This document shows positions 1 through 64,000 of a stretch of 64,000 bases of DNA, piece after piece; position 1 is the first letter of the stretch, and each line of letters starts with the position of its first letter. The notes under the pieces were generated by a model that searched no databases, was not told the origin of the DNA, and was given only the letters and a program-made list of their open reading frames with translations. The stretch spans positions 62,001-126,000 of the forward strand of contig MKUO01000004.1 in NCBI GenBank assembly GCA_001897855.1. Reading direction: 5' to 3'. Made by a program: the position numbers and the translations under genes. Origin of the DNA: Bacteroidetes bacterium 43-93 (GTDB lineage Bacteria > Bacteroidota > Bacteroidia > Chitinophagales > Chitinophagaceae).

Positions 1-1037
1 TTATCATTAATAGTCGTACTAAATACTAAATAACTGTAGTCGCGCAATTGCTTAACAGTCCAGATATATTTATGTCCGGGGCTATCTTCAAATTTGGTAA
101 CCCAATCAATTTTGAAACTATCATCAAGATGCATTAAGTAGTCTGGAAAGTTCTCAGCCCAATCAACATGTGAAGAATCATATATTTTTTCTAATTGACC
201 GTAATGATAATACCCACCATTATTATCTTTAAAAATATTGCCATTTCCCATTTTTCCTATCCCGGCATAATCCTTAATAAAAGCAGTGTCTTTAAGTATA
301 TTACCATTAATATCGAGTTTTAAAAAGCGTGGACGCCCCCAAAAAACGCGGTTAGATTTGATGACGCGTTGTTCATCCAAACTGCCACCAGCCAATATAG
401 TATTTGCATCAATAAGCTGTAAACTACTAATATGGGTTTGAAAACCAAGATAGGGATAGCTTTTTTGCCAAAGCAGTTTGCCGGTGTCATCAGTTCTTAT
501 TAGAATAGCTGTAGAAAAAAATGTTGATAGTTTCACCGATACCCCCCCGCAGAGATATCCCCCTTTCGGCAATAATACGCAATCAAATATTTCCGTTACG
601 TAATTTGATGTATCATTATTGTATTCATGATGTTCAACAACCTTGCCATCAATATCTAATATAGCATATCCACCACTCTCAGCATTTACTAAGAGCCGAC
701 GCCACACGACGGTAAACGGTGTCAAAAATCCGCCTGACGACAACTTTTTTTTCCGAGCTACATATCCTGTATATGGTGAAGCACTATCAATAGCAAATGA
801 GTTCTCATTAATAATTGCATCTCCTGATGCATTGACTTTTATTGCGGAAAATGAATTAAATTCCTTCAGCTTATCGCCCAATATGATAAAGCTGCCATCC
901 TGTTCCAGAAATATGTCGTTCCCAATATTGTTGCTGGAATCAATATCAAAAATATTGTTGAAATTTTGAGCGTAGGTATATACAGGTGCTAAACAAATCA
1001 GCACCCATATATATGCTATTTTAGAAAGCCTTATCAT
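1..1037 (-). CDS. Secreted repeat-type protein, 3' end outside the window
   Basis: The minus-strand frame is open from an ATG at 1037 to the window edge, giving 345 codons with no stop. The N-terminus is a signal peptide (basic MIRLSK, hydrophobic stretch, ending TYAQ near residue 24). The body repeats a pattern of short beta segments such as ILGD, ILAGG and GYLCGG alternating with D-x-D-G-x and D-I-N-G-N turns, which resembles Bacteroidota secreted beta-propeller proteins that often carry a C-terminal type IX sorting domain. That C-terminus is not visible, so export by T9SS is only an inference. AT-rich, in the accessory island. Function unknown. Confidence 0.7.
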   Translation of the reverse strand, partial: MIRLSKIAYIWVLICLAPVYTYAQNFNNIFDIDSSNNIGNDIFLEQDGSFIILGDKLKEFNSFSAIKVNASGDAIINENSFAIDSASPYTGYVARKKKLSSGGFLTPFTVVWRRLLVNAESGGYAILDIDGKVVEHHEYNNDTSNYVTEIFDCVLLPKGGYLCGGVSVKLSTFFSTAILIRTDDTGKLLWQKSYPYLGFQTHISSLQLIDANTILAGGSLDEQRVIKSNRVFWGRPRFLKLDINGNILKDTAFIKDYAGIGKMGNGNIFKDNNGGYYHYGQLEKIYDSSHVDWAENFPDYLMHLDDSFKIDWVTKFEDSPGHKYIWTVKQLRDYSYLVFSTTIND

Positions 1038-1098
1038 GGCCTGTATGTTAATTGTAATACTGTTATCCGCTTATTATCTGTCATTTTACTGATATAAA

Positions 1099-1310
1099 CT
1101 CGTTCGGCGTAGTCACTGACTACGCTGCATGGCAGCAAATCTCCAGATTTGCGAGTTCCTACTCTCGTCCTTTTTAGCGCAATCTTCTGCTCATACTTTA
1201 AAGATAATAACAGTATACGCAGATGCAATATTACTAAACGGCTCTTTCATGATTTATGGCACAAGCACGCTACGTAAATATCTTAGCTGAATGCTTGCGC
1301 CAACTAAAAG
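1099..1310. repeat. 210-bp structured intergenic repeat, copy 1
   Basis: First of three related copies (others at 2667-2875 and 3322-3528), all in the same orientation. It starts with an inverted repeat GCGTAGTC/GACTACGC, followed by a near-perfect palindrome GCAAATCT-CC-AGATTTGC, a conserved stretch with CATACTTTAAAGATA, and a terminal pair TGGCACAAGCA ... TGCTTGCGCCA able to form a hairpin. It lies between the stop of the HxlR gene and the start of the truncated gene. Small open frames crossing it are incidental. It may be a non-autonomous mobile or REP-type element, but no transposase is present. Confidence 0.85.
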
Positions 1311-1312
1311 CC

Positions 1313-1666
1313 TTACCTGCCCATTATTTTTTTTCTATGACTTTCCCCCCAATATTTCAATTCTCGCATAACGTTCCGTAGCGATTCTCCATGTTCTGTA
1401 ATAGAATATTCAATTGTTGGTGGGAACGTTTCAAGAATTTCTTTTTTTATAAGTAGATTCATTTCAAGTTCTTTTAATTCCCTGGCTAAAACTTTATCTG
1501 ATATCCCGATTACTTCTTTAGGAATTTGAGTGAAACGCTTCTTCCCGTATCCCAGGGACATTAATATAGGTAATCGCCATTTTCCATACAATGCATCCAA
1601 TGCGTCTCGCACTGGCCTGATATTGGCTTGAATAACTTCTACTGTGCAATTCTTTTTATGTGTCAT
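1313..1666 (-). CDS. HxlR-family winged-helix transcriptional regulator
   Basis: The 117-residue product has the full HxlR/DUF24 pattern: an N-terminal Cys7, the segment DALYGKWRLPILMSL, the recognition-helix region ISDKVLARELKELE, and the wing/C-terminal pattern PPTIEYSITEHG followed by YWGESH. The family comprises small dimeric MarR-like DNA-binding proteins, many of which respond to electrophiles or oxidants through the N-terminal Cys. It is divergent from the SDR gene starting at 1762, with 95 bp between them, so it probably controls that gene and itself. Length is normal for the family. The inducer cannot be inferred. Confidence 0.9.
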   Translation of the reverse strand: MTHKKNCTVEVIQANIRPVRDALDALYGKWRLPILMSLGYGKKRFTQIPKEVIGISDKVLARELKELEMNLLIKKEILETFPPTIEYSITEHGESLRNVMRELKYWGESHRKKIMGR

Positions 1667-1761
1667 TTGTATTCTTTAGAGTTCCCACTTTCTCATAGGT
1701 AAGTCGGCCATTATGCTACCACAAAGTAATTTAATATTGCACCTAACAAAAAAAATATGTT

Positions 1762-2658
1762 ATGTGGACTAAAGAAAATATACCTAACCTTCATGGAAAG
1801 GAAGCTATAGTTACAGGCAGTAATACAGGTTTAGGTTATGAAATTGCTTTGGCGTTGTATCAAGCTGGTGCAAATGTTATTGTAGCATGCAGAAGTAAGG
1901 ACAATGCAGAAAAAGCGATAAGCAAGATGATGGCTTTGGGGGGAGAGGGTACATTAATATTCAGCCAACTTGATCTGTCTAGCTTAAATAGTATAAAACA
2001 ATTTGCAGAAAGATTCATTCAGGAAAACCAAAGGTTACACCTCCTGATTAATAATGCAGGGCTTGCTTCTCCTCCATTATCCAAAACAACAGAAGGTTTT
2101 GAGATGCAGTTTGGCGTTAATTTTTTAGGGCACTTTGCACTTACCGGGCTCCTGTATCCCATCCTTAAAGTAGCAGGTGGTTCAAGAGTTGTTACTGTTA
2201 GCAGCAATGGTTACCAGGGTGCAACAATTGATTTCAACAATTTAAGATCTGAGAAAGACTATGATCCTTTGCGGGAATATCGGCAAAGTAAATTAGCCAA
2301 TTTAATTTTCGCTATTGAGTTGGATAGAAGGATTAAGAATGCGAAACAACAAATATTGTCAATTGCCGCGCAACCTGGGGCAAATGCAACTGAATTAACC
2401 AGGCATATGAGCGCTGATGAAATCGCCATGGGTAAGCAAAGACTTGGCGAGTTTATGGAGCCGTGGCAGGGAGCATTATCAATATTATTTGCAGCAACAT
2501 CCAATGAAGCTTCAGGCGGCAATATGTATGAACCACAAGATCGGGGATTAAGAGGTTATCCTGTAAGGGCATCTATTCAGGATAATGCAATGAATGAACA
2601 GGTGGCAAAGCAACTGTGGAATTTTGCTGAGCAAACAACTGGAATTTGCTATCCTTGA
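1762..2658 (+). CDS. Short-chain dehydrogenase/reductase (retinol-dehydrogenase-like)
   Basis: Classical SDR of 298 residues. The nucleotide-binding motif TGSNTGLG is at 18-25, NNAG at 97-100, catalytic Ser at 147/148, and Y173-x3-K177 in YRQSK. Arg44 after the second beta strand (ACRS) suggests NADP(H). The overall pattern, including the helical insertion before the catalytic Tyr, matches the retinol dehydrogenase/WWOX-like subgroup. The substrate is unknown. Divergent to an HxlR regulator, an arrangement typical of stress-induced oxidoreductases. Translation starts at the ATG right after an AT-rich leader. Flanked on both sides by the 210-bp repeat. Confidence 0.9.
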   Translation: MWTKENIPNLHGKEAIVTGSNTGLGYEIALALYQAGANVIVACRSKDNAEKAISKMMALGGEGTLIFSQLDLSSLNSIKQFAERFIQENQRLHLLINNAGLASPPLSKTTEGFEMQFGVNFLGHFALTGLLYPILKVAGGSRVVTVSSNGYQGATIDFNNLRSEKDYDPLREYRQSKLANLIFAIELDRRIKNAKQQILSIAAQPGANATELTRHMSADEIAMGKQRLGEFMEPWQGALSILFAATSNEASGGNMYEPQDRGLRGYPVRASIQDNAMNEQVAKQLWNFAEQTTGICYP

Positions 2659-2666
2659 TTCATCTT

Positions 2667-2875
2667 CTCGTTCAGCGTAGTCTACCCACTACGCTGCCCC
2701 GGTAGCAAATCTCCAGATTTGCGAGTTCCTGCACTCGTACTCTTTAGCGTAATCTTCTGCTCATACTTTAAAGATACTAACAGTGTGAGCAGATGTAATA
2801 TTATTAGAATATTCTATATGATTTATGGCACAAGAACGCTACGCACATACCTTAGCTGCATGCTTGCACCAAAAG
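2667..2875. repeat. 210-bp structured intergenic repeat, copy 2
   Basis: Same order of elements as the copy at 1099: GTAG-containing inverted repeat (here GCGTAGT...ACTACGC), the palindrome GCAAATCT-CC-AGATTTGC, CATACTTTAAAGATA, then TGGCACAAG ... GCTTGCACCA. It sits immediately downstream of the SDR stop codon and before the 3' end of the small membrane-protein gene on the other strand. With copy 1 it brackets the HxlR/SDR pair as direct repeats. Confidence 0.85.
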
Positions 2876-2904
2876 AGGGTAGTATAACCTACGCCTAACA
2901 GGAA

Positions 2905-3300
2905 TTAATTTTCTATATACTTAATAATCCATCTCAGACTATCAGGGAACGCATACCCATAAGATTTAAATTCAGAGGGAGTTATTAAAATAGTTTCATC
3001 ATAACCAAAGAGAGTTTTTTTATATAGAACAGGAAAATACTTGCCAATCATAAATTGACCTGTATTAAATCGTAAATTTCTATCTCTTGTCGATGCATAT
3101 TGAACATGACCGTTTACAAAATATTTATATTGAATATCCACACCAAAATTACCTCGTGAACCATATCCTTTTTTGCTAGCAAAAATTTGCCCAACGGTCA
3201 TCTTATGATTTTCCCTAAAACTCTTTTTATATTGACTTGCAATTAATAAGATAATAGCTACAGCAATTATCATAACTAACATTCGTGCTATTTTGTACAT
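2905..3300 (-). CDS. Small membrane-anchored protein of unknown function
   Basis: 131 residues. One N-terminal transmembrane helix (about 8-23, rich in I, V, A and L) is followed by a basic stretch and an extracytoplasmic-type domain rich in beta strands, with alternating pattern VGQIFASKKG, VDIQYKYFVNG and YFPVLYKKT. This layout resembles the many small DUF3592-like envelope proteins of Bacteroidota (a turn-rich beta sandwich with a Y-x-F-x-V-N-G strand), but the match is by eye only. It stands alone between repeat copies 2 and 3, so context gives no function. Confidence 0.6.
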   Translation of the reverse strand: MYKIARMLVMIIAVAIILLIASQYKKSFRENHKMTVGQIFASKKGYGSRGNFGVDIQYKYFVNGHVQYASTRDRNLRFNTGQFMIGKYFPVLYKKTLFGYDETILITPSEFKSYGYAFPDSLRWIIKYIEN

Positions 3301-3321
3301 GTTAAGTTGATGATTTTTCTT

Positions 3322-3528
3322 TTCGTTCGGCGTAGTCTCCGACTACGCTATGATAAGGCAGCAAATCTCCAGATTTGCGAGTTCCTGCACTCGTCCTCTT
3401 TAGCACAATCTTCCGCTCATACTTTAAAGATACTAACAGTATATGCAATATTAATAGAAGGCTTTATATGACTTATGGCACAAGCACGCTATGCACATAT
3501 CTAACCTGCACGCTTGCGCCAACTAAAG
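3322..3528. repeat. 210-bp structured intergenic repeat, copy 3
   Basis: Third copy: CGTTCGGCGTAGTC/GACTACGC inverted repeat, GCAAATCT-CC-AGATTTGC palindrome, CATACTTTAAAGATA, and the terminal hairpin TGGCACAAGCACGC...GCTTGCGCCA. It is closest to copy 1 at both ends and to copy 2 in the middle. It separates the small membrane protein from the operon starting at 3600. About 70 bp of AT-rich leader remain between repeat and operon, including TATCTTTA, a partial match to the Bacteroidota -7 box. Confidence 0.85.
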
Positions 3529-3599
3529 GGTATTAAAGGTTTTAAGAAATTAAAACTATTTATACTATCTTTATGTAACTTACTAACACCTATGAGATT

Positions 3600-4433
3600 A
3601 TGAGTTTATATACTTCTGAAGATTATACAGAAGATGAAAAACGCAACTTAGCATTTCAAACGACTGTTGCAATACGCGAAGCTGTCAGCGTTGCAAAAAG
3701 AATTCCAACACAAGTTGCATATGAATCGGTTTTTGATTTAATTAATGACATAGATCCAGAACTTTATGGTCATATAACGGATTTGCTTACTAAAAAGAAC
3801 AAGAGTGAAGAAGTAGAGTTGGCTATAGCCGAGGCAAATGCGATTAGTACTGACGAAGAGCCTGTAACACCTACGGATATATTGGATAGAAAATTAGATC
3901 CGATACTAGCTGCATTAAAGAAAGAACCTAAGAGCCACCCGTTAAAAAGAGAAAAAAGTAAACTATTAGCTGCTAAAGAGTATTTTCAACTACGTACACC
4001 GTCAGAGCATAAAATATTAAATCAGGATTTCTTTCTAGCAACTAGAAGTTATGCAATTAATGACCCTATATATAAAGATGAAAAGAGAATAGATTACAAA
4101 CTAGGCAATGATAGAATTTTAAGACTTAGAATGCTTCATCCGGATAATGAAGAGCATATTATTGGTTCAGATTTAGTGTATGAACAATATGATTTGAAAA
4201 ATGAACGTGTACGTCTTGTCCATTTGCAATATAAAGTTTGGGACGAAAAAGATGTTTTATACTTCAGTAAGGGTAATATGTCTAGCCAGTTAGATAAATT
4301 ATCTAATAATATTTGCAACAATAATATGTGTGTCAACAAGGCTGGGGTAAATTATACGAAGGGCTATCGCTTGCCTTTTTGCTCGGCTTTTTTAAGGCGA
4401 CGGATAGAAAGCAAGGAAGCGATAGTTCATTAG
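3600..4433 (+). CDS. Unassigned protein, N-terminal frame of a split gene (possible nuclease-like core)
   Basis: 277 residues in this frame; no family recognised. A helical N-terminal half (1-130) precedes a region with GSDLVYEQYD (189-198) and VRLVHLQYKVW (204-214). The spacing D191...Q210-x-K212 after a beta hairpin resembles the D...(E/Q)xK core of Mrr-like PD-(D/E)xK nucleases; this is a visual similarity only. Then come C239-x4-C244 and C261, likely zinc ligands. The frame ends in an unnatural tail after a T TTT TTA heptamer at 4388-4394. The -1 frame continues to 4717 and supplies C285-x2-C288, giving a 372-residue joined product. AT-rich. First gene of a likely operon. Confidence 0.6.
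   Translation: MSLYTSEDYTEDEKRNLAFQTTVAIREAVSVAKRIPTQVAYESVFDLINDIDPELYGHITDLLTKKNKSEEVELAIAEANAISTDEEPVTPTDILDRKLDPILAALKKEPKSHPLKREKSKLLAAKEYFQLRTPSEHKILNQDFFLATRSYAINDPIYKDEKRIDYKLGNDRILRLRMLHPDNEEHIIGSDLVYEQYDLKNERVRLVHLQYKVWDEKDVLYFSKGNMSSQLDKLSNNICNNNMCVNKAGVNYTKGYRLPFCSAFLRRRIESKEAIVH
4364..4425. other. Inverted repeat around a T TTT TTA slippery heptamer
   Basis: Arms CTATCGCTT (4364-4372) and AAGCGATAG (4417-4425) are a perfect 9-bp inverted repeat. Flanking GCCTT/AAGGC (4373-4377 and 4394-4398) and GC/GC pairs could extend a fold. Between the arms lies the heptamer at 4388-4394, positioned as T-TTT-TTA in the upstream reading frame, which is the canonical arrangement for -1 ribosomal slippage. 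The zero-frame stop is the TAG at 4431. The 62-bp span is also 3n+2, so insertion of a hairpin element would give the same frame change. Either reading joins the two frames. Confidence 0.55.
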
Positions 4434-4717
4434 TGACATCAGGGTTGCATTGCCCAGTTTGCAGAATTCAGAAAGTGCGTAACAGTGAAGAAAAGAAAAT
4501 TACCAAAGATACTATTAGGAATATATCGGTTGGGCATTCAATTTTTGAAGAAATGTTTGTCTATAATATGTTGGGGTCAAGATGGTTTTCTTTTGATGAA
4601 TTGGAAGAGTATTATGATAGGATAGGTATTGAGACCGAAATGAACACTATAAGAATTCATGCCCAAGAGATATACATCGAACCTGAAAATGCGGAGCAAT
4701 TAAAAAAAGAAGCTTAA
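4388..4717 (+). CDS. C-terminal frame of the split gene, with CPVC zinc motif
   Basis: This is the -1 frame downstream of the slippery run. If translated by slippage or restored by one base it adds 109 residues. It begins FFKATDRK and includes SGLHCPVCR, with C285-x2-C288 in joined numbering, followed by a helix-rich tail (SIFEEMFVYNML, SFDELEEYY) and an acidic end. An internal ATG at 4328 could give a separate 129-residue product, but its first 25 residues would be an out-of-frame reading of the upstream gene. I therefore treat this as a continuation and not as a gene of its own. Nine bases separate it from the next gene. Confidence 0.55.
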   Translation, partial: FFKATDRKQGSDSSLVTSGLHCPVCRIQKVRNSEEKKITKDTIRNISVGHSIFEEMFVYNMLGSRWFSFDELEEYYDRIGIETEMNTIRIHAQEIYIEPENAEQLKKEA

Positions 4718-4726
4718 ACTATACGT

Positions 4727-5494
4727 ATGTTACGACCAAAGATTAATAGTAAAATATATTCTGTACTTAACTCGAGCACCTACTTCAAAGCGAGCGATTT
4801 TAAGATTGAAATTGAGGAACAATATGGGGATGCAGTAGTTACAATAACTTATGAATACGAAGAGAAATATAATATTGAGTTGCGTATACCAAATAGTAAA
4901 ACAGAGAAGAGTAGAAAAGAAACGTCGCAAAACGCATTTGGTCAGCAGACCACAAAAACAATAGAATATACCGTTTATGAAATAAAAGGCAAAATGTCTC
5001 CTGGAATACTTGCACATTCCGAAGATTTTATAAATGAAGGTGAAAATGGAATTGCTTGCGCAATCAACGCTTGGTTGAAAAACCTTTGGGAAGATATTAC
5101 AATTGCGCCCGAACTGCGTCAGTTTAATTCTCAACAAGAGGAGATCGAGAAGATTAAAGAAAGGGTTAATGGGATGCCTAATGAATACTTTACAGTAGAA
5201 GAAGGTGAAGAATTAAAAAGTAGACTTGATAAGTTGGAAAGCCAGCTTACTGAAAAACTGAATACAGAAAACCCCGATGCTAGCGATGCTGAAAAGCAGA
5301 TTAATAAGCTACATAGTGAAATAGAAGTTCTGAAGCAAACCATTTTTTCGCTGAAGAAGCCGGGGTGGTTTAAATCTTTTATTACAAAGACCATGACTTG
5401 GTTATCTAACCCAACAAATCAAAAATTATTGAAAGCAGGAAAAGATCTTGTTGTGACTATGCTTCCTGAAGGCACAAAAGGATCTAATCCGTAG
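4727..5494 (+). CDS. Unassigned coiled-coil protein, second operon gene
   Basis: 255 residues, family not recognised. The first 120 residues are predicted alpha/beta with an acidic, Tyr-rich strand pattern (VVTITYEYEEKY, IEYTVYEIKG). Residues about 133-205 form a strong heptad-rich coiled coil (EEIEKIKERV, LKSRLDKLESQL, INKLHSEIEVLKQ). A C-terminal segment with paired Trp and a hydrophobic stretch (WFKSFITKTMTWL ... LLKAGKDLVVTML) may be an amphipathic or membrane-associating helix. It starts 9 bp after the split gene, so the two are probably co-transcribed. The combination suggests a two-component accessory module, possibly defence-related, but only by context. Confidence 0.6.
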   Translation: MLRPKINSKIYSVLNSSTYFKASDFKIEIEEQYGDAVVTITYEYEEKYNIELRIPNSKTEKSRKETSQNAFGQQTTKTIEYTVYEIKGKMSPGILAHSEDFINEGENGIACAINAWLKNLWEDITIAPELRQFNSQQEEIEKIKERVNGMPNEYFTVEEGEELKSRLDKLESQLTEKLNTENPDASDAEKQINKLHSEIEVLKQTIFSLKKPGWFKSFITKTMTWLSNPTNQKLLKAGKDLVVTMLPEGTKGSNP

Positions 5495-5583
5495 CCCACA
5501 CTCGTCCTCATTTTCAAAGAAAATACCCCACTCTCGTCCTCGTTTGCAACGAGGATGCCACCGCAAGCGTTTGCAACGCCCAA
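5495..5583. repeat. Short repeat remnant with two GTTTGCAAC hairpins
   Basis: Downstream of the operon, CACTCGTCCTC (also present inside the 210-bp repeats) occurs and then recurs in near-identical form (ACTCTCGTCCTC). Two small hairpins follow: CTCGTTTGCAACGAG at 5539-5553 and GCGTTTGCAACGC at 5567-5579. Both have a GTT-TGC-AAC core. It marks the right edge of the AT-rich accessory island. Confidence 0.5.
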
Positions 5584-5608
5584 TAAAAAAGCCGCCCTGC
5601 GGCGGCTT
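5584..5608 (-). terminator. Intrinsic terminator of the DltE-like SDR gene
   Basis: On the minus strand an AAGCCGCC/GGCGGCTT stem with a 4-nt loop is followed by a T run (the A run at 5585-5590 on the plus strand). It lies 10 bp past the SDR stop codon. It may also work weakly for the plus-strand operon. Confidence 0.85.
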
Positions 5609-5617
5609 CAAAACTCT

Positions 5618-6340
5618 TTAAGGATTCATCCTCGCAAAAGCAGCTTTTAGTTCCTCCGGCCCCGCCTTGCTCATCGCTTCGCTAAAGCCAAAAGTAGCCG
5701 TCGTCTTGCCTTCTTTCAGTTGGTCAAACACCGCTTTTATAAATTCACTCACCGGTGGTGCCTGGTCGTGAAGGCCCTTACCGCCAAGGTCAGTATTCAG
5801 CGCAGGTGGTATCAGTTCCACCACTTCTATATTCTTCTTCTGCAGCAGGTATTGCAGCGATAGCGTCAGCGAGTGGAAGAAGGCCTTGGTGGCAGAGTAC
5901 ACCGGCGTTTTGGTAAGCGGCGTAAACGATAAGCCCGAGGTCACATTCATGATGGTCGTCAGCTTCGGCAGTTGTATAAAAAGCGAGGTCAGGTGTATCG
6001 GCGCCATCACGTTAATGGTCACTTCCTCCTTCGCCCGTTCGTAGAAGTTATCATCATCCACATTCATCCATTGCTGTATGCCTGCATTGTTCACCAATAC
6101 ATTCAGGTCGGGGTGTTGCTCCGCTATCCAGTGGTAGAGAGCGGTACGGTCTTCCTCGCTGGTCAGGTCGCATACTTTCGTAATGAGGGCAGGGTGGCGC
6201 TGCTGCACCTCGTTCAGCACAGAGGTGCGCCTTCCGCAGATGATCACCGTATTGCCATCTTCCAAAAATCTTTCGGTAAGCCCCAGTCCTATGCCGCTGG
6301 CGCCACCTGTTATCAGTATCTTATTTCCGCTTAATTGCAT
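5618..6340 (-). CDS. DltE-like short-chain dehydrogenase
   Basis: 240 residues. Cofactor motif TGGASGIG at 11-18, NNAG at 84-87, catalytic Ser135 and Y148-x3-K152 (YSATK). Arg37-Arg38 after the second strand favour NADP(H). The short length and the helix AFFHSLTLSLQYLLQ after the catalytic site match the DltE/YciK-type oxidoreductases often annotated in Bacteroidota. The substrate cannot be predicted. Monocistronic: it has its own terminator downstream and a long spacer upstream. Confidence 0.9.
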   Translation of the reverse strand: MQLSGNKILITGGASGIGLGLTERFLEDGNTVIICGRRTSVLNEVQQRHPALITKVCDLTSEEDRTALYHWIAEQHPDLNVLVNNAGIQQWMNVDDDNFYERAKEEVTINVMAPIHLTSLFIQLPKLTTIMNVTSGLSFTPLTKTPVYSATKAFFHSLTLSLQYLLQKKNIEVVELIPPALNTDLGGKGLHDQAPPVSEFIKAVFDQLKEGKTTATFGFSEAMSKAGPEELKAAFARMNP

Positions 6341-6772
6341 ATTGTTTTATTTGTATGCTAAGTTAGTTCTATCTCCCTTCGCGGGCATTATACTTATCAA
6401 AGAGTTTAGTATAAATTTCAAGCCGTACGCGCACAGAAATTTTTGGCAACTTTCGTACTTATTCGTAATTTTATAATTATTAGTTCAGTTCTTTGATATC
6501 ACATGAAAACAGCTTCCACAAAGCATCTCCACCCGTCCATACAAAACAGGTTAGCAAAGGTTAACAATGGTTAGCAAAAGTTAGCAAAGGATAACAAAAG
6601 GGAGTATTATGCCCGTATAAACCGTTCATTTTTTGCCCATTTTAGGTTAGCAACCGGTTAGCAGTGGGTTAGCAAAGGTTAGCAATTGTTAGCAAAATCG
6701 GCGGTCTATGATGCCGGTCATAGTTTATTAGGTCTACTTAGTGCAACTTTGCGGCCTCTTAATATACCGTCA
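6341..6772. other. 432-bp spacer between SDR and QueD
   Basis: Contains the 5' leader of the SDR gene (left) and the two decamer clusters at 6549-6600 and 6645-6698. A 23-codon frame from 6504 runs into the first cluster and is not credible as a gene. No tRNA, riboswitch or conserved small gene was recognised. CAACTTTG at 6744-6751, with TTT 17 bp upstream, is a passable Bacteroidota-type promoter for the gene at 6773. Confidence 0.6.
6549..6698. repeat. Ten phased GGTTAGCAAA-like decamers in two clusters
   Basis: Cluster 1 has five contiguous units at 6549, 6559, 6569, 6579 and 6589 with an exact 10-bp period (GGTTAGCAAA, GGTTAACAAT, GGTTAGCAAA, AGTTAGCAAA, GGATAACAAA). Cluster 2 has five units starting at 6645, 6656, 6667, 6677 and 6687 with a period of 10-11 bp. 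The clusters are about 46 bp apart. One helical turn per unit places all copies on the same face of the DNA, as expected for cooperative protein binding, although replication slippage could also create it. Confidence 0.85.
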
Positions 6773-7129
6773 ATGATCATATTCAAACAGTTCAGCTTCG
6801 ATTCTGCCCATTACCTGCCCAATGTGCCCGAGGGTCATAAATGCAAAGAGATTCATGGCCATACCTACAAGCTCGTCGTCTATCTCGAGGATAAGGTGCA
6901 TGATACACTAGGCTGGGTGGCCGATTTTGCAGAGGTAAAGCAGGTTGTGGCTTCTGTGCTCACCATAATAGATCATAAGCTGCTCAACAATATAGAGGGC
7001 CTCGAAAACCCCACCTGCGAGCTGCTCGCCGTATGGATATGGAACCGTGTAAAAGACAAGCTCCCTGCGTTGAAGAAGATAGAGCTGCATGAAACACCCA
7101 CCTCCGGCGTCATCTACGAAGGGGTATAA
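6773..7129 (+). CDS. queD: 6-carboxy-tetrahydropterin synthase QueD / PTPS family
   Basis: 118 residues from the ATG at 6773; an upstream in-frame ATG at 6686 lies inside the decamer array and would add an unnatural leader, so it was not used. The zinc and catalytic set is visible: H13 (SAHYLP), C24 with H28-G-H30 (CKEIHGHTY), the D67-H68 pair (IIDHKLL), and E107 in the closing ELHET motif. The family converts dihydroneopterin triphosphate in the queuosine/7-deazaguanine pathway. Other queuosine genes are not in the window. Length is normal. Confidence 0.92.
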   Translation: MIIFKQFSFDSAHYLPNVPEGHKCKEIHGHTYKLVVYLEDKVHDTLGWVADFAEVKQVVASVLTIIDHKLLNNIEGLENPTCELLAVWIWNRVKDKLPALKKIELHETPTSGVIYEGV

Positions 7130-7136
7130 AGTAAAA

Positions 7137-7163
7137 GCCCTCCCGCAATGCAGGAGGGCCGTA
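7137..7163 (-). terminator. Terminator of the rfbC transcript
   Basis: A GCCCTCC...GGAGGGC stem (7137-7159). On the minus strand it is followed by TTTTACTTT. It sits just beyond the rfbC stop codon and just after the queD stop, so it separates convergent genes. Confidence 0.75.
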
Positions 7164-7178
7164 TAAAAGAGGGGTTGA

Positions 7179-7730
7179 TTAAAAATGGATCACAGCATCC
7201 TTCAGCATAGGCTGTGCCAGGTCTTTCTCAGATACAATGGCATTTGCAAGGTCTATCCTCCAGTCTATCTGCAAAGCAGGGTCGCTGTAGTTAACGCCGC
7301 CTTCCGCGCTCTTGTCGTAGAAGTTATCGCATTTGTAAAACACTTCTGCGGTATCGCTCAGTACAGAGTAGCCATGCGCAAACCCACGCGGAATGAAGAA
7401 CTGGCGCTTGTTTTCGGCAGATAGTTCTACACCAAACCACTGCCCGAAGGTAGCGCTGTCTTTGCGTACATCTACCACCACATCCCAGATCACGCCTTCC
7501 AGCGCGCGTATCAGTTTGCTTTGCGGGGTGGGAGGGTTCTGGTAGTGCAGTCCGCGCAGTACGTTCTTTACAGAGCGGGCCTGGTTGTCTTGTATAAAGT
7601 CTATCTTCAGGCCGGTCACTTTTTCAAAGGTGCCTGCATTATAGCTTTCAAAGAAGTAGCCGCGGTCGTCGCCATGTATCTTAGGCTCCAGTATCAGCAG
7701 GCCTTCTATCGGGGTTTTAATAACGTTCAT
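7179..7730 (-). CDS. rfbC: dTDP-4-dehydrorhamnose 3,5-epimerase
   Basis: 183 residues, typical RmlC/RfbC cupin. Signature residues are H62 in RGLHYQ, K72, the FIPRGFAHGYSVLS block (112-125, with H119), and Y132 in EVFYKC. It epimerises C3 and C5 of dTDP-4-keto-6-deoxyglucose on the way to dTDP-L-rhamnose. Here it follows an aminotransferase gene by 3 bp and has no rfbA/B/D partners nearby, so it may serve an amino-sugar or rhamnose pathway whose other genes are elsewhere. Confidence 0.93.
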   Translation of the reverse strand: MNVIKTPIEGLLILEPKIHGDDRGYFFESYNAGTFEKVTGLKIDFIQDNQARSVKNVLRGLHYQNPPTPQSKLIRALEGVIWDVVVDVRKDSATFGQWFGVELSAENKRQFFIPRGFAHGYSVLSDTAEVFYKCDNFYDKSAEGGVNYSDPALQIDWRIDLANAIVSEKDLAQPMLKDAVIHF

Positions 7731-7733
7731 GCC

Positions 7734-8876
7734 TTATGCTTTGGTCAGTTCGTCTATTACTTCGTTTACGTTCTTTACTATATAGGCCAGCTCTTCTTCG
7801 GTAAACTCGGTATGTATCGGCAAAGAGATCACGCATTCCTGCAGCATATCAGTGGTAGGCAGTTGGTAGTCCGCCCCGCCAAATGCTTCCAGCATTTTTT
7901 GCTTATGGCTCGGCACAGGGTAGTACAGCATGTTAGGTATCTTACGCTCCGTCAGCAGGCGCGATACTTCGTCCCTGTTCACGTTCTTCAGTTGCAGCGT
8001 GTATTGGTGAAACACATGGTGGCTATACGCCGCACGGAACGGTGTAATGATATATGCATTGCCTTTGAAAGCATTGTCGTAATAGTCGGCCACGGCACGG
8101 CGTGCATCGCAATACTCATCCAGGTGGCGCAGCTTGATGCGCAGGATCGCAGCCTGTATAGAGTCGAGGCGGCTGTTGCAGCCTACCATCTCGTGGTAGT
8201 AACGCACCTTCTGTCCGTGGTTGGCTATCATCTTCAGCTTCTCGGCCAGCTCATCGTCGTTGGTAAACATCGCCCCGCCATCGCCATAGCAGCCCAGGTT
8301 CTTAGATGGGAAGAAAGAAGTAGTGCTGATAGTACCCATAGCGCCGGTCTTCTTGGTAGTGCCATCCGCGAAGGTATAGCTGCCGCCAATTGCCTGGGCG
8401 TTATCTTCAATAACAGGTATATTATGCTCGTTGGCAACAGCCAGTATGGCTTCCATATTGGCGCATTGTCCGTACAGATGCACCGGTATAATGGCCTTTG
8501 TTTTCGGGGTGATGGCCTTCTTCAGGGAGTCTACGTTCATGGTAAAGGTGTCTGCATCCACATCCACGAATACCGGCTTCAGGCGCAGCAGGGCTACTAC
8601 TTCTACCGTTGCTATGTAGGTAAAAGATGGAGTGATTACTTCATCGCCCGGTTCCAGGCCCAGTGCCATGAGTGCTATCTGCAGGGCATCAGTGCCGTTA
8701 GCGCAGGGTATGCAGTGCTTTACGCCTACGTACTCACCCAGCTCTTTGGCAAATGCATGTATATCTGGCCCGCCGATGAATGCTGTGGAGTTTAATACGT
8801 TTTGTATCGCTGCATCTATCTCCGGTTTTATCTTTTCGTATTGACGCTTCAGGTCAACCATCTGTAAATTAAACAT
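7734..8876 (-). CDS. DegT/DnrJ/EryC1-family nucleotide-sugar aminotransferase
   Basis: Start chosen at 8876 (MFNLQMVDLKRQY), because the family typically begins near MVDLKRQY; an upstream ATG at 8897 adds only seven residues. Fold-type I PLP enzyme of about 380 residues. The substrate-loop motif GGPDIHAFAKE, CANGTDAL, the PLP-binding EDNAQAIG, and the Schiff-base Lys192 in SFFPSKNLGCYGDGG are present. The family aminates keto-sugars, for example dTDP-3-keto-6-deoxyhexoses, for cell-surface glycans. It forms a two-gene unit with rfbC. Confidence 0.92.
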   Translation of the reverse strand: MFNLQMVDLKRQYEKIKPEIDAAIQNVLNSTAFIGGPDIHAFAKELGEYVGVKHCIPCANGTDALQIALMALGLEPGDEVITPSFTYIATVEVVALLRLKPVFVDVDADTFTMNVDSLKKAITPKTKAIIPVHLYGQCANMEAILAVANEHNIPVIEDNAQAIGGSYTFADGTTKKTGAMGTISTTSFFPSKNLGCYGDGGAMFTNDDELAEKLKMIANHGQKVRYYHEMVGCNSRLDSIQAAILRIKLRHLDEYCDARRAVADYYDNAFKGNAYIITPFRAAYSHHVFHQYTLQLKNVNRDEVSRLLTERKIPNMLYYPVPSHKQKMLEAFGGADYQLPTTDMLQECVISLPIHTEFTEEELAYIVKNVNEVIDELTKA

Positions 8877-9025
8877 AGCTCCTTTTTGGTGGTGCAAACC
8901 TACACCTTACCCGGCATACCTCAAAGCATAATCTGATTGTCAAAAAACGGTATATCAGGTGCATGGAACGGTACAAAGGCGGATAATTGCTATCTTCACG
9001 CACAAAATCAGCCGCTGCCGTATAT

Positions 9026-9793
9026 ATGAAGAAGGCTTTAATGTCATTGCTCTCCGTTTGTTTGTTTTCCGCCCATGCTTTTGCCCAGGATCCCGTTTTC
9101 GGCGAACAAAAGAAGCCGGCGAGAAAAGGGTTTGTATTTTCCATCAATGGTGATTATGATCTGCCGGGTGCCGATATGGCAAAGCGCTTCGGGGCTAGTT
9201 ACAGGGTAGGGGTCGAGGTCTTCTACAAAACGAAGAGCAACTGGATGTTTGGCCCCAAGCTGGATCTGATATTCGGTGGCAAGATCAAGGAAGATTCCCT
9301 GATGATCAACCTGAAGGATAATAGTAATATGGTGCTCAATATCAGCGGCCAGCGCCAGGGTGTTGGTACCTTCGAGCGTGGTTATATGATAGGGGTACAG
9401 TTAGGCAAGCTGATCAATACCAGTAAGAAAAGCAGCGATAACGGGGTAATGTTCCTTACTTCAGTAGGGTTCATCCAGCATAAGATAAACATATTCGATC
9501 GCTCTGCTTCTACCCCTGAGCTGAAGACAGAATTCAAAAAGGGCTACGACAGGCTGGCGAATGGTTTGTATGTAGAGGAGTATGTTTGTTATAACTACTT
9601 CGCAGACAATGGCCTGATCAATTTCCATATAGGCCTCGATGTTATGGCAGGCTTCACCGCAGGCCGCCGCGACTTCCTTTGGGATGTAAGGCGCCCTGAT
9701 ACAGGTTCCCGTTTAGATCTGTTATTTGGTATCCGTGGAGGATGGTACTTGCCTATCTTCAAGCGTAAGTCTGAAGAATTCTTCTTCGAGTAA
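9026..9793 (+). CDS. Outer-membrane beta-barrel protein, unknown role
   Basis: Start moved to the ATG at 9026 because that gives a clean signal peptide (MKKALMSLLSVCLFSAHAFAQ); the frame is open from 8987. The mature part of about 235 residues shows alternating hydrophobic/polar strands (GFVFSINGDYDL, YRVGVEVFYKT, WMFGPKLDLIFGG, LINFHIGLDVMAGF, DLLFGIRGGWYLPIF), typical of an 8-10-stranded barrel. The end is FFFE, an unusual acidic cap after aromatic residues. Conserved-hypothetical type in Bacteroidota. No operon partner. Confidence 0.7.
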   Translation: MKKALMSLLSVCLFSAHAFAQDPVFGEQKKPARKGFVFSINGDYDLPGADMAKRFGASYRVGVEVFYKTKSNWMFGPKLDLIFGGKIKEDSLMINLKDNSNMVLNISGQRQGVGTFERGYMIGVQLGKLINTSKKSSDNGVMFLTSVGFIQHKINIFDRSASTPELKTEFKKGYDRLANGLYVEEYVCYNYFADNGLINFHIGLDVMAGFTAGRRDFLWDVRRPDTGSRLDLLFGIRGGWYLPIFKRKSEEFFFE

Positions 9794-9795
9794 TA

Positions 9796-10386
9796 TCAGG
9801 CATCCAAATAGAAGCGCTCGAGTATACTGAAAAACGTTTCAGTGGCCGGGCTGTCTTCCTCCCATGTATAGTGTTCCCGCAACCAGTCAACTGCCTGCTG
9901 GTAATGTTCTAAATGATCCAGCTTGCTGATAGCATGTTCATACGCATTTCTGTCGCCATCAAATAGCTCTGTGATAAACAGGTAGGTATCATTGATCCCT
10001 ACCAGGTTTTTAATGGACGGCCTTGTATGTTCTGCTGTGGTTGATATTGGTAATACAGGCTCAGGCTCCGCTGAAGCTGCAGGCATAGGTTCCGGCGTTC
10101 CGATGGCTATTTCCTGCACCGGTTCATCTTCCTGTATATAGCTTGTTGTGTCTTTGATAATGAGTTCCGGCTCCATGTTCTCCAGGCTAATATTGTCCGG
10201 TTCAGTTGCCTCCGGTTCAGATATGGGCAGGCTGCTGTTGAAGCCGATCCTGTTACGTAGTTCATGGAGATCTGCGTATATCACGCGGGTATAATCCATC
10301 ATCAAGTCTACGTCTATTAATGATGGCTCTCCTTTTTGGTTGGATAATTCGCTGAGCTTTTGTAATAAAGTCTGTATTCTTTGCAT
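9796..10386 (-). CDS. Conserved hypothetical protein downstream of gldA
   Basis: 196 residues, no recognised family. An N-terminal helical part (1-45) is followed by a Pro/Glu-rich low-complexity linker (about 50-115) and a compact C-terminal domain starting near SIKNLVGINDTYLFITELFDGD. That block (the LVGIND...ELF-x-GD...AYEHAI pattern) occurs in cytoplasmic Bacteroidota hypotheticals. It ends in FYLDA. The gene starts one base after the gldA stop, so they are translationally coupled. A structural or scaffold role is possible; function unknown. Confidence 0.7.
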   Translation of the reverse strand: MQRIQTLLQKLSELSNQKGEPSLIDVDLMMDYTRVIYADLHELRNRIGFNSSLPISEPEATEPDNISLENMEPELIIKDTTSYIQEDEPVQEIAIGTPEPMPAASAEPEPVLPISTTAEHTRPSIKNLVGINDTYLFITELFDGDRNAYEHAISKLDHLEHYQQAVDWLREHYTWEEDSPATETFFSILERFYLDA

Positions 10387-10387
10387 A

Positions 10388-11302
10388 CTAATTGGCGCTT
10401 TGTGTCAGGTTGCGGAATATATCCTCCAAAGACTGTGCCTCCGATTGCATAGAGCTGATATTAATATCATGGTTGAGTGCCATTTGCATTACTTCCTTAC
10501 GCAGTTCTTCAGGCTTTTGGGTGAATAGCTTCCACTTGTTATTTCCCATCGATTGCTTGCTATGAACATTCGCAAGTTGTGTCAATAATTGTTCGTCAAT
10601 TGTCTGCTCAAACTGAACGATGAGTACGCCTTGTGCAGTATTGGCCTGCTGTATCTTATCGATGCTGTCGTCGGCTACGATCTTGCCATTATTGATGATC
10701 ATCACGCGGCTGCACATCGCCTGTACCTCTTGCATGATGTGCGTAGATAACAGCACTGTCTTTTTCTTTCCTATCCTGGTGATCAGTTCCCTTATCTCTA
10801 CTATCTGGTTAGGATCCAAACCAGTTGTCGGTTCGTCGAGTATCAGTACTTCCGGGTTATGAAGCATTGCCTGTGCCAGGCCTACACGTTGCTTATATCC
10901 TTTAGAAAGCATACCTATCTTCTTGTGCGCTTCCTTGGTAAGGCCCGTAAGCTCTATCATCTCTTCGATGCGGGCTTTGGCATTCTTTATCTGGTGTATG
11001 CCCGCACTGAATTCAAGATATTCGCGCACATACATATCATAATATAATGGGTTAGATTCAGGCAGGTAGCCTATCACCTTTTTTACTTCCAATGGTTTTT
11101 CAGCTATGTCCAGACCACATACCCTGATGTCTCCGGATGTAGCCGGAAGGTAACCTGTGATCATCTTCATGGTGGTAGATTTACCCGCACCATTCGGACC
11201 GAGAAAGCCTACGATCTCACCTTTTTTCAGTTCAAACTCAATATTATCTACTGCCCTTTGGCTGCCGTATATTTTGGTTAAGCCCTTAACGCTGATTGAC
11301 AT
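10388..11302 (-). CDS. gldA: GldA-type ABC transporter ATP-binding protein
   Basis: 304 residues. Walker A GPNGAGKST, signature LSKGYKQRVGLAQA, Walker B VLILDEPTTGLD and the H-loop STHIMQEV are intact. An extra C-terminal domain of about 90 residues follows the ATPase core, as in GldA. In gliding Bacteroidota, GldA pairs with membrane proteins GldF and GldG; neither is in this window, so the partners must be elsewhere or absent. Gliding function is therefore not shown here. Coupled by one base to the downstream hypothetical gene. Confidence 0.85.
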   Translation of the reverse strand: MSISVKGLTKIYGSQRAVDNIEFELKKGEIVGFLGPNGAGKSTTMKMITGYLPATSGDIRVCGLDIAEKPLEVKKVIGYLPESNPLYYDMYVREYLEFSAGIHQIKNAKARIEEMIELTGLTKEAHKKIGMLSKGYKQRVGLAQAMLHNPEVLILDEPTTGLDPNQIVEIRELITRIGKKKTVLLSTHIMQEVQAMCSRVMIINNGKIVADDSIDKIQQANTAQGVLIVQFEQTIDEQLLTQLANVHSKQSMGNNKWKLFTQKPEELRKEVMQMALNHDINISSMQSEAQSLEDIFRNLTQSAN

Positions 11303-11402
11303 GGACGCAAAATACTGATTTTTAGCATCGATGGATATGCTTCATTATCATATACCTGTAAATACATTATTATATTAACAGCTTATATTATTGGAAATTT
11401 TT

Positions 11403-11918
11403 TTATTTGGCCGCTACGAAATCCAGGACGGCTGAATTCATACAATATCTAAGCCCGGTAGGACGAGGGCCGTCATTGAATACATGGCCCAGGTGGGCGC
11501 CACAGCGTTTGCATTCTACTTCGGTGCGTTCTCCATCAGGATCTGTTTTTTCCTTAATGCTGGTAGCCGCTGCAGGTTTATAGAAACTTGGCCACCCGGT
11601 ATGGCTATCATACTTTGTATCTGATGTAAATAGAAGATTGCCGCAACAGGCACAATAATAAGTGCCTTTCTGATGATTGTTCCAGTATGCCCCTGTATAT
11701 GCCCGCTCCGTACCTGCTTCCCTTGCTATGGTATATTCTCCCGCTGATAATATCTTCTTCCATTGCGCGTTAGGCACATTGATCGGCTTTGTATCTGTGT
11801 GCGTGTAATAAGGATTTTTCTTTTGTTTCTCTTTCAGGTTAGGATCCTGTTGTGCGTACACGCTAATAGTAAGACACGCAATTACTAAACTTGCAATGAT
11901 TTTATTAATGAGTTTCAT
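11403..11918 (-). CDS. msrB: Exported peptide-methionine (R)-S-oxide reductase
   Basis: 171 residues with an N-terminal signal peptide (ending VYAQ near 23), so it acts in the periplasm or envelope. The MsrB domain spans about 48-170. Zinc ligands C89/C92 and C136/C139, the GWPSF motif at 108-112, HLGHVFNDGP, and catalytic Cys159 in RYCMNS are present. It reduces methionine-R-sulfoxide in oxidised proteins. There is no fused MsrA. A monocistronic unit between gldA and the OmpA-like gene. Confidence 0.95.
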   Translation of the reverse strand: MKLINKIIASLVIACLTISVYAQQDPNLKEKQKKNPYYTHTDTKPINVPNAQWKKILSAGEYTIAREAGTERAYTGAYWNNHQKGTYYCACCGNLLFTSDTKYDSHTGWPSFYKPAAATSIKEKTDPDGERTEVECKRCGAHLGHVFNDGPRPTGLRYCMNSAVLDFVAAK

Positions 11919-12030
11919 GAGTTATGTTTTATTTTCTGTAATAATAACGATGTGTGTACAGTTTTGGTTTTTGCTTAGGTGTTAATAATGGCATGGTTTT
12001 TTAAAATTCTGCATTGTTAAAAACTATAGT

Positions 12031-12834
12031 ATGAAAAACTTAAGACTGTCAATCGTAGCATTAAGCATGGCTGCGTTAATTTTTCCTTCCTGTGTAGCTA
12101 AGAAGAAATATTTAGCAGCACAATCTGCCAATGCAGACCTTACACGCCGTAATGAAATGCTGAACAAAGATCTTGCGAATGCCCAGGATAGTCTGCAACG
12201 GTTGGGTAATAACAACGATATACTGAGAGATGTATATAACGTAACTAATAGCGAACTAAGCGATAGCAAAGAACAGATAAAGTCTCAGCAACAACGCCTT
12301 AAGCAGTTGGAAGACCTGATCATGGCGCAGCAACGCAATACAGAAGCTCTGCGTAAAAAGATAGCGGATGCGCTGGTGAATTTTAAAGCCAATGAACTTA
12401 CAGTAACCATTAAGAATGGTAAAGTATATGTGAGTATGCAAGAGAGCTTGCTATTCCCATCCGGTAGTGCTGTAGTAAATAAAGGTGGTAAGGATGCCCT
12501 TGCTAAAGTTGCCGGTGTGTTGAATACTAACCCCGATATTAATGTAGAGGTAGAAGGCCATACTGATAATAAGCCTATCAAAACCAAGATGTATCCTGAT
12601 AACTGGGCTTTGAGTACTGCGCGTGCGGTAGCCATTACACATGTATTGACAGATGATTATAGCGTACCGCCTGTTAAGATTAAAGCGAGCGGCCGTAGTG
12701 AATATGAACCTGTTGCTACGAATGCTACTGAAGAGGGCAGGGCATTGAACCGTCGCACCGAGATCATCCTGGAACCTAAACTTGATGCCCTTATGGACCT
12801 GATACATGGAATACCTAATACAGCATCAAACTAA
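12031..12834 (+). CDS. OmpA-family peptidoglycan-binding lipoprotein
   Basis: 267 residues. A lipoprotein signal peptide ends in a lipobox with Cys21 (FPSC), followed by a Lys-rich +2 region. Residues about 30-115 form a coiled coil (Asn/Gln-rich heptads). The C-terminal OmpA domain (about 135-252) contains the LFPSGSA start, VEGHTDNKPI and the NWALSTARA helix, which contact diaminopimelate. It likely links the outer membrane to the cell wall. Intrinsic terminator directly downstream. Confidence 0.92.
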   Translation: MKNLRLSIVALSMAALIFPSCVAKKKYLAAQSANADLTRRNEMLNKDLANAQDSLQRLGNNNDILRDVYNVTNSELSDSKEQIKSQQQRLKQLEDLIMAQQRNTEALRKKIADALVNFKANELTVTIKNGKVYVSMQESLLFPSGSAVVNKGGKDALAKVAGVLNTNPDINVEVEGHTDNKPIKTKMYPDNWALSTARAVAITHVLTDDYSVPPVKIKASGRSEYEPVATNATEEGRALNRRTEIILEPKLDALMDLIHGIPNTASN

Positions 12835-12859
12835 ACTACAATTTCCACTTATATATCAG

Positions 12860-12895
12860 AAAGGCCTGTTGTAAAACAAGCCTTTTCTTTTTTTA
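12860..12895 (+). terminator. Terminator after the OmpA-like gene
   Basis: AAAGGC...TGTT-gtaa-AACA...GCCTTT stem followed by TTCTTTTTTT. It separates the OmpA-like gene from the convergent TonB-receptor gene, whose stop codon lies at its edge. Confidence 0.9.
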
Positions 12896-15244
12896 GTGAA
12901 ATTCTATGCGATAGCTGAGTGATGGTATTAATCCTGTCTCCAATACATTTTTAATACTGTTAGACCGCATGTCGAAATATGTATAAGAGAAATTTCTCCG
13001 ATTAGTAACGTTCTGAATGTCGAGTGCTATAGTATGCGTAGCTCGTTTATTGTTGAGTTTGTAATAAGCACTGGCATCGCATCTAAAGTATGCAGGATCT
13101 TTAAGTGAGTAATACTGACCTGATACATAAACGGTTTTATTTTCCGTTATAGAAGCGGTATAATCTATTGGTGATTCCCGTTGTCCCCTGCTGGATATGA
13201 CCTTCCCGTTCAACCCTATAAGGCTATGCTTTTTAGCATTAAAGTAAAACTCCTTACCAAATACAATATTGAACAAGTATCGCTTATCAAAATGACTTTC
13301 GTAAGTATCTCCTTTATAGTTTGTATAGGTGGATTTGAATAGTGATGAAGTTAGTAATACATAATAGTTATCTGTAAAGGGGCGTTCTAATACCATATCT
13401 ATACCATAGTTCTGCCCGGAACCTTCACTTACCAGGTCTCTAACCTTGTATAATCCTGCTACGCCTTCATTGTTGATCAAAGAAAATCCTGATGCCGTAT
13501 CTGCTTCTACAGGAATGTGGTATAAGTATTGATAATAAGCTTCCAGTTTTAAGTGCAGCTTAAAGGGAAGCGATACGTCGTATCCAAGAACGGAATGGGC
13601 GGCACGAAGCAGGTCGAGATTCTTATTAGGTTGTTTGCCGGGTGTATCTGAATATAAATAGGTTTGTATATCCGGCTTGCTATGCAATCCTGCAGACAAT
13701 GTAAAACGATTACGACCAGTTGCATAAGATAAGGAGGCCCTTGGTTCTATGCTGTATTTATTATTAAGAGTGTAATAAGATGCATTTACTCCTCCAATGA
13801 ATGTGAAATGCTCAGACAACCTGTTCTTCCATTGTGCAAATGCCTGGTAATAGCCAGTTTTACCGGTATTGTTAAAGCTATCAGTATAGATTGTGTGATA
13901 ATAATACCTGTCGAGATGGTAATCTATTTGCTGTGCGATGATACCGGCTCGTAGGGTGCTTCTTTCACTGATCTTATTATTATATACTACGGATAATCGA
14001 AATGCAGTATTTCTATAGTTAGACCCGGTATAGGGTATGTTCGCGTAGTTGTCCAGCGTGCTTAATGTGTCTGTCCGATTAACGGATTGTTCGTAGGAGC
14101 CAGATAATACTGCCTTAATGTAAGACCTGTGATTGAGGAAATATTGGTGTTCTATACCTGCTACACCTGTTTTGGAGCGATTGTCTAACTTTAAGTTTGG
14201 GTCTGTATCATTCCATCGGGTACTATCATTTTCGGGGTCAGTCAGTATTTTATTCATACCACCAATGCCAAAGACAGAAAAAGTACCAGCTTTCTTTGTC
14301 GGGAAATTAAATTTGAACGTAAGGTCCTGGTAGTTGGGGATCAGCCCGTTAAGATCCAGGTAATCCTGCACAAGAGCAAGGGTAGAATAGCGGTAATCTA
14401 TAAGGTAAGATGATCTTGACCTTTTCTTAAATGGCCCCTCTATAGCCACTTCTGTACCCAATAGTCCTACCTGTGCAATGTATTCATTGGTATTAGTATT
14501 GCCGTTTCTCAGGTTCAGGTCAAAGGCACCTGATAATGCATTGCCTATCTCTGCCGGGAAGGCGCCGGTATAAAAATCTGAGGTGGCAAGTGTATTGGCG
14601 TTGATCATACTTACAGCGCCACCTGTACTGCCCAGTTCGCTAAAGTGATTGGGATTGGGTATTTCTATTCCCTCGAGCCGCCATAAAATGCCCTTGGGCG
14701 AATTACCTCTTACCACGATGTCGTTATCCAGGTCGCCATTGCTCGAAACACCGGCAAAATTCATGGCTGCACGTGCAGGGTCGGCAATAGATGCTGCATA
14801 TCTCCGTGTTTCTTCTACAGAAAATGAGCGGGAACTGACCGTGGCAAATTCATTTAGTGCCTGCGAGCGATATTTGTTTGCCGATACGCTTACCTCTTTT
14901 AATTGATGCAGGCTTTCCGTTAGCGACATGTTCAATTCCGTTTCCTTACCTGTTGTCACCAATATTTCGCTTACTGTTTTGGTATCGTACCCGGCAAAGA
15001 TGAATTTGAATGCCTGCCTGCCAATGGGCACATTCTTTAAAAGGTAGTAACCATCGCTATCTGTAATGTCATTTATTTGTGGATCGGAGATTAATACGAT
15101 TGTTACCCCTGTGATCGGTTCTTTAGATTCCGCATCTACTACCTGGCCGCGTACATTTTGTACCAGTTGCTCTTGTGCTCGGGCATCTAATGTTGCCAGC
15201 AGCATTAGTAATAAGATGTATAGTGTATGGCTTTTGCAAGTCAT
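12893..15244 (-). CDS. TonB-dependent outer-membrane receptor with carboxypeptidase-regulatory-like domain
   Basis: 783 residues. Signal peptide (about 1-23, ending ARAQ), a CarboxypepD_reg-like beta-sandwich domain at about 28-115 (VRGQVVDAESKEPITGVTIVL, DGYYLLKNVP), a plug domain at about 120-250 (DIVVRGNSPKGILWRLEGIEIPNPNHF), then a barrel of about 22 strands ending in a terminal aromatic strand (SLSYRIEFH). There is no SusD partner nearby, so it is not a polysaccharide-utilisation locus. The substrate cannot be inferred. Length is normal for the compact subgroup. Confidence 0.92.
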   Translation of the reverse strand: MTCKSHTLYILLLMLLATLDARAQEQLVQNVRGQVVDAESKEPITGVTIVLISDPQINDITDSDGYYLLKNVPIGRQAFKFIFAGYDTKTVSEILVTTGKETELNMSLTESLHQLKEVSVSANKYRSQALNEFATVSSRSFSVEETRRYAASIADPARAAMNFAGVSSNGDLDNDIVVRGNSPKGILWRLEGIEIPNPNHFSELGSTGGAVSMINANTLATSDFYTGAFPAEIGNALSGAFDLNLRNGNTNTNEYIAQVGLLGTEVAIEGPFKKRSRSSYLIDYRYSTLALVQDYLDLNGLIPNYQDLTFKFNFPTKKAGTFSVFGIGGMNKILTDPENDSTRWNDTDPNLKLDNRSKTGVAGIEHQYFLNHRSYIKAVLSGSYEQSVNRTDTLSTLDNYANIPYTGSNYRNTAFRLSVVYNNKISERSTLRAGIIAQQIDYHLDRYYYHTIYTDSFNNTGKTGYYQAFAQWKNRLSEHFTFIGGVNASYYTLNNKYSIEPRASLSYATGRNRFTLSAGLHSKPDIQTYLYSDTPGKQPNKNLDLLRAAHSVLGYDVSLPFKLHLKLEAYYQYLYHIPVEADTASGFSLINNEGVAGLYKVRDLVSEGSGQNYGIDMVLERPFTDNYYVLLTSSLFKSTYTNYKGDTYESHFDKRYLFNIVFGKEFYFNAKKHSLIGLNGKVISSRGQRESPIDYTASITENKTVYVSGQYYSLKDPAYFRCDASAYYKLNNKRATHTIALDIQNVTNRRNFSYTYFDMRSNSIKNVLETGLIPSLSYRIEFH

Positions 15245-15350
15245 AGTACAAAGTAAAACAAATCGTTTGCCAATTTGACTCCGGAGTTTAAGTAAGGTTT
15301 AGCACGATTTTTACACAATATTTAGTAGATTGAATATTTACACCTCTATT

Positions 15351-16283
15351 ATGAACAATAAACTCAGGACAGCATTATATTTTTTTAGTGGCGCAGCAAT
15401 TGCGGCTGTAACCATCACCACGCTTGCATTCAGGGATGGCAGTAAAAATGATGGGGCGGTTGACGTAAAAGAAGATGGTAAGATACAATACCGATGGTAT
15501 CAGCCTGAAATGCCTAAGACCCTGAGCTTTGCAGGAGAACGTGTGCCGCTGGAAAGATGGGATGTGCGTGAACGGCTGGAACGTGAAATGATCATTAACT
15601 ACTACATGCACGGCACTACCTTATATATACTAAAGCTAAAGTCGCGCTACTTTCCTATGATAGAGCAGAAGCTAAAAGCGAATGGTGTACCTGACGATTT
15701 TAAATATCTGTGCGTTGCTGAGAGTGCCTTGCAACACCAGACATCTGCTGTTGGTGCAGCAAGCTTTTGGCAGTTTATGAAAGATACCGGCCCGAGGTAT
15801 GGATTAGAAATAAATGATGACGTGGATGAACGCTATAACGTGAAGAAAGCAACAGATGCTGCTTGTATGTATTTTAAAGAAGCTTACGGTAAGTTCCTGA
15901 GCTGGACGGCTGCTGCAGCGTCCTACAATTGCGGACAGGCTGGGTATAGTAGGCAGGCTGATTACCAGGGTAAGAGCAATTATTATGATCTTGCCTTCCC
16001 TGAAGAGACCAACCGATATATATACCGCATACTGGCACTAAAGGTGTTACTGAGCGAGCCTCATAAATATGGCTATATTTTGCAGAACAGCGAAGAATAT
16101 AAGCCCATTAAAACGCGCATACTTACCATCGATACTACTATACATAACCTCGCAGCATTTGCGCAGGATAACGGTAGCAGCTACAAAATGCTGAAACTTT
16201 TGAATCCGTGGATGCGCTCTCATTCGTTGCCTGTAAAGAAAGGAAAGACCTACGAAATTGAGCTTCCTTACGATAATCAGTAA
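15351..16283 (+). CDS. Lytic transglycosylase (MltD-like, SLT domain)
   Basis: Start set at the ATG 15351 (MNNKLRTALYFFSG); the frame is open from 15330. An N-terminal signal anchor (about 5-25) places it in the periplasm. The SLT domain carries catalytic Glu124 in CVAESALQHQ, the GAASFWQFM motif and the ASYNCGQAGYSRQ segment. The C-terminal part (TIHNLAAFAQDNG...NPWMRSHSLPVKKGKTYEIELP) matches a LysM-like peptidoglycan-binding unit. It cleaves murein to 1,6-anhydro products. A penicillin-acylase-family gene follows 54 bp downstream, possibly in the same transcript. Confidence 0.9.
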   Translation: MNNKLRTALYFFSGAAIAAVTITTLAFRDGSKNDGAVDVKEDGKIQYRWYQPEMPKTLSFAGERVPLERWDVRERLEREMIINYYMHGTTLYILKLKSRYFPMIEQKLKANGVPDDFKYLCVAESALQHQTSAVGAASFWQFMKDTGPRYGLEINDDVDERYNVKKATDAACMYFKEAYGKFLSWTAAAASYNCGQAGYSRQADYQGKSNYYDLAFPEETNRYIYRILALKVLLSEPHKYGYILQNSEEYKPIKTRILTIDTTIHNLAAFAQDNGSSYKMLKLLNPWMRSHSLPVKKGKTYEIELPYDNQ

Positions 16284-16337
16284 GCGTATTGATTTATTGA
16301 GGGCGATTTGTTAGCTTAGTAGAGAAATCTTTTTCTC

Positions 16338-18731
16338 TTGCGTAAGCTCCTCGCCATACTGTTCCTCGCCCTGACGGCTGCAATTGTGTACCTGCTGAAT
16401 ATGCCATTGATGGGGGGTAAGGTGCCGGCATTTGGTAAGTTATTAGATCCGGTAAATGGATGTTGGGTGAGCGCAGAGCCAGTCAATAAAAGCTTCGACC
16501 TTAATTTAGATATCCCCGGGTTGCAGGGCCCTGTATCTGTGTACTACGATGATAGGATGGTTGCCCATATCAAAGCAGCTAACGATCATGACCTGTATAT
16601 GGTACAAGGTTATGTACATGCCAATTTCCGCCTATGGCAAATGGACCTGCAAACACGTGCAGCAGGTGGCAGGGTCAGCGAGATATTGGGCGATAAAGCA
16701 CTGAAGTTTGACCGTACCCAAAGAAGAAAGGGAATGGTGTATGGTGCAGAGCAATCGTTGAAGGAAATGGAAGCAGACCCGCGAAGCAAACAAATGCTCG
16801 ATGCTTATACGGCAGGTATCAATACGTACATCCATCAACTTAAATTCAGGGATTACCCGCTGGAATATAAACTGATTGGTTTCAAACCTGAGGACTGGAC
16901 CAATATAAAAAGTGCATTACTGCTGAAGTATATGGCTGATGACCTCACGGGTTATACAGAAGACCTGCCGCTTACTGTGTTGCGAGATGCATTATCTCCC
17001 AATGTCTTCCAAACATTGTATCCTGAAAGATTGCAGGGTAGTAACACCGTAATACCCTCTGACAGCGTGCCACAAACTGCAAGCCTAAAAATGCCAGTCG
17101 CTCCTGCAGATAGTATTGCATGGGCACACCTGGAGCCTGTAGATTTTGAAACACCTGACAATGAAGGTAAGGGCAGTAATAACTGGGCATTGAGCGGCAG
17201 CAGAACAAGATCGGGCGCACCGATATTATGTAATGATCCCCACCTGGGCCTTAATTTACCATCGCTATGGTACGAAGTGCAGCTGGAAGCGCCTGGCATC
17301 AATGTATATGGTGTATCCCTACCGGGAGCACCGGGTGTGGTAATAGGCTTTAACGATCATATATCATGGGGCTTTACCAATAACTATAGAGATGTAAAAG
17401 ATTTTTATGCTATCAAACCAGCATCACCCCATACCTATTGGTTTAATGGTAAGGAGGTTGCTTATACTGATAGGATTGAGAAGATAGGCATTAAGGGCAA
17501 AGCTGATTATTTAGATACAGTACATTATACTATTCACGGCCCGCTTATTTACGAAGATCGTTTTCATGGGCCGGATGGGTTGAAGAAACCCCTTGCATTA
17601 ACATGGATGGCACATAGGCCAAGCAATGAATTGCTTGCTTTGTACCTGCTCAACAGGAGCACGAACTATGATGAATATGTAAATGCCATACATCAATTCC
17701 TGTGCCCTGCACAGAATATGATCTATGCAGATAAGGAAGGAAATATAGCTTTGTGGGGACAAGGGCAATTCGTTGATAAGTGGAAAGAGCAAGGACGCTA
17801 TGTAATGAACGGCACAGACAGCAGTACATTATGGGGGCAATTGATACCGGTTGCTGAAAACCCACATTCGCTAAACCCATCGCAAGGTTACCTTGCTTCC
17901 GCTAATCAAACAGTTACGGACTCTACCTATCCTTATTGGTACAACGGCTATTTCTACGAATTCAGGGCATGGCGCATCAATCAAGTATTGAGAGGTACAC
18001 ACTATGCAACCGTGGAAGATATGTTTGCCCTGCAAAATGATGTATATTCTGTACTGGCTGCCAATGTTTTGCCCATCATGCTTACACATCTTAATGTTGC
18101 TGCAATATCTGACAGGGAACGTGCCTACCTGCAATACCTGGCTGGGTGGGATTATAAATTGAGTGCCGAAAGTATTGGTGCTACCGTATTTCAAATATGG
18201 TGGACCAATTTCTATAACCTGCTATGGCAACGTGTAATAAAAGGCCTGCCGGAACAATTAATGCCATCGCCCGAGCGTACGATGCAGTTGATGAAGCAGG
18301 ACGACCCTATATTAGGTAATATGGATGAGCTGTTGGTTGCGAGTTTAAAGAACAGTGTGGACTCACTGAATAAACTAAAGAGGCTGAATAAACTGGAATG
18401 GTATCATGCCAAGAATACATCTGTAAATCACCTTGCCAAGCAGCTGACCGCATTTAGCTATACAGATCTGAAAATAGGAGGGTGGGGTAATACGGTGAAT
18501 GCAGCGAAAGGGAATCATGGGCCATCATGGCGTATGGTAGTGCAGATGGGTAAGGATATAGAAGCCTATGGTGTGTACCCCGGTGGACAATCGGGCAACC
18601 CCGGTAGTCCCTACTATGCAACCTACCTTGATAAATGGGTAAAGGGTGAATATTACAGGCTGAACTTTACGCCTGCAGGGAAAGCGCCTGAACATGTAAA
18701 GTATAGCTGGAACTTAAACCCCGGAAAGTAA
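16338..18731 (+). CDS. Penicillin acylase family protein (Ntn hydrolase precursor)
   Basis: 797 residues. The start is a TTG at 16338: an in-frame TAG lies at 16320, no ATG intervenes, and this start gives a proper N-terminal membrane segment (LLAILFLALTAAIVYLL). The alpha chain (about 50-275) precedes the autocatalytic cleavage site at Ser280 in GKGSNNWAL, the nucleophile. Beta-chain features include NDPHLGLNLPSLWYEV and GAPGVVIGFNDHISWGFTN. The family hydrolyses amide bonds of beta-lactams, acyl-homoserine lactones or other N-acyl compounds; the substrate is unknown here. Confidence 0.92.
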   Translation: MRKLLAILFLALTAAIVYLLNMPLMGGKVPAFGKLLDPVNGCWVSAEPVNKSFDLNLDIPGLQGPVSVYYDDRMVAHIKAANDHDLYMVQGYVHANFRLWQMDLQTRAAGGRVSEILGDKALKFDRTQRRKGMVYGAEQSLKEMEADPRSKQMLDAYTAGINTYIHQLKFRDYPLEYKLIGFKPEDWTNIKSALLLKYMADDLTGYTEDLPLTVLRDALSPNVFQTLYPERLQGSNTVIPSDSVPQTASLKMPVAPADSIAWAHLEPVDFETPDNEGKGSNNWALSGSRTRSGAPILCNDPHLGLNLPSLWYEVQLEAPGINVYGVSLPGAPGVVIGFNDHISWGFTNNYRDVKDFYAIKPASPHTYWFNGKEVAYTDRIEKIGIKGKADYLDTVHYTIHGPLIYEDRFHGPDGLKKPLALTWMAHRPSNELLALYLLNRSTNYDEYVNAIHQFLCPAQNMIYADKEGNIALWGQGQFVDKWKEQGRYVMNGTDSSTLWGQLIPVAENPHSLNPSQGYLASANQTVTDSTYPYWYNGYFYEFRAWRINQVLRGTHYATVEDMFALQNDVYSVLAANVLPIMLTHLNVAAISDRERAYLQYLAGWDYKLSAESIGATVFQIWWTNFYNLLWQRVIKGLPEQLMPSPERTMQLMKQDDPILGNMDELLVASLKNSVDSLNKLKRLNKLEWYHAKNTSVNHLAKQLTAFSYTDLKIGGWGNTVNAAKGNHGPSWRMVVQMGKDIEAYGVYPGGQSGNPGSPYYATYLDKWVKGEYYRLNFTPAGKAPEHVKYSWNLNPGK

Positions 18732-18732
18732 A

Positions 18733-19083
18733 ATGAAATTATTGTTATCCATATTTTCGATATCGGTGCTTGCGGGCATTGCCACATGGTTCTTCCCGTG
18801 GTGGATGATTGCAGTTTGTGCTTTTATCATACCCGTACTCCTGAACCTTGGGGCCGGTAAAGGATTTGTATCAGGTGCTTTGGGCATCATGCTTTTATGG
18901 TTGGTAGTAATACTCATGCGTGATATTCCTAACCAACATATACTATCTTCTAAAATGGCAACTATAATTTTAGGTTCGCCTAATTATACTGTCTTTATTC
19001 TTATAACAATTGTTTTAGGAGGCTTGATAGGCGGGCTTTCCGGGCTAACCGCGGGATTGATGAATCGCGCATTCAGAAAATAG
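18733..19083 (+). CDS. Small integral membrane protein
   Basis: 116 residues with three or four hydrophobic helices (about 3-17, 20-39, 45-62 and 79-107), the last one Gly/Ala-rich (GGLIGGLSGLTAGL). No soluble domain. It starts one base after the penicillin-acylase stop codon, so the two are probably translated together. No known family recognised. Confidence 0.65.
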   Translation: MKLLLSIFSISVLAGIATWFFPWWMIAVCAFIIPVLLNLGAGKGFVSGALGIMLLWLVVILMRDIPNQHILSSKMATIILGSPNYTVFILITIVLGGLIGGLSGLTAGLMNRAFRK

Positions 19084-19101
19084 TTTTTGATGATTTTATA
19101 G

Positions 19102-19109
19102 TATTTTTG
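19102..19109 (+). promoter_or_regulatory. Candidate -7 box of the CDF gene
   Basis: TATTTTTG matches the Bacteroidota -7 consensus TAnnTTTG and lies 8 bp before the ATG at 19118. This predicts a very short or absent 5' leader. There is no clear -33 TTG at standard spacing. Confidence 0.35.
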
Positions 19110-19117
19110 GCTTTCTT

Positions 19118-20089
19118 ATGCCAATAAAGCTGCAACGTAATATCGCCCTTCTTTCTGTTGTTTTATTTATTGGTAAACTGGTAGCCTGGTATCTCACCCA
19201 TTCGGTAACCATCCTTACAGATGCGTTAGAAAGTACGGTAAATGTAATTGCAGGCTTTATTGGATTATACAGCATTATACTGGCCGCCCGTCCGCGAGAC
19301 AAAAACCACCCTTATGGCCATGGCAAGGCAGAGTTTGTATCATCAGCAGTAGAAGGTTCTCTGATATTTATAGCCGGGCTGATGATCATCTACGAAGCAG
19401 TAGATAAATTATTGCACCCCGAAGAGCTGCATAAATTAGATGTAGGTATTTATATAACGGTAGCAACAGGTATCATCAATTATTTTGTGGGTGCCTATGC
19501 AGTGAAGCAGGGTAAAAAGAACCGTTCGTTGATCATAGAATCGGCGGGTACCCATCTTAAATCAGATGCCTATTCCACATTTGCTATAGTGGTAGGGTTG
19601 GTGCTCATCATCTTTACCAAGCAGGCATGGCTGGATAGTGTGGTGGCTATGATATTCTCTGTAGTGATTATGGTGACCGGCTACAAAGTAGTAAGGAGAT
19701 CGCTGGCTGGCATTATGGACGAGGCCGACGAGAAAGTACTGGAAGAGGTAATAGCAACCTTAAATAAATATCGCAAACCACAATGGATAGACCTGCACAA
19801 CCTGCGCGTGATACAATACGGGGATGTGCTGCATATAGATACCCATATGACGCTGCCCTGGTACTACACAGTACGTGACGCAGAAAAAGAGATACACGCC
19901 CTGGAAGACCTTGCAAGACAACATTATGGCGATAAAGTAGAACTGTTCATACATATAGATGGTTGTATGCCTTATCAATGCAAGCTGTGTAGTGTTGACC
20001 CCTGCGATGTAAGGCAGGAGCCTCTGAAGCAATTACAAACCTGGACCTTAGAGAACGTGCTGTTAGATAGCAAACACGGGAAGGAGTAA
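19118..20089 (+). CDS. Cation diffusion facilitator (zinc/manganese-type exporter)
   Basis: 323 residues. Six-helix CDF core (about 8-205), with the TM2 metal-site pattern TDALESTVNVIAG, the loop DKNHPYGHGKAEF and TM5 SAGTHLKSDAYS. The cytoplasmic ferredoxin-like domain follows (about 210-295). An unusual C-terminal cluster C-x5-C-x2-C-x4-C (CMPYQCKLCSVDPC) after the domain could bind metal. It exports divalent cations in exchange for protons. The CDF stop codon is one base from the mirrored repeat structure at 20091. Confidence 0.92.
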   Translation: MPIKLQRNIALLSVVLFIGKLVAWYLTHSVTILTDALESTVNVIAGFIGLYSIILAARPRDKNHPYGHGKAEFVSSAVEGSLIFIAGLMIIYEAVDKLLHPEELHKLDVGIYITVATGIINYFVGAYAVKQGKKNRSLIIESAGTHLKSDAYSTFAIVVGLVLIIFTKQAWLDSVVAMIFSVVIMVTGYKVVRRSLAGIMDEADEKVLEEVIATLNKYRKPQWIDLHNLRVIQYGDVLHIDTHMTLPWYYTVRDAEKEIHALEDLARQHYGDKVELFIHIDGCMPYQCKLCSVDPCDVRQEPLKQLQTWTLENVLLDSKHGKE

Positions 20090-20090
20090 C

Positions 20091-20248
20091 GTCCACGACT
20101 GTCCAAGGTGTCCATGGTTTCTTTTTCGTGGACAGTTGGACAGTTTTGCTCCAGTTGCTCCAGCGCTCCATTAATATTAATTGGAGCAGTGGAGCAAGAT
20201 GAGCTGTCCCACGTTGTCCCATATTCTCCCGGTGGGACAGTGGGACAC
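20091..20248. repeat. Left composite array A-B-C (GTCCA, GCTCCA, GTCCCA blocks)
   Basis: Block A: GTCCA at 20091, 20101, 20110 and inverted TGGAC at 20129, 20137. Block B: GCTCCA at 20148, 20157, 20165 and inverted TGGAGC at 20182, 20190. Block C: GTCCCA at 20206, 20216 and inverted TGGGAC at 20233, 20241. Every block is forward copies followed by inverted copies, 8-10 bp apart, so each can fold on itself (for example ACTGTCCAA with TTGGACAGT). Confidence 0.9.
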
Positions 20249-20261
20249 TTAATTAATTAAC

Positions 20262-20570
20262 TCAATCCAATTCAATAATCTCTTTTACAATACCTTCTCC
20301 TATTTGTAATGGGCCATTATTGTATAAAATGAATGGCATTCCTAATGCAATTTTATTTTTGATCAGAGAGAAAAAAGTAATAATAATCTTTGCTTCTGCT
20401 GATTCACCAGCACAGTTCTTTTTCTTTATCTAGGAGTCTGTTGGTAAACATGGTATCTCACCCTTAAGCATCATTGGATAGAAGTCAAGTGAAACAACAA
20501 TATGACTTCTATGTTTCAGTAGTTCATAGGTGATATTATTCCTTGATTTGAATACTACAATATACTTATC
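20262..20570 (-). pseudogene. EF-Tu C-terminal-like gene remnant
   Basis: One minus-strand frame reads as plausible protein from GAT at 20568-20570 to the TGA at 20262-20264, interrupted by one internal TAG. The upper part gives KYIVVFKSRNN and LDFYPMMLKGEIPCLP. The lower part gives CAGESAEAKIIITF, KIALGMPFILYNNG and IGEGIVKEIIELD. The pattern G-M-P-F-x-L-x-x-x-G...I-G-x-G-x-V resembles the end of EF-Tu domain III and small Bacteroidota proteins related to it. No start codon survives (an in-frame TGA is directly upstream). It lies exactly between the two composite arrays. Confidence 0.55.
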
Positions 20571-20583
20571 TCAATTTTTATTA

Positions 20584-20812
20584 CTGTCCCATTTGTCCCA
20601 CTGTCCCACAATAGAAAATATGGGACACCCGGGACACTATGGGACAATATAACTATCAGTAATAATACTAAACTGATATTCCTTCTTTTGCTCCATTGCT
20701 CCATCCGGGAGCATGTGGAGCATTGGAGCAGAGTGGAGCAAACTCATACTGTCCAACTGTCCATGCTGTCCAAGGATAAAATAACCTGGACACTTTGGAC
20801 ACTCGTGGACAA
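20584..20812. repeat. Right composite array C'-B'-A' (mirror order of the left array)
   Basis: Block C': GTCCCA at 20586, 20595, 20603; inverted GGGAC at 20622, 20631, 20641. Block B': GCTCCA at 20690, 20698; inverted GGAGC at 20708, 20717, 20725, 20735. Block A': GTCCA at 20751, 20759, 20768; inverted TGGAC at 20787, 20796, 20806. The order is the reverse of the left array, so the whole 722-bp stretch is a modular inverted repeat. It stops two bases before the rnhA stop codon. Confidence 0.9.
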
Positions 20813-20813
20813 A

Positions 20814-21278
20814 TCAATTTCCGCTTTCATAGCCGGTATCTACCAGCCATTTGCCGCTATCCGCCGCTGCGGTAGCTAACTGGTCGCAACGGTTGTTCAT
20901 CGGGTTATCGGCATGGCCTTTTACCCATACAAATTTTATGCGATGTTTATTATGATACTTTAGGTATTGTTGCCACAGATCTACGTTCTTTTTATCCTTG
21001 AAGCCTTTTTTCACCCAGCCAAATACCCAGCCCTTTTCCACTGAATTGACTACGTATGATGAGTCGCTGTATATAACAACGTCCAGCCCCTCGCGGGTAA
21101 GGCTTTGCAATGCCACCACAACTGCCATTAGTTCCATCCTGTTGTTGGTAGTAAGCCTAAAGCCCTGCGAAAACTCCTTTACAGTCTGTCCCCATTGCAT
21201 CACAATACCATATCCGCCCGGCCCGGGGTTACCTCTTGCTGCACCGTCTGTGTAAATAATTAATTGTTGTTGCGACAT
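20814..21278 (-). CDS. rnhA: Ribonuclease HI
   Basis: 154 residues, the normal length of bacterial RNase HI. Active-site carboxylates D11 (YTDGAARGNPGPGG), E49 (NNRMELMAV), D72 (YSDSSYV) and D132 (NRCDQLA), and the helper His in VKGHADNPMNN, are all present. The basic protrusion is moderate (KKGFKDKKN). It degrades RNA in RNA-DNA hybrids. Its 3' end abuts the right composite array. Divergent from mqnA. Confidence 0.95.
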   Translation of the reverse strand: MSQQQLIIYTDGAARGNPGPGGYGIVMQWGQTVKEFSQGFRLTTNNRMELMAVVVALQSLTREGLDVVIYSDSSYVVNSVEKGWVFGWVKKGFKDKKNVDLWQQYLKYHNKHRIKFVWVKGHADNPMNNRCDQLATAAADSGKWLVDTGYESGN

Positions 21279-21319
21279 GAATTCGTTGGCTTCTCCTATC
21301 TTTACGGCCTAAAAATAGA

Positions 21320-22063
21320 GTGTTGAGCGTCAAAATAAAAGTTGCAGCAGTAAGTTATTTGAATACCAAACCTTTATTGTATGGTATTGAGCGTAGTGAA
21401 GTGATGAATGACATGGAATTGCTGCTCGATTATCCTGCTAACCTGGCGAAGGATCTGAAGGATGGAATCATTGATATGGCTTTGCTACCCGTTGCTGCCA
21501 TGCCGGGCATACCCGGTGCGCACATAGTTTCTGATTACGGCATTGCTGCCGATGGCAATGTGGCATCTGTGTGCATCTTTAGCATGGTACCTATAGAAGA
21601 AGTAGAGGCGGTGTATCTAGATTACCAATCGCGCACATCGGTACGTTTGGCGCAATTGCTATTAGAACGTCACTGGAAAAAGAAGGTGGTATTCAAACAA
21701 GCTCCTGAAAACTATATTGAATATATCAACGGTACTACAGCCGGTGTTATCATTGGAGACCGCGCATTGAAGCAACTCACCAATTTTGAATACATATACG
21801 ATCTTGCCGCAGAGTGGAAAAAGATGACAGGATTGCCATTTATTTTCGCTGCATGGATCGCTAATAAAGAATTGCCGCAATCGTTCAAAGACGCATTTAA
21901 TAAGGCAAACGCTGAGGGATTAAAGCATATAGATGAAGTAGTTGCTGAGAATCCTTTCCCATACTACGATCTGAAAACATATTACACTGAAAATATCCAT
22001 TACCTGCTGGACGACAACAAAAAGAAGGGACTGCAAACATTTCTTGAAATGATAGCCGAATAG
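21320..22063 (+). CDS. mqnA: Chorismate dehydratase MqnA (futalosine menaquinone pathway)
   Basis: 247 residues. The N-terminal motif VAAVSYLNTKPLLYGI and the conserved block LLPVAAMPGIPGAHIVSDYGIAADG are diagnostic of MqnA, a periplasmic-binding-protein fold recruited to dehydrate chorismate to 3-enolpyruvoyl benzoate. No ATG is available: the start is GTG at 21320 or TTG at 21323. Both lack an AG-rich ribosome site, as usual in this phylum. Its presence implies menaquinone synthesis by the futalosine route; other mqn genes are not in view. Confidence 0.92.
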   Translation: MLSVKIKVAAVSYLNTKPLLYGIERSEVMNDMELLLDYPANLAKDLKDGIIDMALLPVAAMPGIPGAHIVSDYGIAADGNVASVCIFSMVPIEEVEAVYLDYQSRTSVRLAQLLLERHWKKKVVFKQAPENYIEYINGTTAGVIIGDRALKQLTNFEYIYDLAAEWKKMTGLPFIFAAWIANKELPQSFKDAFNKANAEGLKHIDEVVAENPFPYYDLKTYYTENIHYLLDDNKKKGLQTFLEMIAE

Positions 22064-22097
22064 TTTTAGGCAATAGTGGAATGACGGTTATTCGGTC

Positions 22098-22105
22098 TAT
22101 CTTTG
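22098..22105 (+). promoter_or_regulatory. Candidate -7 box of the HMG-CoA-lyase-like gene
   Basis: TATCTTTG is an exact match to TAnnTTTG, 20 bp upstream of the ATG at 22126. The -33 element is not obvious. Confidence 0.4.
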
Positions 22106-22125
22106 AGCCCTCATATTAGTGTTTT

Positions 22126-22980
22126 ATGCAAAAAGGTATTACGCTTATAGAATGTCCGCGGGACGCCATGCAGGGGTGGAAGCATTTTATCCCTACAGAA
22201 CGCAAGGTGGAGTATCTGAATGCGTTACTGAAAGTAGGCTTTGATGTGCTCGATTTTGGTTCATTCGTATCTGCAAAAGCCATTCCGCAACTGGCGGATA
22301 CCAAAGATGTGATACCACAACTGCAACTCAACGATAAAACAAAACTGCTGGCTATCATTGCCAATACACGTGGCGCCGAAGATGCAGTGGTATATGATGA
22401 GATACATTACCTGGGCTTTCCTTTTTCTATTTCAGAAACCTTCCAGTTAAGAAATACAAATAAAACCATAGCCGAGTCATTGAAGCAGGTAGAAGAGATT
22501 CAGAACTTGTGTGTGGCTAAGAACAAAGAACTGGTGATCTATATATCTATGGGTTTTGGTAATCCATACGGCGATGAATACAATGCAGAAACTGCCATCA
22601 AATGGGTAGGCAAGCTATCCGGTATGGGTATCAAAACCATCGCTATGGCAGATACGGTAGGCGTTGCTAAGCCCGAAACGATAGAATATATTTACAAGCA
22701 CCTGGTGCCTGAATTTACGGATGTAAACATAGGTGCGCATTTTCACAGTACTGCAGATACATGGGAAGAGAAGATACAAACCGCCTACAACAATGGCTGC
22801 CTGCGTTTTGACAGTGCGATGAAAGGTATAGGTGGATGCCCTATGGCAGAAGATGAGCTGGTAGGTAATATCGCTACAGAGAACATCGTTAACTGGGCTG
22901 CCCGCAAGAACATACCATTGCAACTGGATATGGAAGCCTTCGACAAAGCCTGGCAAATGGCAGCAGGAATATTTATCTGA
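22126..22980 (+). CDS. Hydroxymethylglutaryl-CoA lyase-like enzyme
   Basis: 284 residues, TIM-barrel of the HMGL-like/DRE-TIM family. R12-D13 near the N-terminus (ECPRDAMQG) and the metal-ligand HxH in [10 protein letters not shown] are present, with the Gly-rich Cys loop [19 protein letters not shown] near 250, which is specific to HMG-CoA lyases. The reaction is cleavage of HMG-CoA to acetoacetate and acetyl-CoA, the last step of leucine degradation. Somewhat shorter than the usual 300 residues. Precedes panB by 46 bp; the close spacing may not reflect a shared pathway. Confidence 0.9.
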
Positions 22981-22989
22981 TACTAATTA

Positions 22990-22997
22990 TAACTTTG
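22990..22997 (+). promoter_or_regulatory. Candidate -7 box of panB
   Basis: TAACTTTG matches TAnnTTTG, 29 bp before the panB ATG. It suggests that panB-yggS is transcribed from its own promoter. Confidence 0.4.
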
Positions 22998-23026
22998 CAT
23001 TTCCATCTCCTCTAAAAAATAAGATC

Positions 23027-23842
23027 ATGTCTGTACACAAAGAGATCACCAAGGTAACTACCAATACCTTGCAGAAAATGAAGCAGAAAGGAGAAAAGAT
23101 ATCCATGCTTACTGCTTATGATTTTTCTATGGCAAGAATATTTGATGATGCAGGCATTGATGTATTGCTGGTAGGCGATAGCGCATCCAATGTAATGGCC
23201 GGTCATGAAACTACCTTGCCTATAACGCTCGACCAGATGATATACCATGCGCAGAGCGTGGTAAGGGCTATCAACAGGTGTCTTGTAGTGGTGGATATGC
23301 CTTTTGGTACCTACCAGGGTAATAGTAAAGAGGCGCTCAGCTCAGCTATCAGGATCATGAAAGAGACCGGTGCACATGCTATAAAACTGGAGGGCGGTGA
23401 AGAAGTAGTAGAGTCCGTTAAGCGTATTGTAAGTGCAGGTGTACCTGTCATGGGCCACCTTGGTTTAACACCACAGTCGATCTATAAATTTGGCACCTAT
23501 GTAGTACGTGCGCGCGAAGAAGAGGAAGCTGAGCAATTAGTACAAAATGCTCACCTGCTGGAACAGGCAGGCTGCTTTGCAATAGTGCTTGAAAAGATAC
23601 CTGCCGCATTAGGCAAACGTGTGGCTGAAGCTGTGAAAATACCTATCATAGGTATTGGCGCCGGTATGCATGTAGATGGACAAGTGTTGGTGATGCACGA
23701 TATGCTTGGCATCAATAAAGATTTTTCGCCAAGGTTCCTGCGTCGCTACCTGAATCTGTATGATGATATTAAAGGAGCTACCGAGCGATATATATCAGAT
23801 GTAAAAAACCAGGATTTTCCTAACGAGCAAGAACAATACTAA
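23027..23842 (+). CDS. panB: 3-methyl-2-oxobutanoate hydroxymethyltransferase
   Basis: 271 residues, normal for PanB. Family motifs are [30 protein letters not shown] with metal-binding Asp, [17 protein letters not shown], the catalytic Glu region in LEGGEEVV, and GIGAG followed by [12 protein letters not shown]. It transfers a hydroxymethyl group from methylene-THF to ketoisovalerate, the first step of pantothenate/CoA synthesis. Four bases separate it from yggS. Confidence 0.96.
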
Positions 23843-23846
23843 GCGC

Positions 23847-24533
23847 ATGGTGAATGTAGCAGCGTGGAAGGAGATCAGTGCAGAGTTAGCGAAGGATAAG
23901 GTGACACTTGTAGCGGTATCCAAAACTAAACCTGTCAGTGATATACAGGACCTTTATGATCTTGGCCAGCGCGATTTTGGTGAGAATTATGTTCAGGAAC
24001 TCGAAGAAAAGCAAGCGCAATTACCAACTGATATCAGGTGGCATTATATAGGCCATTTACAGAGCAATAAAGTAAAATATATTGCCGGCTACACCTATAT
24101 GATACATGCTGTAGATAGCTTTAAGCTGCTGCTGGAAATAAACAAACAAGCCACGAAACACAACCGCACCATAAAAGTATTATTGCAACTGCATATTGCA
24201 GATGAGGAGACCAAACATGGTATGGATGAGGCCGCGGTGCTTGAACTACTCGATTATTATGAAGCCCAGCGTGCCGACCTGCAGCATGTACAGATATGTG
24301 GTGTAATGGGCATGGCCACGTTTACGGATGATACCGAAAAGGTAAGGGCTGAGTTTAAAAGACTACATAATTTCTTTGTGTATCTTAAACAAACCCATTT
24401 CATAGCAGACAGCAACTTCAGTACTATATCTATGGGTATGAGCGGCGACTATAAGATAGCGGTAGAAGAGAGTAGTACCATGGTGCGTGTAGGCAGCCTG
24501 TTGTTTGGGCATAGGGATTATACCAACGCTTAG
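23847..24533 (+). CDS. yggS: YggS-family PLP homeostasis protein
   Basis: 228 residues. PLP-binding Lys26 in LVAVSKTKP, then GQRDFGENYVQEL, IRWHYIGHLQSNKVKYI, the STISMGMSGDYKIAVEESSTMVRVG phosphate cup and a GxxLFG end. The family is a non-catalytic fold-type III PLP carrier affecting amino-acid and B6 balance. Follows panB by 4 bp. Its last four bases overlap the stop of the convergent MFS gene. Confidence 0.93.
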   Translation: MVNVAAWKEISAELAKDKVTLVAVSKTKPVSDIQDLYDLGQRDFGENYVQELEEKQAQLPTDIRWHYIGHLQSNKVKYIAGYTYMIHAVDSFKLLLEINKQATKHNRTIKVLLQLHIADEETKHGMDEAAVLELLDYYEAQRADLQHVQICGVMGMATFTDDTEKVRAEFKRLHNFFVYLKQTHFIADSNFSTISMGMSGDYKIAVEESSTMVRVGSLLFGHRDYTNA

Positions 24534-25741
24534 GTAGTTGCCGGGCGTACCTTCTTATAGAGCCATATGTAGCCCAGCGTTGCCAGCAAACATATTCCGC
24601 CAATGAACCACCATAAGGTATGAAATCCCCATTCTTCGGCAATCAGCGAACCGGATGATGGCCCCAGTACCTGGGCGGCGCTCCAGCACATACTGTATAA
24701 AGCAGCGTATTGTCCCCTGTTAGATTCGGATGACCTGCTTATCCAGAAAGAGTTCATAAACGGCATCGACAATACTTCGCCTATTGTAATTACTATTTCT
24801 GATATGACCGCTACTGCAAATGCACCCGGCAGCAGATTGAATATCATAAATGAGATGCCGGTAAGCGTTACACCCACACTTATGTATTTAAGAATGTGCA
24901 GGCGCCCTTCCAGGTTGTGCACGATCACCATTTCGAACAAGGCTATCAGTATGCCATTCATAGCCATGATAAGTCCTATCTGCGTTTCCGTTATCTGCAG
25001 CTTGTTTCTGAAATAAACCGGCAGGGTAGTGAAGCTTTGAAAAAAGCTATAGGCAAAAAGTGTTGTCAGTACTATGAAAACAAGGTATAGCTTATCGCGG
25101 TAGGCAGATGTTGCCGGTTTGGGGTGTTCCTGTGGTTTCTTTAACGTCGCGGCGTTTTTAGAGGGCGCCAGTTTCAGCCAAAGCATGGTTGCAGCGAGGA
25201 TATTGGTAAGGCCATCTATCCAGAATAATGCGGTATAACTCTTGGACGCGATGAACCCGCCCAAAGCACCACCTGCAGCCCAGCCCAGGTTGATTGCAAG
25301 CCTGTTAAGCGAATAAGAACGCGTCCTGTTTTCTACCTTACTATAATGCGCTATCGCTGCTGAGTTGGCAGGGCGGAAGGATTCATTTACCAGGCTGAGC
25401 ACAAAAGTGGTGATGCATATAGTTGTAAGATGATGCATCTGTCCTAATAATATGAATAGTAATCCACCGCCGATCAGTGCAATGATCTGTAAATAATAGA
25501 AGCCAAACTTATCCGTGAATTTACCCCCGAGGAATGCGCCGCATATAGACCCAACACCCCAAAGGCTAACTACCATGCCAGCCGTAGCTACTGAATAATG
25601 CAGGCTGCGGGTAAGGTAAAGGGTCATAAATGGCAATACCATTGTGCCCATGCGGTTGATGAGCATGACCACAGATAACCACCAGGTAGATGGTGAGAGG
25701 CCTGCATAAGCATTGCGATATAGGGTAGCTATTCGTTTCAA
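24530..25741 (-). CDS. Major facilitator superfamily transporter
   Basis: 403 residues with about 12 hydrophobic helices. The loop 2-3 motif is GGKFTDKFGFYYLQ, the usual MFS A-motif form. DHA1-like (drug or small-molecule efflux) architecture with a short central loop. The basic N-terminus MKRIATLYRNAY is cytoplasmic. Convergent with yggS, with overlapping stops. No regulator next to it, so the substrate is open. Confidence 0.85.
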   Translation of the reverse strand: MKRIATLYRNAYAGLSPSTWWLSVVMLINRMGTMVLPFMTLYLTRSLHYSVATAGMVVSLWGVGSICGAFLGGKFTDKFGFYYLQIIALIGGGLLFILLGQMHHLTTICITTFVLSLVNESFRPANSAAIAHYSKVENRTRSYSLNRLAINLGWAAGGALGGFIASKSYTALFWIDGLTNILAATMLWLKLAPSKNAATLKKPQEHPKPATSAYRDKLYLVFIVLTTLFAYSFFQSFTTLPVYFRNKLQITETQIGLIMAMNGILIALFEMVIVHNLEGRLHILKYISVGVTLTGISFMIFNLLPGAFAVAVISEIVITIGEVLSMPFMNSFWISRSSESNRGQYAALYSMCWSAAQVLGPSSGSLIAEEWGFHTLWWFIGGICLLATLGYIWLYKKVRPATT

Positions 25742-25826
25742 GAGAATGTCACAAATGTAGAATGTTTATACATTGTAGCAATCAGGCATTATTATTGTGG
25801 AATAAATAAAAACCTATATAACTTTT

Positions 25827-26291
25827 ATGAAGCCAGTAATTTATTTAGCTGCGTTTGGCACACTCATTCTTTTTAGCTGCAGGAAAAATGAAACTCCCGT
25901 AACACATGCATCTACAAATCAGGAGCCGGATTACGTTTCCGGGCAATATCATGGCAGGTCTGAGATCATTGGAATAGATATAAATGTTGACAGACCTAAT
26001 CCTGAGAAAAGAGATACGACTTATACCGACACCGATGTTGCGGTAATCACACGACGGGACGACAGCATTACTTTTCGTATTAACTTTCTTTCGCCCATGG
26101 TGAATAATGTGACTATGAAATATGCGGATTCAAACCATTACCGTTTCAGCGGTTATGGATCTCATTTTTATGAAGAGGTTGACATACATATTTATCCGCC
26201 GGCTGATAGTTTGATAGTGAAATACCATACTTATCACGGAGGTGCAGGTGGATCTGCCGAAAGCTACTATACCTTTTGGGGAAAGAAATAG
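25827..26291 (+). CDS. Lipoprotein with C-terminal GGxGG-aromatic motif
   Basis: 154 residues. Lipoprotein signal (lipobox LFSC, Cys18). The remainder is a small beta-rich domain: DYVSGQYHGRSEIIG, paired strands DSITFRINFLSP and YRFSGYGSHF, and a terminal YHTYHGGAGGSAESYYTFWGKK-type ending. The same plan (lipobox, Gly-x-Tyr, a GG-x-GG turn and a final aromatic strand ending GKK) is found in the lipoprotein at 62163-62609, so the two are paralogues. Function unknown. Confidence 0.75.
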   Translation: MKPVIYLAAFGTLILFSCRKNETPVTHASTNQEPDYVSGQYHGRSEIIGIDINVDRPNPEKRDTTYTDTDVAVITRRDDSITFRINFLSPMVNNVTMKYADSNHYRFSGYGSHFYEEVDIHIYPPADSLIVKYHTYHGGAGGSAESYYTFWGKK

Positions 26292-26909
26292 TTATTTATA
26301 ATCTTCTATTGAAATAGTGTCTTTGCAGAAGTAGTACTCACGTACATCGTTGGATGCTACGATCACTAACCTGTTGTTCGTGTATTGTTCTATCCAGGAA
26401 GTATATTGTTCTACGCCCTGCTGATCGAGATTAGTACAAGGTTCATCGAGCAGCAATACCGGAGTATCAGAGAAAATAGCCTGCGCCAGTTTTACACGTT
26501 GCTTCATCCCCGAAGAGTATTCACCTATTGGCTTATCGGCAACATTCGCCAGGCCTATGAGGCGGATGACCTCCTCAATTGTAAGACCAGGTAATAGCTT
26601 TTTAAATCCGAAATGAAATTCCAGGAATTCCCTGAGCATCAACTCTTCTACGATCTCCTGCCCCGGAGCACAAAAACTGATGTGCGGAAATACAGCGGCG
26701 GCAGGTGTGTCTTTACCCTCTGCCATATAGGTAACCTTGCCTTTGCTGGAAGCCTGCATCCCTGCAATGATGCGCAGCAGGGTAGACTTGCCGCTGCCAT
26801 TGGCGCCTAATAAAGCATAACGCCCCGGGCTATCAAAGGAATAGGAAATATCCTTAAATATCCAGTGGCGTTGAAATCTTCTGCTTATGTTGTTAAGAGA
26901 TATCTTCAT
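26292..26909 (-). CDS. ABC transporter ATP-binding protein at the end of the lpx operon
   Basis: 205 residues, a bare ATPase. Walker A LGANGSGKSTLL, signature YSSGMKQRVKLA, Walker B VLLLDEPCTNLD. The small size resembles CcmA-like subunits, but no permease is adjacent. Its start overlaps the lpxA end by 17 bp, so it is the last gene of lpxD-lpxC/fabZ-lpxA and translationally coupled. A link to envelope lipid export is an inference from context only. Confidence 0.85.
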   Translation of the reverse strand: MKISLNNISRRFQRHWIFKDISYSFDSPGRYALLGANGSGKSTLLRIIAGMQASSKGKVTYMAEGKDTPAAAVFPHISFCAPGQEIVEELMLREFLEFHFGFKKLLPGLTIEEVIRLIGLANVADKPIGEYSSGMKQRVKLAQAIFSDTPVLLLDEPCTNLDQQGVEQYTSWIEQYTNNRLVIVASNDVREYYFCKDTISIEDYK

Positions 26910-27693
26910 TGTGCCTGCGGGTATAACCTTTCATTATACCGCGACCTGTATCGCGAACAAAAGAAATGATCTCATCGCGTTCATCAGATACCGGTATCTC
27001 TGCTTCAATGATGCTCAATGCCTTGGACACATTATAGCCACGTACAAACAGTATACGATATATATCCAGGATGTGGTTAATGCGGTCTATATCATAGCCA
27101 CGGCGTTTGAGTCCAACGGAGTTTACACCCATATAAGACAATGGCTCGCGTGCTGCTTTTACATAAGGCGGCACATCCTTGCGTACCAGTGAACCACCGG
27201 TAACAAAAGCGTGAGAACCTATGCGTACGAACTGCTGTACCGCGGTAAGGCCTGCAAGCACTACGTTATCGCCCACGGTAATGTGCCCCGCGAGTGTAGT
27301 ATTGTTTGAGAATATGCAATAGTTACCAATCTCACAATCGTGTGCAATATGGCTATATGCCATAATCAGGCAATTATTGCCAATTTTTGTCTGGCGCCTG
27401 TCTAAAGTACCACGGTTGATGGTGACACACTCACGTATGGTGGTATTGTCGCCTATGATGGTGAGTGTTTCTTCTCCTTTGTATTTGAGATCCTGTGGTA
27501 TCGCAGATATTACAGAGCTGGGAAATATGCGGCAGTTTTTACCAATGCGCGCACCTTCCATAATGGTCACATTGGATGCTATCCAGGTACCTTCACCGAT
27601 CTCTACATTCTTATGAATGGTAGTAAACGGATCTATCTTTACATTGGGCCCAATTTTGGCATCCGGGTGGATGTACGTAAGCGGGTGAATCAT
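26893..27693 (-). CDS. lpxA: UDP-N-acetylglucosamine acyltransferase
   Basis: 266 residues. Left-handed beta-helix of hexapeptide repeats (for example IGPNVKI, IGEGTWI), with catalytic H118 in MAYSHIAHDCEIG and the C-terminal helical domain starting near NSVGLKRRG. It transfers an R-3-hydroxyacyl chain from ACP to UDP-GlcNAc, the first step of lipid A synthesis. Its start overlaps the lpxC/fabZ stop by four bases. Confidence 0.96.
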   Translation of the reverse strand: MIHPLTYIHPDAKIGPNVKIDPFTTIHKNVEIGEGTWIASNVTIMEGARIGKNCRIFPSSVISAIPQDLKYKGEETLTIIGDNTTIRECVTINRGTLDRRQTKIGNNCLIMAYSHIAHDCEIGNYCIFSNNTTLAGHITVGDNVVLAGLTAVQQFVRIGSHAFVTGGSLVRKDVPPYVKAAREPLSYMGVNSVGLKRRGYDIDRINHILDIYRILFVRGYNVSKALSIIEAEIPVSDERDEIISFVRDTGRGIMKGYTRRHNEDIS

Positions 27694-29153
27694 TTTTTAT
27701 CTTTTCGTATTATTTGAGCAACCAGCTCAGCTTCTGTAACCAATTTATTGCCTACGTACACAGTTCCCCTCATTTCGCATATACCACGACGGATGGGATT
27801 CAGCAGATCCAGTTTCAGGATCAGTGTATCGCCCGGCAGTACGCGATGTTTGAAACGCACCTTATCTATCTTGATGAAATAAGTATCATAATTCTCGGGA
27901 TCGCTGTAATTGTTCAGCGCCAGGATGCCCCCTGTTTGCGCCAGCGCTTCTATCTGAAGAACGCCCGGCATTACAGGATTACCCGGGAAGTGACCCTGGA
28001 AGAAGTGTTCGTTAAATGTTACATTCTTAATGCCCACCACATGGTTATCTGTCAGCTCGATGATCTTATCTACCAGCAGGAACGGAAATTTATGCGGAAG
28101 CGAACGTTCTATCTGCGTGATGTCATAGATAGGCGTTTGGTTAGGATCATAGTTTGGAACATCAGAAAGATGCTTGTTCTTTTTGATGAATTGTTTGATC
28201 TTTTTAGCAAACTCTACATTAGAAGCATGGCCCGGCCTGCTTGCAATGATATGTGCTTTGATATTATAGCCTATGAGGGCAAGGTCGCCCACCACATCCA
28301 GCAGCTTGTGCCTTGCAGGTTCGTTAGGGAAACGCAGTTGTATATTGTTGAGGATACCTTCCTGCTTTACCTGTATGTTCTTTTGGTTGAACACTTCAGA
28401 AAGCCTGTCCAGTTCTCCCTGGCTTACCACTTTATCTACTACAACGATAGCATTGTTGAGGTCGCCACCTTTTATCAGGTTATTATCCAGCAGATATTCC
28501 AGTTCGTGCAGGAAACAGAAAGTTCTGCAAGGGCCTACTTCGTCTTTGAACTCAGCGATATGCTTCAGCGTAGCATGCTGCGTACCCAAAACCGGAGAGT
28601 TGAAGTCGATAAGCGTAGTGATCTGGTATTCGTTTGACGGAACAGCCAGCATATCTACATTCTTTACGGGATCGTAAAAATGAATGTTGGAGTCAATCGT
28701 ATAAACAATGCGCTTGGCATCCTGTATTTGAACGCCTACGCTTTCTATGGCCTCAATAAACTCTTTGGAAGAACCGTCCATAATAGGTACCTCAGGGCCA
28801 TCGAGCTCTATTAGTACATTATCAATACCCATACCTACCAGCGCTGCCAGGGTATGTTCTACGGTACTTACACGTGCGCCGTTATGTTCCAGCGTGGTAC
28901 CACGTGAAGTATCTACTACATAATCGCAATCGGCCTTTACTACAGGCTTATCGGGCAGGTCTACGCGCTGGAACCTGATACCGTATCCGGGATTTGCAGG
29001 TTTCATGGTCATAGTAACTGCTTCGCCGGTATGGAGGCCGACACCCGGCATAGATACCGAACCCTTGAGCGTATGCTGGTAATCAGAAGAAGTATCCGGC
29101 ACTATAGTTGATTTTTTCTTTGTTTCAGAATGTGTATATGTTTCCAAACTCAC
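27690..29153 (-). CDS. lpxC-fabZ: Bifunctional UDP-3-O-acyl-GlcNAc deacetylase / 3-hydroxyacyl-ACP dehydratase
   Basis: 487 residues: LpxC at about 25-330 and FabZ at about 340-487. LpxC zinc ligands are H100 (TVEHTLAAL), H282 and D286 (RHKLLDVVGD). FabZ has LPHKFPFLLVD, then FFQGHFPGNPVMPGVLQIEALAQ with catalytic H388 and E402. The fusion is standard in Bacteroidota and ties lipid A deacetylation to supply of hydroxyacyl-ACP. It overlaps lpxD by one base at its start and lpxA by four at its end. Confidence 0.97.
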   Translation of the reverse strand: MSLETYTHSETKKKSTIVPDTSSDYQHTLKGSVSMPGVGLHTGEAVTMTMKPANPGYGIRFQRVDLPDKPVVKADCDYVVDTSRGTTLEHNGARVSTVEHTLAALVGMGIDNVLIELDGPEVPIMDGSSKEFIEAIESVGVQIQDAKRIVYTIDSNIHFYDPVKNVDMLAVPSNEYQITTLIDFNSPVLGTQHATLKHIAEFKDEVGPCRTFCFLHELEYLLDNNLIKGGDLNNAIVVVDKVVSQGELDRLSEVFNQKNIQVKQEGILNNIQLRFPNEPARHKLLDVVGDLALIGYNIKAHIIASRPGHASNVEFAKKIKQFIKKNKHLSDVPNYDPNQTPIYDITQIERSLPHKFPFLLVDKIIELTDNHVVGIKNVTFNEHFFQGHFPGNPVMPGVLQIEALAQTGGILALNNYSDPENYDTYFIKIDKVRFKHRVLPGDTLILKLDLLNPIRRGICEMRGTVYVGNKLVTEAELVAQIIRKDKK

Positions 29154-30223
29154 TACTTTTCCTTTAATTCTTGATTGTTTAACCGGGAGCTTAATTGTGC
29201 TACCATTTCTTCCAGTTTATAAATACGCTGTTGCAGTTCAGGCAAATTTCTAAAAATTGCCTGACTTCTCAACGAACTTTTATAGTCAAATGCAGGTGAA
29301 CCTGTCAATGCCTGGTTGGGCTCATTTACCGATTTTGACAAACCGCTTTGCGCATTGATGCGTGTGCCATCTGCCAATTGTATATGGCCTACAATACCTA
29401 CCTGGCCGCCAACGATACAATTTTTGCCCAGCTTGGTGCTGCCCGATACACCTGTTTGCGCTGCAATAACCGTGTTTTCGCCGATCTCAGCATTATGCGC
29501 TATTTGTATCAGGTTATCCAGCTTTACACCTTTGCGTATATGGGTAGAGCCCATCGTCGCCCTGTCTATGGTAGTGTTGGCGCCAATCTCTACATCGTCC
29601 TCGATGATCACGTTACCTATCTGGGGCACCTTGCGGTAAGTTCCATCTTTTTGTGGTGCGAAGCCGAAACCATCGCCACCTATAACGGCACCCGAATGCA
29701 AAATCACGCGGCTACCGATAGAACAGCCATCATATATTTTCACTCCTGCAAAAAGCTGAGAGTCCTCATTGACCACCACATTATCACCGATATAGCAACC
29801 CGGGTATATTTTTACATTATCACCGATGATCACATTTTCGCCTATATAGGTGAATGCGCCGATATATACGTCTTTGCCAATGGATGCAGATTTGGACACA
29901 AAAGACGGCTGCTCAATGCCATTGCGACCCTTGCGGGAAATAATCTCATTGTATTTTTCGAGCAGGGAAGCGAAACCACTGTAAGCGTCTTTTACACGTA
30001 TTAGCGTTGGTTTTACCTGTTCCAGAACCTCAAGTGTATCATTTACAATAATGATGCTGGCATTGGTGGTATAGAGATACTCTTCGTACTTAGGATTGGC
30101 GATAAAGCTCAGTGACCCTGCACCTGCTTCCTCGATCTTGGCCACATGGCTCACCTTGGCATCCGGGTCACCTTCTATCTTACCCTTTATTAATGTAGCT
30201 ATCTGTAGTGCCGTAAACTGCAT
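29153..30223 (-). CDS. lpxD: UDP-3-O-(3-hydroxyacyl)glucosamine N-acyltransferase
   Basis: 356 residues. N-terminal uridine-binding domain (1-100), then hexapeptide beta-helix with GGDGFGFAP (182-190) and the catalytic H243 in QIAHNAEIGENTVI. A C-terminal helix (LQQRIYKLEEMVAQLSSRL) closes the trimer. Third step of lipid A synthesis. First gene of the lpx operon. Confidence 0.96.
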   Translation of the reverse strand: MQFTALQIATLIKGKIEGDPDAKVSHVAKIEEAGAGSLSFIANPKYEEYLYTTNASIIIVNDTLEVLEQVKPTLIRVKDAYSGFASLLEKYNEIISRKGRNGIEQPSFVSKSASIGKDVYIGAFTYIGENVIIGDNVKIYPGCYIGDNVVVNEDSQLFAGVKIYDGCSIGSRVILHSGAVIGGDGFGFAPQKDGTYRKVPQIGNVIIEDDVEIGANTTIDRATMGSTHIRKGVKLDNLIQIAHNAEIGENTVIAAQTGVSGSTKLGKNCIVGGQVGIVGHIQLADGTRINAQSGLSKSVNEPNQALTGSPAFDYKSSLRSQAIFRNLPELQQRIYKLEEMVAQLSSRLNNQELKEK

Positions 30224-30293
30224 CTTAAATTTTTAACGGGAGTGTAAATTACATAAACAATACTGTCAAAGTACATATTTGCAAATGCATTAT

Positions 30294-31514
30294 CTATAAA
30301 TGCATATAGCAAATGTAGTTTTTATGAATAGGTATGGCAAGGGCCTTATTAACTATGGGGTTATCGATTTCCGATATATCCACTGCATTTCCACCTTTCA
30401 TAGCTATCTGTATCCTTTCGTCGCTGATATTGTAAGTGTCGTTGGATGCAACACCTGATGAAACGAAATAAGACAGGTCAGCGTCTTTTATGTTTAATTG
30501 CTTTTTTATTAATTCTTTTTTTTCTGTATATAATGCGGCTACACTATCTGATGTAAGTCTTACTTTATATAACTTTCTGTTTACCATCATTTTGCAGAGG
30601 GTGGACAGTATTTCATCCTCGTGCGATTGCCATATTTTAATGGAAACAGTAATGTCATTATCGTCGAGGTTGCTGTAATGGCTCAATAATTCCGCATTAT
30701 CTTTAAAGCTATTCTCATCAAAATTATTGTAAAGGAAATAATGAAGCGCCGGTGTGGCAAACAGTTGTAAGCCAGATAAAGCTAATTCCCTTGCACGTTT
30801 AAGGATATTGATGAGCAGGATCTCTGCAGACAGTACTGTTTTGTGCAGATATACCTGCCAGTACATGAGCCTGCGGGCAATGATGAATTTTTCCACCGAA
30901 TGAACTCCTTTCTCTTCCACCATCAATGACCCATCCTGTACGGTAAGCATTTGCAAAATGCGGTCGTAACCGATAACTCCTTCAGATACACCGGTGTAAA
31001 AGCTATCCCTGTTCAGGTAGTCCATACGGTCCACATCGAGCTGGCTGCTTACCAATTGGTGCAGATACAACTTGGGGTGTGTATTATTGAACACAGCTAT
31101 CGCTTCGTCGAGCAAGCCGCCAAATTCCCTGTTCATTCGCTGCATGAACAACTGCGAAATGGTTTCGTGAGAAACGCCATCTATCAATGTATGCTCTAAA
31201 GCGTGAGAAAACGGGGCGTGGCCGATATCATGGAGTAGTATAGCTATACGTGCAGCAAGATATTCATCGCGGCTAACGTCTAACCCTTTTGCCTTCAGCT
31301 CATCGAGAGCCTTGCCCATAAGATGACAGGCACCGAGGGAATGCGCGAAACGAGTGTGTACAGCGCCGGGATACACCAATTGCGCCATACCCATTTGTTT
31401 GATATTGCGCAGGCGCTGGAACAGCGGATGATCTATGACCCTCAGCAGTTCATCTTCCGGAAACCTTATAAACCCATAAACGGGGTCGTTAATGATCTTG
31501 CCTTTTATATTCAT
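30294..31514 (-). CDS. HD-domain phosphohydrolase (dNTPase-like)
   Basis: 406 residues. The HD motif is H58 ... H95-D96 in ILLHDIGHAPFSH, preceded by RLRNIKQMGMAQLVYPGAVHTRFAHSLG, the SAMHD1/dGTPase-like signature, with the distal Asp in LDVDRMDYL. The family hydrolyses dNTPs or related nucleotides. The C-terminal half is helical without added domains. It starts 17 bp after the penicillin-binding-protein gene and could share its transcript. Confidence 0.9.
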   Translation of the reverse strand: MNIKGKIINDPVYGFIRFPEDELLRVIDHPLFQRLRNIKQMGMAQLVYPGAVHTRFAHSLGACHLMGKALDELKAKGLDVSRDEYLAARIAILLHDIGHAPFSHALEHTLIDGVSHETISQLFMQRMNREFGGLLDEAIAVFNNTHPKLYLHQLVSSQLDVDRMDYLNRDSFYTGVSEGVIGYDRILQMLTVQDGSLMVEEKGVHSVEKFIIARRLMYWQVYLHKTVLSAEILLINILKRARELALSGLQLFATPALHYFLYNNFDENSFKDNAELLSHYSNLDDNDITVSIKIWQSHEDEILSTLCKMMVNRKLYKVRLTSDSVAALYTEKKELIKKQLNIKDADLSYFVSSGVASNDTYNISDERIQIAMKGGNAVDISEIDNPIVNKALAIPIHKNYICYMHL

Positions 31515-31531
31515 GGTTGCTTGCCTGCTAT

Positions 31532-33793
31532 TTAATCACCGTTCCACTCTTCTTTAGGTTCGCCGTTAGTGCCGGAATCGGCCGGAACATAACCAGAGGA
31601 ATTATATGTGCCCATACGCTGCAGGCTGGTAGGATCGTAAGAATCGCAATCGTCGAAATTATCGGGTTCCTTGAATGTAACATCTGTGCGCACATCCAAA
31701 GATTTATCAGCATATACTTTTTGCATGAATAAGGCCCATATAGGCAGCGCTGCCGCAGCACCCTGGCCCAGAGCCTCACTATTGAAGCGCAGGTAACGAT
31801 CATCATGGCCTACCCAGGCACCGGCAATGATCTGCGGTGTGTAACCAATAAACCACGCATCAGCCTGGCTATTGGTAGTACCCGTTTTACCGGCAATATC
31901 TTCCTTGAAGCCATACCGGTAACGCAACCTTTTGGCTGTGCCCATATCTACAACGCCACGCATCAGTTTCACCATTTTGAATGCTGTCTTGGCATTGATG
32001 ATCTCCTTTTGCGCAGGTACATAGTTCTTGATCAAAGTACCGTTCTTATCTTCGATACGCGTGATGAACATAGGCTGCACATTGATACCGCCGCTGGGGA
32101 ACATAGTATACGCGCCCAGCATTTCGTAAAGAGAGATGTCAGGTACACCTAAGGCCAGTGCAGGCACCTTATCTATTTTGCTGGTAATGCCACATTTATG
32201 AATAAAATCGGCAAACGAATTAATGCCCACTTGCTTAATGAGGTATAGTGCTGCATTGTTTACTGACAATGCCAAAGCCATTTTCATCGGTAGCTGGCCA
32301 TATTTACTGCCACCGGCATCGTACCCTTTTTTAGTAGGGAAATCCTGGGGCATGGTAGATACAGTGCCGCAGGGAGAAAAACCATTATCTACCGCAAGAC
32401 AGTAGAGTAGTGGCTTGATGGTAGAACCTACCTGTCGCTTGGTGTTGATGTTTACGTGATCGTATTGAAAATAGGTATGGTCAATACCGCCAACCCATGC
32501 TTTTACCTCGCCGGTAAAAGGATCCATAGCCATAAAGCCTGCCTGCAGGAACATCTTCATGTACTTGATAGAATCTATAGGGCTCATTGTGGTGTCCTTA
32601 TAGTGCTTATCGTTCCATGCAAATACACGCATCTCTACCGGCTTGCTCAATTCGCGGATGATATCTTCATGCTTCATATCCTGCTCTTTCAGCAAGCGAT
32701 AGCGTTCACAATCTTTTACAGACTGATCAAAGAAATCTTTGAACTTGACCCATGCAGAGCCATTTTTATTATACGGCTGCGCATCAAATACCTTTTGAAT
32801 ATCCTGCATATGCTGCTCTACAGCCTGCTCCGCATAGCGTTGCATGTGCATGTTCAGCGTGGTGTATATCCTGAGCCCGTCTTTGTAAATATTATAGTTA
32901 GTCCCATCGGGCTTCTTTAATTCTTTACATACTCTTTTTACTTCCTGCTCTACCACCTGCCTGAAATAAGGTGCAGTACCCTCATGGTAATCAAGCTTGT
33001 GATAATCAAGAACTATAGGAAGCTTTGAGAACTGGTCTGATTGCTCTTGTGTGATGTAATCGTATTTCGCCATCTGATCGAGCACCACATTACGGCGGTC
33101 AGTTGCCAGTTTCGGATTGCGCCTCGGATTATAGATCGTATTACCCTTCAGCATACCTATCAGCACTGCGGCCTGTTCTACCGTAACTTTATCGGGAGTG
33201 ACATTGTAGAATGTAAGTGACGCGTTGCGAATACCATACACGTTATCACTAAAAGGAACTGTATTCAGATATAGGGTGATAATTTCGTTCTTGGTAAGAT
33301 TTCTTTCCAGCTTTACAGCCATCACCCATTCCTTTAGTTTCAGGAAGGGTAAGGTAATAGCGTTTTGGTGCTCCCGAGGAAACAGGTTTTTGGCCAGCTG
33401 CTGTGTAATGGTAGAAGAACCACGCTTTTTGCCTGTGATGATATAAAACGGGATCGCTACAGTTGCGATGGGGTCGATACCGGAATGCTCGTAAAAGCGC
33501 GAATCTTCTGTTGCCAGCAGCGCATTAATGATATTAGGAGAGATATCGCGGTATTTACAAGTAGATCTGTCAGTAACATAATAGCGGCCAATTAATGTAC
33601 CATCAGACGCGTACACATCTGAAGACAATGCACTGTCGGGGTTCTCTAACTCCTTCATAGAAGGCATATAACCCAACCAGCCCAGGTTCATTGCAATGAT
33701 CAGCAGGTTGCAGGCAACAACACCTATAAAGAAAACACGCCATAATATCTTAACCCGGCGCTTGGTCCTATATTGATTCTTTTCCTTCGGCAA
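31532..33793 (-). CDS. Class A penicillin-binding protein (GT51 transglycosylase + transpeptidase)
   Basis: 753 residues. One N-terminal membrane anchor (about 15-36). GT51 domain (about 60-240) with ATEDSRFYEHSGID and RGSSTITQQLAKNLF. Transpeptidase domain (about 400-700) with active-site Ser in VGSTIKPLLY, SVNNAALYL as the SxN motif, and AGKTGTTNSQADAWF as the KTG box. It polymerises and cross-links peptidoglycan. The C-terminal tail is Ser/Gly/Glu-rich and short. Confidence 0.95.
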   Translation of the reverse strand: MPKEKNQYRTKRRVKILWRVFFIGVVACNLLIIAMNLGWLGYMPSMKELENPDSALSSDVYASDGTLIGRYYVTDRSTCKYRDISPNIINALLATEDSRFYEHSGIDPIATVAIPFYIITGKKRGSSTITQQLAKNLFPREHQNAITLPFLKLKEWVMAVKLERNLTKNEIITLYLNTVPFSDNVYGIRNASLTFYNVTPDKVTVEQAAVLIGMLKGNTIYNPRRNPKLATDRRNVVLDQMAKYDYITQEQSDQFSKLPIVLDYHKLDYHEGTAPYFRQVVEQEVKRVCKELKKPDGTNYNIYKDGLRIYTTLNMHMQRYAEQAVEQHMQDIQKVFDAQPYNKNGSAWVKFKDFFDQSVKDCERYRLLKEQDMKHEDIIRELSKPVEMRVFAWNDKHYKDTTMSPIDSIKYMKMFLQAGFMAMDPFTGEVKAWVGGIDHTYFQYDHVNINTKRQVGSTIKPLLYCLAVDNGFSPCGTVSTMPQDFPTKKGYDAGGSKYGQLPMKMALALSVNNAALYLIKQVGINSFADFIHKCGITSKIDKVPALALGVPDISLYEMLGAYTMFPSGGINVQPMFITRIEDKNGTLIKNYVPAQKEIINAKTAFKMVKLMRGVVDMGTAKRLRYRYGFKEDIAGKTGTTNSQADAWFIGYTPQIIAGAWVGHDDRYLRFNSEALGQGAAAALPIWALFMQKVYADKSLDVRTDVTFKEPDNFDDCDSYDPTSLQRMGTYNSSGYVPADSGTNGEPKEEWNGD

Positions 33794-33887
33794 TTTGATC
33801 TTTTTGTGGCTTTGGCAAAGCTAATTTAAAAACTTAATCGGCAGTAGGCTAACCGGCGATTAATAATGATTATGTCAGTTATATTAT

Positions 33888-36503
33888 TTATTGCTTTGTT
33901 TCTTCTTCCTGGGGTTTTAAAAAGAAAGCAATCATATGCGCTATGTTCAGAAACCCTTTTATCCTGGTTCCCGTTTTCACTTTTTTACGCACGGTTTTAG
34001 TAAATGGCGACAGGAAACCGGATATATATTGCTGTTCCTGCTGCGTGAGCGGAAGGTTTGCATATTTTTTCTTCAGATAGATATTCATAAATGAAGTAAA
34101 CGAAGTGCCCAGCAGTGGATCTACCGTGTTGCGTGCGTATTGCATTGGTGTTTCAATGCCGCGGACAATACCGGACATATGGAGGTAGTATCCCGCGGCA
34201 CGATAAGCCCAATATGCTTTTGCATCACCTTTTGCATTACTATATCGCAGCCTGTAATACCACCATACAAGGGTAGGGATTGCCAGTAATAGTAGAATAA
34301 TGATACCGACAATTGATGCTATTGTAAACAGGATGCTCTTTATGGTCACCGGCTGTTCCGGTTTAGCAGCTTGTTTTTGAGGTTCCGGTTTAGACGTGTC
34401 TTTACGTTTCAGGTAAACTTCATCTATTGGCGCCGGTTTAGGGAACCTTTTAACTATAGATAAGCCTTTTTCGTTTTCGCCGGGCTCCAGCTTTTTCATC
34501 GCCTCTGCGTAAGATACCGCGGTAGCCTCATCTCCTTTTTTAATAGTACTAATAGGTACGTCGATGCTATCAATATTAATCGTAGCGATCTTCAGATCCA
34601 TATCAATATCCTGCGGCTCATCAATATTGTATTCCTTATCGTGGAATATCATGTGCTTTACCTTCAGCACCATGCGTTTCTGTGCGGTGTCGATATTTTC
34701 TACAATGCCATCTGCTGCCAGCCACGCACGTGGCGGTTGCATAGGTGGTGTGCCGTCCGGCTTCGGACTTTCCTGTGCATCACTGTTGCCGACTGTAGTA
34801 TCAAAGTCGAGCCAGCCATAGCCGGGGAAGTAAACTTGTACCCATGCATGTGCCTGGTCGGCATAATACCAGTACCAGCCCTTATTCTTATCGCTGCGAT
34901 CTACAGTAAGAAAACCTACTGCAATACGCGATGGGATACCCAGCGAGCGCAGCATGAAAAGGGTAGCACCTGCGTAATAAGCGCAGTACCCCTTCCTGTT
35001 CTCGAACAGGAAGTACATTAGTTTGGAGGCACTCGGAATGTCGGGAATGCCGGGGTTGTCTGTGTATTTGAACAGCGGATCACCATTCTCATCTTTCGAA
35101 AGGAAGTAATCACGTATGGCAATGACCTTATCAACAGTAGTATTGGCGTTTGCAGTTACCTTATGAGCCAGGTCGCTGATGTTTTTGAACTTGGCATCAG
35201 AAGGCATATAAGTATAATAAGTCATGAAGCGCTTATCAATATCTGTATAAGGCCCTGCCTGTCTAAGCACGGCAAATCGCGCAGCCTGGAATTTTCTTAT
35301 CTGGGTATCAGGTGAATTATAGACAAAATAGGCGCTATTCAACTCCGATACATAACCTTTTGCCCGGAACGCAGTCTTAAATTCTTTCTTGAAGTCCTTT
35401 TCTACCGTAATAGGCTGAACAAAGAAACCCACATGTGGTGCCAGGTAGGTACTTGGAGAAAGTGCTTTGCTATACACCTCTATTTCTACCGTTTTGCGCA
35501 GCTTGGTGGCCATGCTGTTTTTGATAACGGAAGAATCGTATTTGGTGAAGAAAACAGGCAACGCCGAAGGATTAGGCTCGAACAAATCGTTCTTAGGTAT
35601 GGTGCTATCCCGCTCGAATGTTTCTGTTAATGTATCGAACTTAGTATAATAGAATGCTGTGAGATATAGTGGGTTTGGAATATCTGAGCCTGCAAAGAAA
35701 TTATTGATATGGGCGCAGAAAAGGAGCTGGTTATTACGGCCAAGGGTGCTGCTGAGTCGCGAATAGTCCTTTAAGTCGAAGGTGTTATCCTTGTTCTTCT
35801 TCAGCATACTGTTTTCGCCCTGCTGCCCGCCACCGCCATAGTTAGCTACAGTTTCTTTTATCTCTGCACGCATCAGGTAAACGACGCCTGCAAGTAAACC
35901 GCCGGCGAGGATGGCGAACAATGCCAGCCTGCGCGTAAGGAACCACCAGAATTTCTGCGACTTATCCTTGTAATTGTATATCTGTTCGGCAGTGAAAACA
36001 ATGTAAACTGCGTAGAGTAGGGCAGGCGCGAAAGCGCTCAGTAGGGCAGTAACCGTATCTGTTTTTTGTTTGGCAATGATGAGGATGCAACCGGTAAGTA
36101 TTGCAGCCGCTATGAATATAGACCAATATCTAAGCCTGATGAAACCCCAGCCGATAAGCCATCCCGAAACGAACAATGCCGCAAAGACCATGAACTGAAC
36201 CGAGATGAAAAAAGCATCGAACTCACCGGTAGCGTAATTATCCAGTCCCTTATAAATAGTATATAATCCTAAAGCCAGCAACGCGAACGTTGGCAGGAAG
36301 CGAAAGCGAAAGGAGTAAAACAAGGCGGCAATACCCATTCCTGCACCGAAATATATAGTTTGCTCTAATGCGGCATTGTGAGGAACTGCAAAATATTCGT
36401 TAGCATTTACCAGTAAAAAATAACTGATAAAAACAGTAGGTAGCAGCAGAAAGATGGCTTTAGCCAGGAATTCATTAACAGGTGTAGCGCGTTGTATGCT
36501 CAT
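33888..36503 (-). CDS. Membrane-anchored transglutaminase-like protein
   Basis: 871 residues. About seven N-terminal transmembrane helices (10-210), a large extracytoplasmic part, a transglutaminase core at about 450-570 with the C507-H552-D567 triad (RKGYCAYYAGATLFMLR, DQAHAWVQVYF, GWLDFDTT), then one more helix near 735-760 (ILFTIASIVGIIILLLLAIPTLVWWYY region) and a cytoplasmic tail. This matches the TgpA-like DUF3488/DUF4129 family known from many bacteria. The substrate is unknown. It precedes the penicillin-binding protein by about 90 bp. Confidence 0.9.
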   Translation of the reverse strand: MSIQRATPVNEFLAKAIFLLLPTVFISYFLLVNANEYFAVPHNAALEQTIYFGAGMGIAALFYSFRFRFLPTFALLALGLYTIYKGLDNYATGEFDAFFISVQFMVFAALFVSGWLIGWGFIRLRYWSIFIAAAILTGCILIIAKQKTDTVTALLSAFAPALLYAVYIVFTAEQIYNYKDKSQKFWWFLTRRLALFAILAGGLLAGVVYLMRAEIKETVANYGGGGQQGENSMLKKNKDNTFDLKDYSRLSSTLGRNNQLLFCAHINNFFAGSDIPNPLYLTAFYYTKFDTLTETFERDSTIPKNDLFEPNPSALPVFFTKYDSSVIKNSMATKLRKTVEIEVYSKALSPSTYLAPHVGFFVQPITVEKDFKKEFKTAFRAKGYVSELNSAYFVYNSPDTQIRKFQAARFAVLRQAGPYTDIDKRFMTYYTYMPSDAKFKNISDLAHKVTANANTTVDKVIAIRDYFLSKDENGDPLFKYTDNPGIPDIPSASKLMYFLFENRKGYCAYYAGATLFMLRSLGIPSRIAVGFLTVDRSDKNKGWYWYYADQAHAWVQVYFPGYGWLDFDTTVGNSDAQESPKPDGTPPMQPPRAWLAADGIVENIDTAQKRMVLKVKHMIFHDKEYNIDEPQDIDMDLKIATINIDSIDVPISTIKKGDEATAVSYAEAMKKLEPGENEKGLSIVKRFPKPAPIDEVYLKRKDTSKPEPQKQAAKPEQPVTIKSILFTIASIVGIIILLLLAIPTLVWWYYRLRYSNAKGDAKAYWAYRAAGYYLHMSGIVRGIETPMQYARNTVDPLLGTSFTSFMNIYLKKKYANLPLTQQEQQYISGFLSPFTKTVRKKVKTGTRIKGFLNIAHMIAFFLKPQEEETKQ

Positions 36504-36732
36504 ATTGATACAAGCCTAAATTTAGAAGAAAAAATACTGCCTTATTGTTAAAAATCAACAGGCCTGTAATATGGCCGATAGCCAGCAGTACCTGGCGAAC
36601 AGTGAATGAAATTATATGTGAAAATTCTGCATGTTCAGGTTTGTGTAAAAGATGTGTATTGATGCAGAATGTTTCCATCTTATTTATTAATAAAATGCTA
36701 CCTTAGGCACGTTTTAAAATATTTATTAAAAA
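36504..36732. promoter_or_regulatory. Divergent control region with ATTCTGCAT inverted repeat
   Basis: Between the divergent transglutaminase-like and 3-hydroxyacyl-CoA dehydrogenase genes, ATTCTGCAT (36624-36632) and ATGCAGAAT (36662-36670) form a perfect 9-bp inverted repeat with a 29-bp spacer. This fits two half-sites of one regulator, but no regulator gene is next to it. The leader before 36733 is A/T-rich with TACCTTAG as the nearest -7-like box. Confidence 0.35.
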
Positions 36733-37719
36733 ATGATTCAAACGCAAAACGTTGATGCAGTAAAGCTTGGAGATACTGCATTGGACGAAAACACAAAGGC
36801 TATGTTACAGAAATTAAAGATCGTTACGGTTATTGGTTCCGGTACCATGGGTAATGGTATTTGCCACGTTTTTGCTCAAAGTGGTTTTAATGTACACATG
36901 ATGGATATCAACCAAAGTGCTATGGATAAAGCACTTGCTACCATCGGTAAAAACATGGACCGCCAGATAGCTAAGAATGCTATGACTGAAGAAGCAAAGC
37001 AACAGGCATTGGGCCGCATCACTACCTATACAGATATGGCTGAGGCGGTAAAGGATGCTGATATCGTGATCGAAGCTGCAACTGAGAACATAGACCTGAA
37101 AGTAAAGATCTTCCAGCAACTGGACCAACTGTGCCCGGAACATTGCATCCTGGCTACCAACACTTCTTCTATTTCCATCACACGCATCGGTTCTTATACC
37201 AAACGCCCGGGCAAAGTGATAGGTATGCACTTTATGAACCCTGTACCGGTGATGAAACTGGTAGAGATCATTAATGGCTATGCTACAGAAGCTGAGGTGG
37301 CTAATACGGTACACGCATTGTCTACCTACCTGGGTAAAGTGCCATGTATTGTAAACGACTATCCGGGTTTCATCTCTAACCGTATTTTGATGCCACTGAT
37401 CAACGAAGCGATCCTGTCTTTGCAGGAAGGTGTTGCCGGTGTAGAAGAGATCGATACGATCATGAAGCTGGGTATGGCGCACCCGATGGGGCCACTGCAA
37501 CTGGCGGATTTCATAGGTCTTGATACCTGCTATTCTATTATGAATGTATTGCACATGGGTTTCGGCAATCAAAAATATGCACCGGCTACATTGCTAGCTA
37601 ATATGGTTCAGGCCGGCTTCCTGGGGGTTAAGAGCGGCGAAGGCTTCTATAAATACACTGCAGGCAGTAAAGAATTAGTGGTAAGCGAACGCTTTAAGAA
37701 CAAAGGTTGGAAAATCTAA
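36733..37719 (+). CDS. 3-hydroxyacyl-CoA (3-hydroxybutyryl-CoA) dehydrogenase
   Basis: 328 residues, including an N-terminal extension of about 24 residues before the usual start (an ATG at 36802 gives the classical length). NAD-binding motif GSGTMGNGI, then ATNTSSISIT and the catalytic His region GMHFMNPVPVMKLVEI. The dimerisation domain has NDYPGFISNRILMPLINEA and MAHPMGPLQLADFIGLD. It oxidises 3-hydroxybutyryl-CoA in fatty-acid or butyrate metabolism. Strong terminator just downstream. Confidence 0.95.
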   Translation: MIQTQNVDAVKLGDTALDENTKAMLQKLKIVTVIGSGTMGNGICHVFAQSGFNVHMMDINQSAMDKALATIGKNMDRQIAKNAMTEEAKQQALGRITTYTDMAEAVKDADIVIEAATENIDLKVKIFQQLDQLCPEHCILATNTSSISITRIGSYTKRPGKVIGMHFMNPVPVMKLVEIINGYATEAEVANTVHALSTYLGKVPCIVNDYPGFISNRILMPLINEAILSLQEGVAGVEEIDTIMKLGMAHPMGPLQLADFIGLDTCYSIMNVLHMGFGNQKYAPATLLANMVQAGFLGVKSGEGFYKYTAGSKELVVSERFKNKGWKI

Positions 37720-37739
37720 TATTTTCAACTGTACATATT

Positions 37740-37772
37740 TAAACCCGCTCCTGAACGAGCGGGTTTATTTTT
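37740..37772 (+). terminator. Terminator of the 3-hydroxyacyl-CoA dehydrogenase gene
   Basis: AAACCCGCTC ... GAGCGGGTTT stem with a short loop, followed by ATTTTT. Confidence 0.95.
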
Positions 37773-37792
37773 GAGCAGATATTAGCAGGCAT

Positions 37793-37816
37793 AAAAAAAC
37801 CGGACTGTTCATCCGG
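37793..37816 (-). terminator. Terminator of the EGF-like lipoprotein gene
   Basis: CCGGA ... TCCGG stem; on the minus strand it runs into a T7 run (the A run at 37793-37799). It lies 27 bp past the stop codon at 37843. Confidence 0.85.
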
Positions 37817-37842
37817 CCTTCTTATTGATATTTTGATTGTTC

Positions 37843-38346
37843 TTACTTTCTGATTGTGCCGACAAACTTAATCGTTTGTTCCTTACCGTCCGGATGTTCG
37901 ATAGATGTAAAGTTGAGCTGGTTATTTTCTTCCAGGATCGTAATAACACGTCCCCCAAATTTATCGTCGGTATAAGATATTTTGCCATCTGACCCGATGT
38001 TGCAAACTATTACATCAGTGAGGCGGCTATATAATACAAATTGAACTTTTGTGGCGGAACCATAATCCGTTTCTGTATACGCGATATATGCAGAATCTAT
38101 TGTTGGTGGCTTATTATCAATTATCGTAGTGCCGTCATAAACGCCGATATACCTGTCTGATGCTTTTCTTTCGCACTGGCCACCCTCGTAGCCTGTAGGG
38201 CATTTACAAATGTTATCTGCACAGGTGCCACCATTGCGGCATTTCAGTTTCAGGCAGGCATCATCGGAGCACGATGTATAAACCACTGAAAATGATACGG
38301 CAAGGAAAGATATAGTTGCTATCAGAGAATGTCTCCAAAACTTCAT
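37843..38346 (-). CDS. Lipoprotein with a bacterial EGF-like domain
   Basis: Start chosen at 38346 (MKFWRHSLIATIS...), not the further upstream ATG at 38379, because it yields a lipoprotein signal with lipobox Cys26 (YTSC). Residues 31-58 hold a complete EGF pattern: C31-x4-C36-x5-C42-x4-C47-x-C49-x8-C58, including RNGGTC and PTGYEGGQC. The rest (about 62-167) is a beta-rich domain with TKVQFVLYSRL. It should be surface- or periplasm-exposed and bind something, but no partner is visible. Confidence 0.85.
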   Translation of the reverse strand: MKFWRHSLIATISFLAVSFSVVYTSCSDDACLKLKCRNGGTCADNICKCPTGYEGGQCERKASDRYIGVYDGTTIIDNKPPTIDSAYIAYTETDYGSATKVQFVLYSRLTDVIVCNIGSDGKISYTDDKFGGRVITILEENNQLNFTSIEHPDGKEQTIKFVGTIRK

Positions 38347-38405
38347 GCTATAATAATTGTTTATTACGCCAAAATACAAAAATTATTAAGGAAATATAGT
38401 GCCCA

Positions 38406-39449
38406 TTAATATTTTTCTTGGTCAAAGGTATTCCAGCCCTGTGCTACGAGTTTATGGGTATTACCACCCTTCGTTTGCAATACAGTACCTTCAGAAATAT
38501 CGGTCATATGGCCAATAACGCTGATCTTCTCGTTCAGAACCAGCTTATCATATTGGGAAGGATTAATGGTAAACAATAGTTCATAATCTTCTCCGCCGTT
38601 CAATGCGCACATACTTGGGCCGATATTGAACTCAAGCGCTGTATCCCTGGTTTCGGTATGGACAGGTATTTTGTCTTCGTAAAGCCTGCAGCCGAGGTTA
38701 CTTTGCTTGCACAAATGCAGGGTTTCGGAGCTAAGCCCATCGCTGACATCTATCATGGATGTGGGCATAATATCCTGTTCCTGCAGCCATTCCACTATAT
38801 CGGCACGAGGTTCCGGCTTCAGGATACGGCCTATGGTATAGGTCTTGTTTTGAAGATCGGGCTGCACCTGCGGGCTATCGAGGAATATCCTTTTTTCCCT
38901 TTCCAGTAGTTGTAAGCCAATGTACGCACCACCAAGATCCCCGGAAACACAGATCAGGTCGCCCTTTTTAGCGCCGGAACGTGTTACGAATTTATCAGGT
39001 GCGACTTCACCAACGGCAGTTACGCTTATAATAAGGCCTTTGGGTGATGAGCTGGTATCGCCACCTATAAGGTCTACATTGTAGCGTTCGCAAGCTGCAT
39101 AGATACCTTCATATAGCTCGTCTATCGCTTCAACAGAAAATCGGTTGGAGAATGCTATGCTTACAGTAATATGCGTCGGGGTTGCCATCATGGCATATAT
39201 GTCTGATAAATTTACCGCTACCGCCTTATAGCCAAGATGCTTCAGCGGCGTGTACATCATATTGAAATGTATGCCCTCCACCAGTAGATCGGTGCTGATG
39301 ACACATTGTTTGCCATACTGGTCTATAACAGCACCATCATCGCCCACACTTAATATGGTACCGGCCTGCCTGGTTTCATTGTTTTGTGTTAGCCTGTCTA
39401 TTAATCCAAACTCTCCGAGAGAAGAGACATCTGTACGTTGTTCATCCAT
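38406..39449 (-). CDS. thiL: Thiamine-phosphate kinase
   Basis: 347 residues. Hallmarks are the N-terminal GEFGLIDRL, the metal-binding GDDGAVI, STDLLVEGIHF, LGYKAVAVNLSDIYAMMATP, GGDTSSSP, and SMIDVSDGLSSE, plus GGEDYELLFT. It phosphorylates thiamine monophosphate to the diphosphate cofactor. An insert within the middle (EKRIFLDSPQVQP) is typical of Bacteroidota. Seven bases separate it from the inositol-monophosphatase-family gene upstream; the two form a likely operon. Confidence 0.95.
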   Translation of the reverse strand: MDEQRTDVSSLGEFGLIDRLTQNNETRQAGTILSVGDDGAVIDQYGKQCVISTDLLVEGIHFNMMYTPLKHLGYKAVAVNLSDIYAMMATPTHITVSIAFSNRFSVEAIDELYEGIYAACERYNVDLIGGDTSSSPKGLIISVTAVGEVAPDKFVTRSGAKKGDLICVSGDLGGAYIGLQLLEREKRIFLDSPQVQPDLQNKTYTIGRILKPEPRADIVEWLQEQDIMPTSMIDVSDGLSSETLHLCKQSNLGCRLYEDKIPVHTETRDTALEFNIGPSMCALNGGEDYELLFTINPSQYDKLVLNEKISVIGHMTDISEGTVLQTKGGNTHKLVAQGWNTFDQEKY

Positions 39450-39456
39450 GATCTGC

Positions 39457-40236
39457 TTATTTTTTATTGCGTATCAGCCTCAGCATATCCTCGTGGATAT
39501 GGCCATTTGTGGCCAACGTTTCTTTGTCAAAAACACTATAAGGTGCACCATCGAAATTGGTAATGCGCCCGCCTGCCTCCTGTACTATAAGGTACCCGGC
39601 AGCCACATCCCATGAGCTAAGGTTGTATTCCCAAAATCCATCGAAACGGCCACATGCTACCCAGCAAAGGTCTATTGCCGCAGAACCAAGCCGCCTTACA
39701 GGCAAGCCTTCCAGTATAAAACGCTCAAATACACGAATAGGGTGCTCTGAGGAATTAGGCCATTTGTATGGAAATCCCGTTACCAGGCAGGCTTTTGCAA
39801 AATTGGTTTTTGAAGATACCCTGATGGGCTTATCATTCAGGTAAGCGCCTTTACCTTTTTCCGCGAAGAACAATTCGTTCATCATAGGGTTGTAAACAGC
39901 CCCCAGTAACAATTCGTCTTTATGCTTCAGGCCGATGCTTACACAGCAGATAGGTATGCCATGTGCAAAGTTCACCGTTCCATCAATAGGATCGATGATC
40001 CATTGATAGTCTGATTCCTGGAGCATCTCGCCCTCTTCTTCGCTGATGATACTATGCTCCGGGTAGTTTTTACGGATAATATCAATAATAGCTTTTTCAG
40101 AATGTTTATCGACCTCGGTAACCAGGTTGTTGATGCCTTCCTTATTTTCTATATTAAAGCTGCCCTGGAAATATTGCTGAATGATCTTGCCCGCTTCTTT
40201 GGTTGCCTCCAGTAAGACTTGTTTTAATTGCTCCAT
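39457..40236 (-). CDS. Inositol-monophosphatase-family phosphatase
   Basis: 259 residues. The three metal-binding blocks are present: E(E)EGE near 68, D-P-I-D-G-T in WIIDPIDGTVNFAHG, and W-D-V-A-A in SSWDVAAGYL. This is SuhB-like in size; it could act on inositol phosphate, 3'-phosphoadenosine or other sugar phosphates. Between the TolC-family gene (3 bp upstream) and thiL. Confidence 0.92.
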   Translation of the reverse strand: MEQLKQVLLEATKEAGKIIQQYFQGSFNIENKEGINNLVTEVDKHSEKAIIDIIRKNYPEHSIISEEEGEMLQESDYQWIIDPIDGTVNFAHGIPICCVSIGLKHKDELLLGAVYNPMMNELFFAEKGKGAYLNDKPIRVSSKTNFAKACLVTGFPYKWPNSSEHPIRVFERFILEGLPVRRLGSAAIDLCWVACGRFDGFWEYNLSSWDVAAGYLIVQEAGGRITNFDGAPYSVFDKETLATNGHIHEDMLRLIRNKK

Positions 40237-40239
40237 TTA

Positions 40240-41679
40240 TCATAGTTTGATTTCTTTACCGAGATAATAGTCAATTACCTTCAGCTTAAATATCAGGTCG
40301 TACTTAGCCTTAGCGAGGTTTGAAGATGCGGTATAAGAAGTATTCTTTGTTGTGAGGTATTCTACAGTATTGGTAAGGCCCAGGTCGTAACGTTTTTGAG
40401 CAAAATCCAATGCGCGGGAAGCGGACTCCGCAGCCCTTTCAGCAGCGTAATATTTTTGGATGGAATTTTTGGCATCGTTATATGCCTTGTATATATCCTG
40501 CCTTAGTTTCAGCTCCGCCTGGTCCTTATTGAGCTCACTGGTGAGCATATTGATACGTGCCTGCTTTACATTGTATTGCGCCTGCCATCCATTAAATAAT
40601 GGAACAGTAAGGTTCATTGATATTGTTTGCCGGAAGTTATTATTCAATTGCTTGCCAAGCGGAACGTTGCGGGTAGTGTAAGTGCCATCATACTGATAGA
40701 CGTTTACAATGGTATCGCCTACCGGTATAAATGTGCCTGTAGGTTTGACGCCCGTGACATTGAAGCCGGTATATTCTTTTAAGGTGCTTGCCCAGTTGGT
40801 ACCCAGTGTGCCCGAAAGTCCCAGTTGCGGGAATAATGCACCCTTAGAGGCTCCGAGTCCTTTTTGTGCCGCCTTTAAACGATAATTGCTGCTGCGTATA
40901 GTGCCATAGGTTTTTGAAGAAACAGCATATATTTCTTCAGGCGACATAGTAAGCACAGCGGATTTATCGGTAAGCTCTACGGAAGGAACTTCGAGATCAA
41001 AAGGAGTAGTAAAATCAAGATTCAGGAGTGCCTTAATATCCAGGATTGCGGATGTATAATCGGTGATCGCGGTAATAAGATTAGCACTATCATTTGCCAG
41101 TTGCGACTCCATCTGTGCTACATTTAGCTCCGGCACGCGGCCTGTCTTGGCAAACTCCAGCGTTTGGCTCATCTGCGCTTTGGAAAGCTCTACTTGCTTT
41201 TGGCTTACAGCTATTTGTTCCTGTGCCAATAACGCACGTAAGTAACCGGTGGCCACATTTAAGGATATATCGTTGCGCGTCTGGTCTGCATCTGCTTCGG
41301 AAGCGAGATAGTTATATTTATTACGTGCAATGTTGTTTCTTTTTTGAAACCAACCAAATACCAGTACATCCGCATTTGCATTTAAGCCCATGAAATCATA
41401 GCTGGCCCCGCTAACGAACTGGTTGGTAGTAGGATCGACCGAACGGCCATAGCTGCGGCCATAAGATCCGGAAGCATTCAAGTTTGGTATCTGCGACAGC
41501 TGGCTTTGCTGCAAACTGAGTTTGGCCAGGCGTGCATTGAGAACATTTTGCTGGATAGTTAGGTTGTGGTCTATTGCATATTGAATAGCACGCTGTAAAG
41601 TCCAGACCTCATTTTGCTGAGCACTGGCGATAGCGGTAAAGAATATGAATACGGGCAGTAATAAGCGACGCATACACAA
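40240..41679 (-). CDS. TolC-family outer-membrane channel
   Basis: 479 residues. Signal peptide (MRRLLLPVFIFFTAIASAQQ; the second Met at residue 3 is the likelier start). The two-fold repeat of long amphipathic helices is visible, with the duplicated pattern of heptads near 50-220 and 340-460 and closing KYDLIFKLKVIDYYLG. The usual motif for the efflux/secretion channel family, without inner-membrane partners adjacent. Exports unknown cargo. Confidence 0.92.
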   Translation of the reverse strand: MCMRRLLLPVFIFFTAIASAQQNEVWTLQRAIQYAIDHNLTIQQNVLNARLAKLSLQQSQLSQIPNLNASGSYGRSYGRSVDPTTNQFVSGASYDFMGLNANADVLVFGWFQKRNNIARNKYNYLASEADADQTRNDISLNVATGYLRALLAQEQIAVSQKQVELSKAQMSQTLEFAKTGRVPELNVAQMESQLANDSANLITAITDYTSAILDIKALLNLDFTTPFDLEVPSVELTDKSAVLTMSPEEIYAVSSKTYGTIRSSNYRLKAAQKGLGASKGALFPQLGLSGTLGTNWASTLKEYTGFNVTGVKPTGTFIPVGDTIVNVYQYDGTYTTRNVPLGKQLNNNFRQTISMNLTVPLFNGWQAQYNVKQARINMLTSELNKDQAELKLRQDIYKAYNDAKNSIQKYYAAERAAESASRALDFAQKRYDLGLTNTVEYLTTKNTSYTASSNLAKAKYDLIFKLKVIDYYLGKEIKL

Positions 41680-41732
41680 AAATATACTAATTAACAGTGC
41701 AATAGATACACCTCTCTTATTTTTTCGAAAGA

Positions 41733-42194
41733 CTATTTATCTCCTTTCTGAGCTGCCTTTTTCGTGGTTTCCGGGGTAATGGGTGTGGACTCCGGCTTCT
41801 GTTCCTCTACCTGGAATGGCAATATCAGTGTTTGCTGTTGCTGGCTGTTGTTGATGGCATTCAGATACTCTGCATAACCACCATATTGGGCCATTAACTG
41901 GTATCCCTCGCGGGTCAGCTCCAGTTTGCCGGCGTTACCAAACCCTATGACAGGAGAAACCCATCCCGATGCTATCATTACCGCCCACAAACGTTCGGCT
42001 TCTTTTTTTGGCAAGGTGATGCGGTTAGGTTTATATATTTCGTTCTCAAGATGCAAAGCATCCTTGTCCGCATTATTATAAAGAACTTTGAGAACGGTAT
42101 CTATTACGGCTTTATCAAGTACATTCCTATCTATTACCGGGCTTGCCGAGACCTTCATCCTTTTTACTATTCGCTGATTTTTATTCGTAGCCAT
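41733..42194 (-). CDS. Conserved hypothetical protein (winged-helix-like)
   Basis: 153 residues. Basic N-terminus, then a helix-rich domain (NVLDKAVIDTVLKVLY, EAERLWAVMIASGW) and a short beta unit ending GKLELTREGYQLMAQYGGYAEYL, which resembles a winged-helix end. The tail is Gln/Pro/Glu-rich and disordered. Family not recognised; similar proteins seem common in Chitinophagaceae by appearance. Upstream of the TolC-family gene by 53 bp, divergent from clpB. Confidence 0.6.
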   Translation of the reverse strand: MATNKNQRIVKRMKVSASPVIDRNVLDKAVIDTVLKVLYNNADKDALHLENEIYKPNRITLPKKEAERLWAVMIASGWVSPVIGFGNAGKLELTREGYQLMAQYGGYAEYLNAINNSQQQQTLILPFQVEEQKPESTPITPETTKKAAQKGDK

Positions 42195-42373
42195 TCATCA
42201 AAAATAGTCAATTAAGCAATTATGGCATATTATAAGGCTATAGACTGTTATAAATACAGTTGTTTTTGAGCATAAGAGACTTATTGTCCGCATGTTATGT
42301 AATAATCTGCCAATAATTCCTTTACGAAATTCTGGAATGGTTTTTATGCTATTGTTATCGATAAGCAAAGATT

Positions 42374-44977
42374 ATGAACCTGAATAATTTTACCATTAAA
42401 GCGCAGGAAATGCTGCAACAAGCACAGCAACTCGCTTATAACAATCAGAGCCCGAGCATTGATACCGTACACCTGCTCCAGGCATTACTGGACGACCAGG
42501 ACGGGCCTACCTCCTACCTATTGAAAAAGAACAACGCCAATTTGAACATGATCAACGCCAAATTGGAAGAATTGATAGGCCGCATGCCCAAGATGCAAAA
42601 TGGTGAACCGGCTCAGAACATTAGCAGGGAACTGAATAATGTATTACTGAAATCTGCCAATAACCTGAAGGAATTCAAAGACGAATTTGTTACGCAAGAG
42701 CACCTGCTGATAAGTTTGTTACAGGTAAACGATGAAACGTCTAAGATATTAAAGGATGCAGGCCTTACAGAAAAAGGCCTTATAGCAGCCATTAAAGAAT
42801 TAAGGAAAGGCAGTACCGTTAATTCCCAGACATCTGAGCAACAATTCAATTCGCTGGAAAAATATGGTAAGAACCTGAATGAACTTGCCCGCAACGGTAA
42901 ACTGGACCCCGTAATTGGCCGTGATGAAGAGATACGCCGTACACTGCATATCCTTTCGCGCAGGAGCAAAAACAACCCAATATTGGTAGGTGAACCCGGT
43001 GTTGGTAAAACAGCTATCGTAGAAGGCCTGGCGCACAGGATCATTAATGGAGATGTACCCGATAGTCTGAAATCGAAAATCATTTATGCACTGGACATGG
43101 GTGCATTAATGGCCGGTGCCAAATACCGTGGTGAATTTGAAGAACGCCTGAAAGCTGTAGTAAAAGAAGTATCAGAAAGCGATGGAGAGATCATTCTTTT
43201 TATAGATGAGATACATACGCTGATAGGCGCCGGCGCCATGGAAGGTGCCATGGATGCGGCTAATATATTGAAGCCTGCATTGGCACGTGGTGAACTGAGA
43301 GCGATAGGTGCTACTACACTGAATGAATACCAAAAGTATTTTGAGAAAGATAAAGCATTAGAACGCCGTTTCCAGAAAGTGTTTGTAGATGAACCTACGC
43401 CGGAAGATGCAATATCTATATTGCGCGGACTGAAAGACAGGTACGAAAGCCACCACCAGGTACGCATCAAAGACGAAGCTATTATAGCTGCTGTGGAATT
43501 ATCGCACAGGTATATTACTGATAGGTTCCTGCCAGACAAGGCTATAGACCTGATAGATGAAAGTGCTGCCAAGCTGAAGCTGGAATTGAACTCTATGCCC
43601 GAGGAACTAGATGAACTGGAACGCAGGATCCGCCAGCTGGAGATTGAAAGAGAAGCCATCAAGCGCGAAAATGATGAGCAGAAGCTGAAGGAATTGAACA
43701 ACGATATCGCTATGCTTACTGTGCAGCGCGATACCTTTAAGGCCAAATGGATGGATGAAAAGGAGATCGTTGATAAGATAAATAAAGCCAAGACCAATAT
43801 TGAAAACCTGAAACAAGCTGCTGAAGTTGCAGAGCGCGAAGGTGACTATGGTAAGGTTGCGGAAATACGATACGGAAAGATCAAAGAAGAAGAGGCAAAC
43901 GTAGCGCAATACAGCAAGCAACTGGATGAAATGGACAACCAGCACAAACGTTTGCTGAAGGAAGAAGTAGATGCGGAAGATATTGCCGAAAGCGTAGCCA
44001 AGGCAACAGGTATACCGGTGCAGCGCATGCTGCAGAGCGAACGTGAAAAGCTGCTGAACCTGGAAGAAGAACTACATAAACGTGTGGTAGGACAGGATGA
44101 AGCTATAGAAGTAGTAGCAGATGCCATCCGCCGTGGACGGGCAGGCTTGCATGACCCGCGCCGCCCGATAGGCTCTTTCATATTCCTGGGTACTACTGGC
44201 GTGGGTAAGACGGAACTGGCAAAAGCGTTGGCAGAAGTATTGTTTGACGACGATAGTATGATGACCCGTATTGACATGAGTGAATACCAGGAAAAGCACA
44301 GCGTTAGCCGATTGGTGGGTGCCCCTCCGGGATATGTAGGCTACGAAGAAGGCGGCCAGTTGACGGAAGCAGTGCGACGCAAACCATATTCTGTAGTATT
44401 ACTGGATGAGATCGAAAAAGCGCACCCTGATACCTTCAATGTATTATTACAGGTGCTGGATGATGGTCGATTGACAGATAATAAGGGCAGGGTAGTGAAC
44501 TTTAAGAACACTATCATCATTATGACCAGCAATATGGGCAGCCATATTATACAGGAGAACTTTGCAGACCTGGAAGGCCGGAATATTGAGGATGTAGTAG
44601 ATGCTACTAAGGAACAAGTGATGGACCTGCTAAGACAAAGTATGCGACCTGAATTCCTGAACAGGGTAGATGATATCGTGATGTTCCACCCGTTGATGCG
44701 TAAGGAAATAAAAAATATCATACGCATACAATTGCAGCAACTGCAAAACCAGTTGAAGGAACAAGGTATAGACCTGCAGTTCTCTGACTACGCACTGGAT
44801 TATCTTTCACAAAAAGGATTTGATCCGCAATATGGTGCAAGGCCGCTGAAACGTGTGATACAAAAAGATGTAGTGAACCTGTTGAGCAAAAAGATCATAG
44901 CAGGCGATATAGATAAAACAAAACCGGTACTGATAGATGTATTTGATGGGGTAGTGGTAGTTAGGAACGAAGGTTAA
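42374..44977 (+). CDS. clpB: ATP-dependent disaggregase ClpB
   Basis: 867 residues, full-length ClpB. N-domain with two Clp_N repeats (about 1-145). AAA1 with Walker A GEPGVGKT at 206-213 and [11 protein letters not shown]. The long middle coiled coil (about 405-525) with Leu/Glu heptads distinguishes it from ClpA/C. AAA2 has [24 protein letters not shown] and the C-terminal ClpB small domain [16 protein letters not shown]. It extracts proteins from aggregates with DnaK. Terminator directly downstream. No CIRCE element seen upstream. Confidence 0.97.
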
Positions 44978-45002
44978 GATATATCAGTATTGTATAATAA
45001 AC

Positions 45003-45031
45003 GCGGCCATTTATCTGGCCGCTTTTCCTTT
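45003..45031 (+). terminator. Terminator of clpB
   Basis: GCGGCC ... GGCCGC stem with an 8-nt loop followed by TTTTCCTTTT. Confidence 0.92.
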
Positions 45032-45068
45032 TGGAACAATTTTTATATTTGGTTGTTAAACAACCCAT

Positions 45069-45410
45069 ATGCGGACGATACTTTGCCTCCTTGTTTCCAA
45101 TTGTTTTATGACCTATGCCTGGTATGGCCATCTGCGTAAGGCAGGGGAGATGCCACTATTAAAGTTGGTGTTCATCAGCTGGGGGATAGCGTTTTTTGAA
45201 TACCTGTTTATGGTGCCTGCCAATAATAAGTTTGGACTGAAGGAAGGCTATTCTCCTTTTCAATTAAAAACAATACAGGAAGTAATATCACTAAGCGTAT
45301 TCTGTGTGTTTGCGCTGGTTTTCTTAAAAGAGCCTTTTAAATGGAATTATGCAGTTGCGTTTGTAATGATATTAGGGGCAGTGTATTTTATGTTTTATCC
45401 CACAAAATAG
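45069..45410 (+). CDS. DMT-family protein (DUF486)
   Basis: 113 residues with four transmembrane helices (about 3-20, 28-50, 65-87 and 93-110). Typical DUF486 features are the N-terminal NCFMTYAWYGHL, WGIAFFEYLFMVPANN and the Gln/Glu-containing third helix LKTIQEVISLSVFCVFA. The function of this small multidrug-resistance-like family is unknown. Short convergent spacing (1 bp) with the hydrolase gene that follows. Confidence 0.85.
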   Translation: MRTILCLLVSNCFMTYAWYGHLRKAGEMPLLKLVFISWGIAFFEYLFMVPANNKFGLKEGYSPFQLKTIQEVISLSVFCVFALVFLKEPFKWNYAVAFVMILGAVYFMFYPTK

Positions 45411-45411
45411 G

Positions 45412-46440
45412 TTACCATGTTTTTGTATTAAGCCAATTGATCAATGATACCGTTGACTCTTTATGGTTAATTTCAATATTAAAGTTTAAGGTTTTTGAAG
45501 AGCGGGCTTCCTGTTCTGTTACAAGAATGGGCTTGAAATTTATCGTAGTGTTGCCGGATAATAGTTTGGCATAAGTGTCTGTATCAATATCTTCCCTCGC
45601 GTACTCAAGCTCAGACATATTATATGTTTTACCGATCTTTTTCTTAAAGGGGTATATTTCCTTTAGTATGCCATCGATCACTAAACCATCAACAGGTGGA
45701 TAGATGAACATTTTACCATCGGTTGAGGTATTGCGGTTTTCCTTTTTCAGCAATTGAAGACATAATTCAAAATCCTGCTTCTTGTAGGCACCGAATTCAT
45801 GGTTGCCTTCCCTTAACATAAAATAGGTATGCTCGTTCACCATCTGCTGTCGCCTGAATTCCGTTAGGAGAAATTCATACGGTATCACTTTGTCTGAAAT
45901 GGTAGAAGCATAAACTATATTCTTGCCTATGACTTTGAAATGATCGACCTTTCTGTAATAATTGTTTAGCTGTGGGTAGCCATTGAAAATAATTGTTCCG
46001 TCGAATTTTTCCGGGTGATTATTGAAAAAGCGGAAAGCACCTGTGCCTCCATCAGAAAAGCCAGAGATATAGACTTTGTTGTATTGAGAAGCATATTTAT
46101 CTAGTAACTTAGATATGAATTGCTCACCACCGTTTTCCAGCCAGTTATATTCATTGTATGCTATAGGCAATATCAAATCATATCCATTTTCATTAAGCGT
46201 CGTGAGGAATTGAGCATTTCCCTCAACTAATTCTTCGGGAGTTAAGTTTATTAATTCCTGTTTGCCCTTAAACTGACTAACACCACCATGCATATAAATC
46301 ACCAGGCCTGATTTGATAGCTTGTATTGAATTGATCCTGTGATAAAGAAGTTGAGTTTTATCAACAGTAATAGTGTCTGCTGCAAAGCAATAATTTGCGG
46401 TTACAAGACAAACACAAACAAACAATGTTTTTATGTTCAT
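45412..46440 (-). CDS. Secreted alpha/beta-hydrolase-like protein
   Basis: Start taken at 46440 (MNIKTLFVCVCLVTANYCFAAD), a clear signal peptide; an ATG three codons upstream also exists. The alpha/beta hydrolase order is visible: oxyanion region VIYMHGGVS, nucleophile elbow GFSDGG, late Asp/His region with LREGNHEFG. It resembles dienelactone-hydrolase/PHB-depolymerase-type secreted esterases, but the substrate is unknown. A C-terminal beta-rich segment of about 120 residues follows the catalytic fold (TINFKPILVTEQEA). Confidence 0.75.
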   Translation of the reverse strand: MNIKTLFVCVCLVTANYCFAADTITVDKTQLLYHRINSIQAIKSGLVIYMHGGVSQFKGKQELINLTPEELVEGNAQFLTTLNENGYDLILPIAYNEYNWLENGGEQFISKLLDKYASQYNKVYISGFSDGGTGAFRFFNNHPEKFDGTIIFNGYPQLNNYYRKVDHFKVIGKNIVYASTISDKVIPYEFLLTEFRRQQMVNEHTYFMLREGNHEFGAYKKQDFELCLQLLKKENRNTSTDGKMFIYPPVDGLVIDGILKEIYPFKKKIGKTYNMSELEYAREDIDTDTYAKLLSGNTTINFKPILVTEQEARSSKTLNFNIEINHKESTVSLINWLNTKTW

Positions 46441-46508
46441 AGTAGCCAAAGATATTATATTATAAATATAATATCTATTGTAGGGAGCTAGGTCTCTAAA
46501 CCTTTCGG

Positions 46509-47819
46509 CTAATCCGTTTCGGGTTCCAGTTTTAAAACCTTAAGAATCGGGGCTTTTACATAAGTCACACCAACTACCACTAAGGTCATAATACCACCGA
46601 ACACTACGGCAGGTACTGTGCCCATCCATTTGGCAGTTGCACCACTTTCCAACGCCCCAAATTCGTTGGACGAGCTAATGAACATGGTGCTTACCGCGGC
46701 AACACGGCCGCGCATATTGTCTGGAGTATATAATTGTAGAATCGTTCCGCGTATGATGACGCTGATCTGATCGAACATACCACCAACAAGCAATGCCATA
46801 AAGGAAAGGACCACATTGGTAGATATACCAAATATGATGGTGCAGACACCAAAGCCGGCGATACATAACAGCAGCTTAATGCCCGGGTTTGTCTTTAACG
46901 GTATGAAAGACAGAAAGAACGACATGATGATCGCGCCGATGGCCGGCGCTGCCCTCAGCCATCCAAAACCTACTTCGCCTACTTTTAATATATCATCGGC
47001 ATATACAGGCAGCAAGGCAACTGCGCCGCCAAACAAGACGGCAAACATATCTAATGCTAAAGCCGATAATATTACCTGTGTGCTGAATACAAATTTTAAA
47101 CCCTGCCCCAGGCTCTTTAAGATAGATTCCTTCTCAGATGAGTAGACCGGTTGTTTGGGTATTCGCAGTAAGGTAAATAACGCTGCTATCTCTATTGCAA
47201 AGACAGTACCCAGGCTGATGCTGAAACCGCCTATCGCTATCATGGCGCCACCTATCAGCGGGCCAATAACAGCACCCATTTGCCAGGCTGTGCTGCTCCA
47301 TACATTGGCATTGGAATAGAATTTTTTAGGGACTATAGTACCGAACAAGGCAAAGGTTGCTGGGCTGATAAAAGCCCGAATGGCTCCTCCGACAAATACC
47401 CCTGCATAGATAAGCCATACAGTAAGTGATACGCCCGCCTTTTCCTGGAACCATTGACGGGATAGTAACACATATAGACAAGTAAGCACCAGGTAGCTGG
47501 CGATACATTTTATTAATACCCCTTTCTTTTCTCTTTTATCAACCATATGGCCGGAGAATAGCGAAACACCAATGGCCGGTATCACCTCCGCAAGCCCCAA
47601 CATACCCAGCGAAAGCTGGTCTTTAGTAAGTCGGTACACCATATAACTGATAATGGTAGTTTGCATATTGAGCGCCATAATAATGGCAAACCTCATTCCC
47701 AGGTAATTCTTGAAATCAGGATAACGAAGTGTCCTGTTTTTGAGCAGGAACGATATATAAGGACGCAAAATGGATGCTTTGGTAGTACGCAAATTTACAT
47801 ACAGGAAATTGGTAGCCAA
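46509..47819 (-). CDS. Major facilitator superfamily transporter (EntS/MFS_3-like)
   Basis: 436 residues, 12 transmembrane helices. Long N-terminal cytoplasmic segment with YRLTKDQLSLGMLGLAEVIPAIG, then SGHMVDKREKKGVLI, the cytoplasmic MFS loop. The YSNANVWSSTAWQMGAVIGPLIGGAMIAIGG segment matches MFS_3 carriers such as EntS that export siderophores or other metabolites. Divergently adjacent to the permease gene starting at 47839. Confidence 0.87.
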   Translation of the reverse strand: MATNFLYVNLRTTKASILRPYISFLLKNRTLRYPDFKNYLGMRFAIIMALNMQTTIISYMVYRLTKDQLSLGMLGLAEVIPAIGVSLFSGHMVDKREKKGVLIKCIASYLVLTCLYVLLSRQWFQEKAGVSLTVWLIYAGVFVGGAIRAFISPATFALFGTIVPKKFYSNANVWSSTAWQMGAVIGPLIGGAMIAIGGFSISLGTVFAIEIAALFTLLRIPKQPVYSSEKESILKSLGQGLKFVFSTQVILSALALDMFAVLFGGAVALLPVYADDILKVGEVGFGWLRAAPAIGAIIMSFFLSFIPLKTNPGIKLLLCIAGFGVCTIIFGISTNVVLSFMALLVGGMFDQISVIIRGTILQLYTPDNMRGRVAAVSTMFISSSNEFGALESGATAKWMGTVPAVVFGGIMTLVVVGVTYVKAPILKVLKLEPETD

Positions 47820-47838
47820 ACGTTAAATTTGCTTGTTC

Positions 47839-49092
47839 ATGAACCGTACGGCGCAAATTATCGGTACCAGCATCCTGCAGGCTTTCCACGAGCTCAGGGC
47901 TAATAAACTGCGCACATTCCTATCTCTTTTGGGTGTTACTATCGGCATATTTTGCATTATAGCAGTGCTTACCGTGCTGGATAGTATGAAAAATAACATC
48001 AAACAATCCCTTTCATCACTTGGTAGTGATGTTATATATGTAGGCCGGTGGCCGTGGATGGGAGAGGATGGTGATTATAAATGGTGGGAATTTCAGCGCA
48101 GGCCCAGTATGACCCTGAAAGAACTAAAAGCGGTGCAGGATAATGTGACCGGGGCTCAATACACTACGCTGTGTTTTACCAAACGTAATCTCAACATCAA
48201 ACACAACGACCAGGAGATCGAAGGAATCTCCGGTTACGCGGTAACAGATAATTTTGATAAGGTTCAGAATATAGATATAGCACAGGGGCGTTATCTAAGT
48301 GCATCAGAGCTGGAAGGCGCCAGTAATTCGGTAGTGCTTGGTGATAAAGTATATACAGAATTATTCGGAGCAACCAACCCGATCGGTAAGACAGTTACTT
48401 TTTTGGGCAGGCAGTTCAACGTGATAGGTGTGATGAAAAAAGTGGGGCAGGATATGACCGGTTTTAATTTTGACGAAGGGCTTATCTTTTCTTATTACAC
48501 CGCATCATCGATACTGGATACACGGTCCATTTTTTCTGATCCTAACCTGATAATAAAAGTAAAGGATGGCAGGAATGCCATGGACGTAAAAGATGAGGTG
48601 GATGGTGCGCTGAGGACAGTCCGAAAAGTGAAGCCCGGACAAAAAAGCGATTTTGCCTTGAACCAGCTGAGCCAGGTATCAGAACGGCTGGATATTATCT
48701 TTGACAGCATTAATATGATAGGACGTATCATTGGTGCCTTTTCACTGATTGTTGGAGCATTTGGTATAGCTAATATCATGTTCGTAACCGTAAAGGAACG
48801 CACCAAACAAATAGGCCTGAAGAAAGCGTTAGGTGCAAGGTCGCGTAGCATACTCACCGAATTCCTGGCGGAAGCAGTGACCCTTTGCATAGCGGGTGGA
48901 TTGGTAGGTATCGTGATCGTATTGTTGCTGAGCCTGGCACTTACCTATGGTGCAGATTTCCCCGTAACATTGTCAATCAAGAATTTTTCTTTGGGTATAG
49001 GTATCTCGGCATTGGTAGGCATACTGGCAGGATATATACCTGCGCGCACCGCCTCTAAACTAGATCCTGTAGTTGCTATACGCTCCAACTAA
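47839..49092 (+). CDS. MacB/FtsX-type ABC transporter permease
   Basis: Start at ATG 47839 (a TTG at 47833 is possible). 417 residues. Core MacB architecture: N-terminal helix (about 22-43), periplasmic MacB_PCD domain (about 45-270), then three helices (about 285-315, 340-370, 375-405), with the typical FGIANIMFVTVKERTKQIGLKKALGARSRSIL, a cytoplasmic coupling segment before the last helices. No cognate ATPase in the window. Overlaps nothing; a phosphoribosyltransferase gene follows 7 bp downstream. Confidence 0.9.
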   Translation: MNRTAQIIGTSILQAFHELRANKLRTFLSLLGVTIGIFCIIAVLTVLDSMKNNIKQSLSSLGSDVIYVGRWPWMGEDGDYKWWEFQRRPSMTLKELKAVQDNVTGAQYTTLCFTKRNLNIKHNDQEIEGISGYAVTDNFDKVQNIDIAQGRYLSASELEGASNSVVLGDKVYTELFGATNPIGKTVTFLGRQFNVIGVMKKVGQDMTGFNFDEGLIFSYYTASSILDTRSIFSDPNLIIKVKDGRNAMDVKDEVDGALRTVRKVKPGQKSDFALNQLSQVSERLDIIFDSINMIGRIIGAFSLIVGAFGIANIMFVTVKERTKQIGLKKALGARSRSILTEFLAEAVTLCIAGGLVGIVIVLLLSLALTYGADFPVTLSIKNFSLGIGISALVGILAGYIPARTASKLDPVVAIRSN

Positions 49093-49099
49093 AATATAT

Positions 49100-49597
49100 A
49101 TGGGTAAACAAAAAGTACTGATACTCGATAAGGAAAGAATAGACCAGAAGCTGCAACGTATGGCTTACCAGATATGGGAAAGCAATAGCAATGAAACGGG
49201 TGTAACATTGCTGGGTATAAAAGGCAGCGGACTTGTTGTAGCCAACAATCTTGCTTACTACCTGAAGAAAATAAGCCCGCTGAAAGTACAGGTGCTTCCG
49301 CTGAATATGAATAAAAAGCAGCCAAGGAACGAGATAAAACTGGATAAAGATATTACAGATACATCTGTTGTGCTGGTAGATGATGTGGCTAATTCAGGCA
49401 AGACGCTGTTGTATGCATTACGCCCGGTGCTGGACTATGAAACCCGTAAGATACAGATTGCAGTATTGGTAGACCGTAAGCATAAATCTTTTCCCGTGTC
49501 GCCTGACATCGTTGGCCACTCTGTAGCTACTACACTGCAGGAACATATAGAAGTAGAAACAGATGGGGATGAGGTGACGGCTGCGTATTTGCAATGA
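49100..49597 (+). CDS. PyrR-like phosphoribosyltransferase
   Basis: Start at ATG 49100; the frame is open from 49073 but the upstream extension overlaps the preceding gene. 165 residues. PRPP-binding loop VVLVDDVANSGKTLLYALRP, N-terminal MAYQIWESN and LLGIKGSGLVVANNLAYYL. The size and motifs match PyrR/uracil phosphoribosyltransferase-type enzymes, which make UMP or regulate pyrimidine genes by RNA binding. Bacteroidota typically carry such proteins. Followed by two heptamer arrays. Confidence 0.87.
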   Translation: MGKQKVLILDKERIDQKLQRMAYQIWESNSNETGVTLLGIKGSGLVVANNLAYYLKKISPLKVQVLPLNMNKKQPRNEIKLDKDITDTSVVLVDDVANSGKTLLYALRPVLDYETRKIQIAVLVDRKHKSFPVSPDIVGHSVATTLQEHIEVETDGDEVTAAYLQ

Positions 49598-49599
49598 TG

Positions 49600-49725
49600 C
49601 TAGATGCTGGATATTGGATACTTGATACTTGATACTTGATACTGGATGCTTGATGTTGGACGGACTAACCAACTACCCCAGACTTACGACTCACGACTCA
49701 AAACTCACGACTCAAAACTCACGAC
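49600..49725. repeat. Two tandem heptamer arrays between PRT and isoaspartyl peptidase
   Basis: Array 1 (49600-49662) has nine uninterrupted 7-bp units of the type CTTGATA (CTAGATG, CTGGATA, TTGGATA, three CTTGATA, CTGGATG, CTTGATG, TTGGACG). Array 2 (49684-49725) has six 7-bp units alternating TCACGAC and TCAAAAC. Both start right after the stop codon of the preceding gene and end 12 bp before the next ATG at 49738. They look like the heptamer tandem repeats known from cyanobacteria (STRR). Confidence 0.9.
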
Positions 49726-49737
49726 AAATAATTTAGA

Positions 49738-50691
49738 ATGATAACATTAGTAATACATGGTGGCGCGGGCAATATCACCCCTGCTATGATGAACAGGGAG
49801 CAGGAAATAGAATACGATAATGGACTAAAGAATGCCCTTGATGCAGGATATGCCATTCTGAAAAATGGTGGCAGCTCGCTGGACGCAATCGTTGCGGCGA
49901 TCACGGTGCTGGAGGATAATCCGATCTTCAATGCCGGGCGCGGCTCTGTATTTACCAAAAAGGGATTGCATGAAATGGATGCGGCTGTGATGAATGGTAA
50001 GACATTGGAAGCAGGCGCCGTATCGGGTGTTCGCAGTATCAAAAATCCTATAACGCTGGCTAAAGAAGTAATGCTGCATTCCGGCCACGTGTTCCTTAGC
50101 GGCAGCGGTGCCAGTGAATTTGCCCTAAGCCGTGGCATAGAACAGGCAACGGATGATTACTTCTTTAACAAGCAACGTTATGAGCAATGGGTAAAGATCC
50201 GCGACAGCGATTTTACACAACTGGACCATGAAGGCGATAATCTGAAAGGTGCAGTAGCGCCAAACCCCGATCATAAATTTGGTACTGTTGGCGCAGTAGC
50301 ATGTGATGCCGAAGGCAACCTTGCAGCAGGTACTTCTACCGGTGGCATGACCAACAAACGCTTTGGCCGTATTGGCGATAGCCCTGTTATTGGCGCCGGT
50401 ACTTATGCCAATAATGCATCCTGTGCTATTTCCTGCACAGGGCATGGTGAATACTTTTTGAGAGCCGTGGTGGCGCACGATGTATCGTGCCTGATGGAAT
50501 ACAAAGGACTAAGCCTGCAGGAAGCCTGCAATGTGGTGATAAAAGATAAACTGGTGAAGATGGGTGGCGAAGGTGGATTGATAGGTGTGGATGCACAAGG
50601 CAACCATACTTTCTGCTTTAATTCGGCAGGCATGTATCGAGCTATGCGTAACAGCGAGGGCAAAGAAGAGATAGCGTATTACGGAGTATAA
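49738..50691 (+). CDS. Isoaspartyl peptidase / L-asparaginase (Ntn hydrolase)
   Basis: 317 residues. Catalytic Thr183 in HKFGTVGAVACD starts the beta subunit after self-cleavage. Other marks are HGGAGNI near the N-terminus, NAGRGSVFT and GRIGDSPVIGAGTYA. The family removes beta-aspartyl residues and can hydrolyse asparagine. A hairpin follows the stop codon. Confidence 0.94.
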   Translation: MITLVIHGGAGNITPAMMNREQEIEYDNGLKNALDAGYAILKNGGSSLDAIVAAITVLEDNPIFNAGRGSVFTKKGLHEMDAAVMNGKTLEAGAVSGVRSIKNPITLAKEVMLHSGHVFLSGSGASEFALSRGIEQATDDYFFNKQRYEQWVKIRDSDFTQLDHEGDNLKGAVAPNPDHKFGTVGAVACDAEGNLAAGTSTGGMTNKRFGRIGDSPVIGAGTYANNASCAISCTGHGEYFLRAVVAHDVSCLMEYKGLSLQEACNVVIKDKLVKMGGEGGLIGVDAQGNHTFCFNSAGMYRAMRNSEGKEEIAYYGV

Positions 50692-50711
50692 TCAGTGCCA
50701 AAATATACTTG

Positions 50712-50747
50712 ATATCCCAACAGCAATGCTATTTGTTGTTGGGATAT
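50712..50747. terminator. Hairpin between isoaspartyl peptidase and DoxX-like gene
   Basis: ATATCCCAACA ... TGTTGTTGGGATAT stem with a loop of about 11 nt, overlapping the last codons of the DoxX-like gene. The T run after it is weak. Likely acts for the plus strand. Confidence 0.45.
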
Positions 50748-51952
50748 TCATTTATCCAATGAAAACCTGTATTGGCAAGCCTGAATGAACTTAATGGTTT
50801 GTTGTGTATATAGAGTCTGGTTGTATCGCCCGGTTTAGCGGATAATAAGGTCATTTGCCCGTTGGCTTTTGTATAGCGGTAAATCGTTCCAACAGAATCT
50901 TCATCAGTTAACAAACGGATAGTGTGATTGATGGTATCGATGCTGCAGATATATCGCTTACCCTCTCCATTGGTGGTTTGTGTATATGCAGCGTTATTCA
51001 TGTCTATCGCCAGGTAATGCCATACCTTATCGCTTGTGATCAACGGGGCAAGTGTATCGCGGTTGTGAATATGACTATCAACTTCATACAATCCATAAAG
51101 CGGTGGTTTTTTGAAAAACTCGTTATATGCATTTATAGTGCCCAGCTGCCCCCAACCAAGCAATACCAATACAAGGCCTTTAATAATTCCTCTTGCCCAC
51201 CGCTGCCTGCGTGTATTGTATATTGCTATTGCAGGAGGAGGTTCTAATTTTTTATGAGAGATGAAAAATGACCAAAGTCTTGGAATGTATGGCGTGCAGA
51301 TGAATATTGTAGCAAGCAACAGGTGAGAGGAGAATAGTTTTACCGGGATATCATAACAGAAGTTCAATGCGACGATATTGCAGAGCACCGTCATGGTAAA
51401 CAGGCAACCAAACATAGTGGTGCGCCTGAATAACAGAAGCAGACCGCCAACAACCTCAAGAGAGCCTGTAAATACATTATAAGCCCTGGAATAGCCCATA
51501 AATGTCCATGCGAGGTTCATAGGTGAGGCATCGCCATAAGGCTTTATTAATGTCCGGAATGCTGGAAAGGGAAACTGCGAGTACATTATTTTTGAGAAGC
51601 CATACGACAGCATGTAATACGCAATACAATACCGTATTAATACTATCACCCAATAGAACAGGGTATTGTAGCTTTTCCGCCTGCTATCTGCGATCCACCA
51701 AATGAGAGAACCGGCAAATGCAATAACAAGCATACATAGTAGCTGGATATAATTATAAGTTGTATCGCCGCTTCCGTTTGGGTAAACAGTTATTTCCTTC
51801 CAGATATGAAGCCTTTGTCCAGCCCGTAATACTATGGGGTCCCAGGCAGAGTCGAAAAATGGTGTATAGAAATAAATAAAAAAGTAAAGCGCAAAAAAGC
51901 GTAACAATTGCTTTTGCAATACTGACCAGGGCACAGGTATGTCGCTTGTCAT
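50729..51952 (-). CDS. DoxX-like integral membrane protein
   Basis: 407 residues. Membrane segments are visible at about 15-28, 73-88, 95-120, 155-175, 180-205, 210-225 and 260-278; the part with CIAYYMLSYGFSKIMYSQFPFP and SLEVVGGLLLLFRRTTMFGCLFTM is DoxX-like. The C-terminal third (280-407) is a soluble domain with beta strands (HYLAIDMNNAAYTQ, IYRYTKANGQMTLLS). No catalytic motif seen. Function unknown. Confidence 0.75.
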   Translation of the reverse strand: MTSDIPVPWSVLQKQLLRFFALYFFIYFYTPFFDSAWDPIVLRAGQRLHIWKEITVYPNGSGDTTYNYIQLLCMLVIAFAGSLIWWIADSRRKSYNTLFYWVIVLIRYCIAYYMLSYGFSKIMYSQFPFPAFRTLIKPYGDASPMNLAWTFMGYSRAYNVFTGSLEVVGGLLLLFRRTTMFGCLFTMTVLCNIVALNFCYDIPVKLFSSHLLLATIFICTPYIPRLWSFFISHKKLEPPPAIAIYNTRRQRWARGIIKGLVLVLLGWGQLGTINAYNEFFKKPPLYGLYEVDSHIHNRDTLAPLITSDKVWHYLAIDMNNAAYTQTTNGEGKRYICSIDTINHTIRLLTDEDSVGTIYRYTKANGQMTLLSAKPGDTTRLYIHNKPLSSFRLANTGFHWINEYPNNK

Positions 51953-52106
51953 AGAATAACAGATAACGTTACCTAAAATAGAAAATTACCCCGATGACTT
52001 CTAATAGGATAGGTTTAGGCCAATAATTTTTTTTCAAAACCGGAAAACCATTGTCACGGCATTGTCGTATATGCTCTCATATCGTTGAACCTTTAAAATA
52101 AATGGT

Positions 52107-52529
52107 ATGGGTAAAAAACTTAAAAAGGTATTGATAACCAGTGCAGTTACGATTGCTCTGCTGATTATAGTGTTAGGTGTTCATATTTACCTGGTGACCA
52201 GGCCGCACATCGACGAGCATACTATTTCTATGACGCGGATAGATATAAAACAGGATATATCTGCAGAGCAAGGGGCGGGCATTACCAACTGGTTGTATCA
52301 GCAGAAAGGCATAGACCACGTAGTATGTAATGCAGATGTGAACAACGTTGTATTTACCTACTACCCGGCACAGGTAAATGCAGATGAATTGACACAATCA
52401 CTCAATAGCACATTTCACTACGAGGGGCATAGATATATACCGGACGAAGCCGCAATGAAAAGCGGATGCCCGGTAGCGCCCAATTCATTCGCCTACCGTG
52501 TAGTCAAATATTTTCAAAAGATTATCTAA
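52107..52529 (+). CDS. Membrane-anchored HMA-like protein
   Basis: 140 residues. Basic N-terminus, one transmembrane helix (about 9-30), then a domain with the alternating pattern of a small ferredoxin-like (HMA) fold: TRIDIKQDIS, AGITNWLYQQKGIDHVVCNADVNNVVFTYYPAQVNADELTQSL. There is no CxxC metal motif, so metal binding is doubtful. The C-terminus has a Cys in KSGCPVAP. Next to a truncated-globin lipoprotein gene by 11 bp. Confidence 0.7.
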   Translation: MGKKLKKVLITSAVTIALLIIVLGVHIYLVTRPHIDEHTISMTRIDIKQDISAEQGAGITNWLYQQKGIDHVVCNADVNNVVFTYYPAQVNADELTQSLNSTFHYEGHRYIPDEAAMKSGCPVAPNSFAYRVVKYFQKII

Positions 52530-52540
52530 CCACCATAATT

Positions 52541-53122
52541 ATGTTTATGAAAAAGCAAATATTACCATTGCTTGCAGTTGTAGCGGGTTTCGCCGTATTA
52601 GGAACATCGTGCAAGAAGAAAGATGACAACATGACGACTACACCCACTAACAACACAACTACTATGACGTTGTATGATTCGCTGGGTGGTACCCAACTGG
52701 TTGCTGATCCTGCAATGCAGGGTCAAATGATAGAAAAGGGTAGGCTGGGCATACGATCGGTAGTGGACAGTACCATTTTTGTTATAGCCGGCGATCCCAA
52801 ACTGAATGGCTTCTTTACCGTATTACTGTCAGAAGTTACATCAGGCAACACCAGCGGGTTTACAGAACTGAGCAATAACCTTACCGATTTCTTTTGTGTG
52901 GCTACAGGTGCTAAGAACTTTAAGTATTCAGGTCTGAGCATGGTAGCAGCTCACGATCCTGCACAGAACAAAAGAATGAATGGTAAAGCATCTAACGCCG
53001 ATTTCGATCAGTTTGTTTCGGACCTTGTGGTGGGTGCTAAAAAAGTGGGCCTTTCAGATCAATTAATAGGACAAGTAGGCGCGGTTGTAAATACAACCCG
53101 TTCGCAAGTGGTGCAGAAATAA
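52541..53122 (+). CDS. Lipoprotein with truncated-hemoglobin-like domain
   Basis: Start chosen at 52541 or 52547; the longer upstream frame overlaps the previous gene. 193 residues. Lipobox Cys24 (GTSC), a Thr/Asn-rich linker, then a group I truncated globin pattern: LYDSLGG (44-50), DPKLNGFF, the FxxxLSNNLTDFFC helix region, KYSGLSMVAAHDP with H138 as probable proximal heme ligand, and a last helix with IGQVGAVVNTT. An outer-membrane-tethered globin is unusual and may handle O2, NO or electrons. It follows the HMA-like gene by 11 bp. Confidence 0.8.
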   Translation: MFMKKQILPLLAVVAGFAVLGTSCKKKDDNMTTTPTNNTTTMTLYDSLGGTQLVADPAMQGQMIEKGRLGIRSVVDSTIFVIAGDPKLNGFFTVLLSEVTSGNTSGFTELSNNLTDFFCVATGAKNFKYSGLSMVAAHDPAQNKRMNGKASNADFDQFVSDLVVGAKKVGLSDQLIGQVGAVVNTTRSQVVQK

Positions 53123-53148
53123 TATTACCTGCGGTTGAAACAGAGAGA

Positions 53149-53178
53149 GAAACGGAGCTCCGAAAGGGCTCCGTTTTA
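53149..53178. terminator. Bidirectional terminator
   Basis: AAACGGAGC ... GCTCCGTTTTA stem with a loop of 8 nt. Works for the globin-like gene on the plus strand; the A-rich flank can also serve the converging darA-like gene. Confidence 0.9.
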
Positions 53179-53200
53179 TATTGTAGCTTAATGATTATTG

Positions 53201-54127
53201 TTAGAATTTGCCGGGCTCGTAATCCAACCCTTTAAAATACTCTACATCGCGCAACAGGCTGCGCCTTTGTAATTGCAACTGTATAAAAGCCGTGAGAGAC
53301 GATATGGGGGAAAGTATAAAAATGGCCACGATCAATAAGCGTTTAAACATAGTAACCCTGCCTTGCCTTTCAGGTGCACCGGGCCCACCTTTTTCGCGTA
53401 TGAACTTAGACCACTTCCTGAAATTTTTAACACCTCTCTTTTCCAGTATGATGAGGCCGGGTTTTAGATGAATGCCACCCAGCATCAATAATTCTTTCTG
53501 CAATTCATCCAGCTTATTCTCTTCCAGGTGCCTTAAAATAGGCACGCCAAAGCGGCTGGCGCGTTTAATATCGTGCTCCTGGACACCTGCAGCCGGTAAC
53601 AAGCCGGATGCTTCCTTACGTCCTTTGAATGACCAGCGTATGATGGTAAGGACAGATATAAGATTAGGATTGGTATCTGTTAAAACAATATTGCCTACCG
53701 GTTTTGCACCTATCTTCAGGAAGTATTCTTTTACATTTTCCTGCCCGTGCAGCCACATATTGCGGCAGCCTATAACGGTGAGTACATTCTTCCCCTTTAG
53801 CATTCGCGCATCTTCGCTTTGAAGGAATGAACTGATGGGCAGCGATGGATTCAGGAACCAGGACTGATAGCCAAATATCACCAGGTCATAATCCTTGTTC
53901 ATCACCTCTGCAGGCAACGGCTTTAAAGCAATTGGGATATGCTGCACCGTCTCGGGCATCGTATCGAAAAACTTCGAAGCTTTCCATGGCAGCGGGTAAG
54001 AAACTACAGGCTCTATCTGAGCATAGTCAATATCTGCACGGGTGCTGATGTCTGCTGTAATGTTATCAATGATATCTCTAAGCTGTCCACTTTGAGAGTA
54101 ATATAAAACCAGGATGCGTTGCTTCAT
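53201..54127 (-). CDS. darA: DarA-like dialkylresorcinol biosynthesis protein
   Basis: 308 residues. Flavodoxin-like N-terminal domain (VLYYSQSGQLRDII, VIFGYQSWFLNPSLPISSFL, VLTVIGCRNMW); the segment IGAKPVGNIVLTDTNPNLISVLTIIRW is shared with Bacteroidota DarA. A C-terminal hydrophobic helix (FKRLLIVAIFILSPISSLTAF) anchors it to the membrane. Known DarA proteins are aromatases acting after the DarB ketosynthase in dialkylresorcinol/flexirubin-type pathways. Eight bases from darB, so co-transcribed. No other flexirubin or aryl-polyene genes in the window. Confidence 0.75.
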   Translation of the reverse strand: MKQRILVLYYSQSGQLRDIIDNITADISTRADIDYAQIEPVVSYPLPWKASKFFDTMPETVQHIPIALKPLPAEVMNKDYDLVIFGYQSWFLNPSLPISSFLQSEDARMLKGKNVLTVIGCRNMWLHGQENVKEYFLKIGAKPVGNIVLTDTNPNLISVLTIIRWSFKGRKEASGLLPAAGVQEHDIKRASRFGVPILRHLEENKLDELQKELLMLGGIHLKPGLIILEKRGVKNFRKWSKFIREKGGPGAPERQGRVTMFKRLLIVAIFILSPISSLTAFIQLQLQRRSLLRDVEYFKGLDYEPGKF

Positions 54128-54134
54128 GCAATTG

Positions 54135-55268
54135 TTATACTACCGTAAGATACATATAAGCATACGAAAAGCGTGCACTTTCCGGTACCATTACCAGTAA
54201 ACGGTCTCCTTTTTTAACAAGTCCTGTATTCAGCATCTCTTCCAGCATCATAAAAGCAGAGGCACTACCTACGTTACCAATCTTAGGCAGGTTGTAAAAC
54301 CATTTATCGTAAGGTATATCCATGCCTATTCTTGCATGGTGCTCATATATCTGTTTTTTGAAAAATTCAGAAGACATGTGTGGCAGGTAATAATCTACCA
54401 TATCCACTGTCAGGTTGTGTTTTTTCATCAGCTCTGCAAGATATAAGCCACCCTTTGGCACTATGTTGTCGCCAAGAATGCGTGTATCCTGTTTTACCGA
54501 GAATACACTTTGATGACCCCATTCATCGGTACCCATATCATTCCAGCCCGTCAGCGAACCATCTTCTTTTTTAACAGCGCCTGCATACATGCAGGTTTCC
54601 AATTCATTTGCATAAGAAGTTGTTTCCAGCCATTCTATTCGGAAAGACAGGCCATCTTCGTTTGGTTTGTCCTGAACTAAAGCAGCCGCGGCGCCGTCAC
54701 TCAGCATCCACCTTAAGAAATCCTTTTCGAACGCTATATATCCATTTTCTTCCAGCTTGTTCAGGTTTTCTATTTCCGGCTGAAAGCGGGAAGCCTCCAT
54801 CCAGGTGCTCATTTTTTCTGAGCCACAAACAGCAGCAGTTTTGGCCATGCCTGCAGCTATTGCCATATAGGCATACTTGAGCGCCTGCATGCTACTGCAG
54901 CACGTGCCTGCCGCGGATATTAATTCAACCCGTTGGTTGCCTATGGCACCATGTACCATAGATCCGTGGGATGGAATAATCTGCTCCGGCGAGCTGGTGC
55001 CAACTGCCAGGATATCTAAAGAAGACAGTGGTACTTTTTCGTCAAACAGGCTCTTAATAGCAGTAGCCGCCATCTCTACATTGGTATGGGTGCTTTTGCC
55101 GTCGCGGTATGCATAGTAACGCGTTTTGATTCCATTATTCCTAAGTACCAGGGCACGTGCTTTCGACGGTTTCCCGTTTACCATTCCCAACACCGATTCC
55201 ATCTGATCGTTAGAAACGGGGTCGTTAGGCAAAAATTTGGCTAGTCGTGTTATATAAACGGGCTTCAC
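54135..55268 (-). CDS. darB: KAS III-like ketosynthase DarB
   Basis: 377 residues. Thiolase fold with N-terminal TRLAKFLPND and GIKTRYYAY, the nucleophile region AAGTCCSSMQALKYA (C123/C124), His in DYYLPHMSS and Asn in KIGNVGSAS, completing the C-H-N triad of KAS III enzymes. LPNDPVSNDQME matches DarB-type proteins that join beta-keto acyl chains into 2,5-dialkylcyclohexane-1,3-diones. Paired with the darA-like gene downstream. Could also make other polyketide-like lipids. Confidence 0.8.
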   Translation of the reverse strand: MKPVYITRLAKFLPNDPVSNDQMESVLGMVNGKPSKARALVLRNNGIKTRYYAYRDGKSTHTNVEMAATAIKSLFDEKVPLSSLDILAVGTSSPEQIIPSHGSMVHGAIGNQRVELISAAGTCCSSMQALKYAYMAIAAGMAKTAAVCGSEKMSTWMEASRFQPEIENLNKLEENGYIAFEKDFLRWMLSDGAAAALVQDKPNEDGLSFRIEWLETTSYANELETCMYAGAVKKEDGSLTGWNDMGTDEWGHQSVFSVKQDTRILGDNIVPKGGLYLAELMKKHNLTVDMVDYYLPHMSSEFFKKQIYEHHARIGMDIPYDKWFYNLPKIGNVGSASAFMMLEEMLNTGLVKKGDRLLVMVPESARFSYAYMYLTVV

Positions 55269-55291
55269 TTACTATGTTTCAATTTGGGATG

Positions 55292-55299
55292 CAAAAATA
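55292..55299 (-). promoter_or_regulatory. Candidate -7 box of the darB-darA pair
   Basis: On the minus strand TATTTTTG matches TAnnTTTG, 23 bp upstream of the darB start at 55268. Confidence 0.4.
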
Positions 55300-55410
55300 G
55301 TTATTTATCACCGCTTTACTATGGTGATGGGGTAAAAATAAGGCCTGTTGGGCAATGTGCATAATCTGTACAGATAACCAATTTGTTATTAAGTAATGAT
55401 AATACATATA

Positions 55411-55441
55411 AAAATAGCTCTACATCTATGCAGAGCTATTC
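55411..55441 (-). terminator. Terminator of the HtrA gene
   Basis: On the minus strand AATAGCTCT ... AGAGCTATT with T run (the A run at 55410-55414 on the plus strand). It lies about 25 bp past the HtrA stop codon. Confidence 0.85.
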
Positions 55442-55464
55442 TACAATAGATTTACTGTTACTGT

Positions 55465-56916
55465 TTACTCAGGTGCTTCGGCATTACCATTGGCATCAAT
55501 ACCATAATAATACATGCCACGGTAACCGGGATAGATGCCTGCTATCTGCACCTTTTGCTGTGAGGAAAGCAGTTTCTCCAAATCCTGGCTGGTCTTCACC
55601 GCATAATCATTAACAGAGATAATGATGAAATTGTTTTTGATGCCCGCCTGCGCAAGGATACCGTTGCCCACATTGGTTACCAATACACCGCTCTCTACGC
55701 CGAGTTTCTTTTTCTCGTCATTTGTAAGTGGGCGAAGGTTGGCGCCTAATATTACAGGGTTAGCTACATCTTTTTTCAATTCGATGGTTGTGGTATGTAC
55801 ACTGCCATTTCTTAAATATGCCACACTGATATTATCGCCGGGGTGATAACGGGCTACCTGTTCCTGCAATTCAGGCGCTGTGGTTACCGGTTTTGAATTG
55901 ATGGCTGTTATAAAATCTCCTTTCTTAAGTCCTGCATCAGCAGCACCACTGCCTGTTACTACATCTTCTACATAAACACCATCTGTACGATCGAGGCCTA
56001 AAGCAGAAAGCTGTTCAGGAGACGCATTTTTACGGTCGAGGTACCTGATACCGAGGTATCCACGTTGCACCGATCCATACTGTACCATATCGTTCACCAC
56101 CTTGCGAACAATGTTGGAAGGTATTGCATAAGAATAACCGGCGTAAGACCCGGTAGGGGAGGCTATAGCAGAATTGATACCTATCAGTTGACCATCTGTA
56201 TTTACCAATGCGCCACCACTGTTACCGGGATTTACCGCGGCATCCGTTTGTATAAAAGATTCTATTGCGCCCGGAGACTGTGTACGGTTAATACCTATAG
56301 AACGGCCCTTCGCACTGACAATACCGGCTGTAACCGTCGCATCGAGGGAGAGCGGATAACCAACCGCTAACACCCATTGGCCAAGGCGAACATTATCAGA
56401 GTTTCCAAAATCCATATAGGATAGGTTTTTCTCATTTACCTTGATAACCGCGATATCGGTTGCAGGGTCTGCCGAGATAACCTTAGCGCTTGTAGTGTAC
56501 CTGTCATTAAAAGTTACGGTAACCTGGTCGGCATTGGCAACCACGTGGTTGTTTGTAACGATATATCCATCGGGAGATATCACCACGCCGGAACCTGAAC
56601 CCATTTGCGGAGGGAGCATATATTGCTGACCAAACAACTGGCCCCAGATATCATCTGCCGGAACTGCCCTTGCCTTGATCTGTGTTTTAATATGCACTAC
56701 AGCTTTTACTGCCGATTCTGCCGCAGGAGTAAAATCTGCAGATCCCAGGCGTGCAGTTGACATATTGTCGTTACTGGCGTACCGGATATTGGAAGCAGTT
56801 GGAGCATCATGTACGGAAAAATATGGCTTATTACTGTCAAATTTACCGGCTACAAACAGAGTGGCTACAGATGTAGCGGCAGCTGTCAGGATTACGGGGA
56901 TGATTCTTGATTTCAT
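55465..56916 (-). CDS. HtrA/Deg-family serine protease with two PDZ domains
   Basis: 483 residues. N-terminal signal anchor (about 5-24). Trypsin-like domain with H124 (TNNHVV), D154 (DIAVIKV) and S233 (GNSGGAL). PDZ1 spans about 270-365 (QRGYLGIRYLDR, GSGAADAGLKKGDFI) and PDZ2 about 380-465 (LRPLTNDEKKKLGV, GILAQAGIKNNFI). Periplasmic quality-control protease/chaperone, normal length. Long divergent spacer to darB. Confidence 0.95.
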   Translation of the reverse strand: MKSRIIPVILTAAATSVATLFVAGKFDSNKPYFSVHDAPTASNIRYASNDNMSTARLGSADFTPAAESAVKAVVHIKTQIKARAVPADDIWGQLFGQQYMLPPQMGSGSGVVISPDGYIVTNNHVVANADQVTVTFNDRYTTSAKVISADPATDIAVIKVNEKNLSYMDFGNSDNVRLGQWVLAVGYPLSLDATVTAGIVSAKGRSIGINRTQSPGAIESFIQTDAAVNPGNSGGALVNTDGQLIGINSAIASPTGSYAGYSYAIPSNIVRKVVNDMVQYGSVQRGYLGIRYLDRKNASPEQLSALGLDRTDGVYVEDVVTGSGAADAGLKKGDFITAINSKPVTTAPELQEQVARYHPGDNISVAYLRNGSVHTTTIELKKDVANPVILGANLRPLTNDEKKKLGVESGVLVTNVGNGILAQAGIKNNFIIISVNDYAVKTSQDLEKLLSSQQKVQIAGIYPGYRGMYYYGIDANGNAEAPE

Positions 56917-56991
56917 AATTATGACCTTTCTTGTCTGTTTAGAACAAATTTAATTCCATACGATATTATAGAACTGTTAAAACTACATATG

Positions 56992-57020
56992 AAAAAGGGA
57001 GGGTATAAAGACCCTCCCTA
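56992..57020 (-). terminator. Terminator of the accB-accC operon
   Basis: AGGGAGGGT ... ACCCTCCCT stem with a 5-nt loop; on the minus strand followed by TTTTT. It lies about 26 bp past the accC stop. Confidence 0.93.
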
Positions 57021-57045
57021 ATTACAATAGAAACTAACAAAACCT

Positions 57046-58383
57046 TTATTCCAGTACGAAGCTTTCGATAAATTTCGTTGTAAAATTGCCCTTCCTGAAA
57101 TCTTCATTCTTCATCAGCTGAAGATGGAAAGGAATAGTAGTTTTAATACCCTCGATCACGTATTCGCTCAAAGCACGTTCCATGGTAGAGATAGCTTCTT
57201 CGCGCGTTTGTGCAACGGCAATCAGCTTAGCGATCATAGAATCGTAAAACGGTGGTATGCTGTAATCTTTATAGATGTGTGAATCTATACGAACACCATG
57301 TCCGCCGGGTGTATGTAATTCCGTGATCTTGCCTGGGCTTGGACGGAAATCGTTGTATGGATCTTCAGCATTGATACGGCACTCGATAGCATGCATTACG
57401 GGTTCGTAATCTTTACCACTGATAGGAATACCTGCTGCGATCTTGATCTGTTCTTTGATCAGGTCGAAGTTGATCACTTCTTCCGTAACACAGTGTTCTA
57501 CCTGTATACGGGTATTCATCTCCATGAAGTAGAAGTTGCGATGCTTATCAACAAGGAACTCGATCGTACCTACACTTTCGTAATTGATGGCAGCAGCGGC
57601 TTTCTTAGCGGCTTCGCCCATGCGCTGGCGCAGTTCCGGCGTCATGAAAGGAGAAGGAGATTCTTCTACCAGTTTCTGATGTCGGCGCTGGATAGAGCAG
57701 TCGCGTTCGCTCAGGTGGCAAACAGTACCAAACTGATCTCCTGCTACCTGTATTTCTATATGGCGAGGTTCTTCTACGAACTTCTCCATGTATATACCGT
57801 CATTCTTGAATGATGCAGCGGCCTCTGCTTTTGCATTATTATAAGCGCGCTCCATTTCTTCGTCGCTCCACACTACACGCATACCCTTACCACCGCCACC
57901 GGCAGTAGCTTTAATGATAACAGGGTAGCCCATGTCCTTTGCGATAGACATGGCTTCTTCAAGGCTTTGTAACAGGCCTTCAGAACCCGGTATTACCGGT
58001 ACGCCTGCCTTTATCATCGTTTCTTTTGCCGTGATCTTATCGCCCATAGCGCGGATCATATCAGGTGTAGGCCCGATGAATTTGATGCCGTATTGCGCAC
58101 ATATCTCAGAGAAACCTGCATTCTCGGCAAGGAAACCGTAGCCCGGATGTATTGCATCAGCATTGGTTATCTCCGCTGCCGCCATGATATGCGGTATATT
58201 CAGGTAAGAATCTGCACTCTGAGGCTTGCCAATACATACTGCTTCGTCCGCAAAACGCACGTGCAGACTTTCTTTATCGGCAGTGGAATAGACGGCTACA
58301 GTTTTAATACCCATTTCGCGACAGGTACGTATCACACGCAGAGCTATCTCGCCACGGTTTGCTATTAATATCTTTTTAAACAC
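57046..58383 (-). CDS. accC: Acetyl-CoA carboxylase biotin carboxylase subunit
   Basis: The start is GTG at 58383, giving [17 protein letters not shown], the classical AccC N-terminus; the frame open to 58425 begins with a TTG in repetitive AT-rich spacer DNA. 445 residues. ATP-grasp loop [12 protein letters not shown], metal/bicarbonate residues around [15 protein letters not shown], and [13 protein letters not shown] at the end. It carboxylates biotin on AccB using bicarbonate and ATP, the first step of fatty-acid synthesis. accB lies 102 bp upstream with a strong hairpin between. Confidence 0.95.
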
Positions 58384-58413
58384 GTTCTGGATTTTAAAGT
58401 CAAAAAGCAAAAA

Positions 58414-58467
58414 GTCAAAATTCAAATGTATTCAGCGTTTCCGGTAATACTTTCTTTGAATTTTGAC
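58414..58467. promoter_or_regulatory. Inverted repeat between accB and accC
   Basis: GTCAAAATTCAAA (58414-58426) and TTTGAATTTTGAC (58455-58467) are a perfect 13-bp inverted repeat around a 28-nt loop. In the accB to accC direction the hairpin is followed by TTTTTGCTTTTTG, so it could act as an attenuator or processing site. It may also be a copy of a dispersed AT-rich repeat (AGTCAAAAAGCAAAAAGTC). Confidence 0.5.
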
Positions 58468-58485
58468 CTTTTTATTTTTTAAGAA

Positions 58486-58980
58486 TTAAGCAGGCTCAAC
58501 AAGGAACATTGGTTGATCATACTCGATCGGGGAAGCGTCATCTACCAATACCTTAACGATCTTACCACTCACTTCACTTTCGATCTCGTTAAACAGTTTC
58601 ATTGCTTCTACGATGCAGAGAACATCACCTTGTTTGATCTCATCCCCAACATTCACAAATACCGGTTTATCAGGAGATGGACTGCGGTAGAAAGTACCGA
58701 TCATCGGAGATTTGATAGTGATCAGCTTGTCGTTAGCAGGCGCGGCTGAAGGTTGCGCCGGAGCAGCCTGTGGCGCTGCAACTGCCTGTTGAGCCGGCAT
58801 AGTTTGCGGCATCATCTGGGGCATTGCTTGCATGGCAGGAGCCTGAACTGCGATAAACTGGCTTTCTGCAACCTGGGCTTGCTTGATAGTGATCTTGAAA
58901 TCACCTTCTTCAACGCTTAATTCGCTAATGTTAGATTTATTAATAGCTTTTATGAGCTCTTGTATTTGCTTGAATTCCAT
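58486..58980 (-). CDS. accB: Acetyl-CoA carboxylase biotin carboxyl carrier protein
   Basis: 164 residues. N-terminal helical segment, Ala/Pro/Gln/Met-rich linker (about 45-85), then the biotinyl domain with the thumb region [18 protein letters not shown] and the biotinylation site K128 in [10 protein letters not shown]. It carries the carboxybiotin between AccC and the carboxyltransferase AccAD. Between efp and accC in an efp-accB-accC order common in bacteria. Confidence 0.96.
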
Positions 58981-59015
58981 GTCGGAAGATTTTGAGTAAG
59001 TAAAGAGTAAATCAA

Positions 59016-59582
59016 CTATTCCTTAACGCGCTCCATATAGGCGCCTGTTTTGGTGTCAATGCGTATCAGCTCGTTCTCGTCGACAAACAAAGGAACCATT
59101 ACGGTAGCGCCTGTTTCTACTGTAGCAGGCTTCAGTGTACGGGTAGCGGTATCGCCTTTAACACCGGGTTCTGAATAGGTAACGCGTAATACCACGTTTG
59201 GCGGTAATTCCACGCTCATCGGCTGTTCTGTTTCAGTATTTACAAGTATGAAGCATTCCTGGCCATCTTTGTAAAGTTCAGGACGCTCGATCTGGGATTC
59301 CGGAATGGTAATTTGTTCAAAAGAAGACGTGTCCATCAGGTTGAAGCCACTGTCATCTTTGTACAGGAACTGGTAAGGGCGGCGTTCTACACGTACGGGG
59401 AAGATAGTATCGCCGGAGTTCCATGTGTGCTCTATAGAGCGGGTATTGTCAACACCTTTCAGCTTAGCCCATACTTTGGCGGCGGCGCGTGCTGTCTTAT
59501 TTTGTCCGAATTCAACTATTGAATAAAGGCTGCCATCTAATTTAATAATGAGGCCTGTTCTAAAGTCTGCTGTTGTAGCCAT
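59016..59582 (-). CDS. efp: Elongation factor P (Arg32 subgroup)
   Basis: Start at ATG 59582 ([11 protein letters not shown]), the standard EF-P N-terminus; the longer frame to 59633 is spurious. 188 residues, three beta-barrel domains (KOW-like, OB, C-terminal). It relieves stalling at polyproline stretches. The tip loop reads [14 protein letters not shown] instead of the usual PGKG: position 32 is Arg, as in the EarP-dependent EF-P of Pseudomonas, where it is rhamnosylated. Whether it is modified here is unknown; no EarP-type gene is in the window. Confidence 0.93.
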
Positions 59583-59707
59583 AAATGTTTTTTGATACGG
59601 ACAGCAAAAGTAATCAAATAAGGCATAAAGCAAAATCAGGTTTTGCTTTAAAAATTAAACTTTTACCATAAAAAAGAGTGGTTTTTGTTGTTTTTATGCC
59701 CAAAATC

Positions 59708-60952
59708 CTATAAAACAACTCCATTTATTATCATTTTCTCAATTGGGTTGTTTCCATAATCGTATGGTATATAGGCCAATGACGGCATCGGTTTACTAAT
59801 GATCAGGTTCGCTTTTTTGCCCGCTGCAATGCTGCCGACTTCATTTTGCAATTCCATCGCGGCAGCGCCATTAAGCGTTATCGCGTTGATTGCCTCTTCC
59901 GGGGTCATTTTGAGTTGTGTGCAGGCAAGCGTCGTTAGTAAGGGCATATTTCCTGAAGGGCAGGAGCCGGGATTATAATCTGATGCCAGGCACACCGGTA
60001 AGCCTGCATCAATCATTTTGCGGGCCGGCTGATACTGAATACCTAAAAAGAAAGCCGCACCCGGCAACAAGGTAGGTATCGTATTGCTGTTTTTTAGCGC
60101 TTGTATCTCTTCATCGCCCACACATTCCAGGTGATCAACACTTATGGCATTATACTTAACACCCACCTGTACGCCACCGGAATGATGTAACTGGTTGGCA
60201 TGTATCTTAGGTTTAAGCCCATATTTAAGGCCGGCGGATAGCAGCCGTTCTGTATCTGCCACGCTAAAAAAGCCCTCTTCGCAGAAAACATCCATATAAT
60301 CAGCAAGGCCTTCTTCCGCTACTTTGGGTAGCATGGTATTGATTATTAGATTTAAATAACCATCATGATCTTGCTTATAATCAACAGGATATGCGTGTGC
60401 AGCTAGGAAAGATGATTTTATAAGGATATGCGGATTTTGCTCCTTTAGCTTACGTATTACCCGGAGCATTTTTAGCTCACCCTCTAGGTTAAGGCCATAT
60501 CCACTTTTGATCTCGATAGCAGCAGTGCCCTGTGCTATTACCTCATGTAAGCGTTTAAGGCTTTGATCGTAAAGCAAAGACTCGTCTATCTCGTTAAGCC
60601 TTTTGGCTGAATTGAGTATGCCACCACCACGGCGGGCAATTTCCTCATAAGTCAACCCATTGATGCGGTCTACAAACTCCTGTTCGCGAGGGGCTGCAAA
60701 TACCAGGTGCGTATGAGAGTCGCACCAGGTTGGTAATACCAATTTGCCATGTAGATCAATAATATCATTGCAATCTATCATGGGTTCTTCGTCCATGCTG
60801 CCATAGCTATGGATCCGCCCATTCTCTATATATAGCCATGCATTATTAATAGAAGGAAGGGTTTTCATATCAGCGCCGCTCACACGTTGCCTGTTAGCCT
60901 CCCCGGTTTCTACCTGGCAGAGTTGTTGAATATTGATCAGTAGCAGATGCAT
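59708..60952 (-). CDS. hutI: Imidazolonepropionase
   Basis: 414 residues, amidohydrolase fold. Metal-binding DSHTHLVFAAPREQEF, EIKSGYGLNLEGELKM, AAHAYPVDYKQ, HANQLHHSGG and the late Asp in LASDYNPGSCPSGNM. It opens imidazolone-5-propionate to formiminoglutamate in histidine degradation. A lone gene here without hutH, hutU or hutG, and divergent from a lipase gene. Confident assignment, pathway completeness unknown. Confidence 0.94.
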   Translation of the reverse strand: MHLLLINIQQLCQVETGEANRQRVSGADMKTLPSINNAWLYIENGRIHSYGSMDEEPMIDCNDIIDLHGKLVLPTWCDSHTHLVFAAPREQEFVDRINGLTYEEIARRGGGILNSAKRLNEIDESLLYDQSLKRLHEVIAQGTAAIEIKSGYGLNLEGELKMLRVIRKLKEQNPHILIKSSFLAAHAYPVDYKQDHDGYLNLIINTMLPKVAEEGLADYMDVFCEEGFFSVADTERLLSAGLKYGLKPKIHANQLHHSGGVQVGVKYNAISVDHLECVGDEEIQALKNSNTIPTLLPGAAFFLGIQYQPARKMIDAGLPVCLASDYNPGSCPSGNMPLLTTLACTQLKMTPEEAINAITLNGAAAMELQNEVGSIAAGKKANLIISKPMPSLAYIPYDYGNNPIEKMIINGVVL

Positions 60953-61052
60953 ATAGTATTCGTTCTATGGTAAAATTAACAGCAATTTTCAGTACTTATT
61001 TATAAAGGCAGAATAATATCGTACCATTTAATTGATCCCTATATTTACCGTT

Positions 61053-62138
61053 ATGAGGAGGATCATGCTATTAATAGCTTTGCTACTGCCAATACACGCT
61101 TATTGCCAGCATCTGAAGCCCGGATTTGACAAAGAAGAATATATAGAGTTGCTCAAAATAGCCCATCTGCAACATGTAGATATATCGTTTTTCGATACCA
61201 GCAAACTGCCTGCACCGGCACATAGTAAATTGGTGTACCGTTCGCCTGTTATGGGATTGGAAAACATCTGGGACCTGTGGATGAAGGATGGAAATACCGG
61301 TGTCATTAGCGTCCGGGGAACAACTGCATCGCAGGTAAGCTGGCTCGCCAATTTTTATGCAGCTATGGTTCCGGCAACCGGGCAATTGAAACTGGACCAT
61401 AACTATACATTCACTTATTCCCTGTCAGATAATCCACGTGCAGCAGTGCATGTAGGTTGGCTGCTGGCAATGGGATATCTATCGAGGGATATACTGCCGC
61501 GCATCGATTCCTGCTACAAATCAGGCATTCGTGATTTTATTGTAACAGGTCACAGCCAGGGTGCAGGCATCAGCTTTTTGCTTACCTCTTACCTGTATGA
61601 CCTGCAGGCTAAAGGACGCATGCCCGCGGATATACGGTTCAAAACTTATTGTAGTGCGGCACCTAAGCCGGGCAATTTGTATTACGCCTACAGTTACGAG
61701 CATACAACAAATGGTGGCTGGGCATATACCGTTGTAAATTCTGCGGATTGGGTGCCGGAAACACCCGTATCGGTGCAGACAGTAAACGATCTGAATAATA
61801 CCAATGCCTTCAAAATGGCGCCGAAGCTCATAAAGCAACAAAAGTTCCCTAAAAACCTGGTGATGCGTCATATCTACAACAGGTTGAGTAAACCGTCGTT
61901 GAAGGCGCAGCGGAACTATGAAAAATACCTTGGCAGGATGGTTTCTAAAATGGTGAAGAAACAGCTAAAGGGATTCGAAGCGCCGAACTATTATAGTAGT
62001 GATAATTATGTAAGGACAGGGAATACAATTGTATTGTATGCTGATAGCGAATATTTTAAAAAATACCCGGATAATACATCTAATATATGGATACACCATT
62101 TCATAGGTCCATACCTGTTCCTGGCTGAAAAGCTATAA
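61053..62138 (+). CDS. Secreted class-3 lipase family protein
   Basis: Start at ATG 61053 (the frame is open from a TTG at 61032); this gives a signal peptide (MRRIMLLIALLLPIHAYCQ). 361 residues. Catalytic Ser168 in TGHSQGAGISF, the oxyanion loop VISVRGT, and the Asp in NSADWVPETP of the class-3 lipase fold. The C-terminal domain (about 260-355) is basic and helical. The family hydrolyses acylglycerols or phospholipids; the substrate is unknown. Confidence 0.85.
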   Translation: MRRIMLLIALLLPIHAYCQHLKPGFDKEEYIELLKIAHLQHVDISFFDTSKLPAPAHSKLVYRSPVMGLENIWDLWMKDGNTGVISVRGTTASQVSWLANFYAAMVPATGQLKLDHNYTFTYSLSDNPRAAVHVGWLLAMGYLSRDILPRIDSCYKSGIRDFIVTGHSQGAGISFLLTSYLYDLQAKGRMPADIRFKTYCSAAPKPGNLYYAYSYEHTTNGGWAYTVVNSADWVPETPVSVQTVNDLNNTNAFKMAPKLIKQQKFPKNLVMRHIYNRLSKPSLKAQRNYEKYLGRMVSKMVKKQLKGFEAPNYYSSDNYVRTGNTIVLYADSEYFKKYPDNTSNIWIHHFIGPYLFLAEKL

Positions 62139-62162
62139 TTTATAAATAACCGGTATGTGCAG

Positions 62163-62609
62163 TTAATTTTTTTTACCGTTAATAAATGCCTGGTATAAAA
62201 CGAAGCCACCTGAACCACCCCTGTAGGTACGACATGACAATGTTGCGCTATCTGACGGAGGGAAATAATGAAATTCAGTAAACGCATCATGCGGGTCGCC
62301 GGATGTATGCTGTTCGTTTGCTTTAGTATATCTGAGTATGCCATGTGATATGGGATAGTTGTCTACCGAAACACGAATTGTTGAGTCATCCAGCTTTGTA
62401 ACTGTCATCACCCCAGCATATGTTGAGTCCGAAATGGTAGGCGGGCCTCCTACAGAAATTTCTGTATCTACCACTATGTTACAATTATAGGTGCCAATAA
62501 TACTATCAACAGGCAGCGGTTTTTTGATGGCAATTGCTGTGTCCGTCGTTTGGTTTTTATGGCATGAAATCAATATCAGGGCACAAACAATGTAAAGCAT
62601 AGCTTTCAT
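62163..62609 (-). CDS. Lipoprotein paralogue with GGxGG motif
   Basis: 148 residues. Lipobox Cys16 (LISC), a small beta-rich domain starting DSIIGTYNCNIVVD and ending SCRTYRGGSGGFVLYQAFINGKKN. It mirrors the protein at 25827-26291 in length, lipobox, the DSIxG-x-Y start, the GG-x-GG turn and the GKK tail, so the pair arose by duplication. Unrelated neighbours on both sides; function unknown. Confidence 0.72.
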   Translation of the reverse strand: MKAMLYIVCALILISCHKNQTTDTAIAIKKPLPVDSIIGTYNCNIVVDTEISVGGPPTISDSTYAGVMTVTKLDDSTIRVSVDNYPISHGILRYTKANEQHTSGDPHDAFTEFHYFPPSDSATLSCRTYRGGSGGFVLYQAFINGKKN

Positions 62610-62683
62610 AAACGGGAGTTGGTGATACCAAAATAGATAAATAATCGTATGTATTCGTCGTGCGAATGTAATAAGTGTGTGCC

Positions 62684-62691
62684 TATCTTTG
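62684..62691 (+). promoter_or_regulatory. Candidate -7 box of the C45-type hydrolase gene
   Basis: TATCTTTG is an exact match to TAnnTTTG, ending 5 bp before the ATG at 62697, which implies a leaderless or near-leaderless mRNA. Confidence 0.4.
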
Positions 62692-62696
62692 CATAC

Positions 62697-64000
62697 ATGA
62701 GGTTTTTGAAGTGGGTATTAAAATGCCTGGCAATATTCATAGGCATCCTGCTGTTGATTCTTATAGTATTTAGCGCTTACGTTTATAGTGTTTCTGATGA
62801 TATACAGCCACCAAAGGTTGCAGATACTTCTGCGTTTGCGCTGAAAAAGCAACATGTAGAAGGCAGCTTGTACACCATAGGCGATAACTGGATCCGCAAA
62901 AACGAATTTGGGCTTTATGAAATGTATGTGTCCGGAAAGCCTTTTGAGCGGGGCGTAAAGAATGGGAGACTATCGCAACAGCAGATCGTAGACCAGGAAA
63001 TAGCATTTACCCAGCAAATAAAGCAAATGATTCCCTCCCCGGGATACCTGAAGTTCCTGAAGTACATAGTAGGCTTTATGAACAGGGACCTGCCAGACCA
63101 TGTAACGGAAGAGTATAAAGAAGAGATCTATGGCATCTCCCATGCTGCAGCAGATTCTTTCAACTGGATAGGCAACAATTATGCACGCATATTGAACTAT
63201 CATGCCGCGCATGATATCGGGCACGCTTTACAGAACCTGATGCTCGTAGGGTGTACATCGTTCGGTGCCTGGGATACCAAAACTGCCGATGGATCCATGC
63301 TTTTAGGACGGAACTTTGACTTTTGGGTGGGAGATAAGTTTGCAGAAGAGAAGATCGTAGCTTTCTATAACCCTGACCAGGGGCATAAATTCATGTTCGT
63401 TACCTGGGGCGGCTTTACCGGTGTGGTGTCTGGTATGAATGACAAAGGGCTTACGGTAACTATCAACGCAGCACGTTCCGATATCCCATTTAGTGCCTGC
63501 ACCCCTGTTTCTTTGGTGGCACGCGAAGTGCTGCAATATGCAGGTAATATTAAAGAGGCCATTGCTATTGCGAAAAAAAGGAAAATGTTTGTAAGCGAGA
63601 GCTTTTTAGTAGGCAGCGCAGCAGATCATAAAGCTGTAATCATTGAGAAAACACCGAAGCAACTAGCGATCTACGACCCGAATAAGGATAATATTGAATG
63701 CACCAACCACTATCAGAGTAAAGAGTTTGAAACCCAAAAGCTGAATATAGAGCAAAAGGCTACCAGCGCTTCTGTGTATCGGTACCAGAGGTTGCAGGAA
63801 TTAATGCAGCAGAACTATCCGCTGACGCCACAGAAGGTTGCCAATATACTGCGCGACAGGCGCGGCCTTGGCAATACAGATATAGGTGAGGGTAATGAAA
63901 AAGCAGTGAACCAGATGATAGCGCATCACTCGGTAATATTTCAGCCTGATAGCCTGCGCATGTGGGTGAGCACTTCTCCCTGGCAATTGGGCACCTATGT
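62697..64000 (+). CDS. C45-type (acyl-CoA:6-APA acyltransferase-like) hydrolase, 3' end outside the window
   Basis: 434 codons visible, open at the window edge. One N-terminal membrane helix (about 7-30). The Ntn-type segment LMLVGCTSFGAWD with C186 as likely nucleophile after processing matches the C45/PF03417 family. It continues ADGSMLLGRNFDFWVGD, FMFVTWGGFTGVVSGMNDKGLTVTINAARS and a helical end. The family acts on amide bonds, for example conjugated acyl amino acids or penicillins; the substrate is unknown. Confidence 0.85.
   Translation, partial: MRFLKWVLKCLAIFIGILLLILIVFSAYVYSVSDDIQPPKVADTSAFALKKQHVEGSLYTIGDNWIRKNEFGLYEMYVSGKPFERGVKNGRLSQQQIVDQEIAFTQQIKQMIPSPGYLKFLKYIVGFMNRDLPDHVTEEYKEEIYGISHAAADSFNWIGNNYARILNYHAAHDIGHALQNLMLVGCTSFGAWDTKTADGSMLLGRNFDFWVGDKFAEEKIVAFYNPDQGHKFMFVTWGGFTGVVSGMNDKGLTVTINAARSDIPFSACTPVSLVAREVLQYAGNIKEAIAIAKKRKMFVSESFLVGSAADHKAVIIEKTPKQLAIYDPNKDNIECTNHYQSKEFETQKLNIEQKATSASVYRYQRLQELMQQNYPLTPQKVANILRDRRGLGNTDIGEGNEKAVNQMIAHHSVIFQPDSLRMWVSTSPWQLGTY

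Follow-up and report, generated by a model that had tools for sequence, protein, structure and literature searches.

Iteron replication systems contain repeated sites that are bound by an initiator or a helicase, and integron gene cassettes are interchangeable single genes that lie beside palindromic attC sites. Among the mobilizable elements of Bacteroidales, Tn4555 includes an AAA ATPase and DUF6371 (PMC13183296). A review states that full excision of Tn4555 and NBU1 requires more than integrase and excisionase and that no study had addressed how excised IMEs replicate (PMC5704250). The locus described here lies in a window of 64,000 nucleotides, the whole stretch of DNA that was analysed, and from sequence comparisons it is best read as an orphan nest of three layers, now worn, that a succession of array-bounded cassettes left behind.

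Positions 20091–20811 of the window are occupied by six hairpin arrays, ordered A-B-C / C′-B′-A′, which lie between two convergent genes: an open reading frame on the plus strand (19118..20089), which we take to be of the cation-diffusion-facilitator (CDF) type, and one on the minus strand (20814..21278), presumably of the ribonuclease H type (rnhA). The outer arrays, A on the left (20091..20142; 3 forward and 2 inverted copies) and A′ on the right (20750..20811; 3 forward and 3 inverted), belong to the TGTCCA class. Arrays B (20147..20196; 3 forward and 2 inverted) and B′ (20689..20740; 2 forward and 3 inverted, exact) occupy the middle positions and are of the TGCTCCA class, and the inner arrays C (20205..20247; 2 forward and 2 inverted, exact) and C′ (20585..20646; 3 forward and 2 inverted, exact) are of the TGTCCCA class. 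A preliminary description had given the same order of three motif classes, the same copy spacing of 8–10 bp, an interior of about 335 bp between C and C′ and 14 copies on the left, all of which agree with our count (A 3+2, B 3+2, C 2+2, exact copies). It had also claimed 18 copies on the right, where 16 are exact (C′ 3+2, B′ 2+3, A′ 3+3) and the remaining two are one-base variants, one in each of the C′ and B′ blocks. The arrays are polar, with an outermost interval of 9–10 bp and inner intervals of 7–9 bp, and left and right arrays mirror each other in this respect. Of 11 pairs measured, 10 show the pattern (they come from the window, contig C21 and genomes G002, G003, G007 and G008); the pair from G013 is nearly symmetric.

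A motif-blind detector, which accepts every 6-mer that has two or more forward copies followed by two or more inverted ones at intervals of 7–11 bp, returned six arrays and no more from the 64 kb of the window, all inside 20100–20811; 50 first-order Markov sequences of this length gave none. Simulations of Markov order 1, 3 and 5 (40 sequences each) produced 0, 1 and 0 arrays in total; since simulated sequences are almost devoid of arrays, a chance origin was rejected. Simple tandem repeats were also rejected, as a tandem-repeat search gave only two low-score rows in the region. Folded as single-stranded DNA, all six blocks exceed every one of their 200 shuffles in stability (z between −4.2 and −5.5). 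Across the genome from which the window comes (G000), TGTCCCA hairpin arrays gave five pattern matches, all within the window element, and TGCTCCA arrays were found at two loci, as one mirrored pair in the window and another on contig C21. TGTCCA pairs gave seven matches, six in the window element and one isolated pair elsewhere, against nine for a reversed control pattern, so that only clustering is informative for this motif. Dispersed single repeats were rejected because the arrays of this genome are clustered or paired rather than scattered singly.

Other repeats were seen elsewhere in the window. At 6548–6696 there are two blocks, separated by about 50 bp, of about five direct, same-orientation copies each of GGTTAGCAA, 10 bp apart, which form a further site array in helical phase. 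At 49595–49725 a TGATACT-like and a GACTCAC/GACTCAAA-like tandem repeat, both of heptamer type, lie next to each other, and a 5-mer version of the detector adds one weak array, TCAAA at 58415–58466, over a AAAGTCAA tandem repeat.

Between C and C′ lie the remains of a cargo gene (20265..20525, minus strand) that is homologous to an open frame of 108 aa in the corresponding interior of a second genome of the genus, G008 (L033:2331-2657). The window copy contains a stop and a deletion and aligns to this intact frame as two separate stretches, and the central gene is dead, as had been claimed. Pfam held no family for the 108-aa frame, and a search for it in 79 relatives gave four weak matches beyond the G000/G008 pair, at loci without arrays (L300–L303). 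G008 keeps the order and pairing of the arrays, its element is 75% identical over 885 columns, and an additional 189-aa frame lies beside the left gene. The preliminary description had expected the idea of a composite element to fail if related genomes showed no conserved order or if blocks occurred singly, without pairing, all over the genome; neither was seen, as arrays are paired in the own genome and G008 keeps their order. It had also proposed a comparison of orthologous CDF–rnhA spacers, and these are indeed empty in 4 of the 15 genus genomes (G001, G005, G011 and G012), where the 3′ ends of the flanking genes abut or overlap. Orthologues of rnhA are present in all 15; arrays occupy the site in G000 and G008, and the remaining nine have a different rnhA neighbour. 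TTTCA-class arrays surround a 247-aa frame adjoining rnhA in G010, and an array lies more distantly, within the 1.5-kb flank of rnhA, in G007, G009 and G013. No target-site duplication was seen at the empty CDF–rnhA sites, which are diverged. The 741-bp element as a query found matches in 8 of the 15 genus genomes, its own included.

The arrays of the genus accompany a particular gene, which encodes an ATPase with a C-terminal helix-turn-helix (HTH; Pfam AAA_25 + HTH). It is present in 20 copies in 10 of the 15 genus genomes and is rarer beyond: 7 genomes have it among 147 of the family and 14 among 395 of the phylum, both counts including the own genome. A hairpin array follows the stop codon of all 20 genes, with a motif that varies from gene to gene (GCTCC, GCCCA, GCTCA, GTCCA, GTCCC, GTTTC, ATTCC, TATTCAC, GTTCG and GTTCA types). 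The detector confirms this first array in 19 of the 20, starting 0–18 bp past the ATPase stop, and that of the C12 gene of G000 was seen by eye only. For 18 of the 20 genes there is a further array of the same class downstream; cargo frames located by script between the first two arrays lie on the ATPase strand (16/16), and the second array starts 1–13 bp past the cargo stop in 13 of 16. For example, TGCTCCA arrays bracket a DUF2971 gene directly downstream of the ATPase gene on contig C21 of the own genome. Three of nine ATPase genes in other genera of the family have array pairs (L258, L259 and L260). The earlier statement that the locus fits no repeat class is superseded by this genus-wide family of array-flanked genes. 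All three window classes (GTCCA, GCTCCA and GTCCC(A)) follow ATPase genes in the genus, and the window locus has three mirrored array pairs, each of one class, around its one broken gene. No cognate ATPase gene adjoins the window element; the draft own genome has one for the B class only, on another contig, and none for the A and C classes. As a separate observation, several TGTCCCA hairpins recur at steps of about 114 bp in G010 (L190, contig C1, 2135-2537), with no large frame between them.

The ATPase resembles replicative proteins. A sequence search of the PDB with a Bacteroidales member gave no match, and a profile search matched T7 gp4 and RadA. The predicted structure has folds resembling DnaB, KaiC and T7 gp4, and the PHROGs matches are to helicase/primase families; no NCBIfam family was named for the protein.

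The motif of each array follows the recognition helix of the linked ATPase. Among the 20 genes, which are related to one another, motif distance correlates with recognition-helix distance (Mantel r 0.31, p 0.0004), also when ATPase distance is held (r 0.31, p 0.001); no covariation with motif distance was found for the ATPase domain (r 0.02, p 0.41) or for the rest of the HTH (r 0.07, p 0.22). Two residues stand out among the 14 by 6 position pairs examined, with motif registers set by eye and anchored on the leading TG. All 8 genes with Lys383 (C21 numbering) have C at motif position 4, and all 12 with another residue have T there; Arg388 is found in 11 genes, 10 of which have C at motif position 6, and C is found there in none of the nine others. 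Several of these arrays have few exact copies on one arm, and that of C11 in G014 has none inverted. The own-genome paralogues C21 and C12 are 95% identical by search but differ at 5 of the last 10 residues, and their arrays differ as well (GCTCCA vs GCCCAC). The covarying residues fall in the last helix (351-359) of the modelled HTH in the best genus-member model, which has a mean pLDDT of 81.5 (67–70 for the other four models) and about 90–94 over the last 30 residues. A nucleoprotein site was among the options offered at first; the pairing of arrays with ATPase genes and the helix–motif covariation make putative recognition of the arrays by the linked HTH well supported.

We then looked outside the genus, where helix and motif were read by profile alignment. 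A scan of named genomes for TGTCCCA arrays yielded at least 118 stretches, and among the matches listed 27 frames fit the genus ATPase profile (L135 was left out because it is a genus member). The predicted Lys and Arg occur in all 27, whose helices comprise 13 distinct strings, and a GTCCC/TGTCC array was detected near the stop in 22, although these loci were selected for the TGTCCCA motif and many are near-identical. A less biased set comprises 25 non-genus ATPases found by protein alone, with a detected array near the stop in 12 and none in 13. The Lys rule holds in 7 of these 12 and fails in 2 (L261 and L272), that is, in 2 of 9 classifiable cases; of the remainder, two have TGTAACA motifs outside the rule and one has a misaligned helix. 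Four Proteobacterial loci with arrays of other layout were left out of the comparison (L072, L093, L122 and L147, from Psychrobacter, Legionella and Pseudoduganella); their TGGGACA sites have a different, partly mirrored layout and, by eye, look like a separate iteron system. TGTCCCA arrays were also seen after genes of Desulfovibrio-type, deltaproteobacterial and rhizobial origin (L077, L092, L134, L157 and L180) that end in a similar Lys/Arg HTH and fall below the cut-off used for the genus ATPase profile. The helix–motif pairing may extend to such other ATPases.

To characterise what the arrays enclose, 26 array-flanked proteins were scanned with Pfam. In ten of them a defence-type domain exceeds the curated score, namely DUF2971, Fic, TIR (in three, one of which has SEFIR too), SIR2_2 (two), AAA_15 (two) and AIPR. 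One other has DUF6414, three have GldM or TonB-type domains, and 12 have no domain above the cut-off; given these 12 and the three gliding/TonB-type proteins, the cargo is not only defence. PADLOC, run on 10 proteins, matched all nine cargos, which had been preselected from the ten with defence-type Pfam domains, and gave no match for the ATPase. A further array pair, of TGCTCCA class, lies around three small genes in G002 (L037, contig C2, 581-1914), the last of which is ParE/RelE-type toxin-like by eye. Overall, the mirrored arrays, whose short word the linked helicase-like protein probably recognises, enclose single genes in this group of environmental bacteria, and many of these genes are anti-phage-like.

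Nests of arrays are not confined to the window. Sites in the genus are referred to by neighbour genes that we take to be recA, iscS and ileS, and arrays lie beside iscS in 3 of the 14 genomes that have this iscS (G003, G007 and G004). At the recA–iscS site, downstream of recA and upstream of iscS, G003 and G007 share a common nest with TTTCAC outside, a TTCCA-type layer and TGTCCC inside. Their left flanks are 91% identical until 2 bp past the innermost array, and their right flanks are 84% identical from 5 bp before the partner innermost array; the genes enclosed are unrelated and lie on opposite strands, that of G003 being GldM-like and that of G007 SIR2-like. The outer layers recur in G004, where they enclose different small frames and the inner right array was not detected. 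This swap could be plain homologous recombination across the shared flanks. Cassette exchange at array edges is moderately supported by the comparison of these sequences. A non-autonomous mobile element had also been suggested for the window locus; a cassette nest has moderate support from the empty sites and cargo differences, and a transposase partner was not noticed in the modules read.

We consider it probable, with moderate confidence, that the arrays are sites read by the ATPase HTH, that array–cargo–array is an exchangeable cassette and that the window holds an orphan nest. Under this proposal, each array would be a cluster of sites read by the C-terminal HTH of one specificity class of a DnaB/RecA-like AAA_25 ATPase, and the working unit in the genus would consist of the ATPase gene, an array, a co-oriented cargo gene and the mirrored array, with content switching at the inner array edges. 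A cassette of a new class may replace the cargo between arrays of an older class, so that layers would build up with A the oldest and C the youngest. The ATPase would work in trans as a helicase loaded at the arrays, the DUF6371/zinc-ribbon protein perhaps serving as its primase, and the bracketed segment would be copied or opened and then recombine with other arrays. The last cargo of the window locus has decayed, and no ATPase gene stands beside it. Against the cassette reading, no strand-cutting enzyme was seen in the unit, and neither an excised cassette nor a target-site duplication was found; the lack of A-class and C-class ATPase genes in the draft own genome and of a detected array in 13 of the 25 non-genus ATPases also counts against it.

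The main rival to the cassette reading, which we regard as rather unlikely, is a regulatory module, in which the HTH-ATPase would regulate a small defence operon or act as its sensor, with the arrays serving as operators or 3′-end elements. Cargo turnover would then be ordinary homologous recombination between conserved flanks, and nests would be piled-up remnants. In its favour, 19 detected first arrays lie within 0–18 bp of the ATPase stop, second arrays within 1–13 bp of the cargo stop (13/16), cargo is always on the ATPase strand (16/16), and the unit contains no recombinase. Against it stand a cargo flanked by two mirrored polar arrays, multi-class nests in mirrored order, orphan array pairs that exist without an ATPase gene, the break of homology at array edges between G003 and G007 and the cargo-free ATPase–array–DUF6371 arrangement in mobile elements.

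It is less probable still that the locus is a composite-ended miniature element, moved in trans by a transposase or integrase, with the arrays as its terminal inverted repeats and the ATPase as a passenger or helper. The window element does combine terminal inverted repeats with empty sites in relatives, as a MITE would, and related ATPase–array units occur in elements that carry an integrase. On the other hand, motifs vary with the HTH of the linked ATPase, no transposase or integrase was noticed on reading the modules scanned, and no target-site duplication was seen. Least of all do we expect a structured RNA or terminator hairpins, whose sequence would matter through base pairing only, because beyond the hairpin potential evident from the folding nothing favours this option: Rfam gave no family at gathering score for the window locus (two matches up to E 1 lie far below it, and a known RNA family was rejected on this ground), the motif letters covary with the recognition helix, and the arms are unequal in copy number and spacing.

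If the cassette reading is right, the genus has a route for exchanging defence genes at fixed chromosomal sites, and a protein–DNA code predicts which arrays pair with which protein; the helix–motif code could then be used to locate such cassettes, and new defence genes within them, by motif. As cassettes would stack in layers of different specificities, a nest would record the classes that passed through its site. More tentatively, and with less confidence than in the reading of the locus itself, we suggest that these are a new class of gene cassette in Bacteroidota, each a single gene, in many cases an anti-phage effector, bounded by hairpin arrays whose word of 6–7 bp is read by the recognition helix of a linked protein like a replicative helicase, with content exchanged at the array edges without a classical recombinase and cassettes stacked as nests. 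This raises the question whether genes can be moved by a helicase and iteron-like arrays when no transposase or integrase takes part. Open-licence PMC full text, searched with narrow terms, gave no description of defence cassettes bounded by arrays or of their nests, which lends weak support to their absence from print.

Parts of the system are nonetheless familiar. The unit of ATPase, array and DUF6371 is already part of known mobile elements: in Bacteroidales elements the ATPase and the array are followed by a DUF6371/Zn_ribbon_16 gene, the same order was seen by eye in four family genes, and one such ATPase–DUF6371 pair lies on a circular B. fragilis record of 10,057 bp with integrase, excisionase and mobilization genes. 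The window element resembles MITEs in its terminal inverted repeats, its empty and filled orthologous sites and the lack of an enzyme of its own, but its ends are ordered, nested, multi-class arrays, and neither a transposase partner in the modules read nor a target-site duplication was found. Compared by eye with integron cassettes, those of the genus have arrays on both sides and motif classes tied to the ATPase HTH, and no integrase was noticed. Like iterons, the arrays consist of short repeats about one helical turn apart beside the gene of a DNA-binding ATPase, with site and protein covarying; in contrast to iterons, they are inverted and hairpin-forming and stand as mirrored pairs around swapped genes, origin activity being putative. 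The replication-like region of mobilizable elements of the Tn4555 kind shares with the genus a homologous AAA_25 + HTH gene and has a TGTCCCA array at its 3′ end and DUF6371/Zn_ribbon_16 next to it. It has a single array between the ATPase and DUF6371 genes, whereas the genus of the window, with no integrase noticed in its modules, has many array classes, mirrored array pairs around cargo, and nests.
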